DNA of 63,863 bases, taken from contig JAPLJH010000045.1 in assembly GCA_026388695.1 (NCBI GenBank), forward strand, positions 1-63,863, written 5' to 3'. This DNA is from Deltaproteobacteria bacterium. GTDB lineage: Bacteria; Desulfobacterota; Desulfobulbia; Desulfobulbales; Desulfurivibrionaceae. Positions 1-63,863 of the stretch are shown piece by piece. A model generated the notes under the pieces. The model was not told the origin of the DNA. It ran no database searches and saw nothing but the letters and a program-made list of their open reading frames with translations. Position 1 is the stretch's first letter. The number at the start of each line of letters is the position of its first letter. A program made the position numbers and the translations under genes.

Positions 1-813
1 AACGACGAGGGCTTTGCCAGCCAGTTGGCCAGCCTCTGCGACATCTATGTCAATGATGCCTTTGCCGTGGCGCATCGGGCTCATGCCTCCGTGGTGGGGG
101 TGACCCAATTCGTCGAGCAGTGTGCGGCCGGATTTTTGTTGCAAAAAGAGATGGATTATTTCCACCGCTCGGTGAGCAACCCCATGCGGCCCCTGGTGGC
201 CATCGTGGGCGGGGCCAAGGTGTCGAGCAAGCTCGGGGCTCTGGACAACCTCATGGACCGGGTGGACAAGATGATTATCGGCGGGGCCATGGCCAATACC
301 TTTCTCAAAAGCATCGGCCATGACATGGGCAAGTCCAAGGTCGAGGATGAACTGCTCGATACGGCGCGGGAGTTGCTCAACAAGGCCAAACGCCTTGGGG
401 TCAAACTTTATCTGCCGGTGGACTGCATCGTCGCGGACAGGTTCGAGGCCCGGGCCGAATCCAAGCGGGTAACGGTGCAGGAGGTGCCGTCCGATTGGAT
501 GGTGCTCGACATCGGCCCGGCCACCACGGTACTCTTTTCCGAGGCCATGGAGTCGGCCAAGACCATCATCTGGAATGGTCCCATGGGCGCCTTTGAGATG
601 GACGCCTTTTCCCGAGGCACCATGGCCATGGTGCAGCATGTGGCCCGCTCCCACGCCCTGACCATTGTCGGTGGGGGCGACACCGATGTGGCGGTGCACA
701 AGGCCGGGGAGTCGAGCAATATCTCCTACATCTCCACGGGCGGCGGCGCATTCCTCATGCTGATGGAGGGCAAGAAGCTGCCTGGGGTTGAGGCCCTGGA
801 AGCAAAAAACTAA
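1..813 (+). CDS. pgk: Phosphoglycerate kinase, 3' part (5' end outside window)
   Basis: The reading frame is open from base 1, so the gene starts before the window; 270 residues remain of a family that is usually about 395 long. It converts 1,3-bisphosphoglycerate plus ADP to 3-phosphoglycerate plus ATP in the cytoplasm. Seen directly: the substrate/hinge motif [14 protein letters not shown] near the start, the nucleotide-domain motif [23 protein letters not shown], and the phosphate-binding GGGDTDVAV close to the C-terminus. The next gene is tpiA on the same strand, the usual glycolytic pairing. A palindromic repeat separates the two genes. Confidence 0.97.
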
Positions 814-814
814 G

Positions 815-923
815 GTAAGCGCTTGCAGGGCGGCGCATCTGCTTTGTCATCGGCCTGTCCGCATACTTGGTGTATGGCGTACAGGCCTCTTTCGCGCATC
901 TGCACCACCCTGCAAGCGCTTAC
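815..923. repeat. Dispersed palindromic element, copy A (pgk-tpiA spacer)
   Basis: Perfect 16-bp inverted arms (815-830 and 908-923) enclose a second, inner inverted repeat around 855-887. The core CATCTGCTTTGTCATCGG recurs almost unchanged in the copies at 7972-8090 and 61431-61538. The element fills most of the spacer between two co-directional genes, so it would be transcribed as a long cruciform-like RNA hairpin. It has no coding content of its own. Confidence 0.8.
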
Positions 924-992
924 AGCTCGGGGAGCAGGCGTTTTCTTTCTCAGTTCTTGCCCCGTGATAATTTATGGAATAAGGAGTCGTCC

Positions 993-1751
993 ATGCCGCG
1001 CATCCCCTTGATTGCCGGAAACTGGAAGATGTATACCTCGCTTGCCGAGGCCAGGACTCTTGCCGGTGCCGTGGTCTCCGCCTGCAAGGGGTTGACCGAC
1101 CGGGAGGTTGTGATTGCTCCGCCCTTTACCGCCCTGGCAACGGTGGCCGAGGTGGTGCGCGGTTCACAGGTCCGGCTGGCCGCTCAGAATGTTTGCTGGG
1201 AAGAGCAGGGCGCTTTTACCGGAGAGATAGCCCCTGGCATGTTGCGGGAGCTGGGTTGCAGCATGGCCATTATTGGCCATTCGGAGCGAAGGCAGATCTT
1301 TGGAGAAACCGATGCGCTCATCAATCGGCGGATGGCCGGGGCCATGCGTTTTGGCATAACCCCGATTCTCTGTTTTGGCGAAACCCTGGCCGAGCGCGAG
1401 GCCGGGCAGACCATGGCCGTGCTTGAGCGTCAGGTTCGGGCCGGGCTTAGCGGCATTACCGTGGTTGAGCCTGCTCGCCTGGTGCTTGCCTATGAGCCGG
1501 TCTGGGCCATCGGCACCGGTAAAACCGCCACAGAGGAACAGGCCCAGGAAGCCCATGAATTCGTGCGGAATCTGCTGGTTGCGATGTACGAGAAAAGTAT
1601 TGCCCAGCAAATGAGAATACTGTATGGTGGCAGCGTTAATTCAGGGAACGTGGATGCCCTGTTGCGGCAGCCTGATATAGACGGGGCCTTGGTTGGCGGG
1701 GCATCGCTCAAGGCAGATTCCTTCGAACGCATCATCCACTTTCGGCAATAA
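993..1751 (+). CDS. tpiA: Triosephosphate isomerase
   Basis: Interconverts dihydroxyacetone phosphate and glyceraldehyde 3-phosphate as a cytoplasmic TIM-barrel dimer. The ATG at 993 is chosen because AAGGAG lies at 981-986 and the product then begins MPRIPLIAGNWKMY, carrying the catalytic Lys at residue 12. The catalytic His is in IGHSERR, the catalytic Glu is in YEPVWAIGTGK, and the phosphate loop LYGGSVN is near the end. At 252 residues the length is typical. A longer in-frame extension back to 867 runs into the upstream palindrome and is not used. secG follows after 16 bp, so the two are probably co-transcribed. Confidence 0.98.
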   Translation: MPRIPLIAGNWKMYTSLAEARTLAGAVVSACKGLTDREVVIAPPFTALATVAEVVRGSQVRLAAQNVCWEEQGAFTGEIAPGMLRELGCSMAIIGHSERRQIFGETDALINRRMAGAMRFGITPILCFGETLAEREAGQTMAVLERQVRAGLSGITVVEPARLVLAYEPVWAIGTGKTATEEQAQEAHEFVRNLLVAMYEKSIAQQMRILYGGSVNSGNVDALLRQPDIDGALVGGASLKADSFERIIHFRQ

Positions 1752-1767
1752 CGGTAACCAAAAAAGA

Positions 1768-2109
1768 ATGACCACCTTACTGACCATTATTCATATCGTT
1801 GTCTGTCTGTTCCTCATCGTGATCGTGCTGTTGCAGCACGGCAAGGGCGCCAGCATGGGCGCGGCCTTCGGCGGCTCCAGCCAGACCGTGTTCGGCACGG
1901 AAGGCCCCCTGCCCCTGTTGAACAAGATCACGACCTGGGCCGCCATTGTTTTCATGCTGACCTCCATCTCCCTGGCCTACATGTCAACCAGGGTCGGGGA
2001 TGGCTCGGTCATGAAAGAGATCGCTCCGATTGCCGAGCCGCAGAGCGCACCGATCCCGCTGCCCGCTGCGGACGGGGCAGTGCCCCAGGCTCCGGCGTCG
2101 GGGAAGTAG
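1768..2109 (+). CDS. secG: Preprotein translocase subunit SecG
   Basis: A small inner-membrane partner of SecYE. From the ATG at 1768 the product is 113 residues, with the usual two hydrophobic helices (about residues 3-23 and 51-72) separated by the conserved loop that contains GKGASMGAAFGGSSQTVFG. The C-terminal tail is rich in Ala and Pro, as in many homologues. It follows tpiA closely and is followed by tRNA-Leu(GAG), an order also seen in enterobacteria (secG-leuU). Confidence 0.95.
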   Translation: MTTLLTIIHIVVCLFLIVIVLLQHGKGASMGAAFGGSSQTVFGTEGPLPLLNKITTWAAIVFMLTSISLAYMSTRVGDGSVMKEIAPIAEPQSAPIPLPAADGAVPQAPASGK

Positions 2110-2144
2110 CCGTTTCTATGTTATTTTATTTAAAAATAAGGATT

Positions 2145-2229
2145 GCCGGAGTGGTGGAATTGGTAGACACGCAGGCTTGAGGTGTCTGTGGGGCGACCCA
2201 TGCCGGTTCGAGTCCGGCCTTCGGTACCA
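2145..2229 (+). tRNA. tRNA-Leu (anticodon GAG)
   Basis: An 85-nt cloverleaf with a long variable arm (class II). The acceptor strand GCCGGAG pairs with CTTCGGT with G-U pairs, and the anticodon stem CAGGC/GTCTG holds the loop TTGAGGT, giving anticodon GAG. The T-arm contains GGTTCGAGTCC, and the 3' CCA is encoded. A strong terminator follows 7 bp later. Confidence 0.97.
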
Positions 2230-2236
2230 TATTTAT

Positions 2237-2280
2237 AAAAGGCCCTGTAACCGTTAACGGTTACAGGGCCTTTCTTTTTT
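2237..2280 (+). terminator. Rho-independent terminator after tRNA-Leu
   Basis: A perfect 16-bp stem (AAAGGCCCTGTAACCG and its complement) with a TTAA loop, followed by TTTCTTTTTT. It ends the tpiA-secG-tRNA transcript. Confidence 0.95.
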
Positions 2281-2374
2281 GGGGAAAAGCGAGGGTTCTG
2301 GCGTGGACATGCCGATTCACCCCGTATCGAAAAAGAGCTGCACCAGAAAGCACTCTTCCAATATTTTTCAAGCA

Positions 2375-2403
2375 TTGACAATCTGTTAGGCGTATGCGAT
2401 GTT
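2375..2403 (+). promoter_or_regulatory. Possible sigma-70-type promoter
   Basis: A consensus TTGACA at 2375-2380 is followed 17 bp later by a weak -10 (GATGTT). It lies in an AT-rich gap upstream of the cysteine-rich gene at 2536. The weak -10 makes this tentative. Confidence 0.3.
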
Positions 2404-2535
2404 TTTGGGGAATGTTTGAGGCTGGAAGTACGTCTTGGCTTTGAGAGGAATCAGGTTCCTGTCCTTGGGCTTTCCGGCAAAGACTTTGATGTGAAAAAAA
2501 ACGGTCAGAGACAAAAAAATGGGAGGGGAAAAACA

Positions 2536-3261
2536 ATGCTTAAACTTAAACAGGTGGGCCAGGCACAAATAATAAGCTCCGGCCAGAGATCGCTTCCGGA
2601 AGGAACAACTTATTCTGTCGATGGTGCCATTGTCCCATGTGATACAAAAGGTGGACGGCATATCTCCATTGTCTTGAAAATCGAAGATGTGATGCAGGCA
2701 ATTGTAACCGGCATATATCGTCCTGCGGAAGGGCGTTATGAATCACATTATCAATTCGGCCCAGGTTTCGGTGAATTGCGGTCGCGCTCATTCTCGGGTC
2801 AAGTTGAGGAAATAGGATCGGATCTCGGCGTCATTATGACCGGGACGCTCAACGAGCATCATCTTGGTGCAACCCAGATTGTTATTCCTCAATGGAAGGC
2901 GCTCCTAGGCGAAGTCGGCCTAGAGGGTTGTGACGCGGTTCTGGCCGCTATTTCCCCTTTTGTCTCGAAAAGTAAAAAACCTATGCCTCCAGTAGATCTT
3001 GATCCCCAGATTCAAGCTGTCCTTGCGCAGATCACGAAGGATTCGCACGCCGCCATGTTTGGGAAGACACGGGTTGACGTTGGAGGATATGAGGTGGATG
3101 GGTGCGCAGCAGCGTGTACCGCCGTTTCCGTGGCGTGTATAGCCGGTTGCGGTTATATGAGTGGAGGGTTGGGCACTGCAACCGGGGCTTGTGGTGCTAC
3201 ATGTGCGGCCGCGCAGTTTGCGTGTCTTTCTTATTGTACAGCTCAAAATTTTCCACAGTAG
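2536..3261 (+). CDS. Protein of unknown function with a C-terminal tandem CX3CX6CX3C module
   Basis: A 241-residue product. The ATG at 2536 has GGGAGGGG just upstream; an in-frame start further upstream (2416) lacks such support. Residues 1-180 are a soluble-looking, beta-rich region with no family I recognise and no signal peptide. Residues 190-234 hold eight cysteines in two identical spacings, C190-x3-C194-x6-C201-x3-C205 and C219-x3-C223-x6-C230-x3-C234, joined by a Gly-rich 13-residue linker and otherwise Ala-rich. This would make two disulfide-stapled helices. The layout is reminiscent of halocin-C8-like or other cysteine-hairpin antimicrobial peptides carried at the end of a longer precursor, but that is inference. 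The gene is an island between two terminators, with no adjacent transporter or modifying enzyme. Confidence 0.75.
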   Translation: MLKLKQVGQAQIISSGQRSLPEGTTYSVDGAIVPCDTKGGRHISIVLKIEDVMQAIVTGIYRPAEGRYESHYQFGPGFGELRSRSFSGQVEEIGSDLGVIMTGTLNEHHLGATQIVIPQWKALLGEVGLEGCDAVLAAISPFVSKSKKPMPPVDLDPQIQAVLAQITKDSHAAMFGKTRVDVGGYEVDGCAAACTAVSVACIAGCGYMSGGLGTATGACGATCAAAQFACLSYCTAQNFPQ

Positions 3262-3290
3262 AATAGAGGGGAGAATCCGGTAGACTGGGG

Positions 3291-3319
3291 ATTAAGGGGT
3301 CAGGTTTGACATTTTGACT
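3291..3319. other. Sequence tag resembling flanks of REP-associated transposase genes
   Basis: The motif GGGGTCAGGTTTGACATTTT resembles, from memory, the short conserved tag found beside IS200-like REP-associated transposase genes in many proteobacteria. No transposase ORF is present here, so at most this is a remnant. The rest of 3262-3399 shows nothing recognisable. Confidence 0.35.
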
Positions 3320-3399
3320 TTATATGTCTTCCGGCACGGCTAGAGTGCAGTCCCGTATTTTTTCAGTATTGTGTTGGGCAGGGAAATGCTGCACCATGG

Positions 3400-3493
3400 A
3401 AAAGAGCCCCGGTCGAGCGTGAGCATCTTCCCTTGCTGCTTTTCACACTACCCCCAAATTCTGGTGCTCAGGTTTTGGCCGGGGCTTTTTTCG
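3400..3493 (+). terminator. Long-loop hairpin, possible terminator of the cysteine-rich gene
   Basis: The left arm AAAAGAGCCCCGG (3400-3412) pairs with the right arm CCGGGGCTTTTTT around 3479-3491, ending in a T run. The loop is about 65 nt, long for a simple terminator, so a small structured RNA is an alternative. Confidence 0.45.
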
Positions 3494-3512
3494 AGAATCA
3501 ACAGTAGGCAAT

Positions 3513-3551
3513 AAAAAAAAGGCGGAGCGCGATCAGCGCTCCGCCTTTTTT
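3513..3551 (-). terminator. Bidirectional terminator downstream of metV
   Basis: The stem GGCGGAGCGC/GCGCTCCGCC is flanked by an A run on the left and a T run on the right, so it can act on both strands. On the minus strand it closes the hdrC-mvhD-metV transcript. Confidence 0.9.
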
Positions 3552-3571
3552 GTCGGTGCAGCAAAAACAGA

Positions 3572-4240
3572 TCAGACAGTCAGATCGTTGCGCACGGTTT
3601 TGCGCGGGCCGCCATGCCCTGAGGTGCTCCAGTCCCGGATCGGGGCGATGGCTGCAAGGCCTTCCGCATTGTCGATGCGCACCAGCTTGTCGTGGATGGA
3701 CTGCCAGATGCAGGGGACATCCTTGTGGATCTCGCAACGCCCGCCAACCGAACCGCCGCAGGGGCCGTTCATCAGGCTCTTGGCGCAACGGGCTACCGGG
3801 CAGAGGCCGCCGGTGAGGTGCAGCACGCAGTCGCCGCACCCGGCGCACTGCTCGCTCCAGACGCCCTGTTCAGCGGAGCCGCCGAAGGAGGAGGTGTTCA
3901 CCCCCGGATAGACCTTGGCCATGGGCCGCAGATTGGCGATGAAGTTGACCCCCACCCCGCAGGCCATGGAAACAATGGCGTCGTACTGGCCGTCCCACTG
4001 GTCGATGGAGTCGATGTATTCCTTGTCGCACTGGCGAACCAGAGTGGCCTCGATGGTTGAAACCTCCTGGCCTGCCTTCTGCTTGCCCAGGCGGATCAGG
4101 GAGGCCAGGATTTCCACCTCGCGTTCGCCCCCGGCGGAACAGATCGTGACGCAGCCACGGCAGCCCAGGACCAGGATGCGCTTGGCGTCCTTGACCATCT
4201 CCATGATTTCATTGATGGGTTTTCTTTCGGCAATAATCAT
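3572..4240 (-). CDS. metV: Methylenetetrahydrofolate reductase C-terminal-domain protein (MetV-type)
   Basis: A 222-residue protein of the MTHFR C-terminal family, the zinc or Fe-S partner of MetF in Wood-Ljungdahl-type methylenetetrahydrofolate reductases. Visible metal-ligand groups are GCRGCVTIC near residues 27-35, a CAGCGDC motif around 132-138, and the signature GLCPVARCAKSLMNGPCGG followed by GRCE and PCIW. It overlaps the upstream mvhD by 4 bp (ATGA), so translation is coupled. With mvhD and the hdrC-type gene it likely forms an electron-transfer complex feeding folate C1 reduction. A MetF that already carries its own MetV-like domain lies at 8099-9628. Confidence 0.88.
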   Translation of the reverse strand: MIIAERKPINEIMEMVKDAKRILVLGCRGCVTICSAGGEREVEILASLIRLGKQKAGQEVSTIEATLVRQCDKEYIDSIDQWDGQYDAIVSMACGVGVNFIANLRPMAKVYPGVNTSSFGGSAEQGVWSEQCAGCGDCVLHLTGGLCPVARCAKSLMNGPCGGSVGGRCEIHKDVPCIWQSIHDKLVRIDNAEGLAAIAPIRDWSTSGHGGPRKTVRNDLTV

Positions 4241-4668
4241 TTCGTGCCTCCCTGAAACGGGCTGGGGCCCAAGGTGGTAATCCGTTCATTCATCTCCTGG
4301 GCCGCTTTGACAAAAGCGGGGTGGAAGCCGCGCTCCAGGTGATACATCTCAATGCGTTCCGGTTCGACCCCCAGTTCGGCCAAGGCCTTCTTGATGGCTG
4401 CAACCCGTTTGGCGGCCCGTTGACTGCCCATGAGGTTGTGGCATTTATCAAGGGGGCATCCGGCGACATACACGCCGTCCGCGCCGTCTTCAAAGGCCTT
4501 GAGCAGGGTGCTGACCTCAAGCTTGCCGGTGCAGACCAGGCGGTGGATGGTAATACTTTTGGGAAAGCCATCTGCCTGCAACCCTTTTGGCCCTTCGGCC
4601 AGAGTCTGCTGGGAGGTGTAATGGCAACAGAATGCTTGGATGTTTGGGGTAAAGGACATTGGGTTCAC
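4237..4668 (-). CDS. mvhD: MvhD/HdrD-associated iron-sulfur subunit
   Basis: A 143-residue member of the F420-non-reducing hydrogenase delta subunit family, which carries a [2Fe-2S] cluster and passes electrons to heterodisulfide-reductase-like subunits. Conserved cysteines are seen in FCCHYT near the N-terminus, RLVCTGK in the middle, and GCPLDKCH. The family fold usually continues with a helix ending in the H-x-E-R region, present here as YHLERG. It lies 4 bp downstream of the hdrC-type gene and overlaps metV by 4 bp. No hydrogenase or HdrA gene is nearby. Confidence 0.9.
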   Translation of the reverse strand: MNPMSFTPNIQAFCCHYTSQQTLAEGPKGLQADGFPKSITIHRLVCTGKLEVSTLLKAFEDGADGVYVAGCPLDKCHNLMGSQRAAKRVAAIKKALAELGVEPERIEMYHLERGFHPAFVKAAQEMNERITTLGPSPFQGGTK

Positions 4669-4672
4669 CGTG

Positions 4673-5239
4673 CTACTGATTTACGCCGCAGGCGGCGATC
4701 AAACGCTCGTCCTCGGACTCGTTTAAGCGGATGGCCTGGGCCGGGCATTCGGAGGGGCAGATGCCGCAACCTCGACATTCTTGCGGGTCAATGGCAGCCT
4801 TGCCCTGGTCGTCAATCTTGGGAATCCGCCAGGGGCAGACCCGGACACAGGTGAGGCAGGAGACGCAGAGATCACGTTCAACCCAGGCGGCCTTGCCCTT
4901 GTCCAGCAGATCCTGGTCGGTAATGTAGCCGGCCTTCATGGCCAGCTGGCGCAGGGCGACCATGATCTCGGCAAAGCGGACGTCCTGGGGGCAGACAAAG
5001 ATGCAGCTGCGGCAGCGGGAGCAGAACCAGAGCAGGTTGGATTTGAGCAGCGCGTCTTTCAGGCCCATCCGGATCATGTGGATGATCTTGCGCGGGTCGA
5101 AGTCGGGGATTGCCTGACTGACCGGGCAGATACCGCTACAGGCGCCGCAGGAAAAACAGCGGTTCAGGAATTCGCCTCCCGGAATCGCAGTAACCTCGGC
5201 GCTGAAGGCCGAATTGATATCCTTGCTGGAGATTGCCAT
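4673..5239 (-). CDS. HdrC-like protein fused to a 2[4Fe-4S] ferredoxin domain
   Basis: A 188-residue soluble Fe-S protein, first gene of the mvhD-metV operon. The N-terminal half is HdrC-like with two cluster motifs (CFSCGACSGICPVSQ near residue 28 and CSRCRSCIFVCP near 73). The C-terminal half adds two ferredoxin-type motifs (CVSCLTCVRVCP and CRGCGICPSECP). In all it should hold four [4Fe-4S] clusters. The extra ferredoxin half is not part of classical HdrC and could replace an HdrA docking surface. HdrA and HdrB are absent from the window. Confidence 0.88.
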   Translation of the reverse strand: MAISSKDINSAFSAEVTAIPGGEFLNRCFSCGACSGICPVSQAIPDFDPRKIIHMIRMGLKDALLKSNLLWFCSRCRSCIFVCPQDVRFAEIMVALRQLAMKAGYITDQDLLDKGKAAWVERDLCVSCLTCVRVCPWRIPKIDDQGKAAIDPQECRGCGICPSECPAQAIRLNESEDERLIAACGVNQ

Positions 5240-5437
5240 AACAAAGCCTCATATTTAAGATATGAAACCCGGCAATGGTCGCCGGATTAATTTTTTTCAG
5301 GTTGGTCTGGAGCATGCCCCGTTGAACCAAGACAGCGTCGCGTACTCTAGCATAAAAAATAACCCCGCCCAATAGGTATATCTACCAGAATAAGCGGTTT
5401 TTAGGGGGTCGACCCGGTGAAAAACGGCAATTTTGTC

Positions 5438-6409
5438 CTATACCAGAAACCGGAATTCGCCCTTGCCCAGCAAATCCTGAAGATGAAGCACACCCGCCAG
5501 CTTGCCGTTGTGGTCGGTCACCGGCAGAAAGGTGATTTCGTGGCGCTGCATGATGCTCAGAGCGTCGGCGGCCAGGAGATCCGAGGTGATGGTTTTGGGC
5601 GCCTTGGTTATGGTGTCCGCCAGGGTGAGCTCATGCAGGCTGCCGCCTTTTTGGCTGAGAAAGCGGCGCAGATCGCCATCGGTGAGGATACCGATGATGG
5701 TTTCTTCTTGCATGATCAGGACCGCGCCCAGGTTTTTGGCGTTCAGTTCGGTAATGGCCTCCGGCAGGGTGGCGGTTTGCGAAACCTTGGGGATTGCCGT
5801 GCCGGTGAGCATGACCTCGGCCACGTTGACCTTAAGGCGTTCCCCAAGGCTGCCGGCCGGATGGTTGCGCCGGAAATCGCTTTCCTTGAACTGCTTGAGG
5901 TTCAAGAGAACCACGGCCAGGGCGTCGCCCATGGCCAGTGCGGCTGTGGTGCTGGCCGTAGGAGCAAGGCCCATGGGGCAGGCCTCCCGTGGCACCGCGA
6001 CCTTGAGCACGGCATCGGCGCCTAGGGCCAGGCTGGAGGAGGGGCTGCCGGTCATGGCAATGATTTTGGCCCCGCGTTTCTTGAGGTTGGGGAGCAGGAG
6101 GCTGAGTTCTGCGGTTTCGCCGCTGTAGGAGATGGCAAGGATGACGTCCTGGGGGTCCACCATGCCGAGATCGCCGTGCATGGCCTCCACCGGGTGGAGA
6201 AACAGGGCCGGGGTGCCGGTGCTGTTCATGGTGGCGGCGATCTTCTGGCCGATGATCCCTGACTTGCCGATGCCGGTGATCACCACCCTGGCCGGGCAGG
6301 CCATGATCATGGCCACGGCTTTTTCAAAATCGGTATCGATCTGGTCGAGTAGGGCAGTGATGCCTTCCGCTTCGATCCTGAGAACTTCCTTGGCCTGTTC
6401 AATGCTCAT
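5438..6409 (-). CDS. kdsD: Arabinose-5-phosphate isomerase (KpsF/GutQ family)
   Basis: Converts ribulose 5-phosphate to arabinose 5-phosphate, the first step towards Kdo in lipopolysaccharide. The product is 323 residues. The SIS domain (about residues 30-175) shows GIGKSGIIGQKIAATMNSTG, the HPVEAMHGDLG stretch and SYSGETAE. Then come the usual NHPAGSLG linker and two CBS motifs to the end. The gene supports a Gram-negative, LPS-bearing host. It is 198 bp upstream (in transcription sense) of the hdrC operon and 32 bp downstream of purF, so it may be co-transcribed with purF. Confidence 0.96.
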   Translation of the reverse strand: MSIEQAKEVLRIEAEGITALLDQIDTDFEKAVAMIMACPARVVITGIGKSGIIGQKIAATMNSTGTPALFLHPVEAMHGDLGMVDPQDVILAISYSGETAELSLLLPNLKKRGAKIIAMTGSPSSSLALGADAVLKVAVPREACPMGLAPTASTTAALAMGDALAVVLLNLKQFKESDFRRNHPAGSLGERLKVNVAEVMLTGTAIPKVSQTATLPEAITELNAKNLGAVLIMQEETIIGILTDGDLRRFLSQKGGSLHELTLADTITKAPKTITSDLLAADALSIMQRHEITFLPVTDHNGKLAGVLHLQDLLGKGEFRFLV

Positions 6410-6441
6410 TGGTCTTCCGGCGCCTTTGCTGGTGGGAAATT

Positions 6442-7878
6442 TTATTTTTTGCCCGTGGACTGGCAGGCATTTCTGGTGCCAAGGAGAAGCTTGCAGAACT
6501 CCTTGTCCGGCTCCACGGGATAAATCCCGTCAAAGCAGGCCTTACAATAGCCGTCCGGCGGGCCGCCGCAGGCTTCCAGCAACCCCTCAAGGCTAAGGTA
6601 GTAGAGGGAATCAAGTCCCAGGTAATCACGGATCTCGTCAACGCTTTTCTTGTTGGCGATGAGTTCGCCGCCCGAAGGAAAGTCGATCCCGTAGTAGCAG
6701 GGATTCCGGGTGGGCGGGCAGCTGATCAGCATGTGGATTTCTTTAACCCCGGCTTCGCGCAGGGATTTGACCCTGGAGCGGCCGGTGGTGCCTCGGATGA
6801 TGGAGTCGTCCAGAATGATGACCCGCTTGTCTTTTAAAAAAGAGCGGATGGGGTTCAGCTTGACCCGCACCGAGAAATCGCGCATGGACTGGGTGGGCTG
6901 GATAAAGGTGCGGCCCACGTAGTGATTACGGATCACCGCCATTTCAAGGGGGATGCCCGAGGCTTGGGAAAAGCCGATGGCCGCGTAGTTGCCCGAGTCG
7001 GGAAAGGGCATGACGAAGTCCGCGTCGATCTTGCATTCGCGGGCTAGGATCTCGCCCATGCGCTTGCGGCTCTGGTAAACGTTTATGCCGAAGATATCGC
7101 TGTCGGGCCGGGCAAAATAGACCTGCTCGAAGATGCAGAAGCTGCGGCGTTGGCTGGTGTCGAGGTGAAGGGAGCGCTGGCCATCGCGGTCGATGATCAG
7201 GATCTCGCCGGGCTCAATGTCGCGGACGTACTGGGCCTCGACCAGGTCGAGGGCGCAGGTTTCCGAGGCGACGATGAAGCCGCCGTTGTTGAGTTTTCCC
7301 AGGCACAGCGGCCTAAAGCCTCCGGCATCGCGCACGGCAATGAGCTTGTCTTCGGTCAAGAGCAGGATGGAGTAGGCGCCCTTGATGCTTTCAAAGGTGT
7401 CGACGAGCGCCTTGTCCAGGCCAAGGTGGGAGCAACGGGCCAGCAGATGGACCACCACCTCACTGTCCATGGTGGACTGGAAGATGGAGCCCTTTTTCTC
7501 CAGCTCGTTGCGCAGGGAGCGGATATTGACCAGATTGCCGTTGTGGGCCACGGCCACGGTGGACCCTTGGTGGGTGGCGGTGAAGGGCTGGGCATTGATG
7601 ATGTTGGAGGCGCCGGTGGTGGAGTAGCGGACATGGCCCACTGTGAGGTGGCCTTTGAGTCCTTGCAGATCGGCTTCGCTGAAAACATCGTGCACCAGGC
7701 CCATTCCCTTGTGCTGGGAGATCTGGCTGCCGTCGCTGGCCACGATCCCGGCGCTCTCTTGGCCCCGATGCTGGAGAGCGTAGAGGCCAAAATAGGTGAG
7801 CTTGGCCGCGTCCTCATGGCCGAAAATCCCACAAACGCCGCATTCGTCCTTGGGGCGTGATGCGTCTGAGTATGTCAT
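6442..7878 (-). CDS. purF: Amidophosphoribosyltransferase
   Basis: Makes 5-phosphoribosylamine from PRPP and glutamine, the first committed step of purine synthesis. The start at 7878 gives 478 residues beginning MTYSDASRPKDE followed by CGVCGIFGH; the short propeptide before Cys13 is normally removed so that Cys becomes the N-terminal nucleophile. A longer in-frame start at 8052 reads through a palindromic repeat and is rejected. The PRPP-binding motif VIILDDSIIRGTT is present. Cysteines in CPPTRNPC and YCKACF match the Fe-S-bearing Bacillus-type enzyme. Confidence 0.97.
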   Translation of the reverse strand: MTYSDASRPKDECGVCGIFGHEDAAKLTYFGLYALQHRGQESAGIVASDGSQISQHKGMGLVHDVFSEADLQGLKGHLTVGHVRYSTTGASNIINAQPFTATHQGSTVAVAHNGNLVNIRSLRNELEKKGSIFQSTMDSEVVVHLLARCSHLGLDKALVDTFESIKGAYSILLLTEDKLIAVRDAGGFRPLCLGKLNNGGFIVASETCALDLVEAQYVRDIEPGEILIIDRDGQRSLHLDTSQRRSFCIFEQVYFARPDSDIFGINVYQSRKRMGEILARECKIDADFVMPFPDSGNYAAIGFSQASGIPLEMAVIRNHYVGRTFIQPTQSMRDFSVRVKLNPIRSFLKDKRVIILDDSIIRGTTGRSRVKSLREAGVKEIHMLISCPPTRNPCYYGIDFPSGGELIANKKSVDEIRDYLGLDSLYYLSLEGLLEACGGPPDGYCKACFDGIYPVEPDKEFCKLLLGTRNACQSTGKK

Positions 7879-7971
7879 GGCGTTTTGTCCCTTGTGATGT
7901 GCTTGCCGTCCATCCGGAAAAAAGGAGAAAATATACCCCCTTTTATATGGATGGGAAACGTTTTTTTCTCT

Positions 7972-8090
7972 GTAACTGTCCAGCAGCACCACATCTGCCT
8001 TGTCATCGGCCTGCTCATCTGCAACAGCACATTTTGCAGACCTCTTCCGCACATCTGCGGCAGCAGCGAAGTGGCGCGGCTGAACAGTTG
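7972..8090. repeat. Dispersed palindromic element, copy B (purF-metF spacer)
   Basis: Outer arms AACTGTCCAGC (7974-7984) and GCTGAACAGTT (8079-8089) match with one mismatch. The first 31 bases from 7980 agree with the copy at 61440 at 28 positions by my count. The inner inverted repeat (TCTGCAA/TTGCAGA) differs from the other copies, so the stem is kept while its sequence drifts. It sits in the leader of purF. Confidence 0.75.
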
Positions 8091-8098
8091 TTTTTTCT

Positions 8099-9628
8099 TT
8101 AACTCTGGTTTCCCCCGGCGTGGTCTAACCCCCGGAAAAAATTGAGCCAGGATGAGGTGTTGTTGAGCGCCCAGTTACGCGGCGAGACAAAGCCATGTCG
8201 CATGGATTCCGGGAGGCCGTGGGCAGCAAGGCGTTCGTAGATGCGGACATAGAGGCAGCGCTTTTTGCCGGGGTACACCTCGCACCAGCCGTCGCGGCTG
8301 CCGCCGCAGGGGCCGTTTAGCAGGTATTTGGCGCAGCCGGATTGTGGGCAGACAAAGGCCAGATCGCCCAGGGTGCAGTCCCCGCAGTTCTGGCAGCCGA
8401 AGAGAAGAAACTTGGTCACATGTTCCAAGTGGGTGAGGGCGTTGTCCAGCTTGCCGCCTTCCAGGGCCAGGCAGGCTTTTTTGCACACCGGGTAGAGCGG
8501 CGCTTTTTGGGTGAAGGCCAGGTTGTGGACCATTCGGGCCATCCGGTAGTTGACCTGTAATCCTTTCGGTCCCTGTGCGGAGGGCGTGGGCTCACTGGTG
8601 TTGAGTCCGGTTTTTGCATCTTTTGTGTAGAGATAAAAGCCGTCTTGGTGCCAATAACCCATTTCCGCCACCAGTCCCTGCCAGTTTCCGGCAAGGGAAT
8701 CGGCGGTGCTGAGGAGAAAGTCGATGTTCTCATAGGTGAGCCCAGGTCCGCCGAGATGGGCGCCTGCATAGCCCAGGCCCTTGAGGATGGCCAGGAGTTT
8801 CGCCCCCCGCAGCAGCCGGGCTTGCTTGCCCTTATCCGGGCTGGTCGCCTCGCGGCGGATTTCGGCGTACAGCGCATCGGTGACGATGCAGCCGGGGATT
8901 TTCCCGGTGTGCATGAGCTTGGCCACCGTGAGATTGGGAACAAAAACATTGCCCAGCACCGGCAGATTGAGCCCGTTCTGCCGAACATACTGAATCAGTT
9001 CGTGGAATTTTCTGGCATCGTACCCGACCTGGGTAATGATATAGTCTGCGCCATGCTCGGACTTGCGGTGGAGTTTTGCGTACTGCATCAGTAGCTCAGC
9101 CTCCAGGCGTTTGAAAGGGGAGAGCGCCACGCCCATAAAAAAAGAGGTGGGGCTGATTCCATCCCGCCCATGGCCGTAGTTCCCCCGATTCATCCGGGAG
9201 ATCAGATCCAGAACATGCACCGAGCCGAGATCAAAGACCGGCTTGGCAAACCCTTGGTAGCCTTCCTGGGGATAATCGCCGGTGATCACCAGCAGATCGC
9301 GGATGCCCAGGCGGTCCCAGGCAAAAAGCAGGCTTTCCATCTGGTTGCGGTTTTTGTCCTTGCTGGAAAAATGGACAATGACGTCAAGCCCCATTTCTTG
9401 AATTTCACGGCCCAGGATCTCCGGGGACAGGGCGGAATGGCCGCCGGCATTTTCGGTGATGCTCACCGCCTGGATGCGTGGGTCGGAGGCGAGTCTTGCG
9501 GCCAGTTCCAAGGTTCGGTCGTGTTCCCGGCTGCGTCCGCCCCGGCTGGGCACCAGTTCGAGGGTGATGGTGAATTGCTCGGGGTTGACAAGGGATTGCT
9601 GGAAAGGGGATTTTGTTTCAGCCTGCAT
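8099..9628 (-). CDS. metF: Methylenetetrahydrofolate reductase fused to a MetV-like C-terminal domain
   Basis: A 509-residue fusion. Residues about 15-310 are the FAD-binding TIM barrel of MetF (TLELVPSRGG, VSITENAGG, LLVITGDYPQ, the YIITQVGYDARKF stretch, GNVFVPN). Residues about 390-490 are a MetV-like cysteine domain (FGCQNCGDCTLG, VCPQSGCAKYLLNGPCGG, GWCEVYPGKKRC). It reduces methylene-tetrahydrofolate to methyl-tetrahydrofolate for methionine synthesis or C1 metabolism. The fused domain makes it partly redundant with the stand-alone metV at 3572-4240. The start is the ATG at 9626-9628. Confidence 0.93.
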   Translation of the reverse strand: MQAETKSPFQQSLVNPEQFTITLELVPSRGGRSREHDRTLELAARLASDPRIQAVSITENAGGHSALSPEILGREIQEMGLDVIVHFSSKDKNRNQMESLLFAWDRLGIRDLLVITGDYPQEGYQGFAKPVFDLGSVHVLDLISRMNRGNYGHGRDGISPTSFFMGVALSPFKRLEAELLMQYAKLHRKSEHGADYIITQVGYDARKFHELIQYVRQNGLNLPVLGNVFVPNLTVAKLMHTGKIPGCIVTDALYAEIRREATSPDKGKQARLLRGAKLLAILKGLGYAGAHLGGPGLTYENIDFLLSTADSLAGNWQGLVAEMGYWHQDGFYLYTKDAKTGLNTSEPTPSAQGPKGLQVNYRMARMVHNLAFTQKAPLYPVCKKACLALEGGKLDNALTHLEHVTKFLLFGCQNCGDCTLGDLAFVCPQSGCAKYLLNGPCGGSRDGWCEVYPGKKRCLYVRIYERLAAHGLPESMRHGFVSPRNWALNNTSSWLNFFRGLDHAGGNQS

Positions 9629-9734
9629 GGGAATGGGTATCCGGGGGTTGGATGATTTTTTTCTTGCTCAACAGGGGAATGCAAGTAACCATAACCATTA
9701 TTTATGGAAAAGGAAACAGCCGGGCTGGGAGCTG

Positions 9735-10415
9735 ATGACTGAGGGTTACTGTATGCGAAATGAAACATCTTGGCGGAAGGCTGCCCAGGTCTTTGACGAG
9801 CGGGCGGCGGAATATGACGCCTGGTTTGAGAACAGCCTGCTCTTTGCCATTGAGTGCGCCGCTCTGCATGAGCTGACCACGCCGCTTTTGGGGCCGAAGC
9901 TTGAGGTGGGTGTCGGCCCTGGCCGCTTTGCCGAGGCTCTCGGCGTAGAGTTTGGGGTTGATCCGGCCCTGACCCCGCTGGTTTTTGCGAGAAAACGGGG
10001 GGTGCAGGTGAGTCAGGCGGTGGGAGAGGCTTTGCCCTATGCCGAGCAGAGTATGCGGACGGTGCTGCTGCTCTTTACCTTCTGTTTCCTCGCCGATCCC
10101 CGTCCGGTGCTACTGGAATGTCGAAGGGTGCTTAAGCCCGGCGGACATCTGGTGCTGGGGATTATTGTGGCCGACAGCCCTTGGGGCAGGATGCTCCAGC
10201 AAAAAAAAGAGGCCGGGCATCCGTTCTACCATCAGGCCCGGTTTTATGATCCGGCAGAGGTGGAGCAATGCTTGGTTGGCTGTGGGTTTGCGGTGGAGGA
10301 AAGACGCTCCAGCCTGATCCAGCCGCCGGAGGCGCTGCGGGAGATGGAGCACTCCCAGGCCGGGCTGGTCAGTCAGGCGGGTTTTGCGATTCTGGTGGCC
10401 GGGTCGGCTCGGTGA
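9735..10415 (+). CDS. Class I SAM-dependent methyltransferase
   Basis: About 226 residues of a Methyltransf_11-type fold. The SAM-binding glycine motif LEVGVGPGRFAEAL is near residue 59, followed by the acidic residue of FGVDPALTPL and the post-II motif FTFCFLADP. RVLKPGGHLVLG is the typical strand-4/helix region. The substrate is not evident. The ATG at 9735 has GGGAG upstream; ATG 9753 is an alternative. The 3' end overlaps the convergent zinc-ribbon gene by 47 bp. Confidence 0.85.
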   Translation: MTEGYCMRNETSWRKAAQVFDERAAEYDAWFENSLLFAIECAALHELTTPLLGPKLEVGVGPGRFAEALGVEFGVDPALTPLVFARKRGVQVSQAVGEALPYAEQSMRTVLLLFTFCFLADPRPVLLECRRVLKPGGHLVLGIIVADSPWGRMLQQKKEAGHPFYHQARFYDPAEVEQCLVGCGFAVEERRSSLIQPPEALREMEHSQAGLVSQAGFAILVAGSAR

Positions 10416-10623
10416 GCCAGTTTTTCCGTTCCCGCAGGAACTCGGCGGCGAGAAAGGCAGCGCCGCTTACGATGATGCCCGCAGTGGTGATCGCCGCCAG
10501 CCAGGCGTGGGAGTTTTTCTTCCGAGGCGGCGTCACAGGGGGTAGGTCGCGCCTGCAATACCGGCAAACCAGGGCCTGAAAATGGATGTCTTCTTTGCAG
10601 AATGGGCAGATTCGTGTACGCAT
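10369..10623 (-). CDS. Small zinc-ribbon membrane protein
   Basis: 84 residues. An N-terminal zinc ribbon (CPFCKEDI and CRYCRRDL) is followed by a single hydrophobic segment at about residues 41-62 and a charged tail. The function is unknown; such proteins are common and unassigned. It is convergent with, and overlaps, the methyltransferase gene. Confidence 0.75.
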   Translation of the reverse strand: MRTRICPFCKEDIHFQALVCRYCRRDLPPVTPPRKKNSHAWLAAITTAGIIVSGAAFLAAEFLRERKNWLTEPTRPPESQNPPD

Positions 10624-10813
10624 GCCGATTACCTTATAGCGACTGCTTGGTGGTTGTCAAGAATGGGGTGCGGCTCTTTGTGTTTTTTGCTTTTTCGGCC
10701 CAGGGGGAAGGCGGCGCACACAAGATTTTCCTTGTCAGCGCAGGGTTCCCTTTGTAAGATAAATACAATATACTCTGAATACAATTATCCCTATGAAATA
10801 CAAGGAGAAAATA

Positions 10814-11143
10814 ATGGCAAGCGATAAGGTTATCCAGATTTCCGACGGTGATTTTGGCGCAAAGGCCCTGCAGTCCGAGGTTCCTTTTCTTTTGGATTTT
10901 TGGGCGCCTTGGTGTGGCCCCTGCAAGGCAATTGGTCCGGTGATCGACGAGCTGGCCGCTGAGTTTGAAGGCAAGCTCAAGGTCGGGAAGATGAATGTCG
11001 ATGACAACCCCGTCACCCCCGGCAAATACGGGATTCGGGCCATTCCGACGCTGATTCTCTTCAAGGGCGGGGAGGTTGTCGATCAGGTGACCGGCGCGGT
11101 GGGCAAGCAGCAGCTCAAGGCCATGATCGAAAAGGCTCTTTAG
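10814..11143 (+). CDS. trxA: Thioredoxin
   Basis: 109 residues with the active site WAPWCGPCK and the cis-proline motif IPTLILFK. AAGGAG at 10802-10807 fixes the start at 10814 rather than the in-frame ATG at 10793. It is a cytoplasmic disulfide reductant. The gene is monocistronic, with its own terminator. Confidence 0.97.
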   Translation: MASDKVIQISDGDFGAKALQSEVPFLLDFWAPWCGPCKAIGPVIDELAAEFEGKLKVGKMNVDDNPVTPGKYGIRAIPTLILFKGGEVVDQVTGAVGKQQLKAMIEKAL

Positions 11144-11170
11144 ATTTTGATTTTACAGGTGATGGCTTCT

Positions 11171-11206
11171 GGGCCCGGGTTTTGTATCCCGGGCCTTTTC
11201 TCTTTT
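11171..11206 (+). terminator. Terminator after trxA
   Basis: GGCCCGGG and CCCGGGCC form a perfect stem around TTTTGTAT, followed by TTTTCTCTTTT. Confidence 0.93.
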
Positions 11207-11228
11207 GGCTGAAATGGATGAGCGGGAC

Positions 11229-12047
11229 ATGATTTTTTCAAAACAGAATCGTCGATTTTTTCGGGCCTGTGTCCTGGCTCTTTCCCTGATGACCTTGGCC
11301 ACCGGACTCAGCGGCTGCGCAACCCTTGACACCATGTTGGACTGGGTAGGCTTGGGTTCCGGTGCAGGGCCGGAAACCCCGGAAGCCCTGGCCATGGAGG
11401 GGATGACCGACTTCAACCGTGGCAAATACAGCTCGGCCTTGAAGCGTTTTGGGGAGATAAAAGACCGGTTTCCCTTCAGCGAGGTGGCTCTGCTGGCCGA
11501 GTTGAAGGCCGCTGATTCCAATTTTTACATGGACAAGTTCACCGATGCCAAGACTCTGTATGAAGAGTTCGAGTCCAACCATCCGACCAACGAGGCTGTG
11601 CCCTATGTCTTGTTTCAGGTCGGCATGTGTTATTATTTGCAGATCGGCACCCATGACCGTGATCCGGGCAATGCCCAGAACGCGGTGCAGGCCTTTGAGC
11701 GCTTGAACCGTTCCTTTCCTAAATCGCCCTATTTTGTCGAGGCCTCGGCCAGGACCCAGGCAGCCAAGGATTTTCTGGCCCAGCACGAGTTTTCCGTCGC
11801 CACCTTCTATGTGCGGACCGATGAAGATACGCAGGCCCAGGGGCGGCTTGAGTATCTGTTGGCCAACTATCCCCAGTCCAGTGTTTCGTCCCAGGCCACA
11901 GAGCTGTTAGCCCAGTTGAAGTCCGGCCAGGGCATCGAGAAAACCTGGCGCCGGTTTGTGCCAACGATCTCACTGCCCGACTGGCAATCCTTGCCCTCCG
12001 CCTTCGGGATCATGCCTGGCGGCAGCGGTGGGACAGCCAAGGAATAG
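11229..12047 (+). CDS. bamD: Outer-membrane assembly lipoprotein BamD
   Basis: From the ATG at 11229 the product is 272 residues. It has a basic N-terminus, a hydrophobic stretch and the lipobox LSGC with Cys30, so it is a lipoprotein. The rest is TPR-like: MTDFNRGKYSSALKRFGEI, then the paired SEVALLAELK and YFVEASAR repeats, as in BamD/YfiO. It acts in the BAM complex that inserts beta-barrel proteins. Two in-frame starts lie upstream (TTG 11205, ATG 11214); they would lengthen the signal peptide by only a few residues. Confidence 0.93.
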   Translation: MIFSKQNRRFFRACVLALSLMTLATGLSGCATLDTMLDWVGLGSGAGPETPEALAMEGMTDFNRGKYSSALKRFGEIKDRFPFSEVALLAELKAADSNFYMDKFTDAKTLYEEFESNHPTNEAVPYVLFQVGMCYYLQIGTHDRDPGNAQNAVQAFERLNRSFPKSPYFVEASARTQAAKDFLAQHEFSVATFYVRTDEDTQAQGRLEYLLANYPQSSVSSQATELLAQLKSGQGIEKTWRRFVPTISLPDWQSLPSAFGIMPGGSGGTAKE

Positions 12048-12077
12048 GATCTCCGGCGCACACATGCTGTTTGTTCT

Positions 12078-12113
12078 GATGGGCCTTTCCCCTGTTTGCT
12101 GGGTAAGGCCCAT
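12078..12113 (+). terminator. Strong hairpin after bamD
   Basis: GATGGGCCTT and AAGGCCCATC pair perfectly, with an extra CCC/GGG near the loop. No clear T tract follows, so termination is likely but may not be intrinsic. Confidence 0.6.
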
Positions 12114-12267
12114 CATCGTTTAGCCCCGAGGGCTCTTCCCAGATTCGAATGGCGGTATCGTGTCGCGTGTTGTGTCGCCGTGGCGCACGAGCTTTCTGGC
12201 CGGGTACAGATCGTCGGACATTTCGGTTAAATGGGGGGCGGGGAAATTGAACAGGGGGAGGGGCGCG

Positions 12268-12969
12268 ATGAAAAGAATCGGCATCATCGGCGGGATTGGG
12301 CCGGAGTCAACCATGGATTATTACCGCGGCATTATCGATGCCTTTCGTAACCTTACGGGCGGGCTGCATGCTCCCGAGATCATCATCTATAGCGCGGACT
12401 TGGCGGAGCTTCTTGGAATTTTGGAGGCGAAGGATTTGGAGGCCTTGGCGGCGTGGCTTTTGTTCAGGCTGGAGGCGCTGCACCGTGCCGGAGCGGAGTT
12501 TGCCGTTATTGCCTCCAATACTCCACATGTTGTTTTTGACGAGGTGGTAAGGCGTTCTCCTCTGCCCATGCTCAGTATCGTCGAGGCTACCTGCAAAAAA
12601 GCAGAGAGCCTGGGGCTGAAGCGCCCCGGTCTCATGGGAACGCAGTTCACCATGGCGGCGGATTTTTTCTACAAGCCATTCCATGCGCAAGGGATGTCGC
12701 TCTCTGTCCCTTCTCCGGAAGAGCAGCAGTTTATCCACGAAAAGCTTTTTTCTGAAATCGAGTTGGGGATCATCAAGGATTCGACGCGGCAGGATCTTTT
12801 GGCCATCGTGGAAAAAATGATCGCCCGCGATGCCATCGATTCTCTCATTCTCGGCTGTACCGAACTGCCGTTGATCCTTGACCGGGAGGCCTTTGGTATT
12901 CCCTTTTTGAACACAACGGCCATCCATGTAAGCGCCATCGTAGAGGCAGCCATGGCAGGGGAGGTCTGA
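12268..12969 (+). CDS. Aspartate/glutamate racemase family protein
   Basis: 233 residues of the Asp/Glu racemase fold, beginning MKRIGIIGGIGPEST. The RBS is GGGGGAGGGG just upstream of 12268. PLP-independent racemases use two acid/base residues. The second is present as Cys197 in LGCTELPLI; the first, usually Cys, is Ser83 in IASNTPH. E. coli YgeA has Thr83 and Cys197 and is active on L-Asp/L-Glu, so a one-sided or atypical racemase is likely rather than a dead one. The substrate is not shown. Confidence 0.88.
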   Translation: MKRIGIIGGIGPESTMDYYRGIIDAFRNLTGGLHAPEIIIYSADLAELLGILEAKDLEALAAWLLFRLEALHRAGAEFAVIASNTPHVVFDEVVRRSPLPMLSIVEATCKKAESLGLKRPGLMGTQFTMAADFFYKPFHAQGMSLSVPSPEEQQFIHEKLFSEIELGIIKDSTRQDLLAIVEKMIARDAIDSLILGCTELPLILDREAFGIPFLNTTAIHVSAIVEAAMAGEV

Positions 12970-13002
12970 GGGGGCGAGTTTCCGCTTTTTCCGACCTCTG
13001 TG

Positions 13003-13557
13003 TTAGTCGGTGTTCTTGCCCTTCTTAAACTTTTTGTCGTAGCGTTCCTGTTCGCTGTAGATGCAGCCGCAGTAAGGCTGCCTATAAAGCCCCATCTCCA
13101 GGCTGGCGTCGATCCCCTCCTGCCAGCCCACGCGAAAATCCTCGTACAGAAATGGTACCCCGAATTGTGCCCCCAGCTCTTCGCCCACGGCCCGGATGGT
13201 TTCATGGCGCTGGTAGCGGCTATAGAGCAGGGTGGTGCTGAAGGCCTCCGCCCCGATCTCTTTGGCCTTTCTCGCTGTAGCTTCAAGGCGCATACGGTAG
13301 CAGAGCGGGCAGCGGTCCTCTTCGTGGAACACCACCTGGCGCAGGTATTCCTTAAGGCCGTATTCCCGTTCGTACTCCACGGACAAGGCCATCCGCTGCG
13401 CCAGATCTTCCACCGTGGTGAGGCGCTGCTTGAACTCCCGGAAGGGATGGATGTTGGGGTTGTGGAAATATCCCCGCACGGCAAGGCCCTGGTCGCGCAG
13501 GGCAGTGAGCGGCATGATGGTGCAGGGGCCGCAGCAGAGGTGCAGGAGAACGGTCAT
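13003..13557 (-). CDS. queH: Epoxyqueuosine reductase QueH
   Basis: 184 residues, DUF208 family. It performs the last step of tRNA queuosine synthesis in organisms lacking QueG. The start at 13557 gives MTVLLHLCCGPC, the conserved N-terminal Cys-Cys motif; the other metal and Fe-S cysteines are in DRCPLCYRMRL and YCGCIYS. A 42-residue in-frame extension overlaps the nifA-like gene and is rejected. It lies 8 bp downstream of the nifA-like gene, so the two are probably co-transcribed. Confidence 0.94.
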   Translation of the reverse strand: MTVLLHLCCGPCTIMPLTALRDQGLAVRGYFHNPNIHPFREFKQRLTTVEDLAQRMALSVEYEREYGLKEYLRQVVFHEEDRCPLCYRMRLEATARKAKEIGAEAFSTTLLYSRYQRHETIRAVGEELGAQFGVPFLYEDFRVGWQEGIDASLEMGLYRQPYCGCIYSEQERYDKKFKKGKNTD

Positions 13558-13565
13558 GGTCCGGC

Positions 13566-15113
13566 CTATGGCTTGGCGAGCTTGAACTGGCGGGGGCTGA
13601 TGTTGAGCTTGGCGATCTTGTAATTGATGATCCTCAAGCTGGTATCCAGCAACTGCGCAGCCTTGGTCTGGTTGCCCTGGCATTTTTTTAGGCTGTCGAT
13701 GATCAGCTCCCGCTCGAAATTATCCACGGCTGCAGCAAAGGAAACCGGGTTGCCTCGCTCGTTCACCGAGTCGGAGGTTTGCAGCGACGGAGGCAGGTGG
13801 TAGCTCTTGATGGAATCCTCGTCGCAGATCAACACTGCCCGTTCCATGCAGTTTTGCAGCTCGCGGACATTGCCTGGCCAGTGGTACTGGACCAGCAGAT
13901 CGATGGCCGGGGTGGAGATGCGGCGAATCTGCTTGCCGTTTTCTTCGTTGTATTTCTGGAGGAAGAAATCGGCCAGGAGCATGATATCGGTGCGGCGTTC
14001 CCTCAGGGGCGGCAGGTAGATGGGGAAAACGTTGAGCCGGTAGTAGAGGTCTTCCCGGAAAGAGCCTTCTTCCACGGCCTTTTCCAGATCTTTATTGGTG
14101 GCGGTGATCAGGCGGACGTTGCATTTGATGGGGGCGATGCCGCCCAGGCGCTGGAATTCGCGGTCTTGGACCACGTTGAGTAGCTTGATCTGCACGGCCT
14201 GGCTCAGCTCGCCGATTTCGTCGAGAAACAGGGTGCCGCCCTCGGCCAGCTCGAAGCGGCCCTTCTTGGCGGCCTGCGCTCCGGTGAAGGCTCCTTTTTC
14301 ATGGCCGAACAGCTCACTTTCCAGCAGGGTTTCCGGCAGGGCCGAGCAGTTGACCACCACGAACGGCGCCTTGGCGCGCTTGCTGTTGTGGTGGACGGCC
14401 TTAGCCACCATGGTCTTGCCGGTGCCGGATTCGCCGCGCAACAGGATGGTGGCGTTGGAGTCCGCCACCCGGTGGATCATCTCGAACACCTCCTGCATCC
14501 GGTTCGAGTTGCTGACGATGCTGGCCACCCGGTATTTTTCCGAAAGCTCCCGGCGCAGCTGGGTGTTTTCCTGAACCAGCCGCTCCCGTTCCTGGTTTAC
14601 CGCCTGGATGCGGACCACGGTCTGGGCGATGAGGCCGGAGAGCACGGTGAGAAACTGGAGGTCTTTTTCAAAGTCGATGCCCTCTTTATAGTTGCGGTCC
14701 ACACTCAGGGCGCCGATGGTGTTGGCCCCGTGCTTGATGGGCACGCAGAGAAAGGAGAGGGCCTCCTGGTTTTTCTCGGCCCTGGCCCTGGTTTTGTTCA
14801 AGAAAAGCGGTTCTTGGCTGATCTGGGGCACCACGATGGGGGAGCCGCTGGCCACCACCCGGCCGGTGATGCCTTCGCCGAATTTATAGATCCCGCGTTT
14901 TCGGGCTTCCGCAGTCATGCCCGGAGCCACCTCAGTTTCGATCTGGCCGGTGAGCGGGTTGGCGATGGTCACCGCGCCGTTGCCCAGGCTGGTGCGTTCG
15001 GCCAGCACGGTGAGGCTTTCTTCCAGGCACTTGCGTAGGTCGTCCGATGAGGCCAGAGCCCTGGTTATCTCATACAGGGTGGCCAGATCGATGGGTTGGT
15101 TGTTCTCGGGCAT
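13566..15113 (-). CDS. nifA: NifA-like sigma-54-dependent activator
   Basis: 515 residues. An N-terminal GAF domain (about 20-165, with [20 protein letters not shown]) is followed by an AAA+ domain (about 200-435) with Walker A GESGTGKT, the sigma-54 contact loop GAFTGA and Walker [13 protein letters not shown], and a C-terminal Fis-type helix-turn-helix ([20 protein letters not shown]). The GAF sequence and order fit NifA, the nitrogenase gene activator. No nif gene is in the window, so the assignment rests on sequence type alone. The start at 15113 is preferred over a longer frame to 15326. Confidence 0.82.
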
Positions 15114-15240
15114 GTGCTTTCCTCGGGCATTTCTTACGGTTTGGTATGCATCATTTTTGTAACGCGCGGGCCATTGTAACAAATTTGTCTGATATTGCAC
15201 CTGAAAATGTGGGTGCCTGGGGGAGGTGCTGAAGGTTTTG

Positions 15241-15747
15241 CTACAGGCTGGGGGTAAGGCAGGCAGACCAGATTGCGTAGCCAAGGTCGCTGAGATGCAC
15301 GCCATCGTTGGTGAAACAGGCGGCAACGGACTGGGCCTCTGCCTTGAAAGCCGCGAACAGGTCGAGGAACGCGGTTTTTTTCTGCTGGCTGAGTTGGAAC
15401 AGACCTTGGTTCAGGCGGGGGACGATGGAATGGGCAAGATGGGCGACCTGGAAGGGCGGCAGGCTGGTGATGGTAATGCGTTCCGGCGGGAGTGTGCCAA
15501 TCAGGGTGGCCAGAATCCTTTCGTAGTCGGGGAGAAAGGCATAGTCTTCCATGAGCAGATTGTTGGTGCCGATCATGATAACCACGCGCTCTGGGTCGGG
15601 GTAGCGGTGCAAAAGCCGGGGAAGGCTGGCCATCAGGCCGGCCACAGTTTCTCCGGCCCTGCCGGCGTTGACCACCGAGTGCGCTGGAAAACAGGCCTGC
15701 CAGTTGTGAAATTCGACCAGAGAATCGCCAAGGAACAGGAGAGTCAT
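15241..15747 (-). CDS. SGNH/GDSL hydrolase
   Basis: 168 residues starting [13 protein letters not shown]. The four blocks are visible: GDSL (Ser nucleophile), NAGRAGET (Gly), IGTNN (Asn) and DGVHLS near the C-terminus (Asp-His). It is an esterase or lipase of unknown substrate with no signal peptide, so it is probably cytoplasmic. It starts 7 bp after the stop of glgX and is probably its operon partner. Confidence 0.87.
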
Positions 15748-15754
15748 GGCAGGT

Positions 15755-17854
15755 TCAGCAGGGTTTGGAAATAAAGACCGTTGCTGCCAGATTCTCGACG
15801 GTAACTGAGGCATCGCGCACCCACTGCCCCTTGGTTTCGCTCACGATATCCTTCGGGGATGGGGCGGCGGTGTCGATGAGTCTGTGCCAGAGCCGACCTG
15901 ATAGCGGCGCCGGAATGATAAATTCCTCGGAAGTATGCCCGCCGTTGAGCAGCACGAAAAAGTCATCGTCGTGCCGCACCCCGGCGGTGGTCCCATGCAG
16001 GACAAAGGCCAGAGTTTTGCAGTCCGACGACCAGTCTGGTCGGCCAGGGGTGGTGGACTGCCACTCGATTTCCGGGTTCTCTTCGCTGCCGGAGAAAAAA
16101 TCGGTGCGCTGAAAGATTGGGTGCCTTTTGCGTAAGGCGATGAGCTGGGTGAAAAAGCGGAGCAGTCCGTGGTTTTGTTCTGCCAGCTCCCAGTTGAGCC
16201 AGCTTATCTGGTTATCCTGGCAGTAGGCGTTGTTGTTGCCCTGTTGAGTTCGGCCGAATTCATCTCCCGCCACCAGCATGGGCACCCCTTGAGAAAGCAT
16301 GAGGAGCGTGGCAAAGGTCTTGACCCGACGCTGCCGCAGCCCTTCGATGGCCGCGTTGTTCGTCGGCCCTTCGCTGCCGCTGTTCCAGCTCATATTGTCG
16401 TTGCAGCCGTCCCGGTTGTCTTCCCCGTTGGCCAGGTTGTGTTTTTCGTTGTAGCTGACCTGATCATACAAGGTGAAGCCGTCGTGGCTGGTGATGAAGT
16501 TGATGCTGTTGCGCGGGCTGCGACCATCGTCTTGGTAGAGGTCGGCGCTGCCTGCGATGCGGGTGGCAAGCGGAGCCGTCATGCCTTCGTGTCCGCAGAG
16601 GAAGCGGCGGACATCGTCGCGGAACTTGCCGTTCCATTCGGCCCAGCGCCGGTTGGTGGAAAAGCTCCCCACCTGATACAGGCCTGCAGCGTCCCAGGCT
16701 TCGGCAATGATCTTGGTATCGGCGAGGATGGGGTCTTCGGCGATCTTTTCCACCATGGGCGGATTAGAGAGCACGTTGCCCTGCTGGTCGCGGCCCAAAA
16801 TGCTGGCCAGATCGAAGCGGAAGCCGTCCACATGCATCTCGATCACCCAGTAGCGTAGGCAGTCCATGATCAGGTGGCGGACCAGGGGATGGTTGCAGTT
16901 CACCGTGTTGCCGCAGCCGGAGAAGTTGAGATACTCCCGGCTCTGCGGGTCCAGCAGGTAGTAGATGACATTGTCCAAGCCCCTGAAGCTGATGACCGGG
17001 CCGTCGCCGCCACCTTCCGCCGTATGGTTGAAGACCACATCGAGAATCACCTCGATTCCGGCCCGATGCAGGGCCTTGACCATTTCCTTGAACTCCCGGA
17101 CCTGGTTGCCGTTGCGGCCATTGACAGCATAGGCGGCCTTGGGGGCGAAAAAGGAGATGGGGCTGTAACCCCAAAAATTTTTCAGCCGCTCTCCGGTGAA
17201 GGGGTTGCTGTTGGTGAGCTCTTGTTCGTTGAACTCGGTAACTGGCAGGAGTTCCACCGCAGTAACGCCGAGCTTTTTGAGATAGGGGATTTTTTCCACC
17301 ACCCCCTGGTAGGTGCCGCCATGGGTTACGCCGGAGCTTGCATGTTTGGTGAAACCCCGGACATGGAGTTCGTAGATGATACTCTCTTCCAGGGGGATAT
17401 TGAGAGGTCGGTCGTCTTCCCAGTTAAAATCGTCGCCGATGATGCAGCATCGGCGCTGGAAAGAACTCAAAGGGCCGCAGAGGCCGGTGCGGCAGTAGGG
17501 CACCCCCCACTCGGAGCCTCCGGTAAGCGCCTTGGCGTAGGGGTCGAGCAGCAGTTTTTCCCCGGCAAAAAAATGGCCCGCTCCCTTTGGGTCGTAAGGG
17601 CCGGACATGCGGTAGCCATAACGAAGATTGGTGTCTAGATCGTGGAGCAGGATATGCCAGATGTGGCCGGTCCGGTTGATCTTCGGGTCAAGGGGGATTT
17701 CGGCACATGGATTTTCCGTGCCGGATTTGAAAAGCACCAGGGTCACGGCCTCGGCGTGCCGGGAGAACACGGCGAAATTGACTCCCTCCGGTTTGAGAAA
17801 TGCGCCCATGGGCAGCGGGTATCCGGCACTGTTGGCGAATTTTTCTTTGCTCAT
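15755..17854 (-). CDS. glgX: Glycogen debranching enzyme GlgX (isoamylase type)
   Basis: 699 residues. An N-terminal CBM48 (about 10-110) precedes a GH13 catalytic barrel. Catalytic motifs: DVVFNHTAEGG, GFRFDLASILGRD (nucleophile Asp), IAEAWD (acid Glu) and ITSHDG (transition-state Asp). It removes alpha-1,6 branches from glycogen or limit dextrins. An AT-rich 127-bp divergent spacer separates it from the DUF1566 gene. Confidence 0.95.
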   Translation of the reverse strand: MSKEKFANSAGYPLPMGAFLKPEGVNFAVFSRHAEAVTLVLFKSGTENPCAEIPLDPKINRTGHIWHILLHDLDTNLRYGYRMSGPYDPKGAGHFFAGEKLLLDPYAKALTGGSEWGVPYCRTGLCGPLSSFQRRCCIIGDDFNWEDDRPLNIPLEESIIYELHVRGFTKHASSGVTHGGTYQGVVEKIPYLKKLGVTAVELLPVTEFNEQELTNSNPFTGERLKNFWGYSPISFFAPKAAYAVNGRNGNQVREFKEMVKALHRAGIEVILDVVFNHTAEGGGDGPVISFRGLDNVIYYLLDPQSREYLNFSGCGNTVNCNHPLVRHLIMDCLRYWVIEMHVDGFRFDLASILGRDQQGNVLSNPPMVEKIAEDPILADTKIIAEAWDAAGLYQVGSFSTNRRWAEWNGKFRDDVRRFLCGHEGMTAPLATRIAGSADLYQDDGRSPRNSINFITSHDGFTLYDQVSYNEKHNLANGEDNRDGCNDNMSWNSGSEGPTNNAAIEGLRQRRVKTFATLLMLSQGVPMLVAGDEFGRTQQGNNNAYCQDNQISWLNWELAEQNHGLLRFFTQLIALRKRHPIFQRTDFFSGSEENPEIEWQSTTPGRPDWSSDCKTLAFVLHGTTAGVRHDDDFFVLLNGGHTSEEFIIPAPLSGRLWHRLIDTAAPSPKDIVSETKGQWVRDASVTVENLAATVFISKPC

Positions 17855-17981
17855 GGCATGATTCCCCTTGCGTGGAAAGAAAACCGTAACTATTATTGGT
17901 AATAATTACTAATTTAAAAACTAGCTGTTTCATTATATCGTTTTCCGCAAAAGGAAGGAAAAAAAACCGAGGAGGTGTGCT

Positions 17982-18920
17982 ATGGGATTAGCGGACAGGT
18001 TGGGCATGACTGGGCATCATCTGACAATTGACTGGGATCTCACCCCTTCGGACACCTTTGCCATGTTCGAGAGCTGGGGCGGCAAGGACCAGGAGCGGAT
18101 TCGCAGCAATTCGGAACTGCATTATTATTTTTACATCGATAACTGGGGTTCTTCGGCCAAGCTTTGCCTGATGGAGCGGGGCGTGAAACACGCCAAGATT
18201 CTTGCCCACATCGACTGCCCGCAGGAGATGCTGGAAAAATGTGTGGCCCGGCAGGGCGTGGACATGCGCGACAAGAGCTACGCCATTGACGAGGGGATCA
18301 AGCAGTGGTTGCTGGAAAAAATTGTCGAGAGCGAAGATGCCTCCAGGATCGCATTGGTGGACAACTCCGTAAAGCCGGAGGCCATGGAAACCGGGCTGCC
18401 CAAGGCGGGGGCTCCTCTGCCAGCCGTGGAAAAGGTCGGCCTGCGCGCCGCCGGTATCGTGCTCACCGAGCAGGAAGTGGCCGACCTGGCCGCGCAGCAT
18501 AATTTTTACGACAGCCGCCACAACCCCCAGGGTAATTTCCGCAACGCCCTGGTGGACAACGGCGATACCATGACCGTTACCGACCAGGCAACCGGGCTCA
18601 TGTGGCAGCGCGGCGGTTGCGATCTCACCGCCATCCGTAACGTGCAGAAATATGTGGCTGATCTCAATCAGCAGCGGTTTGCCGGATTTTCCGACTGGCG
18701 GCTGCCCACCATGGAGGAGGCCTTTTCTCTTCTGGCGCCGCAGGTGAATGCAAAGGGTGCCCACCTCCAGCCCTGTTTTTCCCGGGAGCAGCCCTTTGTT
18801 TTTCTCGCTGATCAGCGCAAACCTGGCGGCTACTGGTTTATGGATTTCAAGCAGGGCACGGCGTTCTGGGCCTCGGGCTCCATCCCCGGTGGGTTTGGCA
18901 GGGTGTGTCGTTCCCTCTGA
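17982..18920 (+). CDS. DUF1566 domain protein with an unassigned N-terminal region
   Basis: 312 residues. AGGAGGTG precedes the ATG at 17982. The last 120 residues match the DUF1566/Lcl C-terminal fold (MTVTDQATGLMWQ, FSDWRLPTMEEAFSLL, the FWASGS region). Residues 1-150, containing WDLTPSDTFAMFESWGG and HIDCPQEMLEKCV, are not a family I recognise. No signal peptide is seen, unlike many DUF1566 proteins. A terminator follows, so it is probably a single-gene transcript. Confidence 0.8.
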   Translation: MGLADRLGMTGHHLTIDWDLTPSDTFAMFESWGGKDQERIRSNSELHYYFYIDNWGSSAKLCLMERGVKHAKILAHIDCPQEMLEKCVARQGVDMRDKSYAIDEGIKQWLLEKIVESEDASRIALVDNSVKPEAMETGLPKAGAPLPAVEKVGLRAAGIVLTEQEVADLAAQHNFYDSRHNPQGNFRNALVDNGDTMTVTDQATGLMWQRGGCDLTAIRNVQKYVADLNQQRFAGFSDWRLPTMEEAFSLLAPQVNAKGAHLQPCFSREQPFVFLADQRKPGGYWFMDFKQGTAFWASGSIPGGFGRVCRSL

Positions 18921-18946
18921 CACAGAAAAATGTGATGCGATAAAGA

Positions 18947-18986
18947 AAAGGGCTGCCCCTGGAGTGGGGGTGGCCCTTTTCTTTTG
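18947..18986 (+). terminator. Terminator after the DUF1566 gene
   Basis: AAAAGGGC.GCCCC pairs with GGGG...GCCCTTTT around a short loop, followed by CTTTT. Confidence 0.85.
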
Positions 18987-19071
18987 TGGGTCGGGCGCAT
19001 GCGGGCCAACAAATTCTTGCAATTTAGCCGGTCCGGTTATAAAGAATCTACGAGGTTGCACTGTGCATCAA

Positions 19072-19105
19072 CTCTTCCCGTCTGTGTCTCGGCGGGAGTT
19101 TTTTT
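19072..19105 (+). terminator. Possible attenuator-type hairpin ahead of ppnP
   Basis: A short GC stem (CCCG with CGGG, extended by CTC/GAG across a bulge) is followed directly by seven T. It sits 29 bp before ppnP, so it could be the end of a small leader RNA. Confidence 0.45.
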
Positions 19106-19133
19106 AAAAAAAATCGACCGAGAGGAAACGCCC

Positions 19134-19448
19134 ATGCCTGAGTTCAACAATGTCACTATCGTAAAAAAAGCCAATGTCTACTTCGACGGCAAGGTCACCA
19201 GCCGGACGGTGGTTTTTGCCGACGGCTCCCAGAAGACCCTGGGTGTCATGCTGCCCGGAGAGTACGAATTCAACACGGCGGACAAGGAGATCATGGAGAT
19301 CATGGCCGGAGAGCTGGAGGTTTTGCTACCCGGGGCATCGGATTGGAAAACGATCAAGGGCGGCGAAGCCTTTGAGGTGCCAGCCCATGCCAAATTCAGT
19401 CTGAAGGTCAGAATTCTTGCCGACTATTGCTGCTCCTTCATCAAATAG
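19134..19448 (+). CDS. ppnP: Pyrimidine/purine nucleoside phosphorylase
   Basis: 104 residues, a one-domain cupin of the PpnP (formerly DUF1255) family, which splits nucleosides with phosphate. Conserved stretches are [26 protein letters not shown], the [13 protein letters not shown] stretch and [14 protein letters not shown]. The start at 19134 gives the usual family N-terminus and length; GAGAGGAAAC precedes it. Confidence 0.93.
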
Positions 19449-19595
19449 AAAGAGCTGTCTCCTGCACGGTCTTTTCCCGTAATTCTGCGGGGTGACTGCC
19501 TTGCACAGCGGTGCATTGTTTCGTCTGATTGCCTGTGATACTATTAACGAGTGTCTGGGAAAAATCGGGAAGCGCTTTCTGTTTGGAGGAGTCCC

Positions 19596-20096
19596 ATGGG
19601 AATACCACGAAAGATTTTGTTGCTGTTGCTTTTCTGTCTTCTGGCAACGCCAGCCCTGGCTAAGCAGGAATGGCTGAGCGTTGCCGTGCGCAATGGGGCC
19701 TTGCGCCAACAGCCCATGCCCTTTGGCAAGGTTGTCGCCAGCCTTGGCTATGGCGAGCGGGTGGATGTGCTTGCCGAGCAAGGCCTCTGGCTCAAGGTGC
19801 GGGATCAGGGGCAAGGCCGGGAGGGCTGGATGCACCGCGCCAGCCTTATTGCCAAGGCCATTGTCTTGAAACCCGGAGAACGGGTCAGGGCCGGAGCCTC
19901 GGAAGATGAGCTGGCCTTGGGCGGCAAGGGCTTTAATGCCCAGGTGGAGGCCGAGTACAAGGCCCATCAGAAGAATCTCGACTACGCCTCGGTGGACTGG
20001 ATGGAGCGCATCCAGGTGAGCCAGGAGGCTATGCGGGAGTTTCTTGCCAAGGGCGGATTGCAGATCCCAGAGGGAGGCAACGGCCATGGCAAATAA
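19596..20096 (+). CDS. Exported SH3-domain protein
   Basis: 166 residues. A signal peptide ends at TPALA. Residues about 25-90 form a bacterial SH3 domain (LRQQPMPFGKVVASLGYGERVDVL, then WLKVRDQGQGREGWMH). GGAGGA precedes the ATG at 19596. Its stop overlaps the start of the M48 lipoprotein by 11 bp; the two are translationally linked and probably work together in the envelope. Confidence 0.87.
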   Translation: MGIPRKILLLLLFCLLATPALAKQEWLSVAVRNGALRQQPMPFGKVVASLGYGERVDVLAEQGLWLKVRDQGQGREGWMHRASLIAKAIVLKPGERVRAGASEDELALGGKGFNAQVEAEYKAHQKNLDYASVDWMERIQVSQEAMREFLAKGGLQIPEGGNGHGK

Positions 20097-21012
20097 AAGA
20101 GCCCTCCTCGCCGTTCTGTTTTCTGCCTGCTGCGCCCTGCTGATCAGCGGCTGTGAAACCACCAATGTCGGCAATGTCATGGATGGCCTTGGCGCCATCC
20201 AGGTGGGTAGTTTCCGACTCAGCGAATCCCAGGTGGGAGCGATCAAGAAAACCGCCCAGGCCATGGACAAGGCCTTCACCGATATCACCCCGGAGCAGGA
20301 ATACTATGTGGGGAGGGCGGTGGGCGCCACCCTGCTGGGAAAATACTCCCCCCGTACCGAAGCCAAGGCCGTGCAGTACCTGAACCTGGTCGGCCAGTCC
20401 CTGGCCAGGGTGTCCGACATGCCGGAGACCTACGGCGGCTACCATTTCGTGCTGCTGGAGGATGATGCAATCAACGCCTTTGCCGCGCCCGGCGGGCTGA
20501 TCTTTGTCAGCCGGGGCATGCTGCGCTGCTGCCAGGATGAGGATACCCTGGCCGCGGTGCTGGCCCACGAAATCGCCCATGTCCAATTGAAGCACGGGTT
20601 GCAGGCCATCAAGACCAGCAGACTGACCAATGCCTTTTCCATCATGGCAACCGAGGGCGCCAAACAGGCCGGCGGGCCGCAGTTGGCTCAACTCACCGGA
20701 ATTTTTGAAGATTCAATCCACGATGTCACTGCCACCCTGGTCAACAGCGGGTATTCCCGTGCTTCGGAACGGGAGGCGGACGCCACAGCCCTGGTGATTC
20801 TCGGCCGGGCTGGCTATGACCAGCGGGCCTTGGCCGGGATGCTCACCGAAATGAAAAAACGGCTGAACCCGCAGGGGTTGGATTTTGCCAAAACCCATCC
20901 CGATCCGGCGGATCGGATCGTTGAACTTGAGCCCCTGCTCGCCGAGGCCAAGACCCCGGCTGGCAAAACCCAGCGCCAGCAGCGATTCAAGAGCGTCCTG
21001 GGCAGCATCTGA
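20086..21012 (+). CDS. M48-family metalloprotease lipoprotein
   Basis: 308 residues. It has a signal peptide with lipobox LISGC. The zinc motif HEIAH sits in AAVLAHEIAHVQLKHG, and the third ligand is in the SEREAD helix. The family (BepA/YcaL/LoiP-like) handles misfolded outer-membrane proteins. The gene overlaps the SH3 gene upstream and is 2 bp from the cyclase gene downstream. Confidence 0.92.
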   Translation: MANKRALLAVLFSACCALLISGCETTNVGNVMDGLGAIQVGSFRLSESQVGAIKKTAQAMDKAFTDITPEQEYYVGRAVGATLLGKYSPRTEAKAVQYLNLVGQSLARVSDMPETYGGYHFVLLEDDAINAFAAPGGLIFVSRGMLRCCQDEDTLAAVLAHEIAHVQLKHGLQAIKTSRLTNAFSIMATEGAKQAGGPQLAQLTGIFEDSIHDVTATLVNSGYSRASEREADATALVILGRAGYDQRALAGMLTEMKKRLNPQGLDFAKTHPDPADRIVELEPLLAEAKTPAGKTQRQQRFKSVLGSI

Positions 21013-21014
21013 CC

Positions 21015-23129
21015 GTGATCAAAAAAGGTTTCACCGGGCTTGGCCTCGGTCTGATTGCCTGTGTCGTGGCGCTTCTTCTCTGGCAGCAGGGGGTGCTTAC
21101 GGGTTTTGAGGATGCGACCTGGCAGTGGCGGGTTGCCCATTTTGCCAGGCCCACCCCGGCCACCGGCCAGTTGCGGATCATCGCCCTTGACCAGAAAAGC
21201 CTGGACTGGGGGCGCAAGGAAAATGGCTTGTCCTGGCCCTGGCCCAGACAGGCCTATGCCACGGTCCTTGCCTTTTGCAAACGGGCGGGGGTCAGGGCGG
21301 TTGCCTTTGATGTGCTGTTCAGCGAGGCCTCACTCCACGGCGTGGCCGATGATGAGGCCCTGGCCCAGGCCATGCGGGAAAACGGGCCAGTGGTGCTCAG
21401 TTACACCCTTGCTCCTCCCGGCGAGGTGGCTGTTGCGGGTGAATCCCGTCCGTCCGCGCTGGCAATTTCCGGTTTTTCCCAATGGCTTGCTGGAAGCCGG
21501 GCGCAGGTATTGCCCCAGGCGGTGACCATGCCAGTGCCGGAGCTGGTCGCCAGCGCCACCGGGCTTGCCAACATCAGCAACCGCCCCGATTCCGACGGGG
21601 TATTCCGCAGGGCTCCTCTCTTTGTCAACCTCGCCGGTCAGCCCGTGCCCTCCTTGGCCTTGGCCGCTTATCTTGCCGGGGCCACCGGTCCGGTTCCCCT
21701 GTCGCTCAAGGAAAATCATCTGCAAATCGGGGAACTCGCCCTGCCGCTTGATGCTACGGGGCAGGCGATCCTCAATTTTCGGGGGCCATCCCGCACCGTC
21801 CCAACCGTCTCCCTGGCGGCGGTGGTGCAGTCCGAGCTGCAACTTGAGGCCGGGGAAAAACCGGTCATCGATCCGGCGGAGTTCAAGAACGCCTACGTGT
21901 TTCTGGGCATGACCGCCCCAGGCCTCTACGATCTGCGGGCTATCCCCATCGACGGGGTCTATCCGGGGGTGGAGGTCCATGCCACCATGCTGGACAATCT
22001 CCTGTCCCAGGATTTTCTCCGCGACAGTCCGCTCTGGCTGGGTGCAGCCCTGGCCCTGTTTTTCGGGGTGCTGGCCGCAGTGACCATCCTTTTCTGCCGT
22101 AACGCCTGGCAATCGTCCCTGGCCTTTGCCCTCCTTCTCCCCCTGCCTTTTGCCGCAGGTTTTATCGCTTATGGCCAAGGGGTCTGGCTGCCCGTGGCTG
22201 TCCAGGCGACGGCGGTGCTGTGTGCCCTGATCAGCGGGGTGGTGTTTAATTTCGCCACCGAGGGGCGGAAAAAACGCTACATCAAGCGGGCCTTCAGCCA
22301 GTATCTCCATCCCACCGTGATCGAGCAGTTGGTGGCCAACCCCGAGCGTTTGCGCCTTGGCGGCGAGAAGCGGGAGCTGTCCATCTTCTTTTCCGATCTG
22401 GCCGGATTCACCACCATGTCCGAGCGGCTGGACCCGGAGCGGCTCACCCTGTTGCTCAACGAGTATCTCTCGGCCATGACCGATATCATTCTGGAATCAG
22501 GCGGGACCATCGACAAGTATGAGGGCGATGCCATCATCGCCTTCTGGAATGCACCGCTTACGCAAACCGATCATGCCAGCCGTGCGGTGCAGACCGCCCT
22601 GCGCTGTCAGGAACGTCTGGCCGAATTGCGCCCCGATTTCAAGGCGCGCTTTGGTTGCGATCTGTTTATGCGGATCGGCATCAATACCGGCCCGGTGGTG
22701 GTGGGCAACCTCGGTTCTGCCCAGCGTTTCGATTACAGCATTTTGGGAGACAACGCCAATGTCGCGGCCCGGCTGGAGGGGGTCAACAAGGAGTTCGACA
22801 CCGAGATCCTCACCTCCGAGGCCTGCCGGAGGCAACTGCCCGCCGGAATCAGGGTGCGGGAGATTGCCCGGGTGGGGGTGGTGGGCCGCAAGGAGCCCAT
22901 CACCGTGTTTGAGCCCCTTGCTTCGGGACGCAACGAGGATGGCTTGAGCGACCGGTTTGCGGCAGCGCTTGCCCTGTATTACCAAGGCGAGTTTGCCGAA
23001 GCCCGCTCAGCATTTCAGGACTTGGCCGTAGATGATGCGGTTTCCGCCCGTTATGCCGCCCGTTGCCGGGAGGCCCTGGACAATCCCCCCTTTTCCTGGG
23101 ATGGGGTATGGAGGATGGGCAGCAAATGA
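21015..23129 (+). CDS. CHASE2-domain class III adenylate/guanylate cyclase
   Basis: 704 residues starting at GTG 21015. An N-terminal helix and a large periplasmic CHASE2 sensor (about 35-330) are followed by three membrane helices (about 335-415) and a class III cyclase domain (about 450-640). Metal-binding Asp residues are in FFSDLAGF and YEGDAIIAF; ILGDNANVAARLEG carries the base and transition-state residues. It makes cAMP or cGMP in response to an envelope signal. The stop overlaps the ABC gene start (ATGA). Confidence 0.93.
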   Translation: MIKKGFTGLGLGLIACVVALLLWQQGVLTGFEDATWQWRVAHFARPTPATGQLRIIALDQKSLDWGRKENGLSWPWPRQAYATVLAFCKRAGVRAVAFDVLFSEASLHGVADDEALAQAMRENGPVVLSYTLAPPGEVAVAGESRPSALAISGFSQWLAGSRAQVLPQAVTMPVPELVASATGLANISNRPDSDGVFRRAPLFVNLAGQPVPSLALAAYLAGATGPVPLSLKENHLQIGELALPLDATGQAILNFRGPSRTVPTVSLAAVVQSELQLEAGEKPVIDPAEFKNAYVFLGMTAPGLYDLRAIPIDGVYPGVEVHATMLDNLLSQDFLRDSPLWLGAALALFFGVLAAVTILFCRNAWQSSLAFALLLPLPFAAGFIAYGQGVWLPVAVQATAVLCALISGVVFNFATEGRKKRYIKRAFSQYLHPTVIEQLVANPERLRLGGEKRELSIFFSDLAGFTTMSERLDPERLTLLLNEYLSAMTDIILESGGTIDKYEGDAIIAFWNAPLTQTDHASRAVQTALRCQERLAELRPDFKARFGCDLFMRIGINTGPVVVGNLGSAQRFDYSILGDNANVAARLEGVNKEFDTEILTSEACRRQLPAGIRVREIARVGVVGRKEPITVFEPLASGRNEDGLSDRFAAALALYYQGEFAEARSAFQDLAVDDAVSARYAARCREALDNPPFSWDGVWRMGSK

Positions 23130-24802
23130 CGCGCACCGCAGCAGGGGCCAAGGGAGCCTCATCCTTGGGGCTTGTCCGCCCATTTGTCCGGCAATATTCC
23201 CCCCGCCTTGTCGGTGGGCTTGCCGCCCTGTTGGCTGTTGATCTTTTGCAGCTCGGCATCCCCCGTTTTGTGAAAAAAGCGGTGGATCTTCTCCGGGGGG
23301 GCACGGCCAGCCAGATTGCCTTGGCCCAGATCGCTCTGGCTATTTTTTTGCTGGCCTTGGGCATTGCCGGTTGCCGTTTTGTCTGGCGCTACCTGATCCT
23401 GGGCTTTTCCCGGCTGGTGGAGCGCGATCTGCGCGATGATTTTTTCCGCCACCTGCTCATCCTGGACCGCCCCTTCTTCCAAAAAAAACCGGTGGGCGCG
23501 ATCATGGCCCTGGCCACCAATGATTTGGCTGCGGTGCAATTGGCCGGAGGCATGGGCCTGGTGGCTTGCGCCGATGCCGCGATCATGGGTATCGCCGCCC
23601 TGGCCTGCATGGCCTATATCAACCCGCACCTCACCCTGATCGCCGTGATCCCCATGCCGCTGCTGGCCCTGTTGACCAGGGTGCTGTCCGCCCGGCTGCA
23701 TCGCCGTTTTCTTAAGGTGCAGGAGCAGTTTTCCCACCTCACCGAATTTGCCCGCAGCACCATCACCGGCATCCGGTTGCTCAAGGCCTTTCCCATCTCC
23801 GGGTTGGTGGGCAACACCAGTCTGCTGCTGGCGATTTTTTTCGGTGGGCGGCTGGTGATCCTCGGCACGATCACGGTGGGTGATTTTGTCGCCTTTATTT
23901 CCTATCTCTATATGCTGACCTGGCCCATGATGGCAGTGGGCTGGGTGGTCAATCTCTTCCAGCGCGGGCTCACCTCCCTGGGGCGGCTGGACGAGGTTAT
24001 GCAAGCCAGTCCCACCCTAGCGGACCCTGAGCAATCTGTTTCCTTTCCCGTCGGGCCAACGGAGATCAGCCTGCGTAATCTTCATTTTCAGTACGAGGGG
24101 CAGGGGCAGCCAGCTCTGGCCGAGATGAGCTGTGTCATTCGGCCCGGGGAGATTGTCGGCCTTGTGGGCCGGAGCGGTTCGGGGAAATCCACCTTATGTC
24201 ATCTCCTGGCCCGACAGTATCCCGTGGAGGACGGGGCCATTTTTCTTAACGGCGCTGATATCAACCGTCTCTCCCTGGCCTCTGTTCGTGAGCGGGTTGC
24301 TTATGTGCCCCAGGATGTGCTGCTTTTTTCCGACACCGTGGCCGCGAATATCGGCTTTGGCAATCCAGCAGCCAGCCAGGAGCAAATCGTGGACGCAGCC
24401 AAAATCTGCCGTATCCATGAGGAGATCCTCGGTTTCAGCGAGGGGTACCAGACCCGGATCGGTGAGCGTGGGGTCAAGCTTTCCGGCGGCCAGCGCCAAC
24501 GCATCGCCCTGGCCCGAGCCATTCTCCTTGATCGGCCCTTGCTGATCATCGATGACAGCCTCTCCGCCGTGGATCTGGAAACCGAGCAGGAGATCATCTC
24601 CGGTCTGGCCATCTTTCTGCCGGGACGGACCTGTCTCATCGTCTCGCACCGGATTACGCCCTTGCGCAACGCGGCCCGGATTATGGTTTTGGAGGAAGGT
24701 CGGCTGGTGGCCCAGGGCAACCATGCCGAGCTGCTGGCGACCAGCCCGTTTTACCGCACCATGTACCACCAGCAGCAGATGCACCGGGAAGAGGAGCTGT
24801 AA
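23126..24802 (+). CDS. ABC exporter half-subunit with a shortened transmembrane domain
   Basis: 558 residues: membrane domain (about 20-300) then ATPase with Walker A GRSGSGKST, signature LSGGQRQRIALARA, Walker B LLIIDDSLSAVD and an SHR switch His. The ATG at 23126 overlaps the cyclase stop. Compared with its downstream partner the stretch after GIRLLKAF is about 32 residues shorter (19 versus 51 residues up to the next conserved GG), removing the second coupling-helix end and the cytoplasmic half of TM5. The reading frame is intact, so this is either a real shortened variant or a crippled subunit. Confidence 0.9.
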   Translation: MTRTAAGAKGASSLGLVRPFVRQYSPRLVGGLAALLAVDLLQLGIPRFVKKAVDLLRGGTASQIALAQIALAIFLLALGIAGCRFVWRYLILGFSRLVERDLRDDFFRHLLILDRPFFQKKPVGAIMALATNDLAAVQLAGGMGLVACADAAIMGIAALACMAYINPHLTLIAVIPMPLLALLTRVLSARLHRRFLKVQEQFSHLTEFARSTITGIRLLKAFPISGLVGNTSLLLAIFFGGRLVILGTITVGDFVAFISYLYMLTWPMMAVGWVVNLFQRGLTSLGRLDEVMQASPTLADPEQSVSFPVGPTEISLRNLHFQYEGQGQPALAEMSCVIRPGEIVGLVGRSGSGKSTLCHLLARQYPVEDGAIFLNGADINRLSLASVRERVAYVPQDVLLFSDTVAANIGFGNPAASQEQIVDAAKICRIHEEILGFSEGYQTRIGERGVKLSGGQRQRIALARAILLDRPLLIIDDSLSAVDLETEQEIISGLAIFLPGRTCLIVSHRITPLRNAARIMVLEEGRLVAQGNHAELLATSPFYRTMYHQQQMHREEEL

Positions 24803-24804
24803 TC

Positions 24805-26616
24805 GTGCACGATAATTACGGCTATTTCGAAGAAGACCAATTGGGCAAGTTCGGCGATCTCAGCTTGTGGCGGCGGATTGTCTTTCTGGGCAGACCATAC
24901 TGGCTGGGGGCCTTGCTGGCTGTGCTGCTGTCCGTTGTTGTGGTGGGTTGCGGCCTGTCCCTGCCCTATCTGATCCGCTTGGCCGTGGATGATTTCATCC
25001 TCAACACCGGGCCTGCCGTCGAGGTTCGCCTTGCAGGGCTCAAGCATCTGGCCCTCGCCTTCTGCGGCCTCATGGCCTTCGAGTTTTTCGGCAACTTTGT
25101 CCAAGTCCTGATTCTTGAATGGACAGGGCAGAGGATCATGCACCGGATGCGGCAGATGATGTTTGTCCACCTCCTGCATCTGGACCTGAAATATTTCCAC
25201 CGCAACCCGGCCGGCCGCCTGGTAACCCGGCTGACCAACGATATCCAGAATATGCATGAGATGTTCACCTCGGTGATCGTTACTCTGTTCAACGACGGGG
25301 TCAAACTCCTCGGCATCCTGGGGATACTTTTTTGGATGAACTGGCGTCTGGCCCTGGGCATCTGCCTGCTTCTCCCGCTGATGGTGGGCAACACCCTCTG
25401 GTTCAGCCGCTTGGCCCGCGACGCCTTTCGGCAGATCCGCACCCATCTTGCCAAGATCAACTCATTTTTGCAGGAGTCGCTCTCCGGGGTGTCGCTCATC
25501 CAGCTTTTCCGGCGCGAGGAGTCCAGCCAGGCGCAATTTTCCCAGCTCAACCAGGCCTTTTTTGCCAAGGCCCTCTATCAGATCAGGGTGTTTGCCGTGT
25601 TCATGCCCCTCATTGAGCTGATGAGCGCGCTGACCATCGGCACCATCCTCTGGTACGGCGGCAGCCAGGTCATGGCCGGGAAGATGACCATCGGGATGCT
25701 GGTGGCCTTTCTCTCCTACATGCGGCTTTTTTTCCAGCCCATGCGCGAGCTGTCGCAGAAATATTCCATTGTCCAATCGGCCCTGGCCTCGGCGGAACGG
25801 ATTTTTGAGCTGCTCGACTCCAAGGAGACCCTGCCCTTGGCCGCTACACCTTTAAGACCTGCCTCCGGCAAGGGTGAGATCGAGTTCAGAAAGGTGAGCT
25901 TTGGCTATGCGTCGGAGCATCCGGTGTTGGAGAATTTTTCCCTGAAGATTCCATCCGGCCAGACCCTGGCCATCGTCGGCGCCACCGGCAGCGGCAAGAC
26001 CACGATCATCAACCTGCTGGAACGGTTTTACGACCCGGATGCCGGGGAGATCCTTCTGGACGGCATTGACCTGCGCGCTCTCGATCCGGACTGGCTGCGT
26101 CGTCAGGTGGGGCTGGTGATGCAGGACGTGTTGCTCATCCCCGGCACCATCCGGGAGAATGTCCTGCTCGATGTCGAAAAAACCGACAAGGCCTTGTGGG
26201 GTATTCTTGAAAAAGCGCAGCTGGCCCGCTTTGTCCGTCAGTTGCCCGAGGGGCTTGCCACCAAGGTGGGCGAGGGCGGCATGGACCTCTCCGCCGGACA
26301 GCGGCAATTGCTGGCCTTTGCCCGAGTCCTGGCCCGTGAGCCGCGCATCCTGGTGCTGGACGAGGCCACCGCCAGCGTGGACCCGGAAAGCGAGATGCTC
26401 ACCGAGCAGGCCATTGCCGCCACCTTTGCCGGACGGACCAACATCGTTATTGCGCATAGGCTTTCCACGATCCGCAGGGCCGATCATATTCTGGTTATGG
26501 CTGAGGGGAAGATTATCGAGCAGGGGAGTCATGGGGAGTTGGCGGTGGCCAACGGGGCGTATCGGAGGTTGTTGAGTATTTTTAGTGCTGGGTCAGGGGC
26601 GAGTTCGAAAAACTGA
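24805..26616 (+). CDS. ABC exporter half-subunit, partner of the preceding gene
   Basis: 603 residues, GTG start. Six-helix membrane domain, with coupling sequence FHRNPAGRLVTRLTND and a full second coupling region GVSLIQLFRREES. The ATPase has Walker A GATGSGKTT, signature LSAGQRQLLAFAR, Walker B ILVLDEATASVD and the AHR switch. It is probably a heterodimer with the upstream half. The neighbouring envelope genes suggest lipid or envelope-component export, but the substrate is unknown. Confidence 0.94.
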   Translation: MHDNYGYFEEDQLGKFGDLSLWRRIVFLGRPYWLGALLAVLLSVVVVGCGLSLPYLIRLAVDDFILNTGPAVEVRLAGLKHLALAFCGLMAFEFFGNFVQVLILEWTGQRIMHRMRQMMFVHLLHLDLKYFHRNPAGRLVTRLTNDIQNMHEMFTSVIVTLFNDGVKLLGILGILFWMNWRLALGICLLLPLMVGNTLWFSRLARDAFRQIRTHLAKINSFLQESLSGVSLIQLFRREESSQAQFSQLNQAFFAKALYQIRVFAVFMPLIELMSALTIGTILWYGGSQVMAGKMTIGMLVAFLSYMRLFFQPMRELSQKYSIVQSALASAERIFELLDSKETLPLAATPLRPASGKGEIEFRKVSFGYASEHPVLENFSLKIPSGQTLAIVGATGSGKTTIINLLERFYDPDAGEILLDGIDLRALDPDWLRRQVGLVMQDVLLIPGTIRENVLLDVEKTDKALWGILEKAQLARFVRQLPEGLATKVGEGGMDLSAGQRQLLAFARVLAREPRILVLDEATASVDPESEMLTEQAIAATFAGRTNIVIAHRLSTIRRADHILVMAEGKIIEQGSHGELAVANGAYRRLLSIFSAGSGASSKN

Positions 26617-26635
26617 GGGGGTGTCCCCAGTTTTT

Positions 26636-26914
26636 TTATTTCACGCGTCTCGCCCGGCTGGCCGCCTTATAGCTAGACAAAGCGAAGAGGATGGCAACTG
26701 GAAGGAAGACTAATACAAAATAGACAAGATCTGAGTTACTTGGCCATGGGCCACCGATGGAAAATGCCAGGATGATAATTGCCTCAACAGCAAGGGCGAC
26801 AACTACAAAAACAACCCAGAGTGGCTTCGTGGTTGATTCGCCGTAGGTTGCGCCACCCCAAAGAGATGCAATAAGTGTCGCTAGGATGGTGATTGCCCAT
26901 ATGCTGTCGTTCAT
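26636..26914 (-). CDS. Small predicted membrane protein
   Basis: 92 residues with about three hydrophobic segments (residues 5-20, 32-52, 62-80) and a basic C-terminal tail. No family is recognised. It has a weak ribosome site. It is less GC-rich than its neighbours, like the adjacent toxin-antitoxin pair. Confidence 0.55.
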   Translation of the reverse strand: MNDSIWAITILATLIASLWGGATYGESTTKPLWVVFVVVALAVEAIIILAFSIGGPWPSNSDLVYFVLVFLPVAILFALSSYKAASRARRVK

Positions 26915-26989
26915 CTTTTGAATTCCGTAGTCAAAGTTTGCTAGCTGTCCGAAAAAAAACGAGGGCCACTCCCCCTGTTTTCCTCGTCC

Positions 26990-27295
26990 CTATGCCGCAT
27001 GCGAAAATGGATGGACCTCTCTATCCAGCCGGTCTGCCAGCGCTTCCTGGGCCACTTCCATATCATAATGGGTCTGCAAGTTAAGCCAGAACTGTGCCTC
27101 CATGCCAAAGAAGCGTCCAAGGCGGAGCGCTGTGTCGGCGGTTATGGAACGTCTGCCATGCACAATCTCGTTGATGCGGCGGGCGGTTACGCCAATATCC
27201 TTGGCCAGGCGATACTGGGTGATACCCATCGGTTCCAGAAACTCCGTTACCAGTATCTCGCCAGGGTGGATGGGAGAAAAATCTCGTTTGGTCAT
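26990..27295 (-). CDS. higA: HigA-family antitoxin
   Basis: 101 residues starting MTKRDFSPIHPGEIL, the family hallmark. An XRE-type helix-turn-helix follows (QYRLAKDIGVTARRINEIVHGRR). It binds and neutralises HigB and represses the shared promoter. It lies 12 bp downstream of higB, the usual toxin-first order. Confidence 0.95.
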   Translation of the reverse strand: MTKRDFSPIHPGEILVTEFLEPMGITQYRLAKDIGVTARRINEIVHGRRSITADTALRLGRFFGMEAQFWLNLQTHYDMEVAQEALADRLDREVHPFSHAA

Positions 27296-27307
27296 AGTGT
27301 CACCTCT

Positions 27308-27589
27308 CTAATGGTAATCAACAATTTCAACATCAAAGGCATCGTTGCCTTGCCAAACAAAGCATAGGCGCCATTGTTTGTTGATTCTGACGCTGTGTTG
27401 CCCCTCCCTGTCATGATGTAAAACTTCCAGATGGTTGGAGGGCGGGATTCGCAAGGTGTCGAGAATGCTCGCGGCATGCAGCATTTTCAGCTTGATAACC
27501 GCCGCGCGTTGGATGGCCTGGGGCAACTTGGCGGAAAAACGTCCGTAAAAAAGCTTCTCGGTTTCCTTGCACCTGAAGGTCTTGATCAT
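27308..27589 (-). CDS. higB: HigB-family toxin (RelE-like mRNA interferase)
   Basis: 93 residues from MIKTFRCKETEKLFYG at 27589. Family features: PQAIQRAAVIKLKMLHAA, the PPSNHLEVL loop and the C-terminal QHSVRINKQWRLCFVW. It cleaves mRNA on the ribosome when HigA is lost. An in-frame upstream extension to 27670 adds unrelated sequence and is not used. Confidence 0.93.
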   Translation of the reverse strand: MIKTFRCKETEKLFYGRFSAKLPQAIQRAAVIKLKMLHAASILDTLRIPPSNHLEVLHHDREGQHSVRINKQWRLCFVWQGNDAFDVEIVDYH

Positions 27590-27747
27590 GGACATATAAT
27601 ATCTGTCAAGGATACTATCGTCAATGGATATTATGAATAGATTCCACTCGACAGTTTCCCCCTGCGACATAAAAGCCCATTGGATATCTGCTCAATTCCT
27701 GTTACCATGCGGCCTGAGGGGAAAACCTATAAAAGTACGGAGCATCA

Positions 27748-27945
27748 ATGAAACGTTTCAAATATCAGATGAAAGACAGTAAAGAACTCTGGGTATGTGA
27801 GGATTGCAAAAAGGCTCAGGCCGATCGCATCCTGCTGAAATCCTGGAGGCTTATTGACAAGAAGAATGACGATTCTGCCTGCGAATACTGCTCGCCTCCA
27901 ATCTTTGTTCCCGAAGCGCCAGCCGATCTAAGTGTGCATCCCTAG
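27748..27945 (+). CDS. Small protein with paired CXXC motifs
   Basis: 65 residues with WVCEDCKK near residue 18 and CEYCSPP near residue 49, so probably one zinc site. ACGGAGC precedes the ATG. No family is recognised. It lies between the divergent higB and the convergent oxidoreductase. Confidence 0.6.
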   Translation: MKRFKYQMKDSKELWVCEDCKKAQADRILLKSWRLIDKKNDDSACEYCSPPIFVPEAPADLSVHP

Positions 27946-27983
27946 CGATGAAAAGAACCAGAAGAGTCTAACGGTATCTCGGG

Positions 27984-29156
27984 TCACAACAGACTATTCT
28001 TGAGCGTACCGATATCCCGTTGTTCCGTGATATAGCGGGTGATGGTGTTGAAGTTTTTGGTGTCGCCCACCATGATGCAGCCTATGACTCGGTTGTTCTC
28101 GATGACCAGCTTTTTGTAGACGCTCCCTGAGCTGACCACCTGCGATTCATAGCGGCCTTCCGCGTCGATGTTGCCTGCGGCGGCGACGTCGATGCCCGCC
28201 ACCTTGAGGATATTGCTCATGGTGGTGCCGTTGTATTGCACTTCGCCGCCCGACATGTTGGTGCCTGCCACCTTGCCCTGCTGCATGGCTGCGGGCCAGA
28301 TGCCGGAGACCACCCCTTGGTGCTCGGCCACATCCCCTGCTGCATAGATGTCGCTGGCGCTGGTTTCCAGCCGGTTGTTCACCTTGACCCCCTTGTCACA
28401 ATCAAGACCTCCTATCTTGGCCAGCTCCAGGTTGGGCCTCACCCCGGCGGAGACGATGACCATCTGGCCTTTCAGGGCGTCGCCGCCTTCGAGGACAATG
28501 CCGTCGGCCCGGCCATTGCTGCCGGTGATGGTCTTGGTGATGGCGGAGAGGCGAAAGCTAAAGCCCATCTTCTCCATGAGTTTCTGGAGCCGTTTGGCCC
28601 CCTTGTCATCCAGTTGCCGGGGCAGGAGGCGGGGGAAAAATTCCACCACCGTGACCTTCTTGCCCAGCTTGCGCAGGGCATTGCCCGCTTCCAGGCCCAG
28701 CAGCCCGCCGCCGATGAGGATCACCTCTTCGCTTTTTTCGGCCTGGGCCAGGATGGCTCTGGCGTCTTTGATGTGGCGGAGAGCGAACACCCCCTGCTGG
28801 CCGATGCCTTCGATGGGCGGCAGGAAGGAATGGCTGCCCGTGGCGAGGAGCAGCCGGTCAAAGGGCAGTGCCTCGCCGCTGGCAGTGGTCAGTCGTTTGC
28901 CTGCGGCATCGAGCGTGGTGATCCGGGTGTTGAGGCGCAGGTCGATCCGCTGCTCCTGGTACCAGGCCTCTTTCTTGGCGATGAGCTTGTCTTCGCCCAC
29001 ATCCCCGCTAATGAAATCGTTGAGCCTGATCCGGTAGTAAAAGGGGATATCCTCTTCGCTGAGGATGGTGATGTTGCCTTTGGGGTCTTGCTGGCGGATG
29101 GCTTCCGCTGCGGAGGTTCCGGCTACGCCGTTGCCGATGATCAGGTAGGTTTTCAT
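27984..29156 (-). CDS. FAD-dependent NAD(P)H oxidoreductase (NirB N-terminal / rubredoxin reductase type)
   Basis: 390 residues starting MKTYLIIGNGVAGTSAAEAIR. The FAD site is IIGNGVAG, the NAD(P) site is VILIGGGLLGLEAG, and the second FAD motif is YAAGDVAE. The family reduces rubredoxin, ferredoxin or similar partners. The partner is not encoded beside it. An upstream in-frame start at 29231 is rejected because 29156 gives the normal N-terminus. Confidence 0.88.
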   Translation of the reverse strand: MKTYLIIGNGVAGTSAAEAIRQQDPKGNITILSEEDIPFYYRIRLNDFISGDVGEDKLIAKKEAWYQEQRIDLRLNTRITTLDAAGKRLTTASGEALPFDRLLLATGSHSFLPPIEGIGQQGVFALRHIKDARAILAQAEKSEEVILIGGGLLGLEAGNALRKLGKKVTVVEFFPRLLPRQLDDKGAKRLQKLMEKMGFSFRLSAITKTITGSNGRADGIVLEGGDALKGQMVIVSAGVRPNLELAKIGGLDCDKGVKVNNRLETSASDIYAAGDVAEHQGVVSGIWPAAMQQGKVAGTNMSGGEVQYNGTTMSNILKVAGIDVAAAGNIDAEGRYESQVVSSGSVYKKLVIENNRVIGCIMVGDTKNFNTITRYITEQRDIGTLKNSLL

Positions 29157-29267
29157 GGCAAATGCCTCAGAAGGAGGTTGAAGGGAGGGAAGAATAGAGA
29201 TATTGTGGCACACTCCGTTGGGGATGTACAAGTATTCCCGAAAATATATAACAAGGAAGGTGTTGGG

Positions 29268-29765
29268 ATGGCCAAGAAAGAGAAGAAGAACCTCTGCCCA
29301 TGCGGCACGGGGTTGGAGTTTGCCGAATGTTGTGGACCGTTTATTGAGGGCAGCCAGCCCGCGCCGACAGCCGAGGCGTTGATGCGCTCACGCTATACCG
29401 CCTTTGCCATGCAGGATATCCCCTATATTTTGCGTTCCTGGCATCGGAGCACCCGTCCGTCCGATCTTAATCTGGACGATGAGGCTGGGTTTGTCTGGCA
29501 CGGGATCGAGGTGTTGGCCACCGAGGCAGGAGGCGCGGGAGAGGAGGCCGGGGTGGTGGAGTTTATCGCCAACTTTTCCGGGCATGGCCAGGACCATCAT
29601 CTGCATGAGCGGGCCAAGTTTGTTTGCGAAGAGGGGCAGTGGCTGTACGTGGACGGCAAGGTGAATCCGGGCCGGGTTCCGGTAACCAGCGAAAAGATTG
29701 GACGCAACGAACCTTGCCCCTGCGGAAGCGGCAAGACGTACAAGAAGTGCTGCCAGCTTAAGTAA
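29268..29765 (+). CDS. YchJ-family protein with two SEC-C metal-binding motifs
   Basis: 165 residues. SEC-C zinc motifs are at both ends (CPCGTGLEFAECC and CPCGSGKTYKKCC), with a YchJ/UPF0225 NTF2-like domain between (LMRSRYTAFAMQDIPYILRS). The role is unknown. The ATG at 29268 has a good spacing to AAGGAAGG. Confidence 0.9.
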   Translation: MAKKEKKNLCPCGTGLEFAECCGPFIEGSQPAPTAEALMRSRYTAFAMQDIPYILRSWHRSTRPSDLNLDDEAGFVWHGIEVLATEAGGAGEEAGVVEFIANFSGHGQDHHLHERAKFVCEEGQWLYVDGKVNPGRVPVTSEKIGRNEPCPCGSGKTYKKCCQLK

Positions 29766-29828
29766 TACGAAGAGTCTCTGCCCCCCGGCCTTCGCCGGGG
29801 TGACGGTTTGCTATTTCGGTCGGCGCTC

Positions 29829-29996
29829 TTACTCCATATAGTCCTTTAGCTTTTCCAAAAGACTCTCCGGCAAATCCTCATCGTACATGAAGGCCTGGGC
29901 CTCCTCCCCGGTGATCTGGCTCTTGATTTCCAGGGGCAGGGAGCGGAGTATGGCTACCCGCTCCGGGTTGGGCTTTTTCTTCTCGTTGCTGTCCAT
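29829..29996 (-). CDS. Small conserved-looking acidic protein
   Basis: A 55-residue ORF beginning MDSNEKKKPNPERVAILRSL and ending LLEKLKDYME. AGAGG lies 6 bases upstream of the ATG at 29996; an ATG two codons earlier has no room for a ribosome site. No family is recognised. It is spaced 25 bp after the ferredoxin-nitroreductase gene on the same strand, so probably co-transcribed. Confidence 0.6.
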   Translation of the reverse strand: MDSNEKKKPNPERVAILRSLPLEIKSQITGEEAQAFMYDEDLPESLLEKLKDYME

Positions 29997-30021
29997 GTGC
30001 ATCCTCTTGGTGTGCGGTGGA

Positions 30022-30822
30022 TTAGGAGCGCCAGATGACCCGGGACTCTTTTCTGGCCGGAATCTTGAAATACGGAAATCTTGGGTAGCCGAAGATCATG
30101 GCCCCATAGAGTCGGTGCCCCTCGGGCAGGGCCAGGGCGTCGAGCAGGGGCGGGTGCCCGGCTGCCACGGCACTCATCAGGATGCCGGCCCAGCAGGTGC
30201 CGATCTCGCAGCTGGCTGCGGCCAGGTCAAAATAGGTCAGGGCGATGGTGCAGTCGATCTCCGGCTTGAGGCTGTCCGTATGGGCATGGGCCACCAACAG
30301 ATGGGGCGCGTCGCGCAGGACCATATCCTTGTCCTGATCCCAGGCCGCAACGATGCCGGGATAGCTGGTGCCGGTTCGCAGCCAATCCACGACCAGTCCT
30401 GCCAGATGCCGCACCGCCTCAGGCGTTTCCAGAACCAGCCAATGCACCGGCTGGGCGTTCTTGGCGGACGGCGCCCAGCGGCACAGGTCGAGCAGCTGTT
30501 CGATCTGTTTTTGGGGAATGGTTTGCTGTTGGTATGAGCGGATGGAGCGCCTGGAGGTGAGAAGCTGCCCGGTTTTCTTGAGCGTGGGCGGAGAGCCGTT
30601 GCCGATGGGCTGGAAGCCGTCGGGGGCCATGGCCGCAAGGCTTAAGGCGTCATGGGGGCACACCGCCACGCAGTGTCCGCACTGGATGCAGAGGCGGGCG
30701 GCTGCCGGGCGGATCTCCGGAAAGCCGTCATCGCCGGTGAGCGAAATGAGGCTGAATGGACATTCTGCCACGCAGATTCCGTCTTTTTTGCATCGTGTCC
30801 GGTCGATGGTGATCATGGCCAT
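30022..30822 (-). CDS. Nitroreductase fused to a 2[4Fe-4S] ferredoxin domain
   Basis: 266 residues. The N-terminal ferredoxin has CKKDGICVAECP and CIQCGHCVAVCP; from about residue 85 there is a nitroreductase fold (LTSRRSIRSYQQQTIP, LLDLCRWAPSAKNAQP). It is an FMN enzyme drawing electrons from the fused clusters. Such fusions are common in strict anaerobes. The substrate is unknown. Confidence 0.92.
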   Translation of the reverse strand: MAMITIDRTRCKKDGICVAECPFSLISLTGDDGFPEIRPAAARLCIQCGHCVAVCPHDALSLAAMAPDGFQPIGNGSPPTLKKTGQLLTSRRSIRSYQQQTIPQKQIEQLLDLCRWAPSAKNAQPVHWLVLETPEAVRHLAGLVVDWLRTGTSYPGIVAAWDQDKDMVLRDAPHLLVAHAHTDSLKPEIDCTIALTYFDLAAASCEIGTCWAGILMSAVAAGHPPLLDALALPEGHRLYGAMIFGYPRFPYFKIPARKESRVIWRS

Positions 30823-30938
30823 TGGCTTATTCCTGTCACATTTTTACAATATTTAGTTAAGTGCACATCGTGAGGGGGATTTTTTGGTGTCCCGTCAAGA
30901 CGAGCGCGCTGTTTTGCTGTCGGCGGGAGAGGGAAGAT

Positions 30939-32477
30939 TCAGCCCGGAGGAGGCAGTGGAGGGGGCGGCTCGTTTTCTGTCTCTGGCCTGATGCTGGGCG
31001 GGATAGCTTGGCCGAGTTTGGTGGGGGCAACCACGGTGATGGAGGTTCCTTTGCCGGGGGCCGAATCGATCTCCACCCTGCCATTGATCAGTTCGACCCG
31101 CTCGGTGATGCCTGCCAGACCGAAGCCCTGTCCTTTCAGGGCAGGAATGAATCCTGCGCCCTGGTCCTCGATGGTGAGGGTGATATGGTCTTTTTCAAAG
31201 AGAATCCGCAGGCTGGCCGTGTCGGCGTGGGCATGCCGGAGAATATTGGTGAGCGCTTCCTGGGCCACCCGGAAAAGAACGGTTTCGATCACCGGGTCAA
31301 CCCTTCTCTGATCGCCGGTCGTCTCAAAGGTACTGGCGATTTTGCGGCTGAACCATTTTTCCTCGGTCAGGTGGCGCAGCGCCGGGACCAGGCCAAAATC
31401 GTCCAGTTGGGCGGGGCGCAGGTCGTGGACCATCCGGTACAGGGCTTGGGACATCTCTTGGCAGAGGCTTTGGGAACGGGTAAGCAGGGTCGTGGCTTTG
31501 CTGTTGGTGCCAATCTCTGTTTTTAAGGCTGCCATGTTCAGGCTGGCGGCGGTGAGAATCTGGGCGGTATCGTCATGGAGTTCTCTGGAGATGCGACTGC
31601 GCTCTTCTTCCTGGGCCAGGACGATATGGCGGAAAAGATCTTTGCGCATTTCCCTGCGCTTCAACAGTTCTGCCTGGACCTGTTCTAAGGCGGCGAGTTT
31701 GTCCTGTTGGGCCTGGTGCAGTTCCTGACGGCGGCCCTTTTCGGCAATATGGGAGGCGTGGATGAGGCTGCCCATGGTGAACAGGGCCAGGAGCGTGCTG
31801 ACAAGCTGGATCGGGATGCCGGTTATTTCCTGGAATAGCTCGGCGTTAATGAATGGCGCCGGATAGACTGCGGCTCGGGCGGGGAAGATCTGGGTCAGGC
31901 CGTATAAGGCAAAGCCCGAGGCGGCAAGGCAGTAGGCTTTGGCCAGAGGGGCATTGGTTTCTTTGTTTTTGCGCGCATGGTTTTTTAGGGCCAGGGCGGC
32001 GAGCAGGGCGCCGGGTAGGGCGAGAAGATAGCGGGCCTGGGCATCGGCGCAGCGTAGGCAGTTCGGTTTTGTTTCCCAGGGGATGATGTGGTCGAGGCCT
32101 ATGGCGAGAATATAGACCAGGAGGAACCCCAGGCTGACGTACAGGCTCGCCGCAACTTGGCGTCTGGCCGGGCGATAGGCCTGGACCCCAAAGGCTGTCA
32201 GGGCGGCAAAGGAAAGGGCCAGGAAAAAGAGCTTGACCAGCAGGAGCGGCCTTGGCGTGGCAATTTCCATCCAGACGCCCGGCAGAATAACGATCTCCAG
32301 CCATTGGTTGATGGCGTTGAGGATGCCGAACATGGCAAGGGGTTTGAGGAGCGTGGCTTCGGCGACATCGGGTGAACGGGCCCCTTCGAGGGCCATGGCC
32401 AGGCCCATGCTGAAAAAGGCAAGGCCATAGATGAAGTACATCAGCAGATAGTTGAGTTGCAGAAAACTAAAATACAT
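30939..32477 (-). CDS. Membrane-bound histidine kinase (HisKA_3 / NarX-like output)
   Basis: About 512 residues. An N-terminal region of seven or eight hydrophobic helices is followed by a coiled linker, a HisKA_3 dimerisation domain with the phospho-His in SRISRELHDDTAQ, and an ATPase with TNILRHAHAD, DQGAGF and GFGLAGITERV. The cognate partner would be a NarL-type regulator, but none is adjacent. The start is uncertain; 32477 begins at the first helix, while 32552 is also possible. It ends in a poly-Pro tail. Confidence 0.87.
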   Translation of the reverse strand: MYFSFLQLNYLLMYFIYGLAFFSMGLAMALEGARSPDVAEATLLKPLAMFGILNAINQWLEIVILPGVWMEIATPRPLLLVKLFFLALSFAALTAFGVQAYRPARRQVAASLYVSLGFLLVYILAIGLDHIIPWETKPNCLRCADAQARYLLALPGALLAALALKNHARKNKETNAPLAKAYCLAASGFALYGLTQIFPARAAVYPAPFINAELFQEITGIPIQLVSTLLALFTMGSLIHASHIAEKGRRQELHQAQQDKLAALEQVQAELLKRREMRKDLFRHIVLAQEEERSRISRELHDDTAQILTAASLNMAALKTEIGTNSKATTLLTRSQSLCQEMSQALYRMVHDLRPAQLDDFGLVPALRHLTEEKWFSRKIASTFETTGDQRRVDPVIETVLFRVAQEALTNILRHAHADTASLRILFEKDHITLTIEDQGAGFIPALKGQGFGLAGITERVELINGRVEIDSAPGKGTSITVVAPTKLGQAIPPSIRPETENEPPPPLPPPG

Positions 32478-32701
32478 AGGCTGGTTGGAAACAAGAGGTT
32501 GTGGGTATTTTTTTAGTAAACGGACACTCTTTGAAGCCTTCAGCACAGTCATACCTGAAACACCGGAACTGTGCAAAGAAAAAGCGAAGAAAATTGGGTA
32601 GATATTGCCATTCTGAATGGGTATAGTTGAAGAGATGCTCGGCCCGATGAGCAACGGAGGCCGAAACGATTTCGGGCGCAGGCCAAGGGGAAGATGAGAA
32701 C

Positions 32702-33526
32702 ATGGAGCAGACACGAACATACGAAAAACTTGATCGGCCCGAGGTGAAGGCCGCGCTGTTTTATCCCCGGCAAGATACTACGGCGTTGCCGGTTGGCGCT
32801 CAGGATCACGGGATAGAGGTGGAGGCAGGCGTGGCGCTCGGGGCCAGATTTTTTCTGACTGCTGACCCGGCGGCAGTCAATCTTCTTTTTTTCCACGGCA
32901 ATGGCGAGGTGGTCGCCGATTACGACGAGGTTGGACCCCAGTACAATGCCCAGGGCATCAATTTCCTGGCCGTTGACTATCGGGGCTACGGGCAGTCCAC
33001 CGGCAGCCCGACGGTGAGCGCCATGATTCAGGACGCGCATCGGGTTTTGCACTGGGTATTGGCTTGGCTGGCCAAAGAGGGCCGCACCGGTCATCTGGTG
33101 GTGATGGGCCGGTCGCTGGGCAGTGTCTCGGCCATTGAACTGGCCGCTACGGAGAAGGCGGTTGCCGGGCTCATTGTCGAGAGCGGCATTGCCCAGACCC
33201 TGCCGCTGCTGCGTACCCTCGGTCTGGATGTGCAGGCCCTGGGTATTGCCGAGGCCGACGGCTTCGGCAATCTGGAAAAAATCTGCCAGGTGCAAAAGCC
33301 CACCTATATTCTCCATGCCCAGCATGACCAGATTATTCCTGTCGTTCTGGCCGAAGAGCTACAGAGCGCTTGCGGGGCGCGGAGCAAGGAATTTCAGATG
33401 ATACCAGGCGCCGATCACAACAATATCCTGGCCCTGACCGGCAAGCTCTATTTTCAGGCGATCAAGCAGTTTCTCAACAGAGTCGGCAAATCCCACGGAC
33501 CGAAACGGTCCGGGATTCGCGGCTAA
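32702..33526 (+). CDS. Alpha/beta hydrolase
   Basis: 274 residues. FFHGNGEV forms the oxyanion region, GRSLGS the nucleophile elbow, DYRGYGQSTG the usual loop; the acid is in HAQHDQIIP and the His in GADHNN. It resembles BEM46/YfhR-type serine hydrolases. The substrate is unknown. It shares a divergent promoter region with the histidine kinase and runs into the diguanylate cyclase gene after 15 bp. Confidence 0.88.
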   Translation: MEQTRTYEKLDRPEVKAALFYPRQDTTALPVGAQDHGIEVEAGVALGARFFLTADPAAVNLLFFHGNGEVVADYDEVGPQYNAQGINFLAVDYRGYGQSTGSPTVSAMIQDAHRVLHWVLAWLAKEGRTGHLVVMGRSLGSVSAIELAATEKAVAGLIVESGIAQTLPLLRTLGLDVQALGIAEADGFGNLEKICQVQKPTYILHAQHDQIIPVVLAEELQSACGARSKEFQMIPGADHNNILALTGKLYFQAIKQFLNRVGKSHGPKRSGIRG

Positions 33527-33541
33527 AGGCTCGGGGGGGAT

Positions 33542-35677
33542 ATGGCAAGAGATCGACGCCAAGCAAATCGGAGCAGCAGCACGTTCCGGCAGGCTGGTTT
33601 CGTGGTCGGGCTGCTGGGGGGGGCGGCTGTGGCCATGGGCCTGTATGAGCCCGGCGCCGATTTTGCCGTTGTCGCCATGATCCTTGCCGGGTTGGTCCTG
33701 ATCTTTGCCTTGCTGGAGATGTGGCAGGGAGGGGCCGATTCTCCAGCGGATTCTTCTTTTTTCGGTACGGCCGGGCCTCTGCTCTGGGTCGTTGTCGTGT
33801 GGATTTTCTTTCGCTACTTCGGGGAGGATGCGCCCCAGTTGATTTTGCTCCCGGTGGGGCTCATCGGCTGGCTGGCCATCAGCTTTCCCATGCAGGCCTT
33901 GCTCGTTCCTGTTTTGGCCGTGCTCGTGATGGAGGCAGGATTATGGGCCATGGGCTTTCAAAAAACCGCCGGGCTGGCAGGCAATCTGGTGGCCTATGCC
34001 GCCGCCGGGGTGGGGCTCAGTGTTTTCATGAGCAGCAAGGCCTACCGTCAACGGATGCGAAAGGCCCTGATCCGGGCAAAAAGGGATACCGCCAGCCGAG
34101 AGTGTGCCCGTGATCTCGGCTTGTTTGACGATACGCCCGATATTCTTAGTACTCTGCCGGATTACGATCTCATCAATGACCCGGAGGCTGGCAGTCAGCC
34201 TGCGGTGGAAACCATCACCGCAGCTTTTGACCTGCAACTGGAACTCATCCGCCAGACCCTGGCCCTGTCAACGGTGGCCCTGCTGTGGCCGGACCCGGAG
34301 GGCCAAGAATATCGGCTGCGCAGTATTGCCACCATCAGAAAAGATATAGCCCCTGGGCCGTTTGGGGTGGGGGTTGGCATCACCGGGGCGTTGTTGGGGG
34401 TGGAGGAGCTGGTGAGCCTGGCCCCTGCCACCCCTTCCTTGGGCGTCCCCTATTACCTGAACCAGATTGAGGTGGGAGGGATTCTCGCGGTCCGTCTTCC
34501 CGATGACGCGGAGGAGTGGTTGGGGTTCGACGACAAGAAGATCGCCCCGCTGCTCTGCGTGGATCGGCCTGGGCAGCAACCTTGGACCGAGGCGGAAAAA
34601 GCGATCATGACCCTGACTGCGCGCAAACTCGCCCTGGACGTGAACATGGGCAGGCAGTTTCAGGCCATGGCCCATGAGCGCAGCGCCATCCAGCGGGTCT
34701 GTCTCGCCATGCGGGAACTGAATGGGGCCCTTGGGCTTGAACAGGTACTGGGGGCCACGATCAAGGCGGTGCGGACTCTGGTGGGCGCTGATTTCATCTC
34801 CATCAGCCTGGTTTGCGGCAACGGGCATTGCGTGGCCCTGGCCGAGGGCGAGGGGGCGGAACAACTCATAGGTCGCGAATTTTCCCGAGAAGAGGGGCTG
34901 GTGGGTCAGGTGCTCAAGATCAACCGGCCTCTGCCGGCCAAGGCCCAGTGCCATGGGCCGACCCAGGTTTTCGGCCACGACCATTTGCTCACCGGCTATG
35001 ATTCGCTACTGATTCTGCCCCTGCAAAAGGAAAAAGGCGAGGCCACCGGGGCGCTCACCGTGGCGGTGAAAAAAGCGGAGGTCTTCACCAAGGCCAGGCA
35101 GGAGATTCTCGAACTCATCGCTGCCCAGGTTGCGGTCAAGATCGATCTGGGGCAGGCCCATGAGGAGATCAACCGGTTGGCCACCATCGACGGGCTCACC
35201 GGCCTGCTCAATCACCGCACCTTTCAGCATGGCTTTGAGGTGATGCTGGCCCGCGAGGAGCGGCGGGCCGGGGCTTTGAGTCTGCTGCTCTGCGATATCG
35301 ATCATTTTAAAAAAATCAATGACAGCCATGGCCATCCCTTTGGCGACAAGGTTCTCAAAGAGGTGGCCGGTATCCTGCGCCGGGCGGCGCGCAGCGTGGA
35401 TATCGCTGCTCGGTACGGCGGCGAGGAATTTGCCCTCGTTCTGGAAGGCTCCGGCGAGCAGGGAGGTCTCCAGATGGCCGAGCGCATCAGGCAGGAGATC
35501 GAGAGAATGGTACTCCATAGCGAAAACGGACCGGTGCAGGTCACCCTGTCCCTGGGGCTTGCCGTCTATCCCGACCACGGGGCAGACAAGGAAGGCCTGA
35601 TCAGACGGGCTGACCAAGCCCTGTACCGGGCCAAGAAACAGGGGCGCAACCGGGTAGTTCTCTGGGAGAAGGAATGA
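33542..35677 (+). CDS. Membrane-bound diguanylate cyclase with GAF domains
   Basis: 711 residues. About five membrane helices (20-165) precede two GAF-like regions (about 220-370 and 395-540) and a C-terminal GGDEF domain (about 550-708). The active site reads YGGEEF. RSVD sits five residues before it, so the inhibitory I-site is kept and the enzyme should be product-inhibited. It synthesises c-di-GMP, the ligand of the riboswitch at 36962-37042 a little over 1 kb away. Confidence 0.93.
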   Translation: MARDRRQANRSSSTFRQAGFVVGLLGGAAVAMGLYEPGADFAVVAMILAGLVLIFALLEMWQGGADSPADSSFFGTAGPLLWVVVVWIFFRYFGEDAPQLILLPVGLIGWLAISFPMQALLVPVLAVLVMEAGLWAMGFQKTAGLAGNLVAYAAAGVGLSVFMSSKAYRQRMRKALIRAKRDTASRECARDLGLFDDTPDILSTLPDYDLINDPEAGSQPAVETITAAFDLQLELIRQTLALSTVALLWPDPEGQEYRLRSIATIRKDIAPGPFGVGVGITGALLGVEELVSLAPATPSLGVPYYLNQIEVGGILAVRLPDDAEEWLGFDDKKIAPLLCVDRPGQQPWTEAEKAIMTLTARKLALDVNMGRQFQAMAHERSAIQRVCLAMRELNGALGLEQVLGATIKAVRTLVGADFISISLVCGNGHCVALAEGEGAEQLIGREFSREEGLVGQVLKINRPLPAKAQCHGPTQVFGHDHLLTGYDSLLILPLQKEKGEATGALTVAVKKAEVFTKARQEILELIAAQVAVKIDLGQAHEEINRLATIDGLTGLLNHRTFQHGFEVMLAREERRAGALSLLLCDIDHFKKINDSHGHPFGDKVLKEVAGILRRAARSVDIAARYGGEEFALVLEGSGEQGGLQMAERIRQEIERMVLHSENGPVQVTLSLGLAVYPDHGADKEGLIRRADQALYRAKKQGRNRVVLWEKE

Positions 35678-35865
35678 CCGGCTGACTGCCTCCGGCAGTT
35701 TGTGCCTTTTGACTCGAATCTCGTTTTGTTTGCGGACCTCTGGCTTTCTGTCGGAATGGCGACCGATTTCCCAACCCCACGTATCAAAATTTACCGGCGA
35801 TCGCTGGGCCAGGCAAGGTTTTTTGCCTGCGGCCCGGTGTGTCGTATAAGGAGAAGGCGTGTCTT

Positions 35866-36693
35866 ATGCTTTTTAATACCTTTGTCCATATCCCTGGGAT
35901 CGGCGAGACCACGGAGCGGCGGATTTGGCAGGCCGGGGTAGAGACCTGGGATGATTTCAGGGAGCCGTACCCGGAGTTCCTTTCCGGCCAGAAGGTGAAG
36001 CTCATCCAGACTCATCTGGCCCGCAGCCGTGCCCAGGCCCAGCAACAGGCGCCCCACGAATTCCTGCGGCAGCTACCTGCGGCCCAGCGTTGGCGGGTCT
36101 TTCCACTGTATCGGGATTCCGTGGCCTATCTCGATATCGAGACCACGGGCTTGAGCTTCACCGACCATTGCATCACCACCGTCAGCCTCTACGATGGCAA
36201 AGAGGTGTTCACCTATGTGCAGGGGGAAAATCTCGCGGATTTTGCCGAGGACATCGGGAAATACCAATTGCTGGTCACTTACAACGGCAAGGCCTTTGAT
36301 GTCCCCATGCTGGAGCGGCATTTCGGTTTCAAGCTGAACCAGGCCCACATCGATCTCCGCCCACTGTTGCAGGGACTCGGGTTTGTCGGCGGTCTCAAGG
36401 GCTGCGAGAAGCAAATGGGTCTTGATCGTGGCGCGTTGGCTGGGGTGGATGGGTACTTTGCCGTGCTGCTTTGGCGGGAATACTGTCGGACAAGGGAGCC
36501 TCGGGTGCTGGAAACCCTGCTCGCCTATAATGTGGAAGATGCGGTGAATCTTGAGTCGCTGCTGGTGCAGGCCTATAACCTGAAACTGGCGGGCACCCCG
36601 TTTGCCGAAAGCCACCGGTTGTCCATGCCGGTCCTGCCGGAAAAGTCATTTTTTCCGGATATGGAGCTTATCGATCGATTGCGGGGGAATTGA
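35866..36693 (+). CDS. RNase H-like DEDD exonuclease domain protein (YprB type)
   Basis: 275 residues. AAGGAGAAG supports the ATG at 35866 over an in-frame GTG at 35839. Catalytic acids are in YLDIETTGL, TYNGKAFDVPML and NVEDAVNL. The N-terminal region (IPGIGETTERRIWQAGVETW) looks like a helix-hairpin-helix. The likely role is 3'-5' processing of DNA or RNA ends. It is the last gene before a 500-bp gap. Confidence 0.87.
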   Translation: MLFNTFVHIPGIGETTERRIWQAGVETWDDFREPYPEFLSGQKVKLIQTHLARSRAQAQQQAPHEFLRQLPAAQRWRVFPLYRDSVAYLDIETTGLSFTDHCITTVSLYDGKEVFTYVQGENLADFAEDIGKYQLLVTYNGKAFDVPMLERHFGFKLNQAHIDLRPLLQGLGFVGGLKGCEKQMGLDRGALAGVDGYFAVLLWREYCRTREPRVLETLLAYNVEDAVNLESLLVQAYNLKLAGTPFAESHRLSMPVLPEKSFFPDMELIDRLRGN

Positions 36694-36734
36694 GAAAAAA
36701 GCGGAGAGAGCCCGGCAGCTGCCGAACTCTCTCC
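36694..36734 (-). terminator. Minus-strand terminator, end of the riboswitch-led RNA
   Basis: GGAGAGAG and CTCTCTCC, extended by CGGCAG/CTGCCG, make a strong stem. The T tract (GCTTTTTT) follows only on the minus strand. It therefore closes a transcript arriving from the riboswitch side, not the convergent plus-strand exonuclease gene. Confidence 0.85.
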
Positions 36735-36808
36735 ATGGGGTGTCACGCGCTTTGTAACAAGGCAGAGAATCAGGATTACGGTCTATGGGCAGTGCGGCGC
36801 GTGGATGT

Positions 36809-36860
36809 GGTGATTCGCCCGCTACGGAGCGAATCACCCAGGGTTAAAGGTCCCCCCCCC
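36809..36860 (-). other. Structured, non-coding middle of the riboswitch-led RNA
   Basis: A perfect 10-bp inverted repeat (GGTGATTCGC with GCGAATCACC, 36809-36838) lies next to a run of nine identical bases (C on plus, G on minus, 36852-36860). The only minus-strand ORF here is about 43 codons with no ribosome site. No gene is recognised in this stretch. Confidence 0.5.
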
Positions 36861-36907
36861 AACCTGGATGTTCTGGTACGGTGCTGTCTTTTTCGATCCG
36901 ATGGGCA

Positions 36908-36945
36908 TAAAAAAACCCGTCTCTGTTGCCGGAGATGGGTTTTGT
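36908..36945 (-). terminator. Riboswitch expression-platform terminator
   Basis: On the minus strand AAACCCATCTC pairs with GAGACGGGTTT (one mismatch), followed by a T run. The loop contains CGGCAAC, complementary to GTTGCCG at the 3' edge of the aptamer (plus positions 36967-36973). This allows an alternative pairing that would disrupt the terminator. Confidence 0.8.
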
Positions 36946-36961
36946 GAAATCCATTGTTTCC

Positions 36962-37042
36962 CCTATCGGCAACCCGGCCATCCGCGCTGGCGGACCCGTT
37001 GGCTTTGCGTCCCCGGATTACTCCGGGTTTGCCTTTTTCCAA
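36962..37042 (-). promoter_or_regulatory. Cyclic-di-GMP-I (GEMM-I) riboswitch aptamer
   Basis: Read on the minus strand it contains the GEMM hallmarks in order: GGCAAACC, a P2 stem capped by a GTAA tetraloop (GNRA), GGGACGCAAAGCC, a P3 arm, and the closing GGGTTGCCGATAGG. It matches the Vibrio Vc2 aptamer layout from memory. A terminator follows within about 20 nt. There is no recognisable gene downstream on this strand before a second terminator at 36694. Confidence 0.93.
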
Positions 37043-37064
37043 GACAGCGTTCAGCTGTACAGCC

Positions 37065-37094
37065 ATACTTGCACAGCCAGCCTGCTTCTGTCAA
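37065..37094 (-). promoter_or_regulatory. Probable sigma-70 promoter of the riboswitch RNA
   Basis: On the minus strand TTGACA (37094-37089) and AAGTAT (37070-37065) are separated by 18 bp. Transcription would begin near 37058, about 16 nt before the aptamer. Confidence 0.55.
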
Positions 37095-37194
37095 TCTGTT
37101 TTTCCCGATGGACACGGGAGGAGCTTGGTTTTTCTCCGGCCTGTGGTAGACTGATCGCGTAAAGTCGGGTTTTAAACACTCACGGGAAATTGCC

Positions 37195-38796
37195 ATGTCC
37201 GAGTCCTTTGTCTGTCTCAATCCAGAATTTTTCCCTGCCTGCCGGAGATTGTTGGGCGGTCCGCAGTGGCAGGGGTTTCTTGCTCTCCTAGCCCCTGCCG
37301 GAAACCTGGCGGATTTAGCCGGGCTGCTTGCCGATCCTGCTTTCGCGTTAGAAGGGGTCCCTGGATATCTCTCCGATCTGGCCCGGCTGGAGCTGGCCCT
37401 ATGCCTGGCGCAGCAGGAAAGGCCGCTGCCTGCAATGGTGGAGCGGCTCACGGTAAATCCTTCTCTGCAATTGCTCCAAAGTTCCTGGGCTGGGTTGCCC
37501 CATCTGTTGGGGGAGAACGGAGCGAGGGCCGTGCCCCAGCCTGTACCGCAGCAGGAGATAATCCTGGTCTGGGTGGCACCGGAAACGGGAAAGAGCCAGG
37601 CGCAGGCAGCAGGGCCCGAGGATCTGCTGGCCTTGAAGCTGGTCTCTGAAGGGATCGATCCCCGCCAGGCCGCCGCCCTTGGGGAATTGTCGGTAGGGGC
37701 CATTGAGGAGGCTATTGAGCGTGCTGCGAACAAGGGGCTTCTTCTTGTCCCAGCCTCGCGTCTTCGTCGGGACGAGGAGAGCTTCCCCATCACCGAGGCG
37801 CTGGAACCCCGTTTCATGGTCGCCGAGGTTTTCACCCTGCAATGGCACATCACCCAGGTCTGCGATCTGCATTGCAAGCATTGCTACGACCGGAGTGATC
37901 GCGCTCCTTTGTCCCTGGCCCAGGGCCTTGCGGTGCTCGATGACCTGCTGGCCTTTTGCCAAAGCCGCCATGTGCGGGGACAGGTGAGCTTTTCCGGCGG
38001 CAACCCCTTGCTCTATCCTTATTTTCTTGAGTTGTATCAGGCGGCGGTGGATAGGGGCTTCACCGTGGCCATCCTCGGCAATGCCACCGCCAAGGAGCGG
38101 CTCCTGCCCGTGCTGGCTATTGAGAAACCGGCTTTTTGTCAGGTAAGCCTTGAGGGTCTGCCCGAACATAACGATTTTATCCGGGGCACGGGCTATTTTG
38201 CCAGGGTTATGGAGTTTCTCGATCTCCTGCGTGAGTTGGATATATACTCCATGGTGATGCTCACTTTGACCCGTGGCAACATGGAGCAGGTTCTGCCCCT
38301 GGCGGAGCTGCTCCGCGACCGGGTCGATCTGTTTGTTTTCAACCGGCTGGCCATGGTCGGGGAGGGTTCCTTGCTGGAGTCGGTGCCCATCGCGGAGTAT
38401 CGCGGCTTTCTGGAACGCTATCTTGTTGCGGCCCGCGAGAATCCGGGCATGGGCCTCAAGGATAATCTTTTCAATCTGCTCCGTGCAGAAACCGGCGAAC
38501 CCCTGCTAGGAGGCTGCGCCGGGTTCGGGTGCGGTGCGGCCTTTAACTTCGTCTCCCTGCTGCCCGATGGCGAGGTGCATGCCTGTCGGAAATTTCCCTC
38601 GTTCATCGGCAATATCTTTACGCAATCCCTGGCGGAGATATATGATGCCCCGACGGCCCGCCAGTACCGAGCCGGATGCCAGGCCTGTCGGGACTGCCGT
38701 CTGCGTCCTGCCTGCGGAGGTTGTCTTGCCGTGAGTCACGGTTTTGGCCTCGATGTCTTCAGCCAACGCGACCCCTATTGTTTTTTAGTAAGTTAG
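37195..38796 (+). CDS. sbtM: Radical SAM/SPASM peptide maturase, SbtM-like
   Basis: 533 residues. Residues 1-130 are a helical N-terminal domain (FFPACRRLLGG, YLSDLARLELAL); about 140-190 is a small winged-helix-like region (ALKLVSEGIDPRQAAALGE). The radical SAM core starts at C223-x3-C227-x2-C230 (CDLHCKHCYDRSD), with GQVSFSGGNPLLY after it. The C-terminal SPASM part carries many cysteines (GCAGFGCGAAFNF, HACRKFPS, CQACRDCRLRPACGGC) for auxiliary Fe-S clusters. From memory this is the 'selenobiotic' peptide maturase SbtM described bioinformatically by Haft and Basu. No precursor peptide lies beside it; the likely one is at 46994-47260. Confidence 0.82.
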   Translation: MSESFVCLNPEFFPACRRLLGGPQWQGFLALLAPAGNLADLAGLLADPAFALEGVPGYLSDLARLELALCLAQQERPLPAMVERLTVNPSLQLLQSSWAGLPHLLGENGARAVPQPVPQQEIILVWVAPETGKSQAQAAGPEDLLALKLVSEGIDPRQAAALGELSVGAIEEAIERAANKGLLLVPASRLRRDEESFPITEALEPRFMVAEVFTLQWHITQVCDLHCKHCYDRSDRAPLSLAQGLAVLDDLLAFCQSRHVRGQVSFSGGNPLLYPYFLELYQAAVDRGFTVAILGNATAKERLLPVLAIEKPAFCQVSLEGLPEHNDFIRGTGYFARVMEFLDLLRELDIYSMVMLTLTRGNMEQVLPLAELLRDRVDLFVFNRLAMVGEGSLLESVPIAEYRGFLERYLVAARENPGMGLKDNLFNLLRAETGEPLLGGCAGFGCGAAFNFVSLLPDGEVHACRKFPSFIGNIFTQSLAEIYDAPTARQYRAGCQACRDCRLRPACGGCLAVSHGFGLDVFSQRDPYCFLVS

Positions 38797-38835
38797 AAGT
38801 TGGTTCCTGCGCTTTTTTGGGCAGAAACCAACTTC
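38796..38835 (+). terminator. Hairpin immediately after the sbtM-like gene
   Basis: GAAGTTGGTTCCTGC and GCAGAAACCAACTTC pair at 14 of 15 positions. The six-T run is in the loop, not after the stem, so a simple intrinsic terminator is doubtful. Confidence 0.45.
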
Positions 38836-38877
38836 GTTAACGCACTTATCCTGTTTGTCAGGGCTGGAGCACTGATT

Positions 38878-39618
38878 ATGGATTTACGGATTCTTTCCTA
38901 CAATATCCACCGGGCCATCGGGGTTGATCGGCGGTTTCGACCGGAACGCATCGCCGCGATCCTGGCCCATTACGATGCCGATATCGTGTTGTTGCAGGAG
39001 GTGGACGTGGGTGCGCCCCGTTCGCGGGAATTGGATCTGGCCCAAGAACTGGCTGAGCGTTGCAATTATCCCTACTACGCCGTTGGCCTGAACGTCCAGC
39101 TACGCAAGGGCATGTATGGCAACGCCACCCTGAGTCGCTATCCCATCGCCAAGGAACGCAATATCGACCTGACCCTTGATGGCCGCAAGGCCAGGGGCTG
39201 CCTGTTCACCGAGTTGGAATTGACCGATGGCAGCACTTGCCGACTGCTGCCCGTCTTCAACCTGCACCTGGGGCTGTCTTTCAAGGAACGACCCCAGCAG
39301 GTGGGCCGCCTGGTGCGGACCCCGGAGTTCACCGGCATCGCCGCCGATGCTCCCTGTGTGGTGGCTGGGGATTTCAACGACTGGTGGACCAGGCTCGCCC
39401 CGCTGTTTACCGAGGCCCTGGGCTTTGTCTGCGCCACCAACCATGGGGTTGGCTATCAGAATGCTATCTTGACCTATCCCTCCTTTTCGCCCACCACCGG
39501 TCTGGACAAGGTGTTTTGCCGGGGGCCGATCACCGTGCTGGGGGGCAGGCGCTGTCGCCTTCGGGTGTCCAAGGTTGCCAGCGATCATCTGCCCGTTATT
39601 GTTGATCTGCAACTATGA
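38878..39618 (+). CDS. Endonuclease/exonuclease/phosphatase family protein
   Basis: 246 residues from the ATG at 38878. Family motifs: YNIHRAIG, LLQEVD, GNATLSR, NLHLG, GDFNDW and SDHLPV. These are the metal and catalytic residues of the DNase I-like phosphoesterase fold. There is no signal peptide. The substrate may be nucleic acid, a phospholipid or a phosphoester. Confidence 0.9.
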   Translation: MDLRILSYNIHRAIGVDRRFRPERIAAILAHYDADIVLLQEVDVGAPRSRELDLAQELAERCNYPYYAVGLNVQLRKGMYGNATLSRYPIAKERNIDLTLDGRKARGCLFTELELTDGSTCRLLPVFNLHLGLSFKERPQQVGRLVRTPEFTGIAADAPCVVAGDFNDWWTRLAPLFTEALGFVCATNHGVGYQNAILTYPSFSPTTGLDKVFCRGPITVLGGRRCRLRVSKVASDHLPVIVDLQL

Positions 39619-39716
39619 GATAGGTTGTCGGCGAGAACGTTTTTTCGTTGACTTTGCGGGACATTTTCCTGAGCATATCAATATGCCTTCCCTCAAAAAA
39701 ACCAGGTCAACTGTCC

Positions 39717-41138
39717 ATGGATACTGATTCTTCACAAATAAGCATTCTCCTTGTCGAAGATGATCTCGGCGACGCCCTGCTTGTGCAGGAGATGCTCTCG
39801 GAAATCAAGGACCCTCTTTTTGCCGTCACCCATGTCGACCGGGTTGCCAAGGCTCTGGACCAGATCCGAGAGGCGCAGTTCGGGGTTATCCTTCTTGATC
39901 TTTCGTTGCCCGACGGCCAGGGCATGGAACTGGTCAAAGTGGTTCGCCAGGCTGCGCCCGAAACGCCCATTGTGGTGATGAGCGGTCAACGCGATGACGA
40001 TTTTGCCCTCAAGATCGTTCAGGAAGGGGTTCAGGATTACTGCGTCAAAGGGCATGTCGATAGCTTCCTTCTCACGCGGACTCTCCGGTATGCCATTGAG
40101 CGCAAGCGCATCGAGGATACCCTGCGTCGGCGTAACGCCGAACTGGCCGTGTTATTCCATGTTTCCTCCACGGTGAGCCGCTGCATCGACATGCAGGGGC
40201 TTCTTGCCGATGTTATTGGCTCGCTTGCCGGAATGGATATTCTTAGCCTGAAATGGCAAGGCGCCATCCTCACGGTCGAGGACGATGGGACTCTGCGACT
40301 CGCCCAGGAACTCGGCCATTCTCCGACCTTTATCGAGGCGCATCAGCGATTGCGATGTGGCGAATGTCTCTGCGGCTTGGCCGTGGAGCGCGGGGAGATG
40401 GTGGTTTCCTCCGATGCCTTTCAGGACGCGCAGCATACCCTCCGCTATGCCGGAATGGAGCCCCACGGTCATATCGTTATTCCCCTTAAGTCCAGAGAGC
40501 GGGTCGTTGGCGTCCTTTGTCTTGATACCGCGCCGGACATTTCGGTGCGGGAGGGAGAGCAAAAACTGCTGCTTTCCATCGGCGAACAGGTCGGCATCGC
40601 CGTTGAAAACGCCAGGCTCTATGAGGAAACCCGGCGCTTGGCGCTCCACGATTCACTCACCGGACTGGCCAACCGGCGGCATTTGGATATCGTCGCCGAA
40701 AGCAATCTTGCCAGGGCCCGTCGCCACGGCACCCCCTTTGCCATCATCCTGCTCGATCTCGATCATTTCAAGCGCTACAACGATACCCATGGTCACAACG
40801 CCGGGGATCAGCTCTTGGTGGCAGTGGCCAATACCATGAAAAAGGAGGTGCGGGAGACCAGCCTCGTGGTGCGCTATGGCGGCGAGGAGTTTTTGGTCCT
40901 GCTCTCGGATACGGAGATCGTTGCGGCTTTGGCAGTGGCGGAGCGGATCAGGCTCAAGGTTCAGGAAGAAACCGGGGTCACCGTGAGTCTGGGAGTATCG
41001 TGGGCCAAGGATGCCACCCGTTCGCTGCCCCTTTTGATTGCCGAGGCCGATGCGGCGCTCTATCAGGCGAAAAATAGCGGAAGAAACAGGGTGGTTAGCG
41101 CAGACACGCGGCAAAAAGGGGAGGACGTGCATGGCTGA
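39717..41138 (+). CDS. Response regulator with GAF and GGDEF output (diguanylate cyclase)
   Basis: 473 residues. An N-terminal receiver domain (phospho-acceptor Asp in VILLDLSLPDG, Lys in YCVKGH) precedes a GAF domain (about 155-300) and a GGDEF domain (about 310-465, YGGEEF). The position of the I-site RxxD reads RETS, so product inhibition through that site is not expected. The stop overlaps the next gene by 8 bp, tying it to the substrate-binding lipoproteins. Confidence 0.92.
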   Translation: MDTDSSQISILLVEDDLGDALLVQEMLSEIKDPLFAVTHVDRVAKALDQIREAQFGVILLDLSLPDGQGMELVKVVRQAAPETPIVVMSGQRDDDFALKIVQEGVQDYCVKGHVDSFLLTRTLRYAIERKRIEDTLRRRNAELAVLFHVSSTVSRCIDMQGLLADVIGSLAGMDILSLKWQGAILTVEDDGTLRLAQELGHSPTFIEAHQRLRCGECLCGLAVERGEMVVSSDAFQDAQHTLRYAGMEPHGHIVIPLKSRERVVGVLCLDTAPDISVREGEQKLLLSIGEQVGIAVENARLYEETRRLALHDSLTGLANRRHLDIVAESNLARARRHGTPFAIILLDLDHFKRYNDTHGHNAGDQLLVAVANTMKKEVRETSLVVRYGGEEFLVLLSDTEIVAALAVAERIRLKVQEETGVTVSLGVSWAKDATRSLPLLIAEADAALYQAKNSGRNRVVSADTRQKGEDVHG

Positions 41139-42174
41139 TTATCGTGTCAGAAAAAGCAAAGGGTTACGGGGGAAATCCCTGGTCGTTTTTCTGGCGGCAG
41201 TTTTTGCGCTGACGGGTGTCGGCTGCAAGCAGCGCCAGGAGGAAGCACCCAAGTCGGCGCCTGTGGCGCAAGAATCTGTGGCGCTCTGTCGCTCCACCAC
41301 GGCTTTGCTGCCCATGGTGGTCGCGGAGAAGCAGGGCTTTTTTGCCGAGCAGGGGCTCACGGTCTCGGTTCGGGACTCCATTATGGGCAAGGAAGCGTTG
41401 GAGGGGCTGCTCAGGGGAGAGTGCGACTTGGCCACTGCCGCCGAGCCACCTGTGGTCGAATATGCCCAGCAGCGTGATGATTTTCGTCTGCTCGCCGCCC
41501 TGCAAAACACGGATAATCTGAATCGCATCGTCGCACGGGCCGACCGGGGCATTGCGAGCCCGGCGGACTTGCACGGCAAGCGGATTGCCACGAGCAAGGG
41601 AACGGCGCCCCATTATTTTCTGGAGTTGTTTCTTGAAAAACATGGGATGAAAGCCAAGGATGTTGTCATTGTCTTCATGAAATCAGACGAGTTGCTGGCG
41701 GCGCTTACCAGCGGCCAGGTCGATGCCGTTTCCATGACCAACAATGTTGTCAGCAAGGCCCAAGAGGCGTTGCAGGACAATGCGGTGCTTATGGAGGAGC
41801 CGGGGCTGTATCGCAATTATTATCTGCTTCTGGCGACCACGAATTTGCTTGAAAAACGGCCAGAGGTTGTGGTGCGGTTTCTCCGTGCGGTGGTCAAGGC
41901 CGAGGCCTTTATCCAGCAAAGTCCGGAGGAAACATTGGCCATTGGCCAGGCCAGCCAGAATCAGAAGGTCTCATCCTCGGAAATCAAGCAACTCCTTGAG
42001 GGCTATCAGTACCGGTTGACCTTGGACCATGCCATGCTCATGGGCCTGGAAGATACGGCCCGGTGGATGGCCGCCCTCACGGGGACAGGGCAGAAACCTG
42101 TTAATTTTCTCAACCTGATTGCGGCCAACCCATTACGGACAGTGCAGCCGGATGCTGTCAGGCTTGAAAAATAA
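41131..42174 (+). CDS. Substrate-binding lipoprotein (NMT1/SsuA-like), copy 1
   Basis: 347 residues. Signal peptide with lipobox TGVGC. The periplasmic type II binding fold follows: AEKQGFFAEQGLTVSVRD, GECDLATAAEPPVV, GKRIATSKGTAPHYFL, VDAVSMTNNVV. The family usually serves ABC importers for sulfonates, nitrate or thiamine precursors, yet no permease or ATPase gene is nearby. It is paralogous to the next gene. Confidence 0.9.
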   Translation: MADYRVRKSKGLRGKSLVVFLAAVFALTGVGCKQRQEEAPKSAPVAQESVALCRSTTALLPMVVAEKQGFFAEQGLTVSVRDSIMGKEALEGLLRGECDLATAAEPPVVEYAQQRDDFRLLAALQNTDNLNRIVARADRGIASPADLHGKRIATSKGTAPHYFLELFLEKHGMKAKDVVIVFMKSDELLAALTSGQVDAVSMTNNVVSKAQEALQDNAVLMEEPGLYRNYYLLLATTNLLEKRPEVVVRFLRAVVKAEAFIQQSPEETLAIGQASQNQKVSSSEIKQLLEGYQYRLTLDHAMLMGLEDTARWMAALTGTGQKPVNFLNLIAANPLRTVQPDAVRLEK

Positions 42175-42200
42175 TGGGGCGCGAAGAGAGGAGGCCAGCT

Positions 42201-43226
42201 ATGCGCCATCATCATGTTAAACCTGTTTCTGCCGCAGTGCGTAGCCGGTTTGTTGCCGCAGGCCTCGTGCTCTTGCTCTTGGTCGTCGGCTGCAAACAGA
42301 AGGAAGGGCCTCCCGCCGTCGCGCCCATCGCCATAACCATTTGCCATGGCAGCGTCACAGACATTCTGCCCCGCATTGCCTTTGAGCAGGGCTATTTTGC
42401 CGAGGAGGGGCTTGCGGTTACGCTGAAGGATCTCGATGGCAAGCAGGCCTTTGATGGCATGCTCAAGGGAGAGTGCAATTTTGCCGTGAGCGGAGCGCCC
42501 CCCATTGTTCTGGCCGATCCCCAAAATACGCCATTCGCCATTCTGGCGACAGTCTTGTCCGACGATGATTCCACCAGAATCGTCGCCCGCCGCGACCATG
42601 GCATCGCCGTACCCCAGGATCTCAAGGGCAAGCGGATTGGGGTAAAAAAAGGGGTTATTGGCCATCTTTTCCTTGATCTGTTCATGATGAAGCATGGCTT
42701 GGCGCAAAAAGAGGTTGCTCTGGTTTTCATGGATTCGGATAAACTTCAGCCGGCCCTGGCCAGAGGCGAAATCGACGGGTTTTCCATGACCAACAAAATG
42801 GTCAATGCCGCAGCCAAAAGCCTTGGCGACAAGGGGGTGGTCTTTGCCGAGCCGGGACTGAACACCATCCAGGCCATCCTCACGACCCGGCTCGATATTC
42901 CGCTCAACCTGCAAGCGGCCCCCAGGGTATTGAAGGCCCTGGTTCGGGCAGAGCAGCTTGCGGAGAGCGAGCCTGTAGCGGCCAAGGCGCTGCAGGCAAA
43001 GGGTTCGTCCCTTTCTTCCTCGGAGATTGAAGATGTCTGGGCTCGATCCACCATCGAGGTGACCTTGGCCAATCCTCTCTTTGTCCATCTGGAGGATCAG
43101 TACCGTTGGCAGATGGAGCGGGGCGGGTCGCCTGGGCCTGCAGCCATGCCCAATTACCTGAACCTCGTTTTCCCGGAGTATTTGCGCGCCATCAAGCCGG
43201 GCGGTGTTTCGGTCATCAAGCGCTGA
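42201..43226 (+). CDS. Substrate-binding lipoprotein (NMT1/SsuA-like), copy 2
   Basis: 341 residues from the ATG at 42201 (GAGGAGG upstream). The signal peptide ends in the lipobox LVVGC. Same fold and order as copy 1: FEQGYFAEEGLAVTL, GECNFAVSGAPPIV, GKRIGVKKGVIGHLF, IDGFSMTNKMV. It is 26 bp after copy 1 and 11 bp before the histidine kinase. The arrangement suggests sensing rather than uptake. Confidence 0.9.
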   Translation: MRHHHVKPVSAAVRSRFVAAGLVLLLLVVGCKQKEGPPAVAPIAITICHGSVTDILPRIAFEQGYFAEEGLAVTLKDLDGKQAFDGMLKGECNFAVSGAPPIVLADPQNTPFAILATVLSDDDSTRIVARRDHGIAVPQDLKGKRIGVKKGVIGHLFLDLFMMKHGLAQKEVALVFMDSDKLQPALARGEIDGFSMTNKMVNAAAKSLGDKGVVFAEPGLNTIQAILTTRLDIPLNLQAAPRVLKALVRAEQLAESEPVAAKALQAKGSSLSSSEIEDVWARSTIEVTLANPLFVHLEDQYRWQMERGGSPGPAAMPNYLNLVFPEYLRAIKPGGVSVIKR

Positions 43227-43237
43227 GGGATCACACA

Positions 43238-45646
43238 GTGAAGATACGGTGTAAACTCATTCTGATCGGCGTTATTCCGGTGGTCTTGCTGCTGGCGTTG
43301 ACAGCTGGTTTTCTTTTTGCGACCCACAAGGTGGATCGCATCAACCACAAAGCCATTGTTGCCGACGAGATTGCGACGACTCTGGGCGATTTGTCCATTC
43401 TGACCTATGAGCATCATATCTACTTCGAGGACCGTGCCCATGCGCAGTGGGTGCAAAAACATGAATTCCTCGGCAAGCAGTTGGAAAAGGAGGGCGCGCT
43501 CTACGATACGGCCGAGGAAAAAGAGCTTTTGGAGCGAATCCTGCACGCATCGCGAACCCTGGGGTTCCTCTTTGTCCAGTACGGGCCCCATCCTAGCGAA
43601 GGCCAGGGAATACGGCAGGCCGCGCAGGGAAAATTTTTTCATGAGCGGATTACGGCCCGGATTCTTCAGGAATTGGCAGTGGCCAGCCCGGCGGCGGATA
43701 CTCTCCATGAGTTGAATCATGAGCGGGCCCGTGCGCTCTCCAGGCAGATCGCGCTGGTAAGCATCCTGGTGGTCGGGGGCGTCGCCACCTTCATGCTGGT
43801 CATCTCCTTTCTTGTCATCCGTGCCTTTACGGTGCCGGTGGGAAAGTTGAGCGATGCCTTTGCCGCGGTCAGTATCGGCGATTTGGGTCACCGCATCAAC
43901 AGCTCGGCCAAGGATGAACTGGGCAGCCTCTCCCGGGGCTTTGACAATATGGCCCAACGCCTTCAGGAGAGCAGCGATTCATTGCATCGTCTGAATCTCG
44001 AACTGGAGCAGCGGGTGGCGGAGCGCACCGAAGATCTGTCGCACGCCAATGCGGAACTGAAGCTCAACGAAGAGCGGCTGGCAGTTCTCCTGGCCCTCAG
44101 CCAGAAGGAGTTTGCGACCGAGGTGGAATTGGTCCACTATGCCTTGGAGGAAGCGGTGCGGCTTGCGCGCAGCAAGGTCGGCTATCTGCATTTCTTCAAC
44201 GAAGACCAGCAAACCCTCGGGCTTTTCCAGTGGTCCGAGGCGGTCATGGAGTTCTGTACCGCAGCAAAAACCCCGCATTATCCCCTGGCTGAGGCTGGGG
44301 TCTGGGCCGATTGCGTGCGACAGCGCCAGCCGGTGGTGCATAACGATTACCAGAATCTGGCGAATAAAAAAGGTCTGCCCGAAGGCCATTTTCCGTTGTT
44401 CCGGCATCTGAGTCTGCCCATCTTCGATGGGGAAAAGGTTGTCGCGGTTCTCGGGGTCGGCAACAAGGAGGAGCCCTACGATGCGGACGATGTCCAGCAG
44501 CTTATCCTCTACATGCGCAGCGCCTGGGAGATGGTCAAGCGCAAGCGGGTGGAGCTCTTGCTGTTTGAATCGGAGCAGCGGTATCGCACCATCTTCAACG
44601 AGTCGCCGGACGGTATTCTGCTGATCGATACGGAGACCGGAAAGGCGCTTGAGTTCAACGATGTCGCCCACCGGCAGTTGGGCTATAGCCGGGAAGAGTT
44701 CGCGGAACTCACCGTGGCGGACTATGAGGCCCAGGAGAATGCCGGGCAAATCCGGGAACGTTTTGAAAAGATCAAACGCCTGGGCAAGGAGAGCTTTGTT
44801 ACCCTGCATCGGACCAAGTCCGGAGAGCTCAGAAATATAGCGGTGTCGAAGCAGGCCCTGCTCCTTGGCGAGCGGCAATACCTCTACGCCATCTTCCGGG
44901 ATATTACCGAATTGCGGCAGGCCCAGGAGAGCCTGAAAGAATATGCCCAATCCCTGCAGCGGAGCAACAAGGAACTTGAACATTTCGCCTATGTGGCTTC
45001 CCACGATTTGCAGGAGCCGCTGCGCAAAATCGGCAGCTTTACCGAGCTGCTGGCCCGGAAATATCAGGGGCGGCTGGACGAAAAGGCCGACATCTACATC
45101 GGCTACATTGTCGATGGCGCGCAGCGGATGCAGATTCTGATCAACGATCTGCTTGCCTTTTCCCGGGTAACCACCAAGGGCAACGAGTTTGCGTCGGTTG
45201 ACTGCAACATGCTTCTGGCGCGGGTGCGGCAGGATCTTGATCTGGCAATCAGGGAGAGTGGCGCCCGGCTCAGCGTGGCCGAACATCTGCCGACGATTAT
45301 GGCGGATGCGGTGCAGCTTGGTCAGGTTTTTCAAAACCTCATTGGCAATGCCATCAAATATTGCGCTGCCGGGCAGGCCCCGGAGGTTGCCGTGGCAGCG
45401 GTTGAGCGCGACGGCGATTGGCTTTTTTCGGTGCGGGATAGCGGAATCGGCATAGATTCGCAGCATTTCGAGCGGGTTTTTCAGCTTTTTCAACGCTTGC
45501 ACACCCGAGAGGAATATTCGGGCACCGGGATCGGTCTGGCGCTGTGCAAGAGAATCGTCGAACGGCATGGCGGAAAGATCTGGCTTGAGTCGGCTGCGGG
45601 CCAGGGCGCGACCTTTTTCTTCACCGTGCCGCGCACGCTGGCTTAG
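43238..45646 (+). CDS. Histidine kinase with HAMP, GAF and PAS domains
   Basis: 802 residues, GTG start. TM1 (about 9-28), a periplasmic stretch of about 140 residues, TM2 (about 168-190) and HAMP come first. Then a GAF domain (about 290-440), a PAS domain (about 450-560), HisKA with phospho-His589 in SHDLQEPLRKI, and HATPase (NLIGNAIKY, DSGIGID, TGIGLALCKRI). It is bacteriophytochrome-like in its kinase half. Its likely partners are the two response regulators just downstream. Confidence 0.93.
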   Translation: MKIRCKLILIGVIPVVLLLALTAGFLFATHKVDRINHKAIVADEIATTLGDLSILTYEHHIYFEDRAHAQWVQKHEFLGKQLEKEGALYDTAEEKELLERILHASRTLGFLFVQYGPHPSEGQGIRQAAQGKFFHERITARILQELAVASPAADTLHELNHERARALSRQIALVSILVVGGVATFMLVISFLVIRAFTVPVGKLSDAFAAVSIGDLGHRINSSAKDELGSLSRGFDNMAQRLQESSDSLHRLNLELEQRVAERTEDLSHANAELKLNEERLAVLLALSQKEFATEVELVHYALEEAVRLARSKVGYLHFFNEDQQTLGLFQWSEAVMEFCTAAKTPHYPLAEAGVWADCVRQRQPVVHNDYQNLANKKGLPEGHFPLFRHLSLPIFDGEKVVAVLGVGNKEEPYDADDVQQLILYMRSAWEMVKRKRVELLLFESEQRYRTIFNESPDGILLIDTETGKALEFNDVAHRQLGYSREEFAELTVADYEAQENAGQIRERFEKIKRLGKESFVTLHRTKSGELRNIAVSKQALLLGERQYLYAIFRDITELRQAQESLKEYAQSLQRSNKELEHFAYVASHDLQEPLRKIGSFTELLARKYQGRLDEKADIYIGYIVDGAQRMQILINDLLAFSRVTTKGNEFASVDCNMLLARVRQDLDLAIRESGARLSVAEHLPTIMADAVQLGQVFQNLIGNAIKYCAAGQAPEVAVAAVERDGDWLFSVRDSGIGIDSQHFERVFQLFQRLHTREEYSGTGIGLALCKRIVERHGGKIWLESAAGQGATFFFTVPRTLA

Positions 45647-45679
45647 GAAGATGCATCAATTGAACCGAGGAGGGGTACC

Positions 45680-46150
45680 ATGGCCACCAAACCGCGCAAC
45701 ATAGATATTCTGCTGGTGGACGACGATCCCGGCGATGTGGAGTTGACCAAGGAGGGGCTGCAGGCCGCCAAGATGCTGGTCACGCTCCATGTGGCGGAAG
45801 ATGGGGAAAAGGCCTTGAAATTTTTGCGGAAAGAGGCGCCGTACACCGAGGCGGCGCAGCCGGACATTGTCTTGCTCGATCTCAACATGCCGAAAAAAAG
45901 CGGCCTGGACGTACTCAGGGAAATCAAAGCTGATCCAGCGCTCCGCTGTATTCCCGTGGTGATCCTCACCACCTCGGAGGCCGAGACCGACATTGTCAAA
46001 TGCTATGACCTGGGCGCCAACTGCTATATCGCCAAGCCGATCAGCTTTGCTGCGTTTACCAAGGTGGTGGCCATGATTGAGGAGTTCTGGTTTACCATTG
46101 TAAAAATGCCCCCCAAGAAAATGGGCCGGGATGGGCATGGGTTTCTTTAA
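45680..46150 (+). CDS. Single-domain response regulator (Rcp1-like)
   Basis: 156 residues. Acidic pocket LLVDDDPGD, phospho-Asp in IVLLDLNMP, Thr in VVILTTSE, Lys in YIAKPI. The C-terminal tail (KKMGRDGHGFL) goes beyond the receiver fold. It is the family that partners phytochrome-like kinases such as the upstream one. Confidence 0.92.
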   Translation: MATKPRNIDILLVDDDPGDVELTKEGLQAAKMLVTLHVAEDGEKALKFLRKEAPYTEAAQPDIVLLDLNMPKKSGLDVLREIKADPALRCIPVVILTTSEAETDIVKCYDLGANCYIAKPISFAAFTKVVAMIEEFWFTIVKMPPKKMGRDGHGFL

Positions 46151-46198
46151 GTCTGCCGTTTCGGGGCGATACGGTTCCAGTGAAGAGAAGGTGCCGCA

Positions 46199-46804
46199 AT
46201 GAGGGTTCTCCTTATAGAAGACGATCAGGCAGACGCGTTTCTCATCCAGGATATGCTGCTGGAGTCGACGGCCGGCAACGTTGTTGTCCAGCATGTTACG
46301 CGGCTTGAGGAGGGAATGCTTCAGGCTGACGAGAATGGGTTCGATATCATCATCTCCGATCTTGGCCTGCCGGACAGCCAGGGGCTGGATACCGTCACGG
46401 CGCTGGCCTCGGTGGCGAAGCATCTCCCCTTTATCGTGCTGACCGGTCTGGCGGATCACGCGGTGGGTCTTGCGGCGGTGAACGCCGGAGCCCAGGATTA
46501 TCTGGTCAAGGGGAAGGTCACCGGGGAGATGTTGGTCCGCGCCATCCGTTACGCCATTGAACGCAAGAGGATCGAAAATGAAAAGGCGCAGGTCATAGTC
46601 GAGCTGCAGGAGGCGTTGGCAAAGGTAAAACTGTTGAGCGGGTTTATCCCGATCTGCGCTTCCTGTAAAAAGATTCGGGATGATAATGGATATTGGCGGC
46701 AGGTTGAATCGTATATTAGAGAACATTCCAACGCGGAATTCAGCCATTCCATCTGCCCGGAGTGCTCCCATCGCCTTTACCCGGAGTTGTACCCGAAGGG
46801 CTGA
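46199..46804 (+). CDS. Response regulator with a cysteine-containing C-terminal segment
   Basis: 201 residues. Receiver domain: LLIEDDQAD, DIIISDLGLPD (phospho-Asp), YLVKGK. Then a coiled linker and a C-terminal segment PICASCKKIRDDNGYW with ICPECSHRLYPELY, two CXXC pairs that may bind zinc. This tail is common on regulators and kinases of Desulfobacterota; its role is not known to me. Confidence 0.9.
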   Translation: MRVLLIEDDQADAFLIQDMLLESTAGNVVVQHVTRLEEGMLQADENGFDIIISDLGLPDSQGLDTVTALASVAKHLPFIVLTGLADHAVGLAAVNAGAQDYLVKGKVTGEMLVRAIRYAIERKRIENEKAQVIVELQEALAKVKLLSGFIPICASCKKIRDDNGYWRQVESYIREHSNAEFSHSICPECSHRLYPELYPKG

Positions 46805-46993
46805 GCGGCAAAAGCCACGCGGCGCTGTTTCGCGCTGCCCCAATCCATTTTTTTCGTTGTTTTTGAGATGTTTTTTTTTGATACTATGATTATGCCGACC
46901 TCGGGCAGGGCTGTCCGAGGTCGATCAAGTGGGGGCCGGAAAACGCCGGTTGCCTCGTTTTCCCAATACGCAAGCGATTGCAAGGAGGGATGC

Positions 46994-47260
46994 ATGGAAC
47001 CAAAGGATGTGAAAAAGTTTTTAGCAGGGTTTGGCATTGCCAGCCTGCTGGCCGGAGCCGGGCTTGCCGCTTCGGCGACCAAGGCTGTCGGGGCCAGTGG
47101 CTGAGGCGGCAGCAAAAGCGGTGCCGTGAGCACTGAAGACAAGGCAAAGGCAGGCGGGGAAAAGGGAGTTGCCGAGACAAAAGGCACCCCGGAAGAGGAA
47201 GCGGCAAAGGCCAAGAAGAAAAAAGAAGAAGAAAAGAAAAAAACCGGAAAAAGCGGCTGA
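46994..47260 (+). CDS. sbtA: Selenocysteine-containing peptide precursor, SbtA-like ('selenobiotic')
   Basis: 88 residues if the UGA at 47102-47104 is read as selenocysteine (residue 37). AAGGAGG lies 5 bases before the ATG. Residues 1-36 are a leader with charged MEPKDVKKF, then a Gly/Ala-rich hydrophobic stretch and ASG before U37-GGSKSG. After the UGA the frame stays open for 51 codons with a Lys/Glu-rich tail. A bacterial SECIS-like hairpin lies at the right distance. An ordinary caller would report a 36-residue peptide or nothing. It is the likely substrate of the radical SAM enzyme at 37195-38796. The family name is from memory. Confidence 0.82.
47105..47135 (+). promoter_or_regulatory. 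Bacterial SECIS-like hairpin after the UGA
   Basis: A 6-bp stem CGGUGC/GCACUG (47119-47124 with 47130-47135) closes the loop CGUGA. The loop GU lies 22-23 nt after the UGA. In E. coli fdhF, from memory, the equivalent stem is GGU-GC/GCACC with GU at about 20-21 nt. A competing stem (CGGCAGC with GCGGUGCCG) overlaps it. Confidence 0.72.
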
Positions 47261-47304
47261 AGCGGTTGATACAGAACGCAGGCTGCGTTCAAAAATGTTT
47301 GCAG

Positions 47305-47329
47305 AAGGCAGGGAAACCTGCCTTTTTTT
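47305..47329 (+). terminator. Terminator after the sbtA-like gene
   Basis: AAGGCAGG and CCTGCCTT form a perfect stem with a GAAA tetraloop, followed by a T run. The peptide gene therefore ends its own transcript before the flavoprotein gene. Confidence 0.94.
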
Positions 47330-47491
47330 ATTGGTCGTTTCATGATTTTTGAGGGGGATATGCATGTGGGAAAAGGACCAGCGGATCGACCTTCGGTGGC
47401 GCAACTTTTGGAAGCGATACGGGCAAGCTGGAGAGTATAATGAAATACGGAACAGTGCCGTGGAAAAAAGACTGGGCAACGGGAGGGACGG

Positions 47492-49108
47492 ATGGCTGAG
47501 CAGAAAAGGCTGACAGAAGAAGATGCGCAGGCGCAGCTGCAAAAGTTTTTTGCGGAAATACCCCGGACCATTTCTTTGGTTCTTTTCTGCGATCCGGCGG
47601 GAAAAAACGAACCCTTTGCCGAGGGGGCCAGGCAGATCATCCGCGCTGTCCGGGAGATAACCGACAAGGTGACCCTGCGTGAGTATACTCTCCAGCACGA
47701 GCTGGCCAAAGAGTGGCAGATCACCCGGTCGCCCACCCTGGTCTTTGCTCCGGAAGCCTTCAAGATTCGCTGGCTGGGCGCACCCATTGGCCATGAGGCG
47801 CAGACCTTCATGGAGGCGCTTCGTATTATTGGCCGCCAGGAGCCGGGCCTGGGCAAGGAGGCCATGAAGGTGCTTGCCAAGCTGGACTCACCTCGGGCAG
47901 TCAAGGTGTTTGTCAGCCCCTCCTGCCCGTATTGCCCGCAGGCGGCAATCAATGGTATCCGGGCTGCCGTGGCCCGGCCCGATCTGGTTTCCCTGGAAAT
48001 CATCGATATCCAAGCCAATCCTGACCTGGCCGATCAGTACGCGGCCCAGAGCGTGCCCCAGACCTTTGCCAATGAAAAGCAGATCGGCCTGGGCGCCCAG
48101 CCAGAGGAGATTTTTGTCGCCTCCCTGGTGGCGTTGGAGCCGCAACGGGTTTTCATCCCGGACAGCGATGCCGAGGAGATCACCTGCGATCTGGTCATTG
48201 TCGGTGGCGGGCCTGCCGGGCTGACCGCAGGCATCTACGCCGCCCGGAGCGGCTTGCAGGCGGTGGTTGTGGAAAAAGGCGTGCTGGGCGGGCAGGTCGC
48301 CACCACTCCCATGGTGGAAAACTATCCGGGCTTCACCCAGGTGGGCGGCAAGACCCTGGTGGACATCATGGTGACCCATGCCCTTGAATATGTGAAAATT
48401 TTCCCCGGCGAGGAGGTGCAGGCCATTGCTCCGGGCGAGGTGTTCACGGTCACGACCACCAGACGTCGCTACAAGGCGCGGGCAGTGCTGCTGGCCACCG
48501 GCGCAGGTTACAAGAAACTTGGCGCGCCAGGTGAAGAGCGTTTGGCCGGGCGCGGGATCAGCTATTGCGCGAACTGCGATGGTCCGCTTTTCACGGGGAA
48601 AAAGGTGCTCATGGTGGGCGGCGGCGATAGCGCCGTGACCGAGGCCCTGCATCTGCACAACATCGGGGTTGGGGTGACCATGGTGCATCGGCGGGAGAGC
48701 CTGCGCGCCCAGGAACGGCTGGTGGTCAGCCTGCGGCAATCCGGCATTCCGGTGCTCTTCAACAGCGAGGTTGTCGAGATTTTAGGCGAGTCAAGGGTGG
48801 AAGCGGTGCGCCTTAAAAACAACCAAACCGGCGAGGAGTCCACCCTGCCGGTGGAGGGCGTTTTCATCGCCATCGGTTTTACCCCGGCAGTGGAGCTGGC
48901 TCGAAGCCTCGGGGCCGAGTTGACCCCGGACGGTTATATCAAAAAGGATGAGCGTCATCGGACCACGGTGCCGGGTGTTTATTCGGCAGGCGATGTGGAG
49001 GGCGGTTTCAAGCAGATCGTCACTGCGGCCGGGCATGGCTCCGAGGCGGCGCTCGCTATCTTTGAAGACCTGATCAACCCCTATTGGACGAATCAGAAAA
49101 AACGGTAG
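47492..49108 (+). CDS. Thioredoxin-reductase-like flavoprotein with N-terminal glutaredoxin-type domains
   Basis: 538 residues. Residues 1-110 form a redox-inactive thioredoxin-like fold; 115-215 a second one with CPYC at 145-148. From 230 a TrxR flavoprotein: FAD motif VIVGGGPAGLTAGIYAARSG, redox centre CANC at 359-362, NADPH motif VGGGDSAVTEA, and YSAGDVEGG. The layout recalls AhpF, where the N-terminal domain passes electrons to a peroxiredoxin. No AhpC is adjacent. Its position after the selenopeptide gene hints at a role in keeping that thiol/selenol system reduced, but a terminator separates them. Confidence 0.92.
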   Translation: MAEQKRLTEEDAQAQLQKFFAEIPRTISLVLFCDPAGKNEPFAEGARQIIRAVREITDKVTLREYTLQHELAKEWQITRSPTLVFAPEAFKIRWLGAPIGHEAQTFMEALRIIGRQEPGLGKEAMKVLAKLDSPRAVKVFVSPSCPYCPQAAINGIRAAVARPDLVSLEIIDIQANPDLADQYAAQSVPQTFANEKQIGLGAQPEEIFVASLVALEPQRVFIPDSDAEEITCDLVIVGGGPAGLTAGIYAARSGLQAVVVEKGVLGGQVATTPMVENYPGFTQVGGKTLVDIMVTHALEYVKIFPGEEVQAIAPGEVFTVTTTRRRYKARAVLLATGAGYKKLGAPGEERLAGRGISYCANCDGPLFTGKKVLMVGGGDSAVTEALHLHNIGVGVTMVHRRESLRAQERLVVSLRQSGIPVLFNSEVVEILGESRVEAVRLKNNQTGEESTLPVEGVFIAIGFTPAVELARSLGAELTPDGYIKKDERHRTTVPGVYSAGDVEGGFKQIVTAAGHGSEAALAIFEDLINPYWTNQKKR

Positions 49109-49935
49109 ATGACTGCGGTTGTCACTGCCCAGAGGAGAATCAGGATTGTTCCGCCCGCGCAGGCCGCGCCAAGCAGTCGGTGCCCGAGCATTTCGCGGCG
49201 GCGCTCCTGGTACCCCAGGAACAATCCGCAGAGGGCGCCTGCCGCCATGCCGCCGCCGTGGGCCCAGTTGTTGATGCCAGGCACCAGCAGGCCAAAGACG
49301 AAGATGCTCATGGCCCAGCCGCCGATTTGCTGGTATACCTGCTGGCCATAGCTGCCGCCCCGACTTTTCCCGTAATACAGAGCCGCGCCGATCAGGGCGC
49401 AGACTGCAGCCGATGCGCCGATGGTAAAAGGGACCCCGGCCAGGTAGGAGAGCAGAAACCCGCCGATGCCGCCCAGGGTGTAGATGGAAAACATCCGGGC
49501 CAGCCCGTATTCCTGGATCACCAGGGGGCCGATCTGCCGCAGGGCGATGAGGTTGAAGATAAGATGCAGCAGGCTGCCGTGCAGGTAGCTGGCGGAAACC
49601 AGCGACCACCAGCGGTGCAGGGCCTCGATGGGCATGGTGCCGGTCGCTCCAAGCAGCAGGAGGCTCCGGTTGTCCGGGGAAAGAAAGCCAAAGGGGTTCA
49701 TGCCCATGGACGTGCCGCCGGGATTGAGAATGATCGAGAGCACGAAAAGGGCGATGTTGAAGCCGCTCAACCAGGTAAGGAAAAGCTCCGGGGTCTGGAG
49801 CGGGTGGAGCAGCGCATTGTTTTTCCACCAGGAACCGGGAGACTTGATGCCGCAATAGGGGCAGCGGGGTTCGTCTCGGCTGATGAGACGGCGGCAGTTG
49901 GGGCAGAGCTGGGAGGTCTTGTGAGAGGTTGTCAT
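49093..49935 (-). CDS. Rhomboid-family intramembrane serine protease with N-terminal zinc ribbon
   Basis: 280 residues. Zinc ribbon CPNC/CPYC at about 12-33, then six or seven membrane helices. Catalytic Ser in GASAAVCALIG and His in NWAHGGGM. HGSLLHLIFN is the usual HxxxN-like motif. It cleaves membrane proteins within the bilayer. The start is MTTSHKT at 49935. Its 3' end overlaps the convergent flavoprotein gene by 16 bp. Confidence 0.92.
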   Translation of the reverse strand: MTTSHKTSQLCPNCRRLISRDEPRCPYCGIKSPGSWWKNNALLHPLQTPELFLTWLSGFNIALFVLSIILNPGGTSMGMNPFGFLSPDNRSLLLLGATGTMPIEALHRWWSLVSASYLHGSLLHLIFNLIALRQIGPLVIQEYGLARMFSIYTLGGIGGFLLSYLAGVPFTIGASAAVCALIGAALYYGKSRGGSYGQQVYQQIGGWAMSIFVFGLLVPGINNWAHGGGMAAGALCGLFLGYQERRREMLGHRLLGAACAGGTILILLWAVTTAVIYRFF

Positions 49936-50056
49936 ATGGCCGTTTGGGTGGTTGCTAAGGTTATTTTTCGTTGCCCCAACTAACCACACCCGTCCTGAAA
50001 AAACCAGAAAAAGCGTGACTGCATGGTCTGGGTCATCCACCGATGAGGGGACCACC

Positions 50057-50596
50057 ATGAAGGCGCAGGCTTGTTTTTCCTTGCAGGATTTTTACGGCGG
50101 CAGCATTAGTACCCGGCTCGGTGTGGCCCAGAGGCTCTATCCCGAGCTTGCTTCGGAACTCGCAGCCCACGAAGCGTTTACCCGGATGCTGGCCCAGGCG
50201 GCGATCCTGGAAAAAGAGCTGGCCCAGACCATGGCCGCTTTGGACCTTGGCGCCCTCTGCACCGTCTGCGGCGCCAAGTCCGGAGGCGGCTGTTGCAGCA
50301 GTTTCATGGCTGGGGAGAATGACGTGCCCCAGTTGCTGCTCAATCTCCTGGCCGGGGTTCCTGTTGCCTCTCTGCGGGAAGATGCAGAATGTTGTTTTCT
50401 TGGGGAGCGGGGCTGCCTGTTTCTGTTTAAGCCCATGTTTTGCCTGAACTATAACTGCCAGCAGATCAGGTTGGGTGCTGCTTCAGCCCGGATGCAGAAG
50501 CTGGACCAGGCAACGGGAAAACTGCTCCAGCAGCAGTATGCCCTGGAGCAACTGCTGCTGGAGATTTTGCGGAAACGGGGCACGCTGAGAGGCTGA
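50057..50596 (+). CDS. Cysteine-rich cytoplasmic protein, YkgJ-like
   Basis: 179 residues from the ATG at 50057 (GAGGGG upstream). Cysteine groups CTVCG, GGGCCSSF, ECCFLGERGCLF and FCLNYNC recall the YkgJ (zinc/iron-chelating) family, but the match is partial. The rest is helical. Its stop codon directly abuts that of the convergent cytochrome gene. Confidence 0.7.
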   Translation: MKAQACFSLQDFYGGSISTRLGVAQRLYPELASELAAHEAFTRMLAQAAILEKELAQTMAALDLGALCTVCGAKSGGGCCSSFMAGENDVPQLLLNLLAGVPVASLREDAECCFLGERGCLFLFKPMFCLNYNCQQIRLGAASARMQKLDQATGKLLQQQYALEQLLLEILRKRGTLRG

Positions 50597-51103
50597 TCAG
50601 CAGCCTTCCACGGCCTTGCCTTTCTTTTTGACCGGCGCCGAAGTGGTGGCCGGGGCAGGAGCTGCCTTCTGCTCCGAAGCAGCGGCATCTGCTTTATGGC
50701 AGGCGGTGCAGGCAGTCGGGCCTTTCTTGCCGTTCACCCCGGTGGTGTGGCAGGTCTTGCACCGGGCATGGAACACGTCCATGGGCTTTTGGAGTTTGGC
50801 GTTGGCAAACTTTTCGTTATGGCAGGTTGCGCAATGCAGGCCATCGGTGTTTGCCAGCCCGGCGATGGCCGCCTCGTTCAGGGGCTGATGCTTGGCATCG
50901 TGATGGCAGGTGGTGCAATCAAGGCCAAGGGCTGTGTGTTTGGCATGGCTGAACAGGGCGGGTTTCTTGCCCTTGATCACCAGCTCCTGGGCCGGGGCTG
51001 CGATTTTCCCGGTGGCTGGAGTGGTGGCGGCATGCAGATCGATCATGGTGATGGTCAGTCCGGCTGCGCACATCATGGTAAGGGCAATCACTGTTTTTTT
51101 CAT
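50597..51103 (-). CDS. Tetraheme class III cytochrome c3-type protein
   Basis: 168 residues with a signal peptide (cleavage near LHAATT). Four CXXCH motifs start at Cys63 (CTTCH), 91 (CATCH), 115 (CKTCH) and 132 (CTACH), with His residues for the sixth ligands, as in the small cytochromes c3 of sulfate reducers. It is a periplasmic electron carrier. The Ala/Pro/Lys-rich tail ends in VEGC. TAGGAGAAAC before the ATG gives a good ribosome site. Confidence 0.92.
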   Translation of the reverse strand: MKKTVIALTMMCAAGLTITMIDLHAATTPATGKIAAPAQELVIKGKKPALFSHAKHTALGLDCTTCHHDAKHQPLNEAAIAGLANTDGLHCATCHNEKFANAKLQKPMDVFHARCKTCHTTGVNGKKGPTACTACHKADAAASEQKAAPAPATTSAPVKKKGKAVEGC

Positions 51104-51388
51104 CGTAGTTTCTCCTAAGGTTGTTTTTTTGTTTTCCGGGGTGGCTCCTGCGGAACCCCTTTCCTTTTGGCTGTATCCTAGCCACAATCCAGCGGCGTTT
51201 CTAGAGGACATGGGGTCATGTCGGGCGACATCGGTTACAGCGCTGGGGATGTGTGTGGCTCAAGTCTGGCTGCTTCTTGGCTTTTGTTGATTTCCATTGC
51301 CCCTGCTTTGGCGGGCGTGGTAGTCTGGCGGCCCGATGAAAAAGACGTTTGCCCGCGCGGTTGCGCTTTTGATAAACGGACAGAGAAG

Positions 51389-53503
51389 ATGACGCACCAG
51401 AAAACAAGCAAAAAAACGGAACTCCTCGCCCCGGTGGGGAGCCTGGAGTCATTTTTCGCCGCTCTGGAAAATGGGGCCGATGCGATGTACTGCGGCTTAA
51501 AGGAGTTTTCCGCCCGGGCCAAGGCCAAGAATTTCACTCTTTATGAGGTGGAGAAGATGACCACCCATGCCCACCAGCAACGGCGGCAGCTCTACATCGC
51601 TCTCAATACCCTGATTAAGGAAAAGGAGCTGTCCCAGCTGGTAGGGATTCTTGCCGACTTGACCGGGATCGGGATCGACGGCCTCATCATCCAGGATCTC
51701 GGGGTCTGGCGGCTGGCCAAAAAATATTTTCCCCAGTTGCCCCTGCACGCCTCAACCCAGCTGGCCGTGCATAACGCCGCCGGGGTCAAGATGCTGGAGC
51801 AGATGGGTTTCACCCGGGCGGTCCTGGCCCGGGAGCTCTCCTTGGCCGAGATTGCTGCCATCCGGCAGCAGAGCACCATCGAGTTGGAGCATTTTGTCCA
51901 CGGGGCGCTCTGTTTTTCCGTTTCCGGGCAATGCCTGTTTTCTTCCGCAGTCAGTGGGATGAGCGGCAACCGGGGCCGTTGCGCCCAGCCCTGCCGGCGC
52001 AAGTATCTCAACCAGGAACAGCCGGGCTATCATTTTTCCACCAGCGATTTCTCTGCCCTTTCCTCGGTACCCCAGCTACTCAAGGCCGGGGTCATGAGCC
52101 TCAAGATCGAAGGTAGGATGAAGAGCGCCGACTATGTGGCCCGGGTGGTGGCAGCCTACCGTTTGGTGCTGGATGCCCCGGAAAGCGGGCGCAAGCAGGC
52201 GATGGCTGAGGCCGAGGAGCAGCTGGCCCTCTCCTTTGGCCGCCAGGCGACCAAGGGTTTTCTTACCGGGTCCATCCCCGCAGGGATTGCGGATTCCTCC
52301 AAGCAGGGGACCCTTGGTAAGCATCTCGGCCAGGTGACCTCGCTACGCGGCGGCATGATCGGGTTTGAGACCAGCGACCGGCTGCACGTGGGGGACCGGA
52401 TCCGCGTCCAGCCCCAGAATGATCAGGCCGGCACCGGCTTTACCGTACGGGAGCTCTGGATCGAGCAGAAAAAGCTCAAGGCGGTTAAGGCCGGGGATTT
52501 TGTCCGGGTGCGGATTCCCGATAAGGGCGGCTTTTTTCAGCAGGGAGACAAGGTTTTCAAGGTGGGGGGCAAGGCCGCCTTTACCCTGAGCCTGGAGACC
52601 TGCCGCGCTACGCTTGAGCAGGTGGTTGTGCCGGAAAAGAGCCCGGCCCAGAAAGAGAGCCTTGGTCAGGCCCGGACTCAGGCCCTGGCCAGTCTGCTCC
52701 CCGCAGGGGCTACACAGGCGGCATCTGTTCAGACCCTGACCGTGCGTGGTCGGGGATCCCAGGATTTTCTTGTCCTCGATGAGTCGTCCGTTGTCAGCCT
52801 TGAGCTGCCGCTGACCCCGGAGATATTGGTATCCTTGAAAAAAGTGGACCTGCGGCGTGTCGATTGGCAGGGAAGGATTATCTGGGAGATTCCGCCCATG
52901 CTCTTCGGGGGCGAGTGGGACGAATACCGCCGGGCGGTTGGGATGCTGGCAGGGCAGGGGTTTTGTAAGTTTCGCCTCAACAATCTTGGGCATTTCCCAC
53001 TATTCGCCGGTCTGTCGGGCCTGGCCATGCTGGGCGGCTTCCGCTGCTACACCCTGAACAGCCAGGCCGCCCTTGCCTGGCAGGAGCTAGGGCTTGCCGA
53101 ACTCACCGCCGATCTGGAGGACGATCGCAAGAACCTGCAGGAGCTTTTTCGTCGGGCCGAATCTCTGCCGCCCTTGGCGACCACCACCTACAGCCCGTTG
53201 CCGGTGATGCTGTCCCGTATTCCGGTCCGTGGGGTGCGTCCCGGTTCGGTGCTGCGGGCGGAAGGGGGAGAGGGGTACCGTGTTTTTCAGAACCATGGCC
53301 TCACCGAAGTTCTGGCGGAGCAGGATTTTTCCCTGCTGGGTCATCTTGCCGAACTTAAACGCATGGGTTGTGCCCGGATCATCGTCGATCTGAGCCATTG
53401 CGGGGCGATGTCCGCAAGGGGCAAGCAGGTGCTGGCCGCTTGCGGTGCTGATCAAGCTCTGACGGAGACCACCAGTTTTAATTACCAGCGCGGGCTGACC
53501 TGA
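51389..53503 (+). CDS. Peptidase U32-family RNA hydroxylase-type protein
   Basis: 704 residues. The U32 signature is ELEHFVHGALCFSVSGQC, with further cysteines in GRCAQPCRRKY for the Fe-S cluster; LKIEGRMKSADYV is conserved. The long C-terminal part fits RlhA/TrhP-type enzymes, which hydroxylate 23S rRNA or tRNA using prephenate. Which of the two RNAs is modified cannot be told. ATG 51389 is chosen because upstream in-frame sequence back to 51218 looks non-coding. Confidence 0.88.
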   Translation: MTHQKTSKKTELLAPVGSLESFFAALENGADAMYCGLKEFSARAKAKNFTLYEVEKMTTHAHQQRRQLYIALNTLIKEKELSQLVGILADLTGIGIDGLIIQDLGVWRLAKKYFPQLPLHASTQLAVHNAAGVKMLEQMGFTRAVLARELSLAEIAAIRQQSTIELEHFVHGALCFSVSGQCLFSSAVSGMSGNRGRCAQPCRRKYLNQEQPGYHFSTSDFSALSSVPQLLKAGVMSLKIEGRMKSADYVARVVAAYRLVLDAPESGRKQAMAEAEEQLALSFGRQATKGFLTGSIPAGIADSSKQGTLGKHLGQVTSLRGGMIGFETSDRLHVGDRIRVQPQNDQAGTGFTVRELWIEQKKLKAVKAGDFVRVRIPDKGGFFQQGDKVFKVGGKAAFTLSLETCRATLEQVVVPEKSPAQKESLGQARTQALASLLPAGATQAASVQTLTVRGRGSQDFLVLDESSVVSLELPLTPEILVSLKKVDLRRVDWQGRIIWEIPPMLFGGEWDEYRRAVGMLAGQGFCKFRLNNLGHFPLFAGLSGLAMLGGFRCYTLNSQAALAWQELGLAELTADLEDDRKNLQELFRRAESLPPLATTTYSPLPVMLSRIPVRGVRPGSVLRAEGGEGYRVFQNHGLTEVLAEQDFSLLGHLAELKRMGCARIIVDLSHCGAMSARGKQVLAACGADQALTETTSFNYQRGLT

Positions 53504-53753
53504 TCCGTTTTCTGAAAAAAAAGTATGGGTTGGGCTGAATTTCCCCTTGCAAAGTTAAGCAGCTTTTTCTATGTATAAACCCCTATGGCAGGGCGGAAAC
53601 CCTGTCATTTTCTGCCTGACGCGCTTGGCTATGTTGTCCGTCGGGTACCTATCACCTGGCCCCGCCTTTACCCTGCGCATCTCCCTCGCGTAAAGCTCCC
53701 CGACCATCTGATATCTACCCGATACTGCAAAGTATTTTGGAGGGAATTATCCG

Positions 53754-55436
53754 ATGAGCACCCGTTTGGTTCCTGAGTTTTTTTCCTGCATCAAGGATGG
53801 CTGCGACCGCAAGAATCTGGGCAAGGAGGTCATGGCCGGAGTCCTGGTCGGCATTGTCGCCTTGCCCCTGGCCATTGCCTTTGCCATTGCTTCGGGGGTC
53901 AAGCCGGAACAAGGCATCTTCACTGCGATCATCGCGGGTTTTCTCATCTCTTTTTTGAGCGGCAGCCGGGTGCAGATCGGCGGGCCAACCGGCGCCTTCA
54001 TCGTGGTGGTTTTCGGGATTGTCGCCAAGTTCGGCTACGACGGTCTGGCCATGGCCACCCTGATGGCCGGGGTGATGCTGGTCGGCATGGGCCTGGCCCG
54101 GATGGGCGCGGTGATCAAGTTCATCCCCTATCCTATGACCGTGGGGTTCACCAGCGGCATCGCCCTGATCATCGCCACCACCCAGATTAAGGATTTTTTC
54201 GGACTCACCATCCCCGCGCTCTCCGGCGAGTTTGTTCACAAGATTCTCGATTACGCACACCATGCCGATACCCTGAATCCCTCGTCCCTGCTGGTGGGCA
54301 TCATCTCGCTGTTGATCATCGTCTTCTGGGGCAAGCTGACCCGCAAGGTGCCTGGCTCTATTATTGCCATTCTGGTCGGCACTGGCCTGGTTCATTTTCT
54401 TGGGTTGCCGGTGGAGACCATCGGTTCGCAGTTCGGCAGCGTGCCCAGTATGCTGCCCATGCCGAGGTTGCCCCACCTGGACTGGGCCATGCTGCCGCAG
54501 CTGGTGTCACCCGCCTTGACCATCGCCTTGTTGGGCGCCATCGAGTCGCTGCTCTCCGCAGTGGTGGCCGACGGTATGACCGGCATGCGTCACCGCTCCA
54601 ACATGGAGCTGGTGGCCCAGGGGGTCGCCAATATCGCCTCGCCCTTCTTCGGCGGGATTCCGGCCACCGGCGCCATCGCCCGGACCGCCACCAACATCAA
54701 AAACGGCGGCCGCACCCCGGTGGCAGGCATGGTCCATGCCGTCACCCTGTTGCTGATCCTGCTGCTTTTCGGCCGCTGGGCCGTGCTCATCCCCATGCCC
54801 ACCCTGGCTGCGATCTTGCTGGTGGTCGCTTTCCACATGAGCGAATGGCGGCATTTCGTTAAGCTGTTCCGCGCCTCCAAGTCGGATATCCTGGTGATGC
54901 TCAGCACCTTTTTTCTCACGGTTTTTGTCGATCTCACCATCGCCATCCAAACCGGCATCGTCCTTTCCGCCCTGCTCTTCATGAACCGCATGGCCCAGGT
55001 CACCGAGGTGCGCAATATCACCAGTGAACTCAACGAGGAATACGGCAAGGAAGACGCCCTGGCCATCGCCACCCGCGAGGTCCCCCAGGGGGTGGAGGTG
55101 TTCGAGATTTACGGACCGTTTTTCTTCGGGGCCGTTACCCAGTTCAAGGATACCCTGAACATCGTCAAGAACCCGGCCAGGGTGCTGGTTCTGCGGATGC
55201 GCCATATCTTGACCATCGACGCCACAGCCCTGCAAGCCCTGGAGGATCTGTTGGCCAAGACCCGCAAGGACGGCACGGCCCTGCTTCTCTCCGGCGTCCG
55301 GCCACAGCTCCGGGTCTCCCTGGATCGCAACCGGTTCACCGAAAAGATCGGCCAGGAGTTTATTTTCGGGCATATCGATGACGCCCTGGCCGGAGCAAGG
55401 AAGATTCTGGCGGAGCAGGGGGGCAATCCCGAATAA
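53754..55436 (+). CDS. SulP-family anion transporter with STAS domain
   Basis: 560 residues. The N-terminal membrane domain has about 12 helices (VGIVALPLAIAFAIASG, GGPTGAFIVVVFG, YPMTVGFTSGIALII, GGIPATGAIARTATNIKNG). The C-terminal STAS domain is at about 440-555. It moves sulfate, bicarbonate or similar anions; the ion is not decided by the sequence. The 250-bp upstream gap holds a short hairpin near 53587 and no gene. Confidence 0.94.
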   Translation: MSTRLVPEFFSCIKDGCDRKNLGKEVMAGVLVGIVALPLAIAFAIASGVKPEQGIFTAIIAGFLISFLSGSRVQIGGPTGAFIVVVFGIVAKFGYDGLAMATLMAGVMLVGMGLARMGAVIKFIPYPMTVGFTSGIALIIATTQIKDFFGLTIPALSGEFVHKILDYAHHADTLNPSSLLVGIISLLIIVFWGKLTRKVPGSIIAILVGTGLVHFLGLPVETIGSQFGSVPSMLPMPRLPHLDWAMLPQLVSPALTIALLGAIESLLSAVVADGMTGMRHRSNMELVAQGVANIASPFFGGIPATGAIARTATNIKNGGRTPVAGMVHAVTLLLILLLFGRWAVLIPMPTLAAILLVVAFHMSEWRHFVKLFRASKSDILVMLSTFFLTVFVDLTIAIQTGIVLSALLFMNRMAQVTEVRNITSELNEEYGKEDALAIATREVPQGVEVFEIYGPFFFGAVTQFKDTLNIVKNPARVLVLRMRHILTIDATALQALEDLLAKTRKDGTALLLSGVRPQLRVSLDRNRFTEKIGQEFIFGHIDDALAGARKILAEQGGNPE

Positions 55437-55475
55437 AAAAACAGGCGGCTTTCCCCGAATGGAGAAGCCGCCTGT
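55434..55475 (-). terminator. Terminator between SulP and the glycine-zipper gene
   Basis: ACAGGCGGCTT and AAGCCGCCTGT pair perfectly. The T tract is on the minus-strand side, so it mainly ends the glycine-zipper transcript. Confidence 0.88.
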
Positions 55476-55533
55476 GATCTACCTACTGCTGGCGCAGAGC
55501 TGAGGAGGGGAAGATGAGCAGGGTTGCCGTGGC

Positions 55534-56010
55534 CTAATCCCGATCCCGGTCATAACGGCCAGAAGACCGCCAGTGATCGCGGTCATGCCCCCGACCATGG
55601 TCCCAGCGATGGCCCCAACGCGGCGGCTCATCCCAGCCACGATCTATGACCACCACCCGTTCCGGCGGGCAATACACCACCGGCCTTTCGTACACCACCA
55701 CCGGCCTGTAATGCACCGCCCGGTCTTCATAATCGTCTTCGTACTGCTGGACCACCCTGGGCGGCGGGGAGTACACCCGCATCGTCCGGCCCTGATCCTT
55801 CTCCATCTCATTGCCGACCATATAGCCGAGCACCCCGCCGATGGCGGTGCCCAGCAGGGTGCCCTTGGTGTTGCGGCCTATGGCTTGGCCGAGAATGGCG
55901 CCTCCGGCCGCGCCGCCCAACGCTCCATTTTGGGCGGTGTCTCCGGCCTGGACGTTTTGGCTGACAAGTAATATTCCGATACACGTTGCGAGCAGGGTTT
56001 TTTTCAGCAT
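55534..56010 (-). CDS. Exported glycine-zipper 2TM protein
   Basis: 158 residues from MLKKTLLATC at 56010, with GGAGG upstream. The signal peptide ends at VQA. A glycine zipper (ALGGAAGGAILGQAIG, TLLGTAIGGVLGYMVG) at about 30-70 inserts into membranes. The C-terminal half is rich in Arg, His, Asp and Pro. Such proteins are often envelope-stress lipoprotein-like factors; the exact role is unknown. Confidence 0.85.
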   Translation of the reverse strand: MLKKTLLATCIGILLVSQNVQAGDTAQNGALGGAAGGAILGQAIGRNTKGTLLGTAIGGVLGYMVGNEMEKDQGRTMRVYSPPPRVVQQYEDDYEDRAVHYRPVVVYERPVVYCPPERVVVIDRGWDEPPRWGHRWDHGRGHDRDHWRSSGRYDRDRD

Positions 56011-56244
56011 TTGTATTTCCTCCATGGTTTACGCATACAGCACAGGCAACTTTCAACTCCACGCTACGCGAGAAAAAATGATTTTTCCAGCCGACATGGG
56101 GCGTAGCCAGGGCAATGTCGACCCGATGTCGGGTTCTCCCGCAGGGATATCGGGCGGTTTTTCGTGGGCAAGTCCCGGAGTAATTGCCTCTTTGGCGCAA
56201 GCGTGCTAGAAGGGAGGAAAGACTCCGTTTATTAGGAACCTCCC

Positions 56245-57420
56245 ATGCGCCGCCAGATTTTGCTGTCCATCTGCATCCGATTTTTCATCTATTTCACGCA
56301 CTGGCTGGTCCTGGCCTATCTGCCCCTGCTCCTCAAGGGCTATGGCTTAAGCGATATGCAGATCGGTATGGCCATCGGTCTTTTTTCCTTGTCTTCCATG
56401 GCGCTGATGCTGCCGCTGGGACTGTTTTCCGATATTTTTTCGCCCAAGCGGACCATGCTCTGCGGCGCCCTGCTCTATGGGGGGTATTTTGCCGCCCTCC
56501 TGACTGCCCGCTCCTTTGCCTGGATTTTGGCGGCGGTGTGTGTCGGGGGATTGGGGAGTGCGGCCCTGGTGGTGGTGAGCGAGTCCCTGTATCTCAAGCA
56601 TTTCGGGCAGATCCAGCGGAGCCGCAGGGTGGCGACCTACCAGTTGAGCACCTATCTGGGATTCGGCCTTGGTCCCCTGGTCGGCGGCCTGGTGGTGCAA
56701 ATGTCATCGCCTACCCTGTTGTTCTCGCTGGCTATGGCTGGGGCCGGGGCTATTTTTTGTCTCTCGCTGTTCCTGGTTGATTATGAGCCCATTGTCTTTT
56801 CCTTTAAGGAATACAGTGGGGATATCCTTGGGTTCAAGCCCTTGCTGTTGCTTGCCTGTCTTTTTGTGCTGGGGACCCATTTCGGGGTGGAGCAGACCTC
56901 TTTTTCCCTGCTGCTCAGAGATAAATTCGGCCTTTTTCCCCGGCAGATAGGAATGGTCTTTGCCTGTATGGGGCTGTGGATGGCCCTGGCTGTGCCTCTG
57001 GTGGGCAGGTTTCACGACAAGCGGAGATCAGTGTTTCTCTTTTTTCTTGGGGGGATGGCTTTTTCTGCGGTGTTTCAGGTGCTGACTCCGCTGGCCGGCG
57101 GTATCTGGAGCCTGGTGGTTATCCGTTTGCTCCATAATCTGGGCGATACCGTGGCCTTGCTGGAGCTTGGCGTTCTGGTGGCGCTGCTTTTTCCTTCCGG
57201 CCGGTTGGGTGGCAACTCCGGTCTGCTCTATGGCGCCCGCACCCTGGCTACTTTTCTTGCCGCCGTAGTCTCCGGCAGCCTGAACCGGGAGTGGGGGTAT
57301 GGTGCATCCTTCATGGGGAGCGGCCTTTTTGTCCTCTGTTTTGTGGTGGGCAGTTTTGCTTTTATCGGGCTCAGTGCAACGCGGCGGCAGGCGGTGGGCT
57401 GGCAGGAATCTGGGCAATGA
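56245..57420 (+). CDS. Major facilitator superfamily transporter
   Basis: 391 residues, about 12 hydrophobic helices. The loop 2-3 motif reads GLFSDIFSPKRT, and a comparable GRFHDKRRS lies between helices 8 and 9. The substrate is unknown. The gene stands alone between a divergent envelope gene and a repeat element. Confidence 0.9.
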   Translation: MRRQILLSICIRFFIYFTHWLVLAYLPLLLKGYGLSDMQIGMAIGLFSLSSMALMLPLGLFSDIFSPKRTMLCGALLYGGYFAALLTARSFAWILAAVCVGGLGSAALVVVSESLYLKHFGQIQRSRRVATYQLSTYLGFGLGPLVGGLVVQMSSPTLLFSLAMAGAGAIFCLSLFLVDYEPIVFSFKEYSGDILGFKPLLLLACLFVLGTHFGVEQTSFSLLLRDKFGLFPRQIGMVFACMGLWMALAVPLVGRFHDKRRSVFLFFLGGMAFSAVFQVLTPLAGGIWSLVVIRLLHNLGDTVALLELGVLVALLFPSGRLGGNSGLLYGARTLATFLAAVVSGSLNREWGYGASFMGSGLFVLCFVVGSFAFIGLSATRRQAVGWQESGQ

Positions 57421-57444
57421 GTTGGCGGCGAGTTGGTTTGTTCA

Positions 57445-57813
57445 TTTCTTTGCTTGCCCAAAGAAACGAACCAAAGAAAGGGCACCCGTGTCACTTGTCC
57501 CACCGGAGGCGGGATGCCCTGTGCTCCTCGATGCTGCCGGGGCTTTGCAAACTCGCTGCGCTCAAACAGTGCAAATCCCCTTTCGGCAGCCTCTCCGGTG
57601 CTCGGCTGCGTGCCAATGGGAGTTTTTCCCCTCCCCCATTTGTCCTGCCGCGCCTCGCAGACGGGGGCGGAAAAGACGCGGGAACTGTCTGAGGGCGAAG
57701 CCCGAGTTTTTCCGCGTCCCGCCCTCGGCGAGAAGTAAGGGAAGCCCGTAGGGCCAGGACTGGCTGGGGTGCCTTTTTCTTGTTTCTTCTTTTGGGCACG
57801 CAAAAGAAGAAAG
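57445..57813. repeat. Dispersed non-coding element with inverted ends
   Basis: Ends TTTCTTTGCTTGCCCAAAG (57445-57463) and CTTTTGGGCACGCAAAAGAAG (near 57789-57809) are near inverted copies, and GGGCACCC/GGGGTGCC lie just inside. The interior is open in several frames but has no ribosome site and codes for low-complexity Arg/Pro/Cys-rich products. I recognise the ends from many proteobacterial intergenic regions. It fills the gap before truA. Confidence 0.65.
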
Positions 57814-57885
57814 AGAGAACAACAGAAAAATCATCTTCATTTTTCCCGGAATCTCTGGGCTACTTTTTTTAAGGAAACCATCACC

Positions 57886-58683
57886 ATGAACGAACACCCA
57901 AAACGATTCAAGTTGGCCTTGGAGTTTGACGGCGGCCGTTACAGCGGTTGGCAGAAACAGGCTGACGCCAAAAGCATTCAGGGCAGCCTGCTCAAGGCGG
58001 CGGCCGAACTTTTCGGTGAGCAGGTGGATGTGCAGGGCAGCGGTCGCACCGACACCGGGGTGCATGGGTTGCGGTTTGTCGCCCATTTGGAGGCGCATAC
58101 CGAGCAGAGCCCCAAGGAGATCGGGGAGCGCCTCAATGAGCTTCTGCCCAACGATATCGCTATCTTGGAGTGCAAAAGGGCGGGGGCGCGCTTCCATGCC
58201 CGGCATAACTGCATCGGCCGCAGTTATCTCTATCAGATCGCCAAACGTAAGACCGCCCTTGGCCGGAATTTTGTCTGGCATATCCCGGATCAGCTCCACG
58301 CCGGGTTCATGCAGGAAGCGGCGTCAACCCTGGTGGGGATGCACGACTTCACCTCATTCACCGACCTGCAGGTGATCAAGAAGAAATCGCCGTTGGTCAT
58401 GGTCCATAAGGCCCAGATCGCGGAAACCGAGGATCTTATCCTCTTTCGCATCGTGGGCTCGCATTTTCTCTGGAAGATGGTGCGCCGCATTGTCGGGGTG
58501 TTGGCCGAGGTTGGCAAGGGGCCGCTCACCGTGGCCGAGGTCCGCCATTTTCTTGAGACGCCGGTGGTGCTGAAAGAATATACCGCGCCGAGCCAAGGGC
58601 TGTTTTTTGAACGGGCCTTTTACCATCAGGAGGAGCTGGATGCTTTCCTGGCAGAGGAGACCGTGCTGCCAGCTTTTTTCTGA
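57886..58683 (+). CDS. truA: tRNA pseudouridine(38-40) synthase
   Basis: 265 residues. The catalytic Asp is in [11 protein letters not shown]; other family stretches are [17 protein letters not shown], and [11 protein letters not shown]. It modifies positions 38-40 of the anticodon arm. AAGGAAAC before the ATG at 57886 and homology set the start. Confidence 0.96.
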
Positions 58684-58747
58684 TTGGTTTTTCCTGACGC
58701 GTGCTTATTGTCTGATAAAGCAAAAAAATTATCAGAGAGGTGATTGC

Positions 58748-59812
58748 ATGAAGATGATCGGACAGATTGTGGCGAACGCGGGCCTTCTTTTGCTGGGGTT
58801 TGCCCTGGTGAGCCTGTTCAGTGCGTCAGGGGCCGGAGCGGCAGAGAAATCCAAAAAGGCGATCTTTGCTGGGGGCTGTTTTTGGTGCATGGAAAAGCCC
58901 TTTGAACAATTGGACGGCGTATTTTCCGTTACTTCCGGCTATATCGGGGGCCGGACGGAAAACCCCACCTATGAAAATTATGGTGCGGGCGGGCATATTG
59001 AAGCGGTTGAGATCGCCTATGATCCGGCCAAGGTCAGCTACACGAAATTGCTGGATGTCTTCTGGCGCCAGATCGATCCCACCGACAGCGGCGGCCAGTT
59101 TGTGGACCGCGGCCACGCCTACATCTCGGGGATTTTTTATCTTGACGAAGAGCAGCACCAGCTGGCCGAAAAATCCAAAAGTGAGTTGGCTAGCCGTAAG
59201 GTCTTTGCCAAGCCCCTGGTGACGCAGATCGTTCCGGCCACCGCGTTTTATCCGGCGGAAGAGTACCATCAGGATTACTACAAGAAGAACCCCATCCGCT
59301 ACCGCTACTACCGCGGCGGCTCAGGCAGGGATCAATTTCTGGAGAAGATTTGGGGGGATCAGAGCCGGGCGGCCAAGAAATGGAGCGAGGCGGAATTGCG
59401 CAAGCGGCTCACCCCCTTGCAGTATCAAGTTACCCAGGAGGAGGGCACCGAACCGCCTTTCCGCAACGAATTTGCGGATAACAAGCGGGCCGGGATTTAT
59501 GTGGATATCGTTTCCGGCGAGCCGTTGTTCAGTTCCTTAGACAAGTACGATTCGGGCACGGGTTGGCCGAGTTTCAGCAAACCGCTGGCTCCGGAAAGAA
59601 TTGTCGAGCATGAAGACCGCAGGCTTTTCGCAACGCGAACCGAGGTGCGTAGTCGGGAAGCCAATTCACATCTGGGGCATGTTTTTAACGATGGCCCGCA
59701 GCCCACGGGATTGCGCTACTGCCTCAATTCCGCAGCCCTGCGGTTTATCCCCGTGGCAGACCTGGCAAAAGAAGGCTACGGGGAGTTTCTCCCGTTATTC
59801 CAGAAGAAATAG
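58748..59812 (+). CDS. msrAB: Exported peptide methionine sulfoxide reductase MsrAB
   Basis: 354 residues. A signal peptide (to about residue 33) places it in the periplasm. MsrA domain: GGCFWC with catalytic Cys44. MsrB domain: [21 protein letters not shown] and [11 protein letters not shown] with catalytic Cys325. The MsrB part lacks the CXXC zinc pairs, as is usual in fused enzymes. It repairs both epimers of oxidised methionine. AGAGAGGTG precedes the start. Confidence 0.95.
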
Positions 59813-59831
59813 CCGGGATGTTTGTCCTGCC

Positions 59832-60044
59832 TCAATCGTGACTGTGGTCGTGGTTGCAGCCGCATCCGCAGCCAGAACCCTGTGTGTCCTTCTTGTGGAA
59901 ATGCGCCAGGCCGTCGGCGATTTTGTCCTTGAGTTCGGGCGGGGCGTTTTCCAGGCAGTAGATCAAGGCTGCCTCATGCTCGTCGCTGCCGGGGGTGGTG
60001 GTTATGCAGAGATGCAGCGCCTGTTCAAATGATTCGAATTCCAT
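59832..60044 (-). CDS. Small protein with a Cys/His metal-binding tail
   Basis: 70 residues from MEFESFEQALHLC at 60044, with GGGAGA upstream. The first 50 residues are a compact helical domain; the end is GCGCGCNHDHSHD, a strong metal-binding tail of the kind seen on nickel or zinc chaperones. No family is recognised. An in-frame extension to 60140 is rejected. Confidence 0.72.
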   Translation of the reverse strand: MEFESFEQALHLCITTTPGSDEHEAALIYCLENAPPELKDKIADGLAHFHKKDTQGSGCGCGCNHDHSHD

Positions 60045-60277
60045 GGTGGTTTCTCCCAAAAAACGGATGGTAAGCAACGGACTTTTCGCAGCAAGAGGTA
60101 CCCGGTCTTCCTCGGGATTGCAAGAAAAGAAAACAGGCAAAGGGCGGGTAAGGCCTGGAAACTGGGCGGGGATTTGCCTTGCCCCTGGCGCTTGGGCGGT
60201 TTTCGGTGTACCATCGGCAGGTTCATGGGGAGGCTGGATTTTTGTCTGCCCCCAATCAATAATCGCTGCGTGAGGTC

Positions 60278-61429
60278 ATGGTGTTGGAATCCTTTGTCTA
60301 TCAGAAAAATAACAGCTACTTCGCCCAGGTGGCGGAGAATGTCGAACTCCTTGCCGAGCGTGAGCTTGCGGCCTTGGGCGCGACCCAGATCAACCCGGTG
60401 TACCGGGGCGTGTATTTCACCGCCAGCCCCGAGGCCCTGTACCGGATCGTTTACCAAACCCGGCTCTGCACCCGCGTCCTGGCCCCGCTCCTGCATTTCG
60501 ACTGCCACAGCACCAAGTATCTCTACAAGACCGCGCTGACCATCCCCTGGTTCGATATCTTCGGGTTGGATCAAACCTTTGTCATCACCGCCACGGTGAG
60601 CGACAGTAAGATCACCCATTCCCAGTACGCCTCGCTCTGCCTCAAGGACGCCATCGTCGATCAGTTTCAGGAGAAATTCGGCTCCCGGCCCAACGTGGAT
60701 AAGCGCAACCCCGATCTGGTCTTCAATCTCCATATCCATAAAAATACGGCGGTGATCAGTCTCGACGCCTCGGGTGCCTCCCTGCACCGGCGGGGCTACC
60801 GGCAGGAGTCGGTGGAAGCGCCAATCCAGGAATCCCTGGCCGCATCAATCATCGACCTGACGGAGTGGGACGGCGAACGCACCCTGATCGACCCGATGTG
60901 CGGTTCGGGCACCCTGCTCTGCGAGGCCCTGATGCGGTATTGCCGGATTCCCGCTTCGTATCTGCGGGAGAGCTTTGGCTTCATGCGCTTCCCAGATTTT
61001 GCGCCCGAGGTCTGGCAACAGGTGAAGGCCGAGGCGGATGCGCAGATTCGCAGCCTGCCCGAGGGGCTGATCATGGGTAGCGACGCCGCAAAACTGGCAG
61101 TAAAGGCGGCGCGGATCAACCTTGGCCAGCTGCCCTACGGCAAAGAGGTGGAGGTCTACTCCAGCCGTTTCCAGGAACTTGAGCCGATCAGCAATGCAGT
61201 CATCGTCTCCAACCCGCCGTATGGGGTTCGGTTGGGCGCCCAGGAAGAGGCCGCCGCCCTGGTGGGGGAGCTGGGCAGTTTTCTCAAGCATAAATGCACC
61301 GGCTCCACGGCGTATCTCTATTTCGGCGACCGGGAGCTGGTGAAGAAGATCGGCCTCAAGCCTGCCTGGAAGAAGCCGCTCAGTAACGGCGGGCTGGACG
61401 GGGTGTTGGCCAAGTACGAGATGTATTGA
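60278..61429 (+). CDS. THUMP-domain RNA methyltransferase (RlmL N-terminal type)
   Basis: 383 residues. The N-terminal ferredoxin-like/THUMP region (about 1-165) binds RNA. The methyltransferase domain has DPMCGSGTLLCEA and the catalytic NPPY in VSNPPYGVRLG, typical of N2-guanine methylation of 23S rRNA. The second half of the enterobacterial RlmKL fusion is absent, so it is the single-activity form. Confidence 0.92.
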   Translation: MVLESFVYQKNNSYFAQVAENVELLAERELAALGATQINPVYRGVYFTASPEALYRIVYQTRLCTRVLAPLLHFDCHSTKYLYKTALTIPWFDIFGLDQTFVITATVSDSKITHSQYASLCLKDAIVDQFQEKFGSRPNVDKRNPDLVFNLHIHKNTAVISLDASGASLHRRGYRQESVEAPIQESLAASIIDLTEWDGERTLIDPMCGSGTLLCEALMRYCRIPASYLRESFGFMRFPDFAPEVWQQVKAEADAQIRSLPEGLIMGSDAAKLAVKAARINLGQLPYGKEVEVYSSRFQELEPISNAVIVSNPPYGVRLGAQEEAAALVGELGSFLKHKCTGSTAYLYFGDRELVKKIGLKPAWKKPLSNGGLDGVLAKYEMY

Positions 61430-61430
61430 G

Positions 61431-61538
61431 TGTAAACGCCCAGCAGCACCGCATCTGCTTTGTCATCGGTCGATTCGCATACTGGAGTATGGCGAATCGA
61501 TCTCTTTCGCGCATCTACGGCACTGCTGAGCGTTTACA
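61431..61538. repeat. Dispersed palindromic element, copy C
   Basis: Outer arms at 61431-61451 and 61518-61538 match at 18 of 21 positions. The inner inverted repeat TCGATTCGCATACT with AGTATGGCGAATCGA has only a one-base bulge. It starts immediately after the stop codon of the methyltransferase gene and marks the border with the AT-rich RelA/SpoT gene. Confidence 0.8.
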
Positions 61539-61605
61539 GTTTTGCAGAAAAAATAAATCAGTCTGATTTTTTTTGCCGTTAGCCTAATAAAGAGAAAAAT
61601 GAATT

Positions 61606-62640
61606 ATGCAATGGATTGAGCCAGAACACTCTAAAGAAAGAGTAAAAAAAGCAGGGAAATATCTGGTAGGACCAGGCGTAACTGTTCAGCAAGTTCGAGA
61701 GGCAATCCCTGTTTTTTTTAATTGGAGGAGTGCGCATGCTTTTCCGATGCAAATAATGCTTGATCTGCTTAGGAAAAACGCTATCCGGATAGATAGAAAT
61801 GCCTTGGTTGTTCAAAGACTGAAGCGTGTTAATTCTATTTTAAATAAGCTTATTCGCGAAGAAGGAATGAGCCTAAGTCGCATGGAAGACATTGCTGGCT
61901 GCAGAGCAGTTCTAGACAATACGAGAGATGTCAGGAAACTTTATATTAATTTAAAAAATAGCCGCACAAAAAACATTCTTTATCGGGAAAGAGATTATAT
62001 CTTAAACCCTAAAGAATCAGGATATAGAGGTATACATCTTGTCTATAAATATAATGGTCAAAAAGATAAATATCGAGGTCTGCTTGTAGAACTACAGCTC
62101 AGAAGCAAGATTCAACACGCATGGGCGACTGCTGTTGAGGTTGTGGGAACATTTACAAAGCAAGCTCTCAAGGCAAGCTATGGAGAGCCTATTTGGTTAG
62201 AATTTTTTAAACTTGCAAGTGTAGAATTTGCTAAGCTAGAAGGTTGTAAAATTGATGAAAGATATGAAGGTCTAGATACTCTAAGCAAACTAAAAGAATG
62301 CATGTCGATACTTGATATCGACAGAAGATTACGCGCTTTTAATGTGGCAGTAAAGACAATAAGCTCTAGAGCCGGGGAGAAAGGAGGGGCAGGTTACTAT
62401 ATTTTGTTTCTGGATCTGGAAAAACGTGTAATTAAACTTAGAGCATTTGATAAAAGTCGCCTTGAAGAAGCAACAAATACATATAACGAAGAAGAGCAAA
62501 AGTATAGTGACGATGACACAAAAGACTTAGTTTTAGTGTCAGCCAATTCACTGCGTGAATTAAGAAGGGCATATCCTAACTATTTTTCAGACACCAATAT
62601 TTTTAGCAAACATCTTGATGAAGTTATTGCTAAAGGCTAA
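61606..62640 (+). CDS. RelA/SpoT-domain protein (small alarmone synthetase or toxSAS-like)
   Basis: 344 residues. The synthetase fold spans about 60-200: VVQRLKRVNSILNKL (substrate-binding basic motif), MEDIAGCRAVL, SGYRGIHLVYKYNG and VELQLRSKIQHAWA. There is no HD hydrolase domain. Residues about 205-344 are an added C-terminal region of unknown family (GGAGYYILFLDLEKRV). It could make (p)ppGpp/(p)ppApp, or modify tRNA as toxSAS enzymes do; the sequence does not decide. The base composition is clearly AT-rich compared with all neighbours, a sign of transfer. Confidence 0.85.
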   Translation: MQWIEPEHSKERVKKAGKYLVGPGVTVQQVREAIPVFFNWRSAHAFPMQIMLDLLRKNAIRIDRNALVVQRLKRVNSILNKLIREEGMSLSRMEDIAGCRAVLDNTRDVRKLYINLKNSRTKNILYRERDYILNPKESGYRGIHLVYKYNGQKDKYRGLLVELQLRSKIQHAWATAVEVVGTFTKQALKASYGEPIWLEFFKLASVEFAKLEGCKIDERYEGLDTLSKLKECMSILDIDRRLRAFNVAVKTISSRAGEKGGAGYYILFLDLEKRVIKLRAFDKSRLEEATNTYNEEEQKYSDDDTKDLVLVSANSLRELRRAYPNYFSDTNIFSKHLDEVIAKG

Positions 62641-62693
62641 CAAGCGGCTACATACGGAAAATTTAAACTAGAAAAGGAACAGCTTTATTTTTG

Positions 62694-63863
62694 TTAGGAG
62701 TCCTGCCCTGCCTCGAACTCGTTAGGCCCCATGCCATTCTTCTCCCCCCAGGCATGGTGGGTGGCCAGCAGGGTCAGATACCGGGCTTCGCTGGCCCGTA
62801 GCCGTTCGGACAGGGTGGTGGCCAGGTTGCGGTAGAGCTTGAGGCAGAGCTTGGGGTTGTTATGACGGAGCACCGTTTCATTCAAGACCAGGGCCACGGT
62901 TTTTTTGAATGCCACCACCGAGGCGGAGCGCGGCATGTGATCGATCATCGACATCTCCCCTACACAGCTTCCATCCCGCAGGGTTTCCAGCTCCACCCGC
63001 TTTCCTAGGGTTTCGGTAAGCACGATAACCGCGCCGGAAATGATCATGTACATCTTGGTGCCCGAGGTGCCTTCGCGGATCAGATAGTCCCCCATACCAA
63101 ACTCCTCCTTTCTGGAGGCGTGAAACAGCTCGTACAGCTCCTCTTCGCTGAAGTCGGCAAAAAAGAGGTAGCGGTGCCGCAAGCGTTCGATGATCTCCTT
63201 TTTATCAAAGGAAAGTCCCCGTTTTTCTTCGTCTTTTTTCTTCTCCAGGGAGTTGAGATAGAGTTCCAGGCTGTCGCCAAACTCATCGGCGCTCTGGTAC
63301 CGTTCGGCCAAGGGCTTGGCCAGGGCGCGCATGATGATGCTGTTGATCGCGGGGTCGATGCCGGGAAGATCGCGGAGCGGTTTCGGGTCGTCTTTGAGCA
63401 CTGATTGCAGGCGGGCAGTCAGATTTTTTCCGGCAAAGGGTTTTTCTCCGCTCAGCCATTCGTAGGCGAGGACCCCAAGGGAGAAGATGTCGCTGCGCCT
63501 GTCCAGCTCCTCGCCGCGAAGCTGTTCGGGCGACATGTACAAAGGGGTGCCGGGAATAAAGCCCTCCTCGTCGATGCTGCTTTCGATACTGTCGAAGGAA
63601 GAGGTGTCCACCACCCGGGCAATCCCGAAGTCGGTGATCTTGGGGAGCAGGCTTTGATTGACGATCATGATGTTGGCCGGCTTGATATCCCGATGGAGGA
63701 TGCCGCGCTTGTGGGCAAAATGCAGGGCGCGGGCCACCATGGCGATGAGGCTGAGTTTCTCTTCGATGGAGAAGGCGGTGTTGCTGTCGATGAGCTCCTT
63801 GATGTTTTTGCCATCAATATATTCCATGACAATATAGGTTGCGCCGTCCTGCTCCCCGATATC
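62694..63863 (-). CDS. Ser/Thr protein kinase fused to a cyclic-nucleotide-binding domain, 5' end outside window
   Basis: Coding is open through the right edge (390 codons here), so the kinase N-lobe is missing from view. Seen: GILHRDIKPANIM (catalytic loop), ITDFGIARV, GTPLYMSPEQL, then SDIFSLGVLAYEWL. From about 150 residues before the end there is a cNMP-binding fold with the phosphate cassette GEMSMIDHMPRSAS, which keeps the canonical Arg. The fusion implies that cAMP or cGMP controls the kinase. A cyclase is encoded at 21015-23129. Confidence 0.92.
   Translation of the reverse strand, partial: DIGEQDGATYIVMEYIDGKNIKELIDSNTAFSIEEKLSLIAMVARALHFAHKRGILHRDIKPANIMIVNQSLLPKITDFGIARVVDTSSFDSIESSIDEEGFIPGTPLYMSPEQLRGEELDRRSDIFSLGVLAYEWLSGEKPFAGKNLTARLQSVLKDDPKPLRDLPGIDPAINSIIMRALAKPLAERYQSADEFGDSLELYLNSLEKKKDEEKRGLSFDKKEIIERLRHRYLFFADFSEEELYELFHASRKEEFGMGDYLIREGTSGTKMYMIISGAVIVLTETLGKRVELETLRDGSCVGEMSMIDHMPRSASVVAFKKTVALVLNETVLRHNNPKLCLKLYRNLATTLSERLRASEARYLTLLATHHAWGEKNGMGPNEFEAGQDS

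Follow-up and report, generated by a model that had tools for sequence, protein, structure and literature searches.

Organisation of the sbtA locus

The window (the whole stretch of 63,863 nucleotides that was analysed) carries at 46994-47269, on the forward strand, a small gene that very probably encodes, judging from its sequence and that of its relatives, an exported peptide with selenocysteine (Sec) at two in-frame UGA codons. The 27-residue leader of the product scores 48.5 bits (5.3e-13) against the NCBIfam model TIGR04081, for which the curated cut-off is 30.5 and the description reads SbtA family thio(seleno)oxazole RiPP natural product precursor. The original prediction, made from the bare sequence, was thus right to call the gene an SbtA-type precursor and wrong to call it unannotatable. 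A ribosome-binding site (AAGGAGG, 46982-46988) and, as weak evidence, a sigma-70-like promoter match (46863-46890, 10/12 in a consensus scan) precede it on the same strand. From the ATG at 46994 the frame runs through 36 codons to a first TGA (47102-47104, residue 37) and through 51 further open codons to a second (47258-47260, residue 89), after which come AGC GGT and a third TGA (47267-47269). The ribosome site and both open stretches are as originally described. The gene had been taken to end at 47260 and to encode 88 residues with one Sec; the relatives, which end in SGU[SG]G followed by TAA, TAG or TGA, instead make it very probable that a second Sec codon is read here and that the frame ends at 47269, giving a precursor of 91 residues with Sec37 and Sec89. 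Its motifs are an ASGUGG that includes residue 37 and a terminal KSGUSG (..GKSGUSG), separated by a spacer rich in K and E. A scan places an intrinsic terminator, separate from the second hairpin described below, at 47303-47326 on the same strand. Gene callers that halt at the first or the second UGA would mis-define sbtA genes.

The SbtM-like maturase that had been reported in the window lies at 37195-38796 on the forward strand, 8 kb upstream of sbtA (38796 to 46994). This radical SAM/SPASM protein of 533 residues, with a CxxxCxxC motif and matches to Pfam PF04055 and PF13186, matches TIGR04082 over its full length (7.9e-216; 717.8 bits vs a cut-off of 350).

Directly after sbtA, 47492-49108 (forward strand) encodes a protein-disulfide-oxidoreductase/AhpF-like N-terminal part fused to thioredoxin reductase, and the fetched flanks show this fusion after sbtA in four other relatives (G200, G201, G205 and G207). 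A class III cytochrome c on the reverse strand (50597-51106) ends ..KKKGKAVEGC before a TGA, the same EGC end as in SbtA of genera g23 and g45 (..KAAIEGC). Far upstream, an ORF at 2548-3258 (forward strand) has a Cys-rich C-terminal tail (..GCAAACTAVSVACIAGCGY..ACLSYC..); a Pfam search with it gave no match, and its product resembles a bacteriocin-type precursor.

Machinery for Sec insertion is encoded in the genome, an assembly of 2.58 Mb in 114 contigs that is 87% complete. The original prediction had proposed a search for selA, selB, selC and selD, and all four are present: profile searches find selA, selB, tRNA-Sec and selD above family cut-offs, and ARAGORN also predicts a tRNA-SeC. For selB there are two full-length matches with almost equal scores (L002 and L003) on separate contigs (C77 and C99), perhaps an assembly duplicate. 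In selD, too, there is an in-frame TGA, and the loop of the 7-bp hairpin behind it begins at +21, which gives a yardstick from the same genome for the SECIS distances of sbtA.

SbtA and SbtM among relatives

SbtA matches were found in 136 of 257 genomes of the same order, in 133 of them over the cut-off. From 135 genomes 150 matches were fetched, of which seven (L022, L109, L110, L131, L210, L211 and L214) were dropped as truncated at a contig end, broken or unconvincing as SbtA, so that 143 were analysed including the window. One of these (L049) failed the rule used to set protein ends and was excluded from the site counts, leaving 142 proteins; read by hand, it has two Sec. A further matching genome (G163) fell outside the fetched set and is counted with the 122 others below. 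Among the dropped loci, L022, from the same genus (G205), has an sbtA that has apparently lost the stretch between the first SGU and the end while the 3' hairpin and terminator remain, and L211 (G144) has an SbtA leader that runs into an sbtM remnant whose maturase match is interrupted by in-frame stops.

Across the 143 proteins the predicted number of Sec is zero in 3, one in 16, two in 61, three in 38, four in 21 (one of these being L049, an artefact of the end rule), five in three and six in one. Four to six Sec are thus found in 24 of 142 proteins, with a maximum of six in 124 residues. SbtA is Cys-only in genomes G254, G255 and G249, yet selA is present in each of them; the missing Sec there thus does not follow from missing selA. 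Several SbtA genomes gave no selA match at 1e-40, including the near-complete G114, G118, G127 and G128; these misses are probably search failures, and absence of selA was therefore unusable as a control. In the part of a published survey that is accessible, two Desulfosediminicola genomes have entries of 43 and 40 in what appears to be the column for known selenoprotein genes (PMC12013277).

SbtM over its cut-off is present in 123 of the 135 SbtA genomes vs 5 of the 122 others; among the 12 SbtA genomes that lack it a few have fragments. In 77 of the 143 loci the maturase gene follows closely after sbtA (median start-to-start distance 534 bases), and it is upstream in seven, six of which belong to the genus of the window and are arranged as in it; it is absent from the fetched flank in the remaining 59. 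Sampling of the phylum gave SbtA matches in 39 of 395 genomes, ten of these being from the same order. Outside the order 18 of 20 inspected loci were readable, and in 16 of these 18 there are one to four UGAs in SGU-type motifs.

The second UGA codon

All 11 intact genes of the genus (the window and ten relatives) read through the second UGA to KSGU[SG]G, which is followed by TGA in eight and TAA in three. Throughout the order, Sec is predicted within the last five residues in 92 of 142 proteins, and the stop codon after it is TAA in 50, TAG in 13 and TGA in 29; ends were set by a scripted rule, which for the 29 with TGA involves judgement. Were this UGA an ordinary stop, neither the conservation of SG behind it nor a further stop codon of another kind would be expected. 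In L150, L178 and L187 the last UGA stands directly before TAA and may itself be the stop. The 50 proteins that have no C-terminal Sec end EGC in 16 cases and otherwise in the rest; one weak-match relative (L216, in G167) ends ..KPGHSG before TAA.

Since the stop codon of the window's gene is itself TGA, the assignment of Sec89 rests on the relatives together with the hairpin that follows it. This candidate SECIS 2 (47274-47290, forward strand; GAACGCA-GGC-TGCGTTC) lies beyond the stop codon, has seven base pairs and a GGC loop at +21 to +23 after UGA89, and was recognised by stem scans and by its conservation in the genus. A member of the same family in which only UGA37 encodes Sec and UGA89 ends an 88-residue product would fit the further TGA that the window has two codons after the second UGA, and also the third or so of relatives (50/142) without C-terminal Sec. 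However, this reading leaves unaccounted for the SGU[SG]G followed by TAA in three of the ten intact relatives of the genus, the TAA or TAG after 63 of the 92 C-terminal Sec of the order, and the 7-bp hairpin with a loop G at +21 that the genus keeps behind UGA89, and we regard it as improbable.

SECIS hairpins and selection on the gene

The 6-bp hairpin that had been predicted after the first UGA, with a loop GU 22-23 nucleotides away, was found at 47119-47135 on the forward strand as SECIS 1, with a CGUGA loop at +21 to +25 after UGA37; stem scans and suppressed synonymous change both point to it. In single-sequence folding it was not significant (z = -1.08; 27 of 200 shuffles were at least as stable), and when a longer stretch is folded a competing hairpin comes out lower in energy. 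Single-sequence folding was therefore set aside as proof of a SECIS in favour of family-wide tests, and an energy-based hairpin picker, which returned an implausible bulged structure at the first site, was replaced by explicit stem scans.

For internal UGAs a hairpin was counted when at least five contiguous pairs enclosed a loop of 5 nt whose first base was at +18 or +21, no other anchor being allowed. Such hairpins follow 232 of 261 internal UGAs in the 142 proteins of the order and are missing at 29, vs 3 of 16 Cys sites (one of the 16, in L167, being a lipobox Cys, and two of the three coming four or five codons after a UGA) and 2.9% of 8282 background positions. At the 197 sites anchored at +21, pairing reaches 83-96% per position over six base pairs and falls to 15% at the seventh, which defines a helix of six. 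Stem exchanges of C-G for U-A and of A-U for G-C were seen, and stems pair over a mean of 5.5 bp within a site vs 2.5 bp in cross-genus combinations. Loop position 2 is G in each of the 15 loop types listed, the commonest being AGGUA, CGUGA, CGGGA and AGGUG.

For C-terminal UGAs the criterion was at least six base pairs with a loop start at 17-27; 84 of 92 have such a hairpin and eight do not, vs 2 of 16 C-terminal Cys ends and 9.2% of background positions, the latter being coding sequence and not 3' UTRs. In 72 of the 84 the hairpin starts only after the stop codon. When the loop position was left free, without a background for comparison, a hairpin of at least 5 bp followed 100 of the 101 UGAs in the 24 proteins richest in Sec (four to six each). 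A single hairpin apparently serves two UGAs in four loci (L037, L045, L196 and L215), where the two lie four or five codons from each other: the first of them has none of at least 5 bp at +18, +21 or +24 and would use one at +30 or +33. The hairpins are conserved beyond chance by these sequence comparisons, although SECIS 1 taken alone does no better than shuffles.

Selection was followed as the proportions of synonymous (pS) and non-synonymous (pN) differences among the 11 genes of the genus (the window and ten others). The leader (pS 0.47, pN 0.14) and the spacer (pS 0.60, pN 0.16) differ from the eleven codons after UGA37 that hold SECIS 1, where pS falls to 0.16 with pN at 0.08; this low pS indicates that the codons of the first hairpin are held at the RNA level. 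It follows as our inference that the recurrent AVST or AGST after SGU reflects, at least in part, translation of the hairpin. In the tail, pN/pS is 0.26 and indels are in frame. A tail not conserved in homologues would have spoken against the original prediction; the low pN/pS argues that it is translated and kept as protein. A 36-residue peptide ending at UGA37, followed by a tail open by chance, would suit the non-significant folding of the first hairpin, yet it is already contradicted by the tail's pN/pS and in-frame indels and by the conservation of the hairpin across the family, and deserves scarcely any credence.

Predicted maturation by SbtM

Comparison with relatives demonstrates, at the level of predicted features, two UGA codons each with a SECIS, translation of the tail and coupling of the gene to SbtM. 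In the structural model of SbtM (mean pLDDT 82.5) a unit of three strands and three helices at about residues 92-180 precedes the radical SAM domain. The nine best Foldseek matches of the model are RiPP maturases, aligned over 398-484 columns; the matches include 5wgg and 5why (which we take to be CteB), SuiB (5v1s and, together with its precursor, 5v1t) and SkfB. A Pfam search of the N-terminal part recovered no known leader-binding domain, and the superposition is loose (rmsd about 10-18), so an N-terminal leader-binding (RRE-like) domain is likely from the model and its fold matches, short of proof.

The original prediction held that the modified product was not experimentally established. 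For the family this needs qualifying: according to the accessible part of a review (PMC11002830), a homologous SbtM (WP_083768621, assayed in vitro by Lewis et al. 2021) removes four hydrogens from both Cys and Sec substrates, and its Cys product was identified by NMR as a thiooxazole. With the chemistry of a homologue published, the product of SbtA is not wholly unknown. By analogy, the selenocysteines of the window peptide are probably turned into selenium-containing rings, and we infer that both of its sites are modified.

Possible role of the peptide

The leaders are lysine-rich at the start and hydrophobic, and a loose pattern finds an AxA-like site a short way ahead of the first SGU in 109 of 143; a loose lipobox pattern matched 18 leaders, about a dozen of which are convincing by eye. 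These features suggest export by the general secretory route. The accessible part of a preprint on copper-binding 5-thiooxazole peptides counts the modified SbtM substrate as one of the compounds that share the band at about 305 nm (PMC12668002). This shared band and the thiooxazole chemistry of the homologue hint that SbtA may yield an exported selenooxazole peptide that chelates a soft metal. Genomic context gives metal handling no support: apart from sbtM, no gene neighbour was found in more than 15 of 46 neighbourhoods, and the most frequent clusters, one containing GGDEF and one of sensor kinases as judged by eye, occur at 15 of 46 loci each. Conserved neighbours were accordingly abandoned as a clue to role.

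Taken as a whole, the best explanation joins two UGA-SECIS units, selenooxazoles made by SbtM, export and soft-metal binding, and in its entirety has in our view about an even chance of being correct. SelB would deliver Sec at both UGAs, guided by the spacer hairpin for UGA37 and by the hairpin beyond the stop codon for UGA89. SbtM would then bind the leader and oxidise the S-G-Sec sites, with loss of four hydrogens, to selenooxazoles. The leader would double as a Sec signal peptide and bring the modified peptide to the periplasm, where the selenooxazoles may bind a soft metal, most likely copper.

Two other roles have to be weighed. The Sec content, which reaches six in 124 residues, and the signal-like leaders would also suit a peptide for selenium storage or delivery, a bacterial counterpart of selenoprotein P in which Sec is cargo and the ring secondary. 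However, storage leaves unexplained why SbtM is nearly always present and why Cys-only members occur in selA-positive genomes (G254, G255 and G249), and we consider it unlikely. An antimicrobial role, suggested by the name Selenobacteriocin given to TIGR04081 in the accessible part of PMC13188914, appears slightly less likely still: the neighbourhoods show no constant gene for export or immunity, with nothing besides sbtM above 15 of 46 loci (in clusters that carry no family-model annotation), and carriage of SbtA by 133 of 257 genomes of the order looks to us more like a housekeeping function.

Relation to known systems

The window gene is a further member of a known family, because an SbtA with two Sec is already recorded: Table 1 of a 2026 inventory, in the part that is available, lists Selenobacteriocin, TIGR04081, with the motif SGUG and two Sec, citing Lewis et al. 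2021, and gives at most three Sec per family (PMC13188914). It resembles the family in its leader, which scores over the cut-off, its SGUGG motif, its two Sec and the presence of SbtM in the genome, and differs in having sbtM 8 kb upstream, whereas the maturase gene is close downstream in 77 of 143 loci, and in its K/E-rich spacer. The enzyme matches TIGR04082, the family of WP_083768621, over its full length, and its activity is predicted from that likeness. Neither four to six Sec, nor a hairpin for each UGA, nor a hairpin after the stop turned up for this family in the literature searched, which included few subscription papers; Lewis et al. 2021 may cover some of these points.

Sec near the C-terminus, as far as their names tell, is also a feature of the UXX-star, KCU-star and UXPK-star selenoproteins in the available part of the same Table 1, and would place the SECIS at or past the stop codon there too; they are, however, other families, for which that part of the table names no RiPP maturase (PMC13188914). 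Captophorins, which include the bufferins, are 5-thiooxazole copper peptides made by MNIO enzymes, with seven rings in fontiphorin (accessible part of the preprint PMC12668002). The likeness lies in a thiooxazole-type ring, several per peptide, which for SbtA is predicted; in contrast to the MNIO enzyme and sulfur of captophorins, the maturase of the window is a radical SAM enzyme and the element would be selenium. We tentatively propose, at somewhat less than even chances, that SbtA genes are arrays of Sec codons, almost all UGAs having their own SECIS and the last of these usually lying after the stop, with up to six Sec in 124 residues; that AVST or AGST is translated hairpin and not a feature of the peptide; and that, with every Sec converted to a selenooxazole, the product would be an exported poly-selenooxazole metal chelator, the selenium counterpart of captophorins.

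If the predicted Sec are real, SbtA peptides are among the most selenocysteine-dense bacterial gene products, and the question why bacteria of the sulfate and sulfur cycles invest several Sec insertions in one small exported peptide can be put to the test. Selenoprotein P of animals is likewise exported and carries several Sec in one protein, as SbtA would if its predicted export holds. There, two SECIS elements in the 3' UTR serve ten UGAs (accessible part of PMC5133445), whereas in SbtA nearly every UGA has a hairpin of its own.
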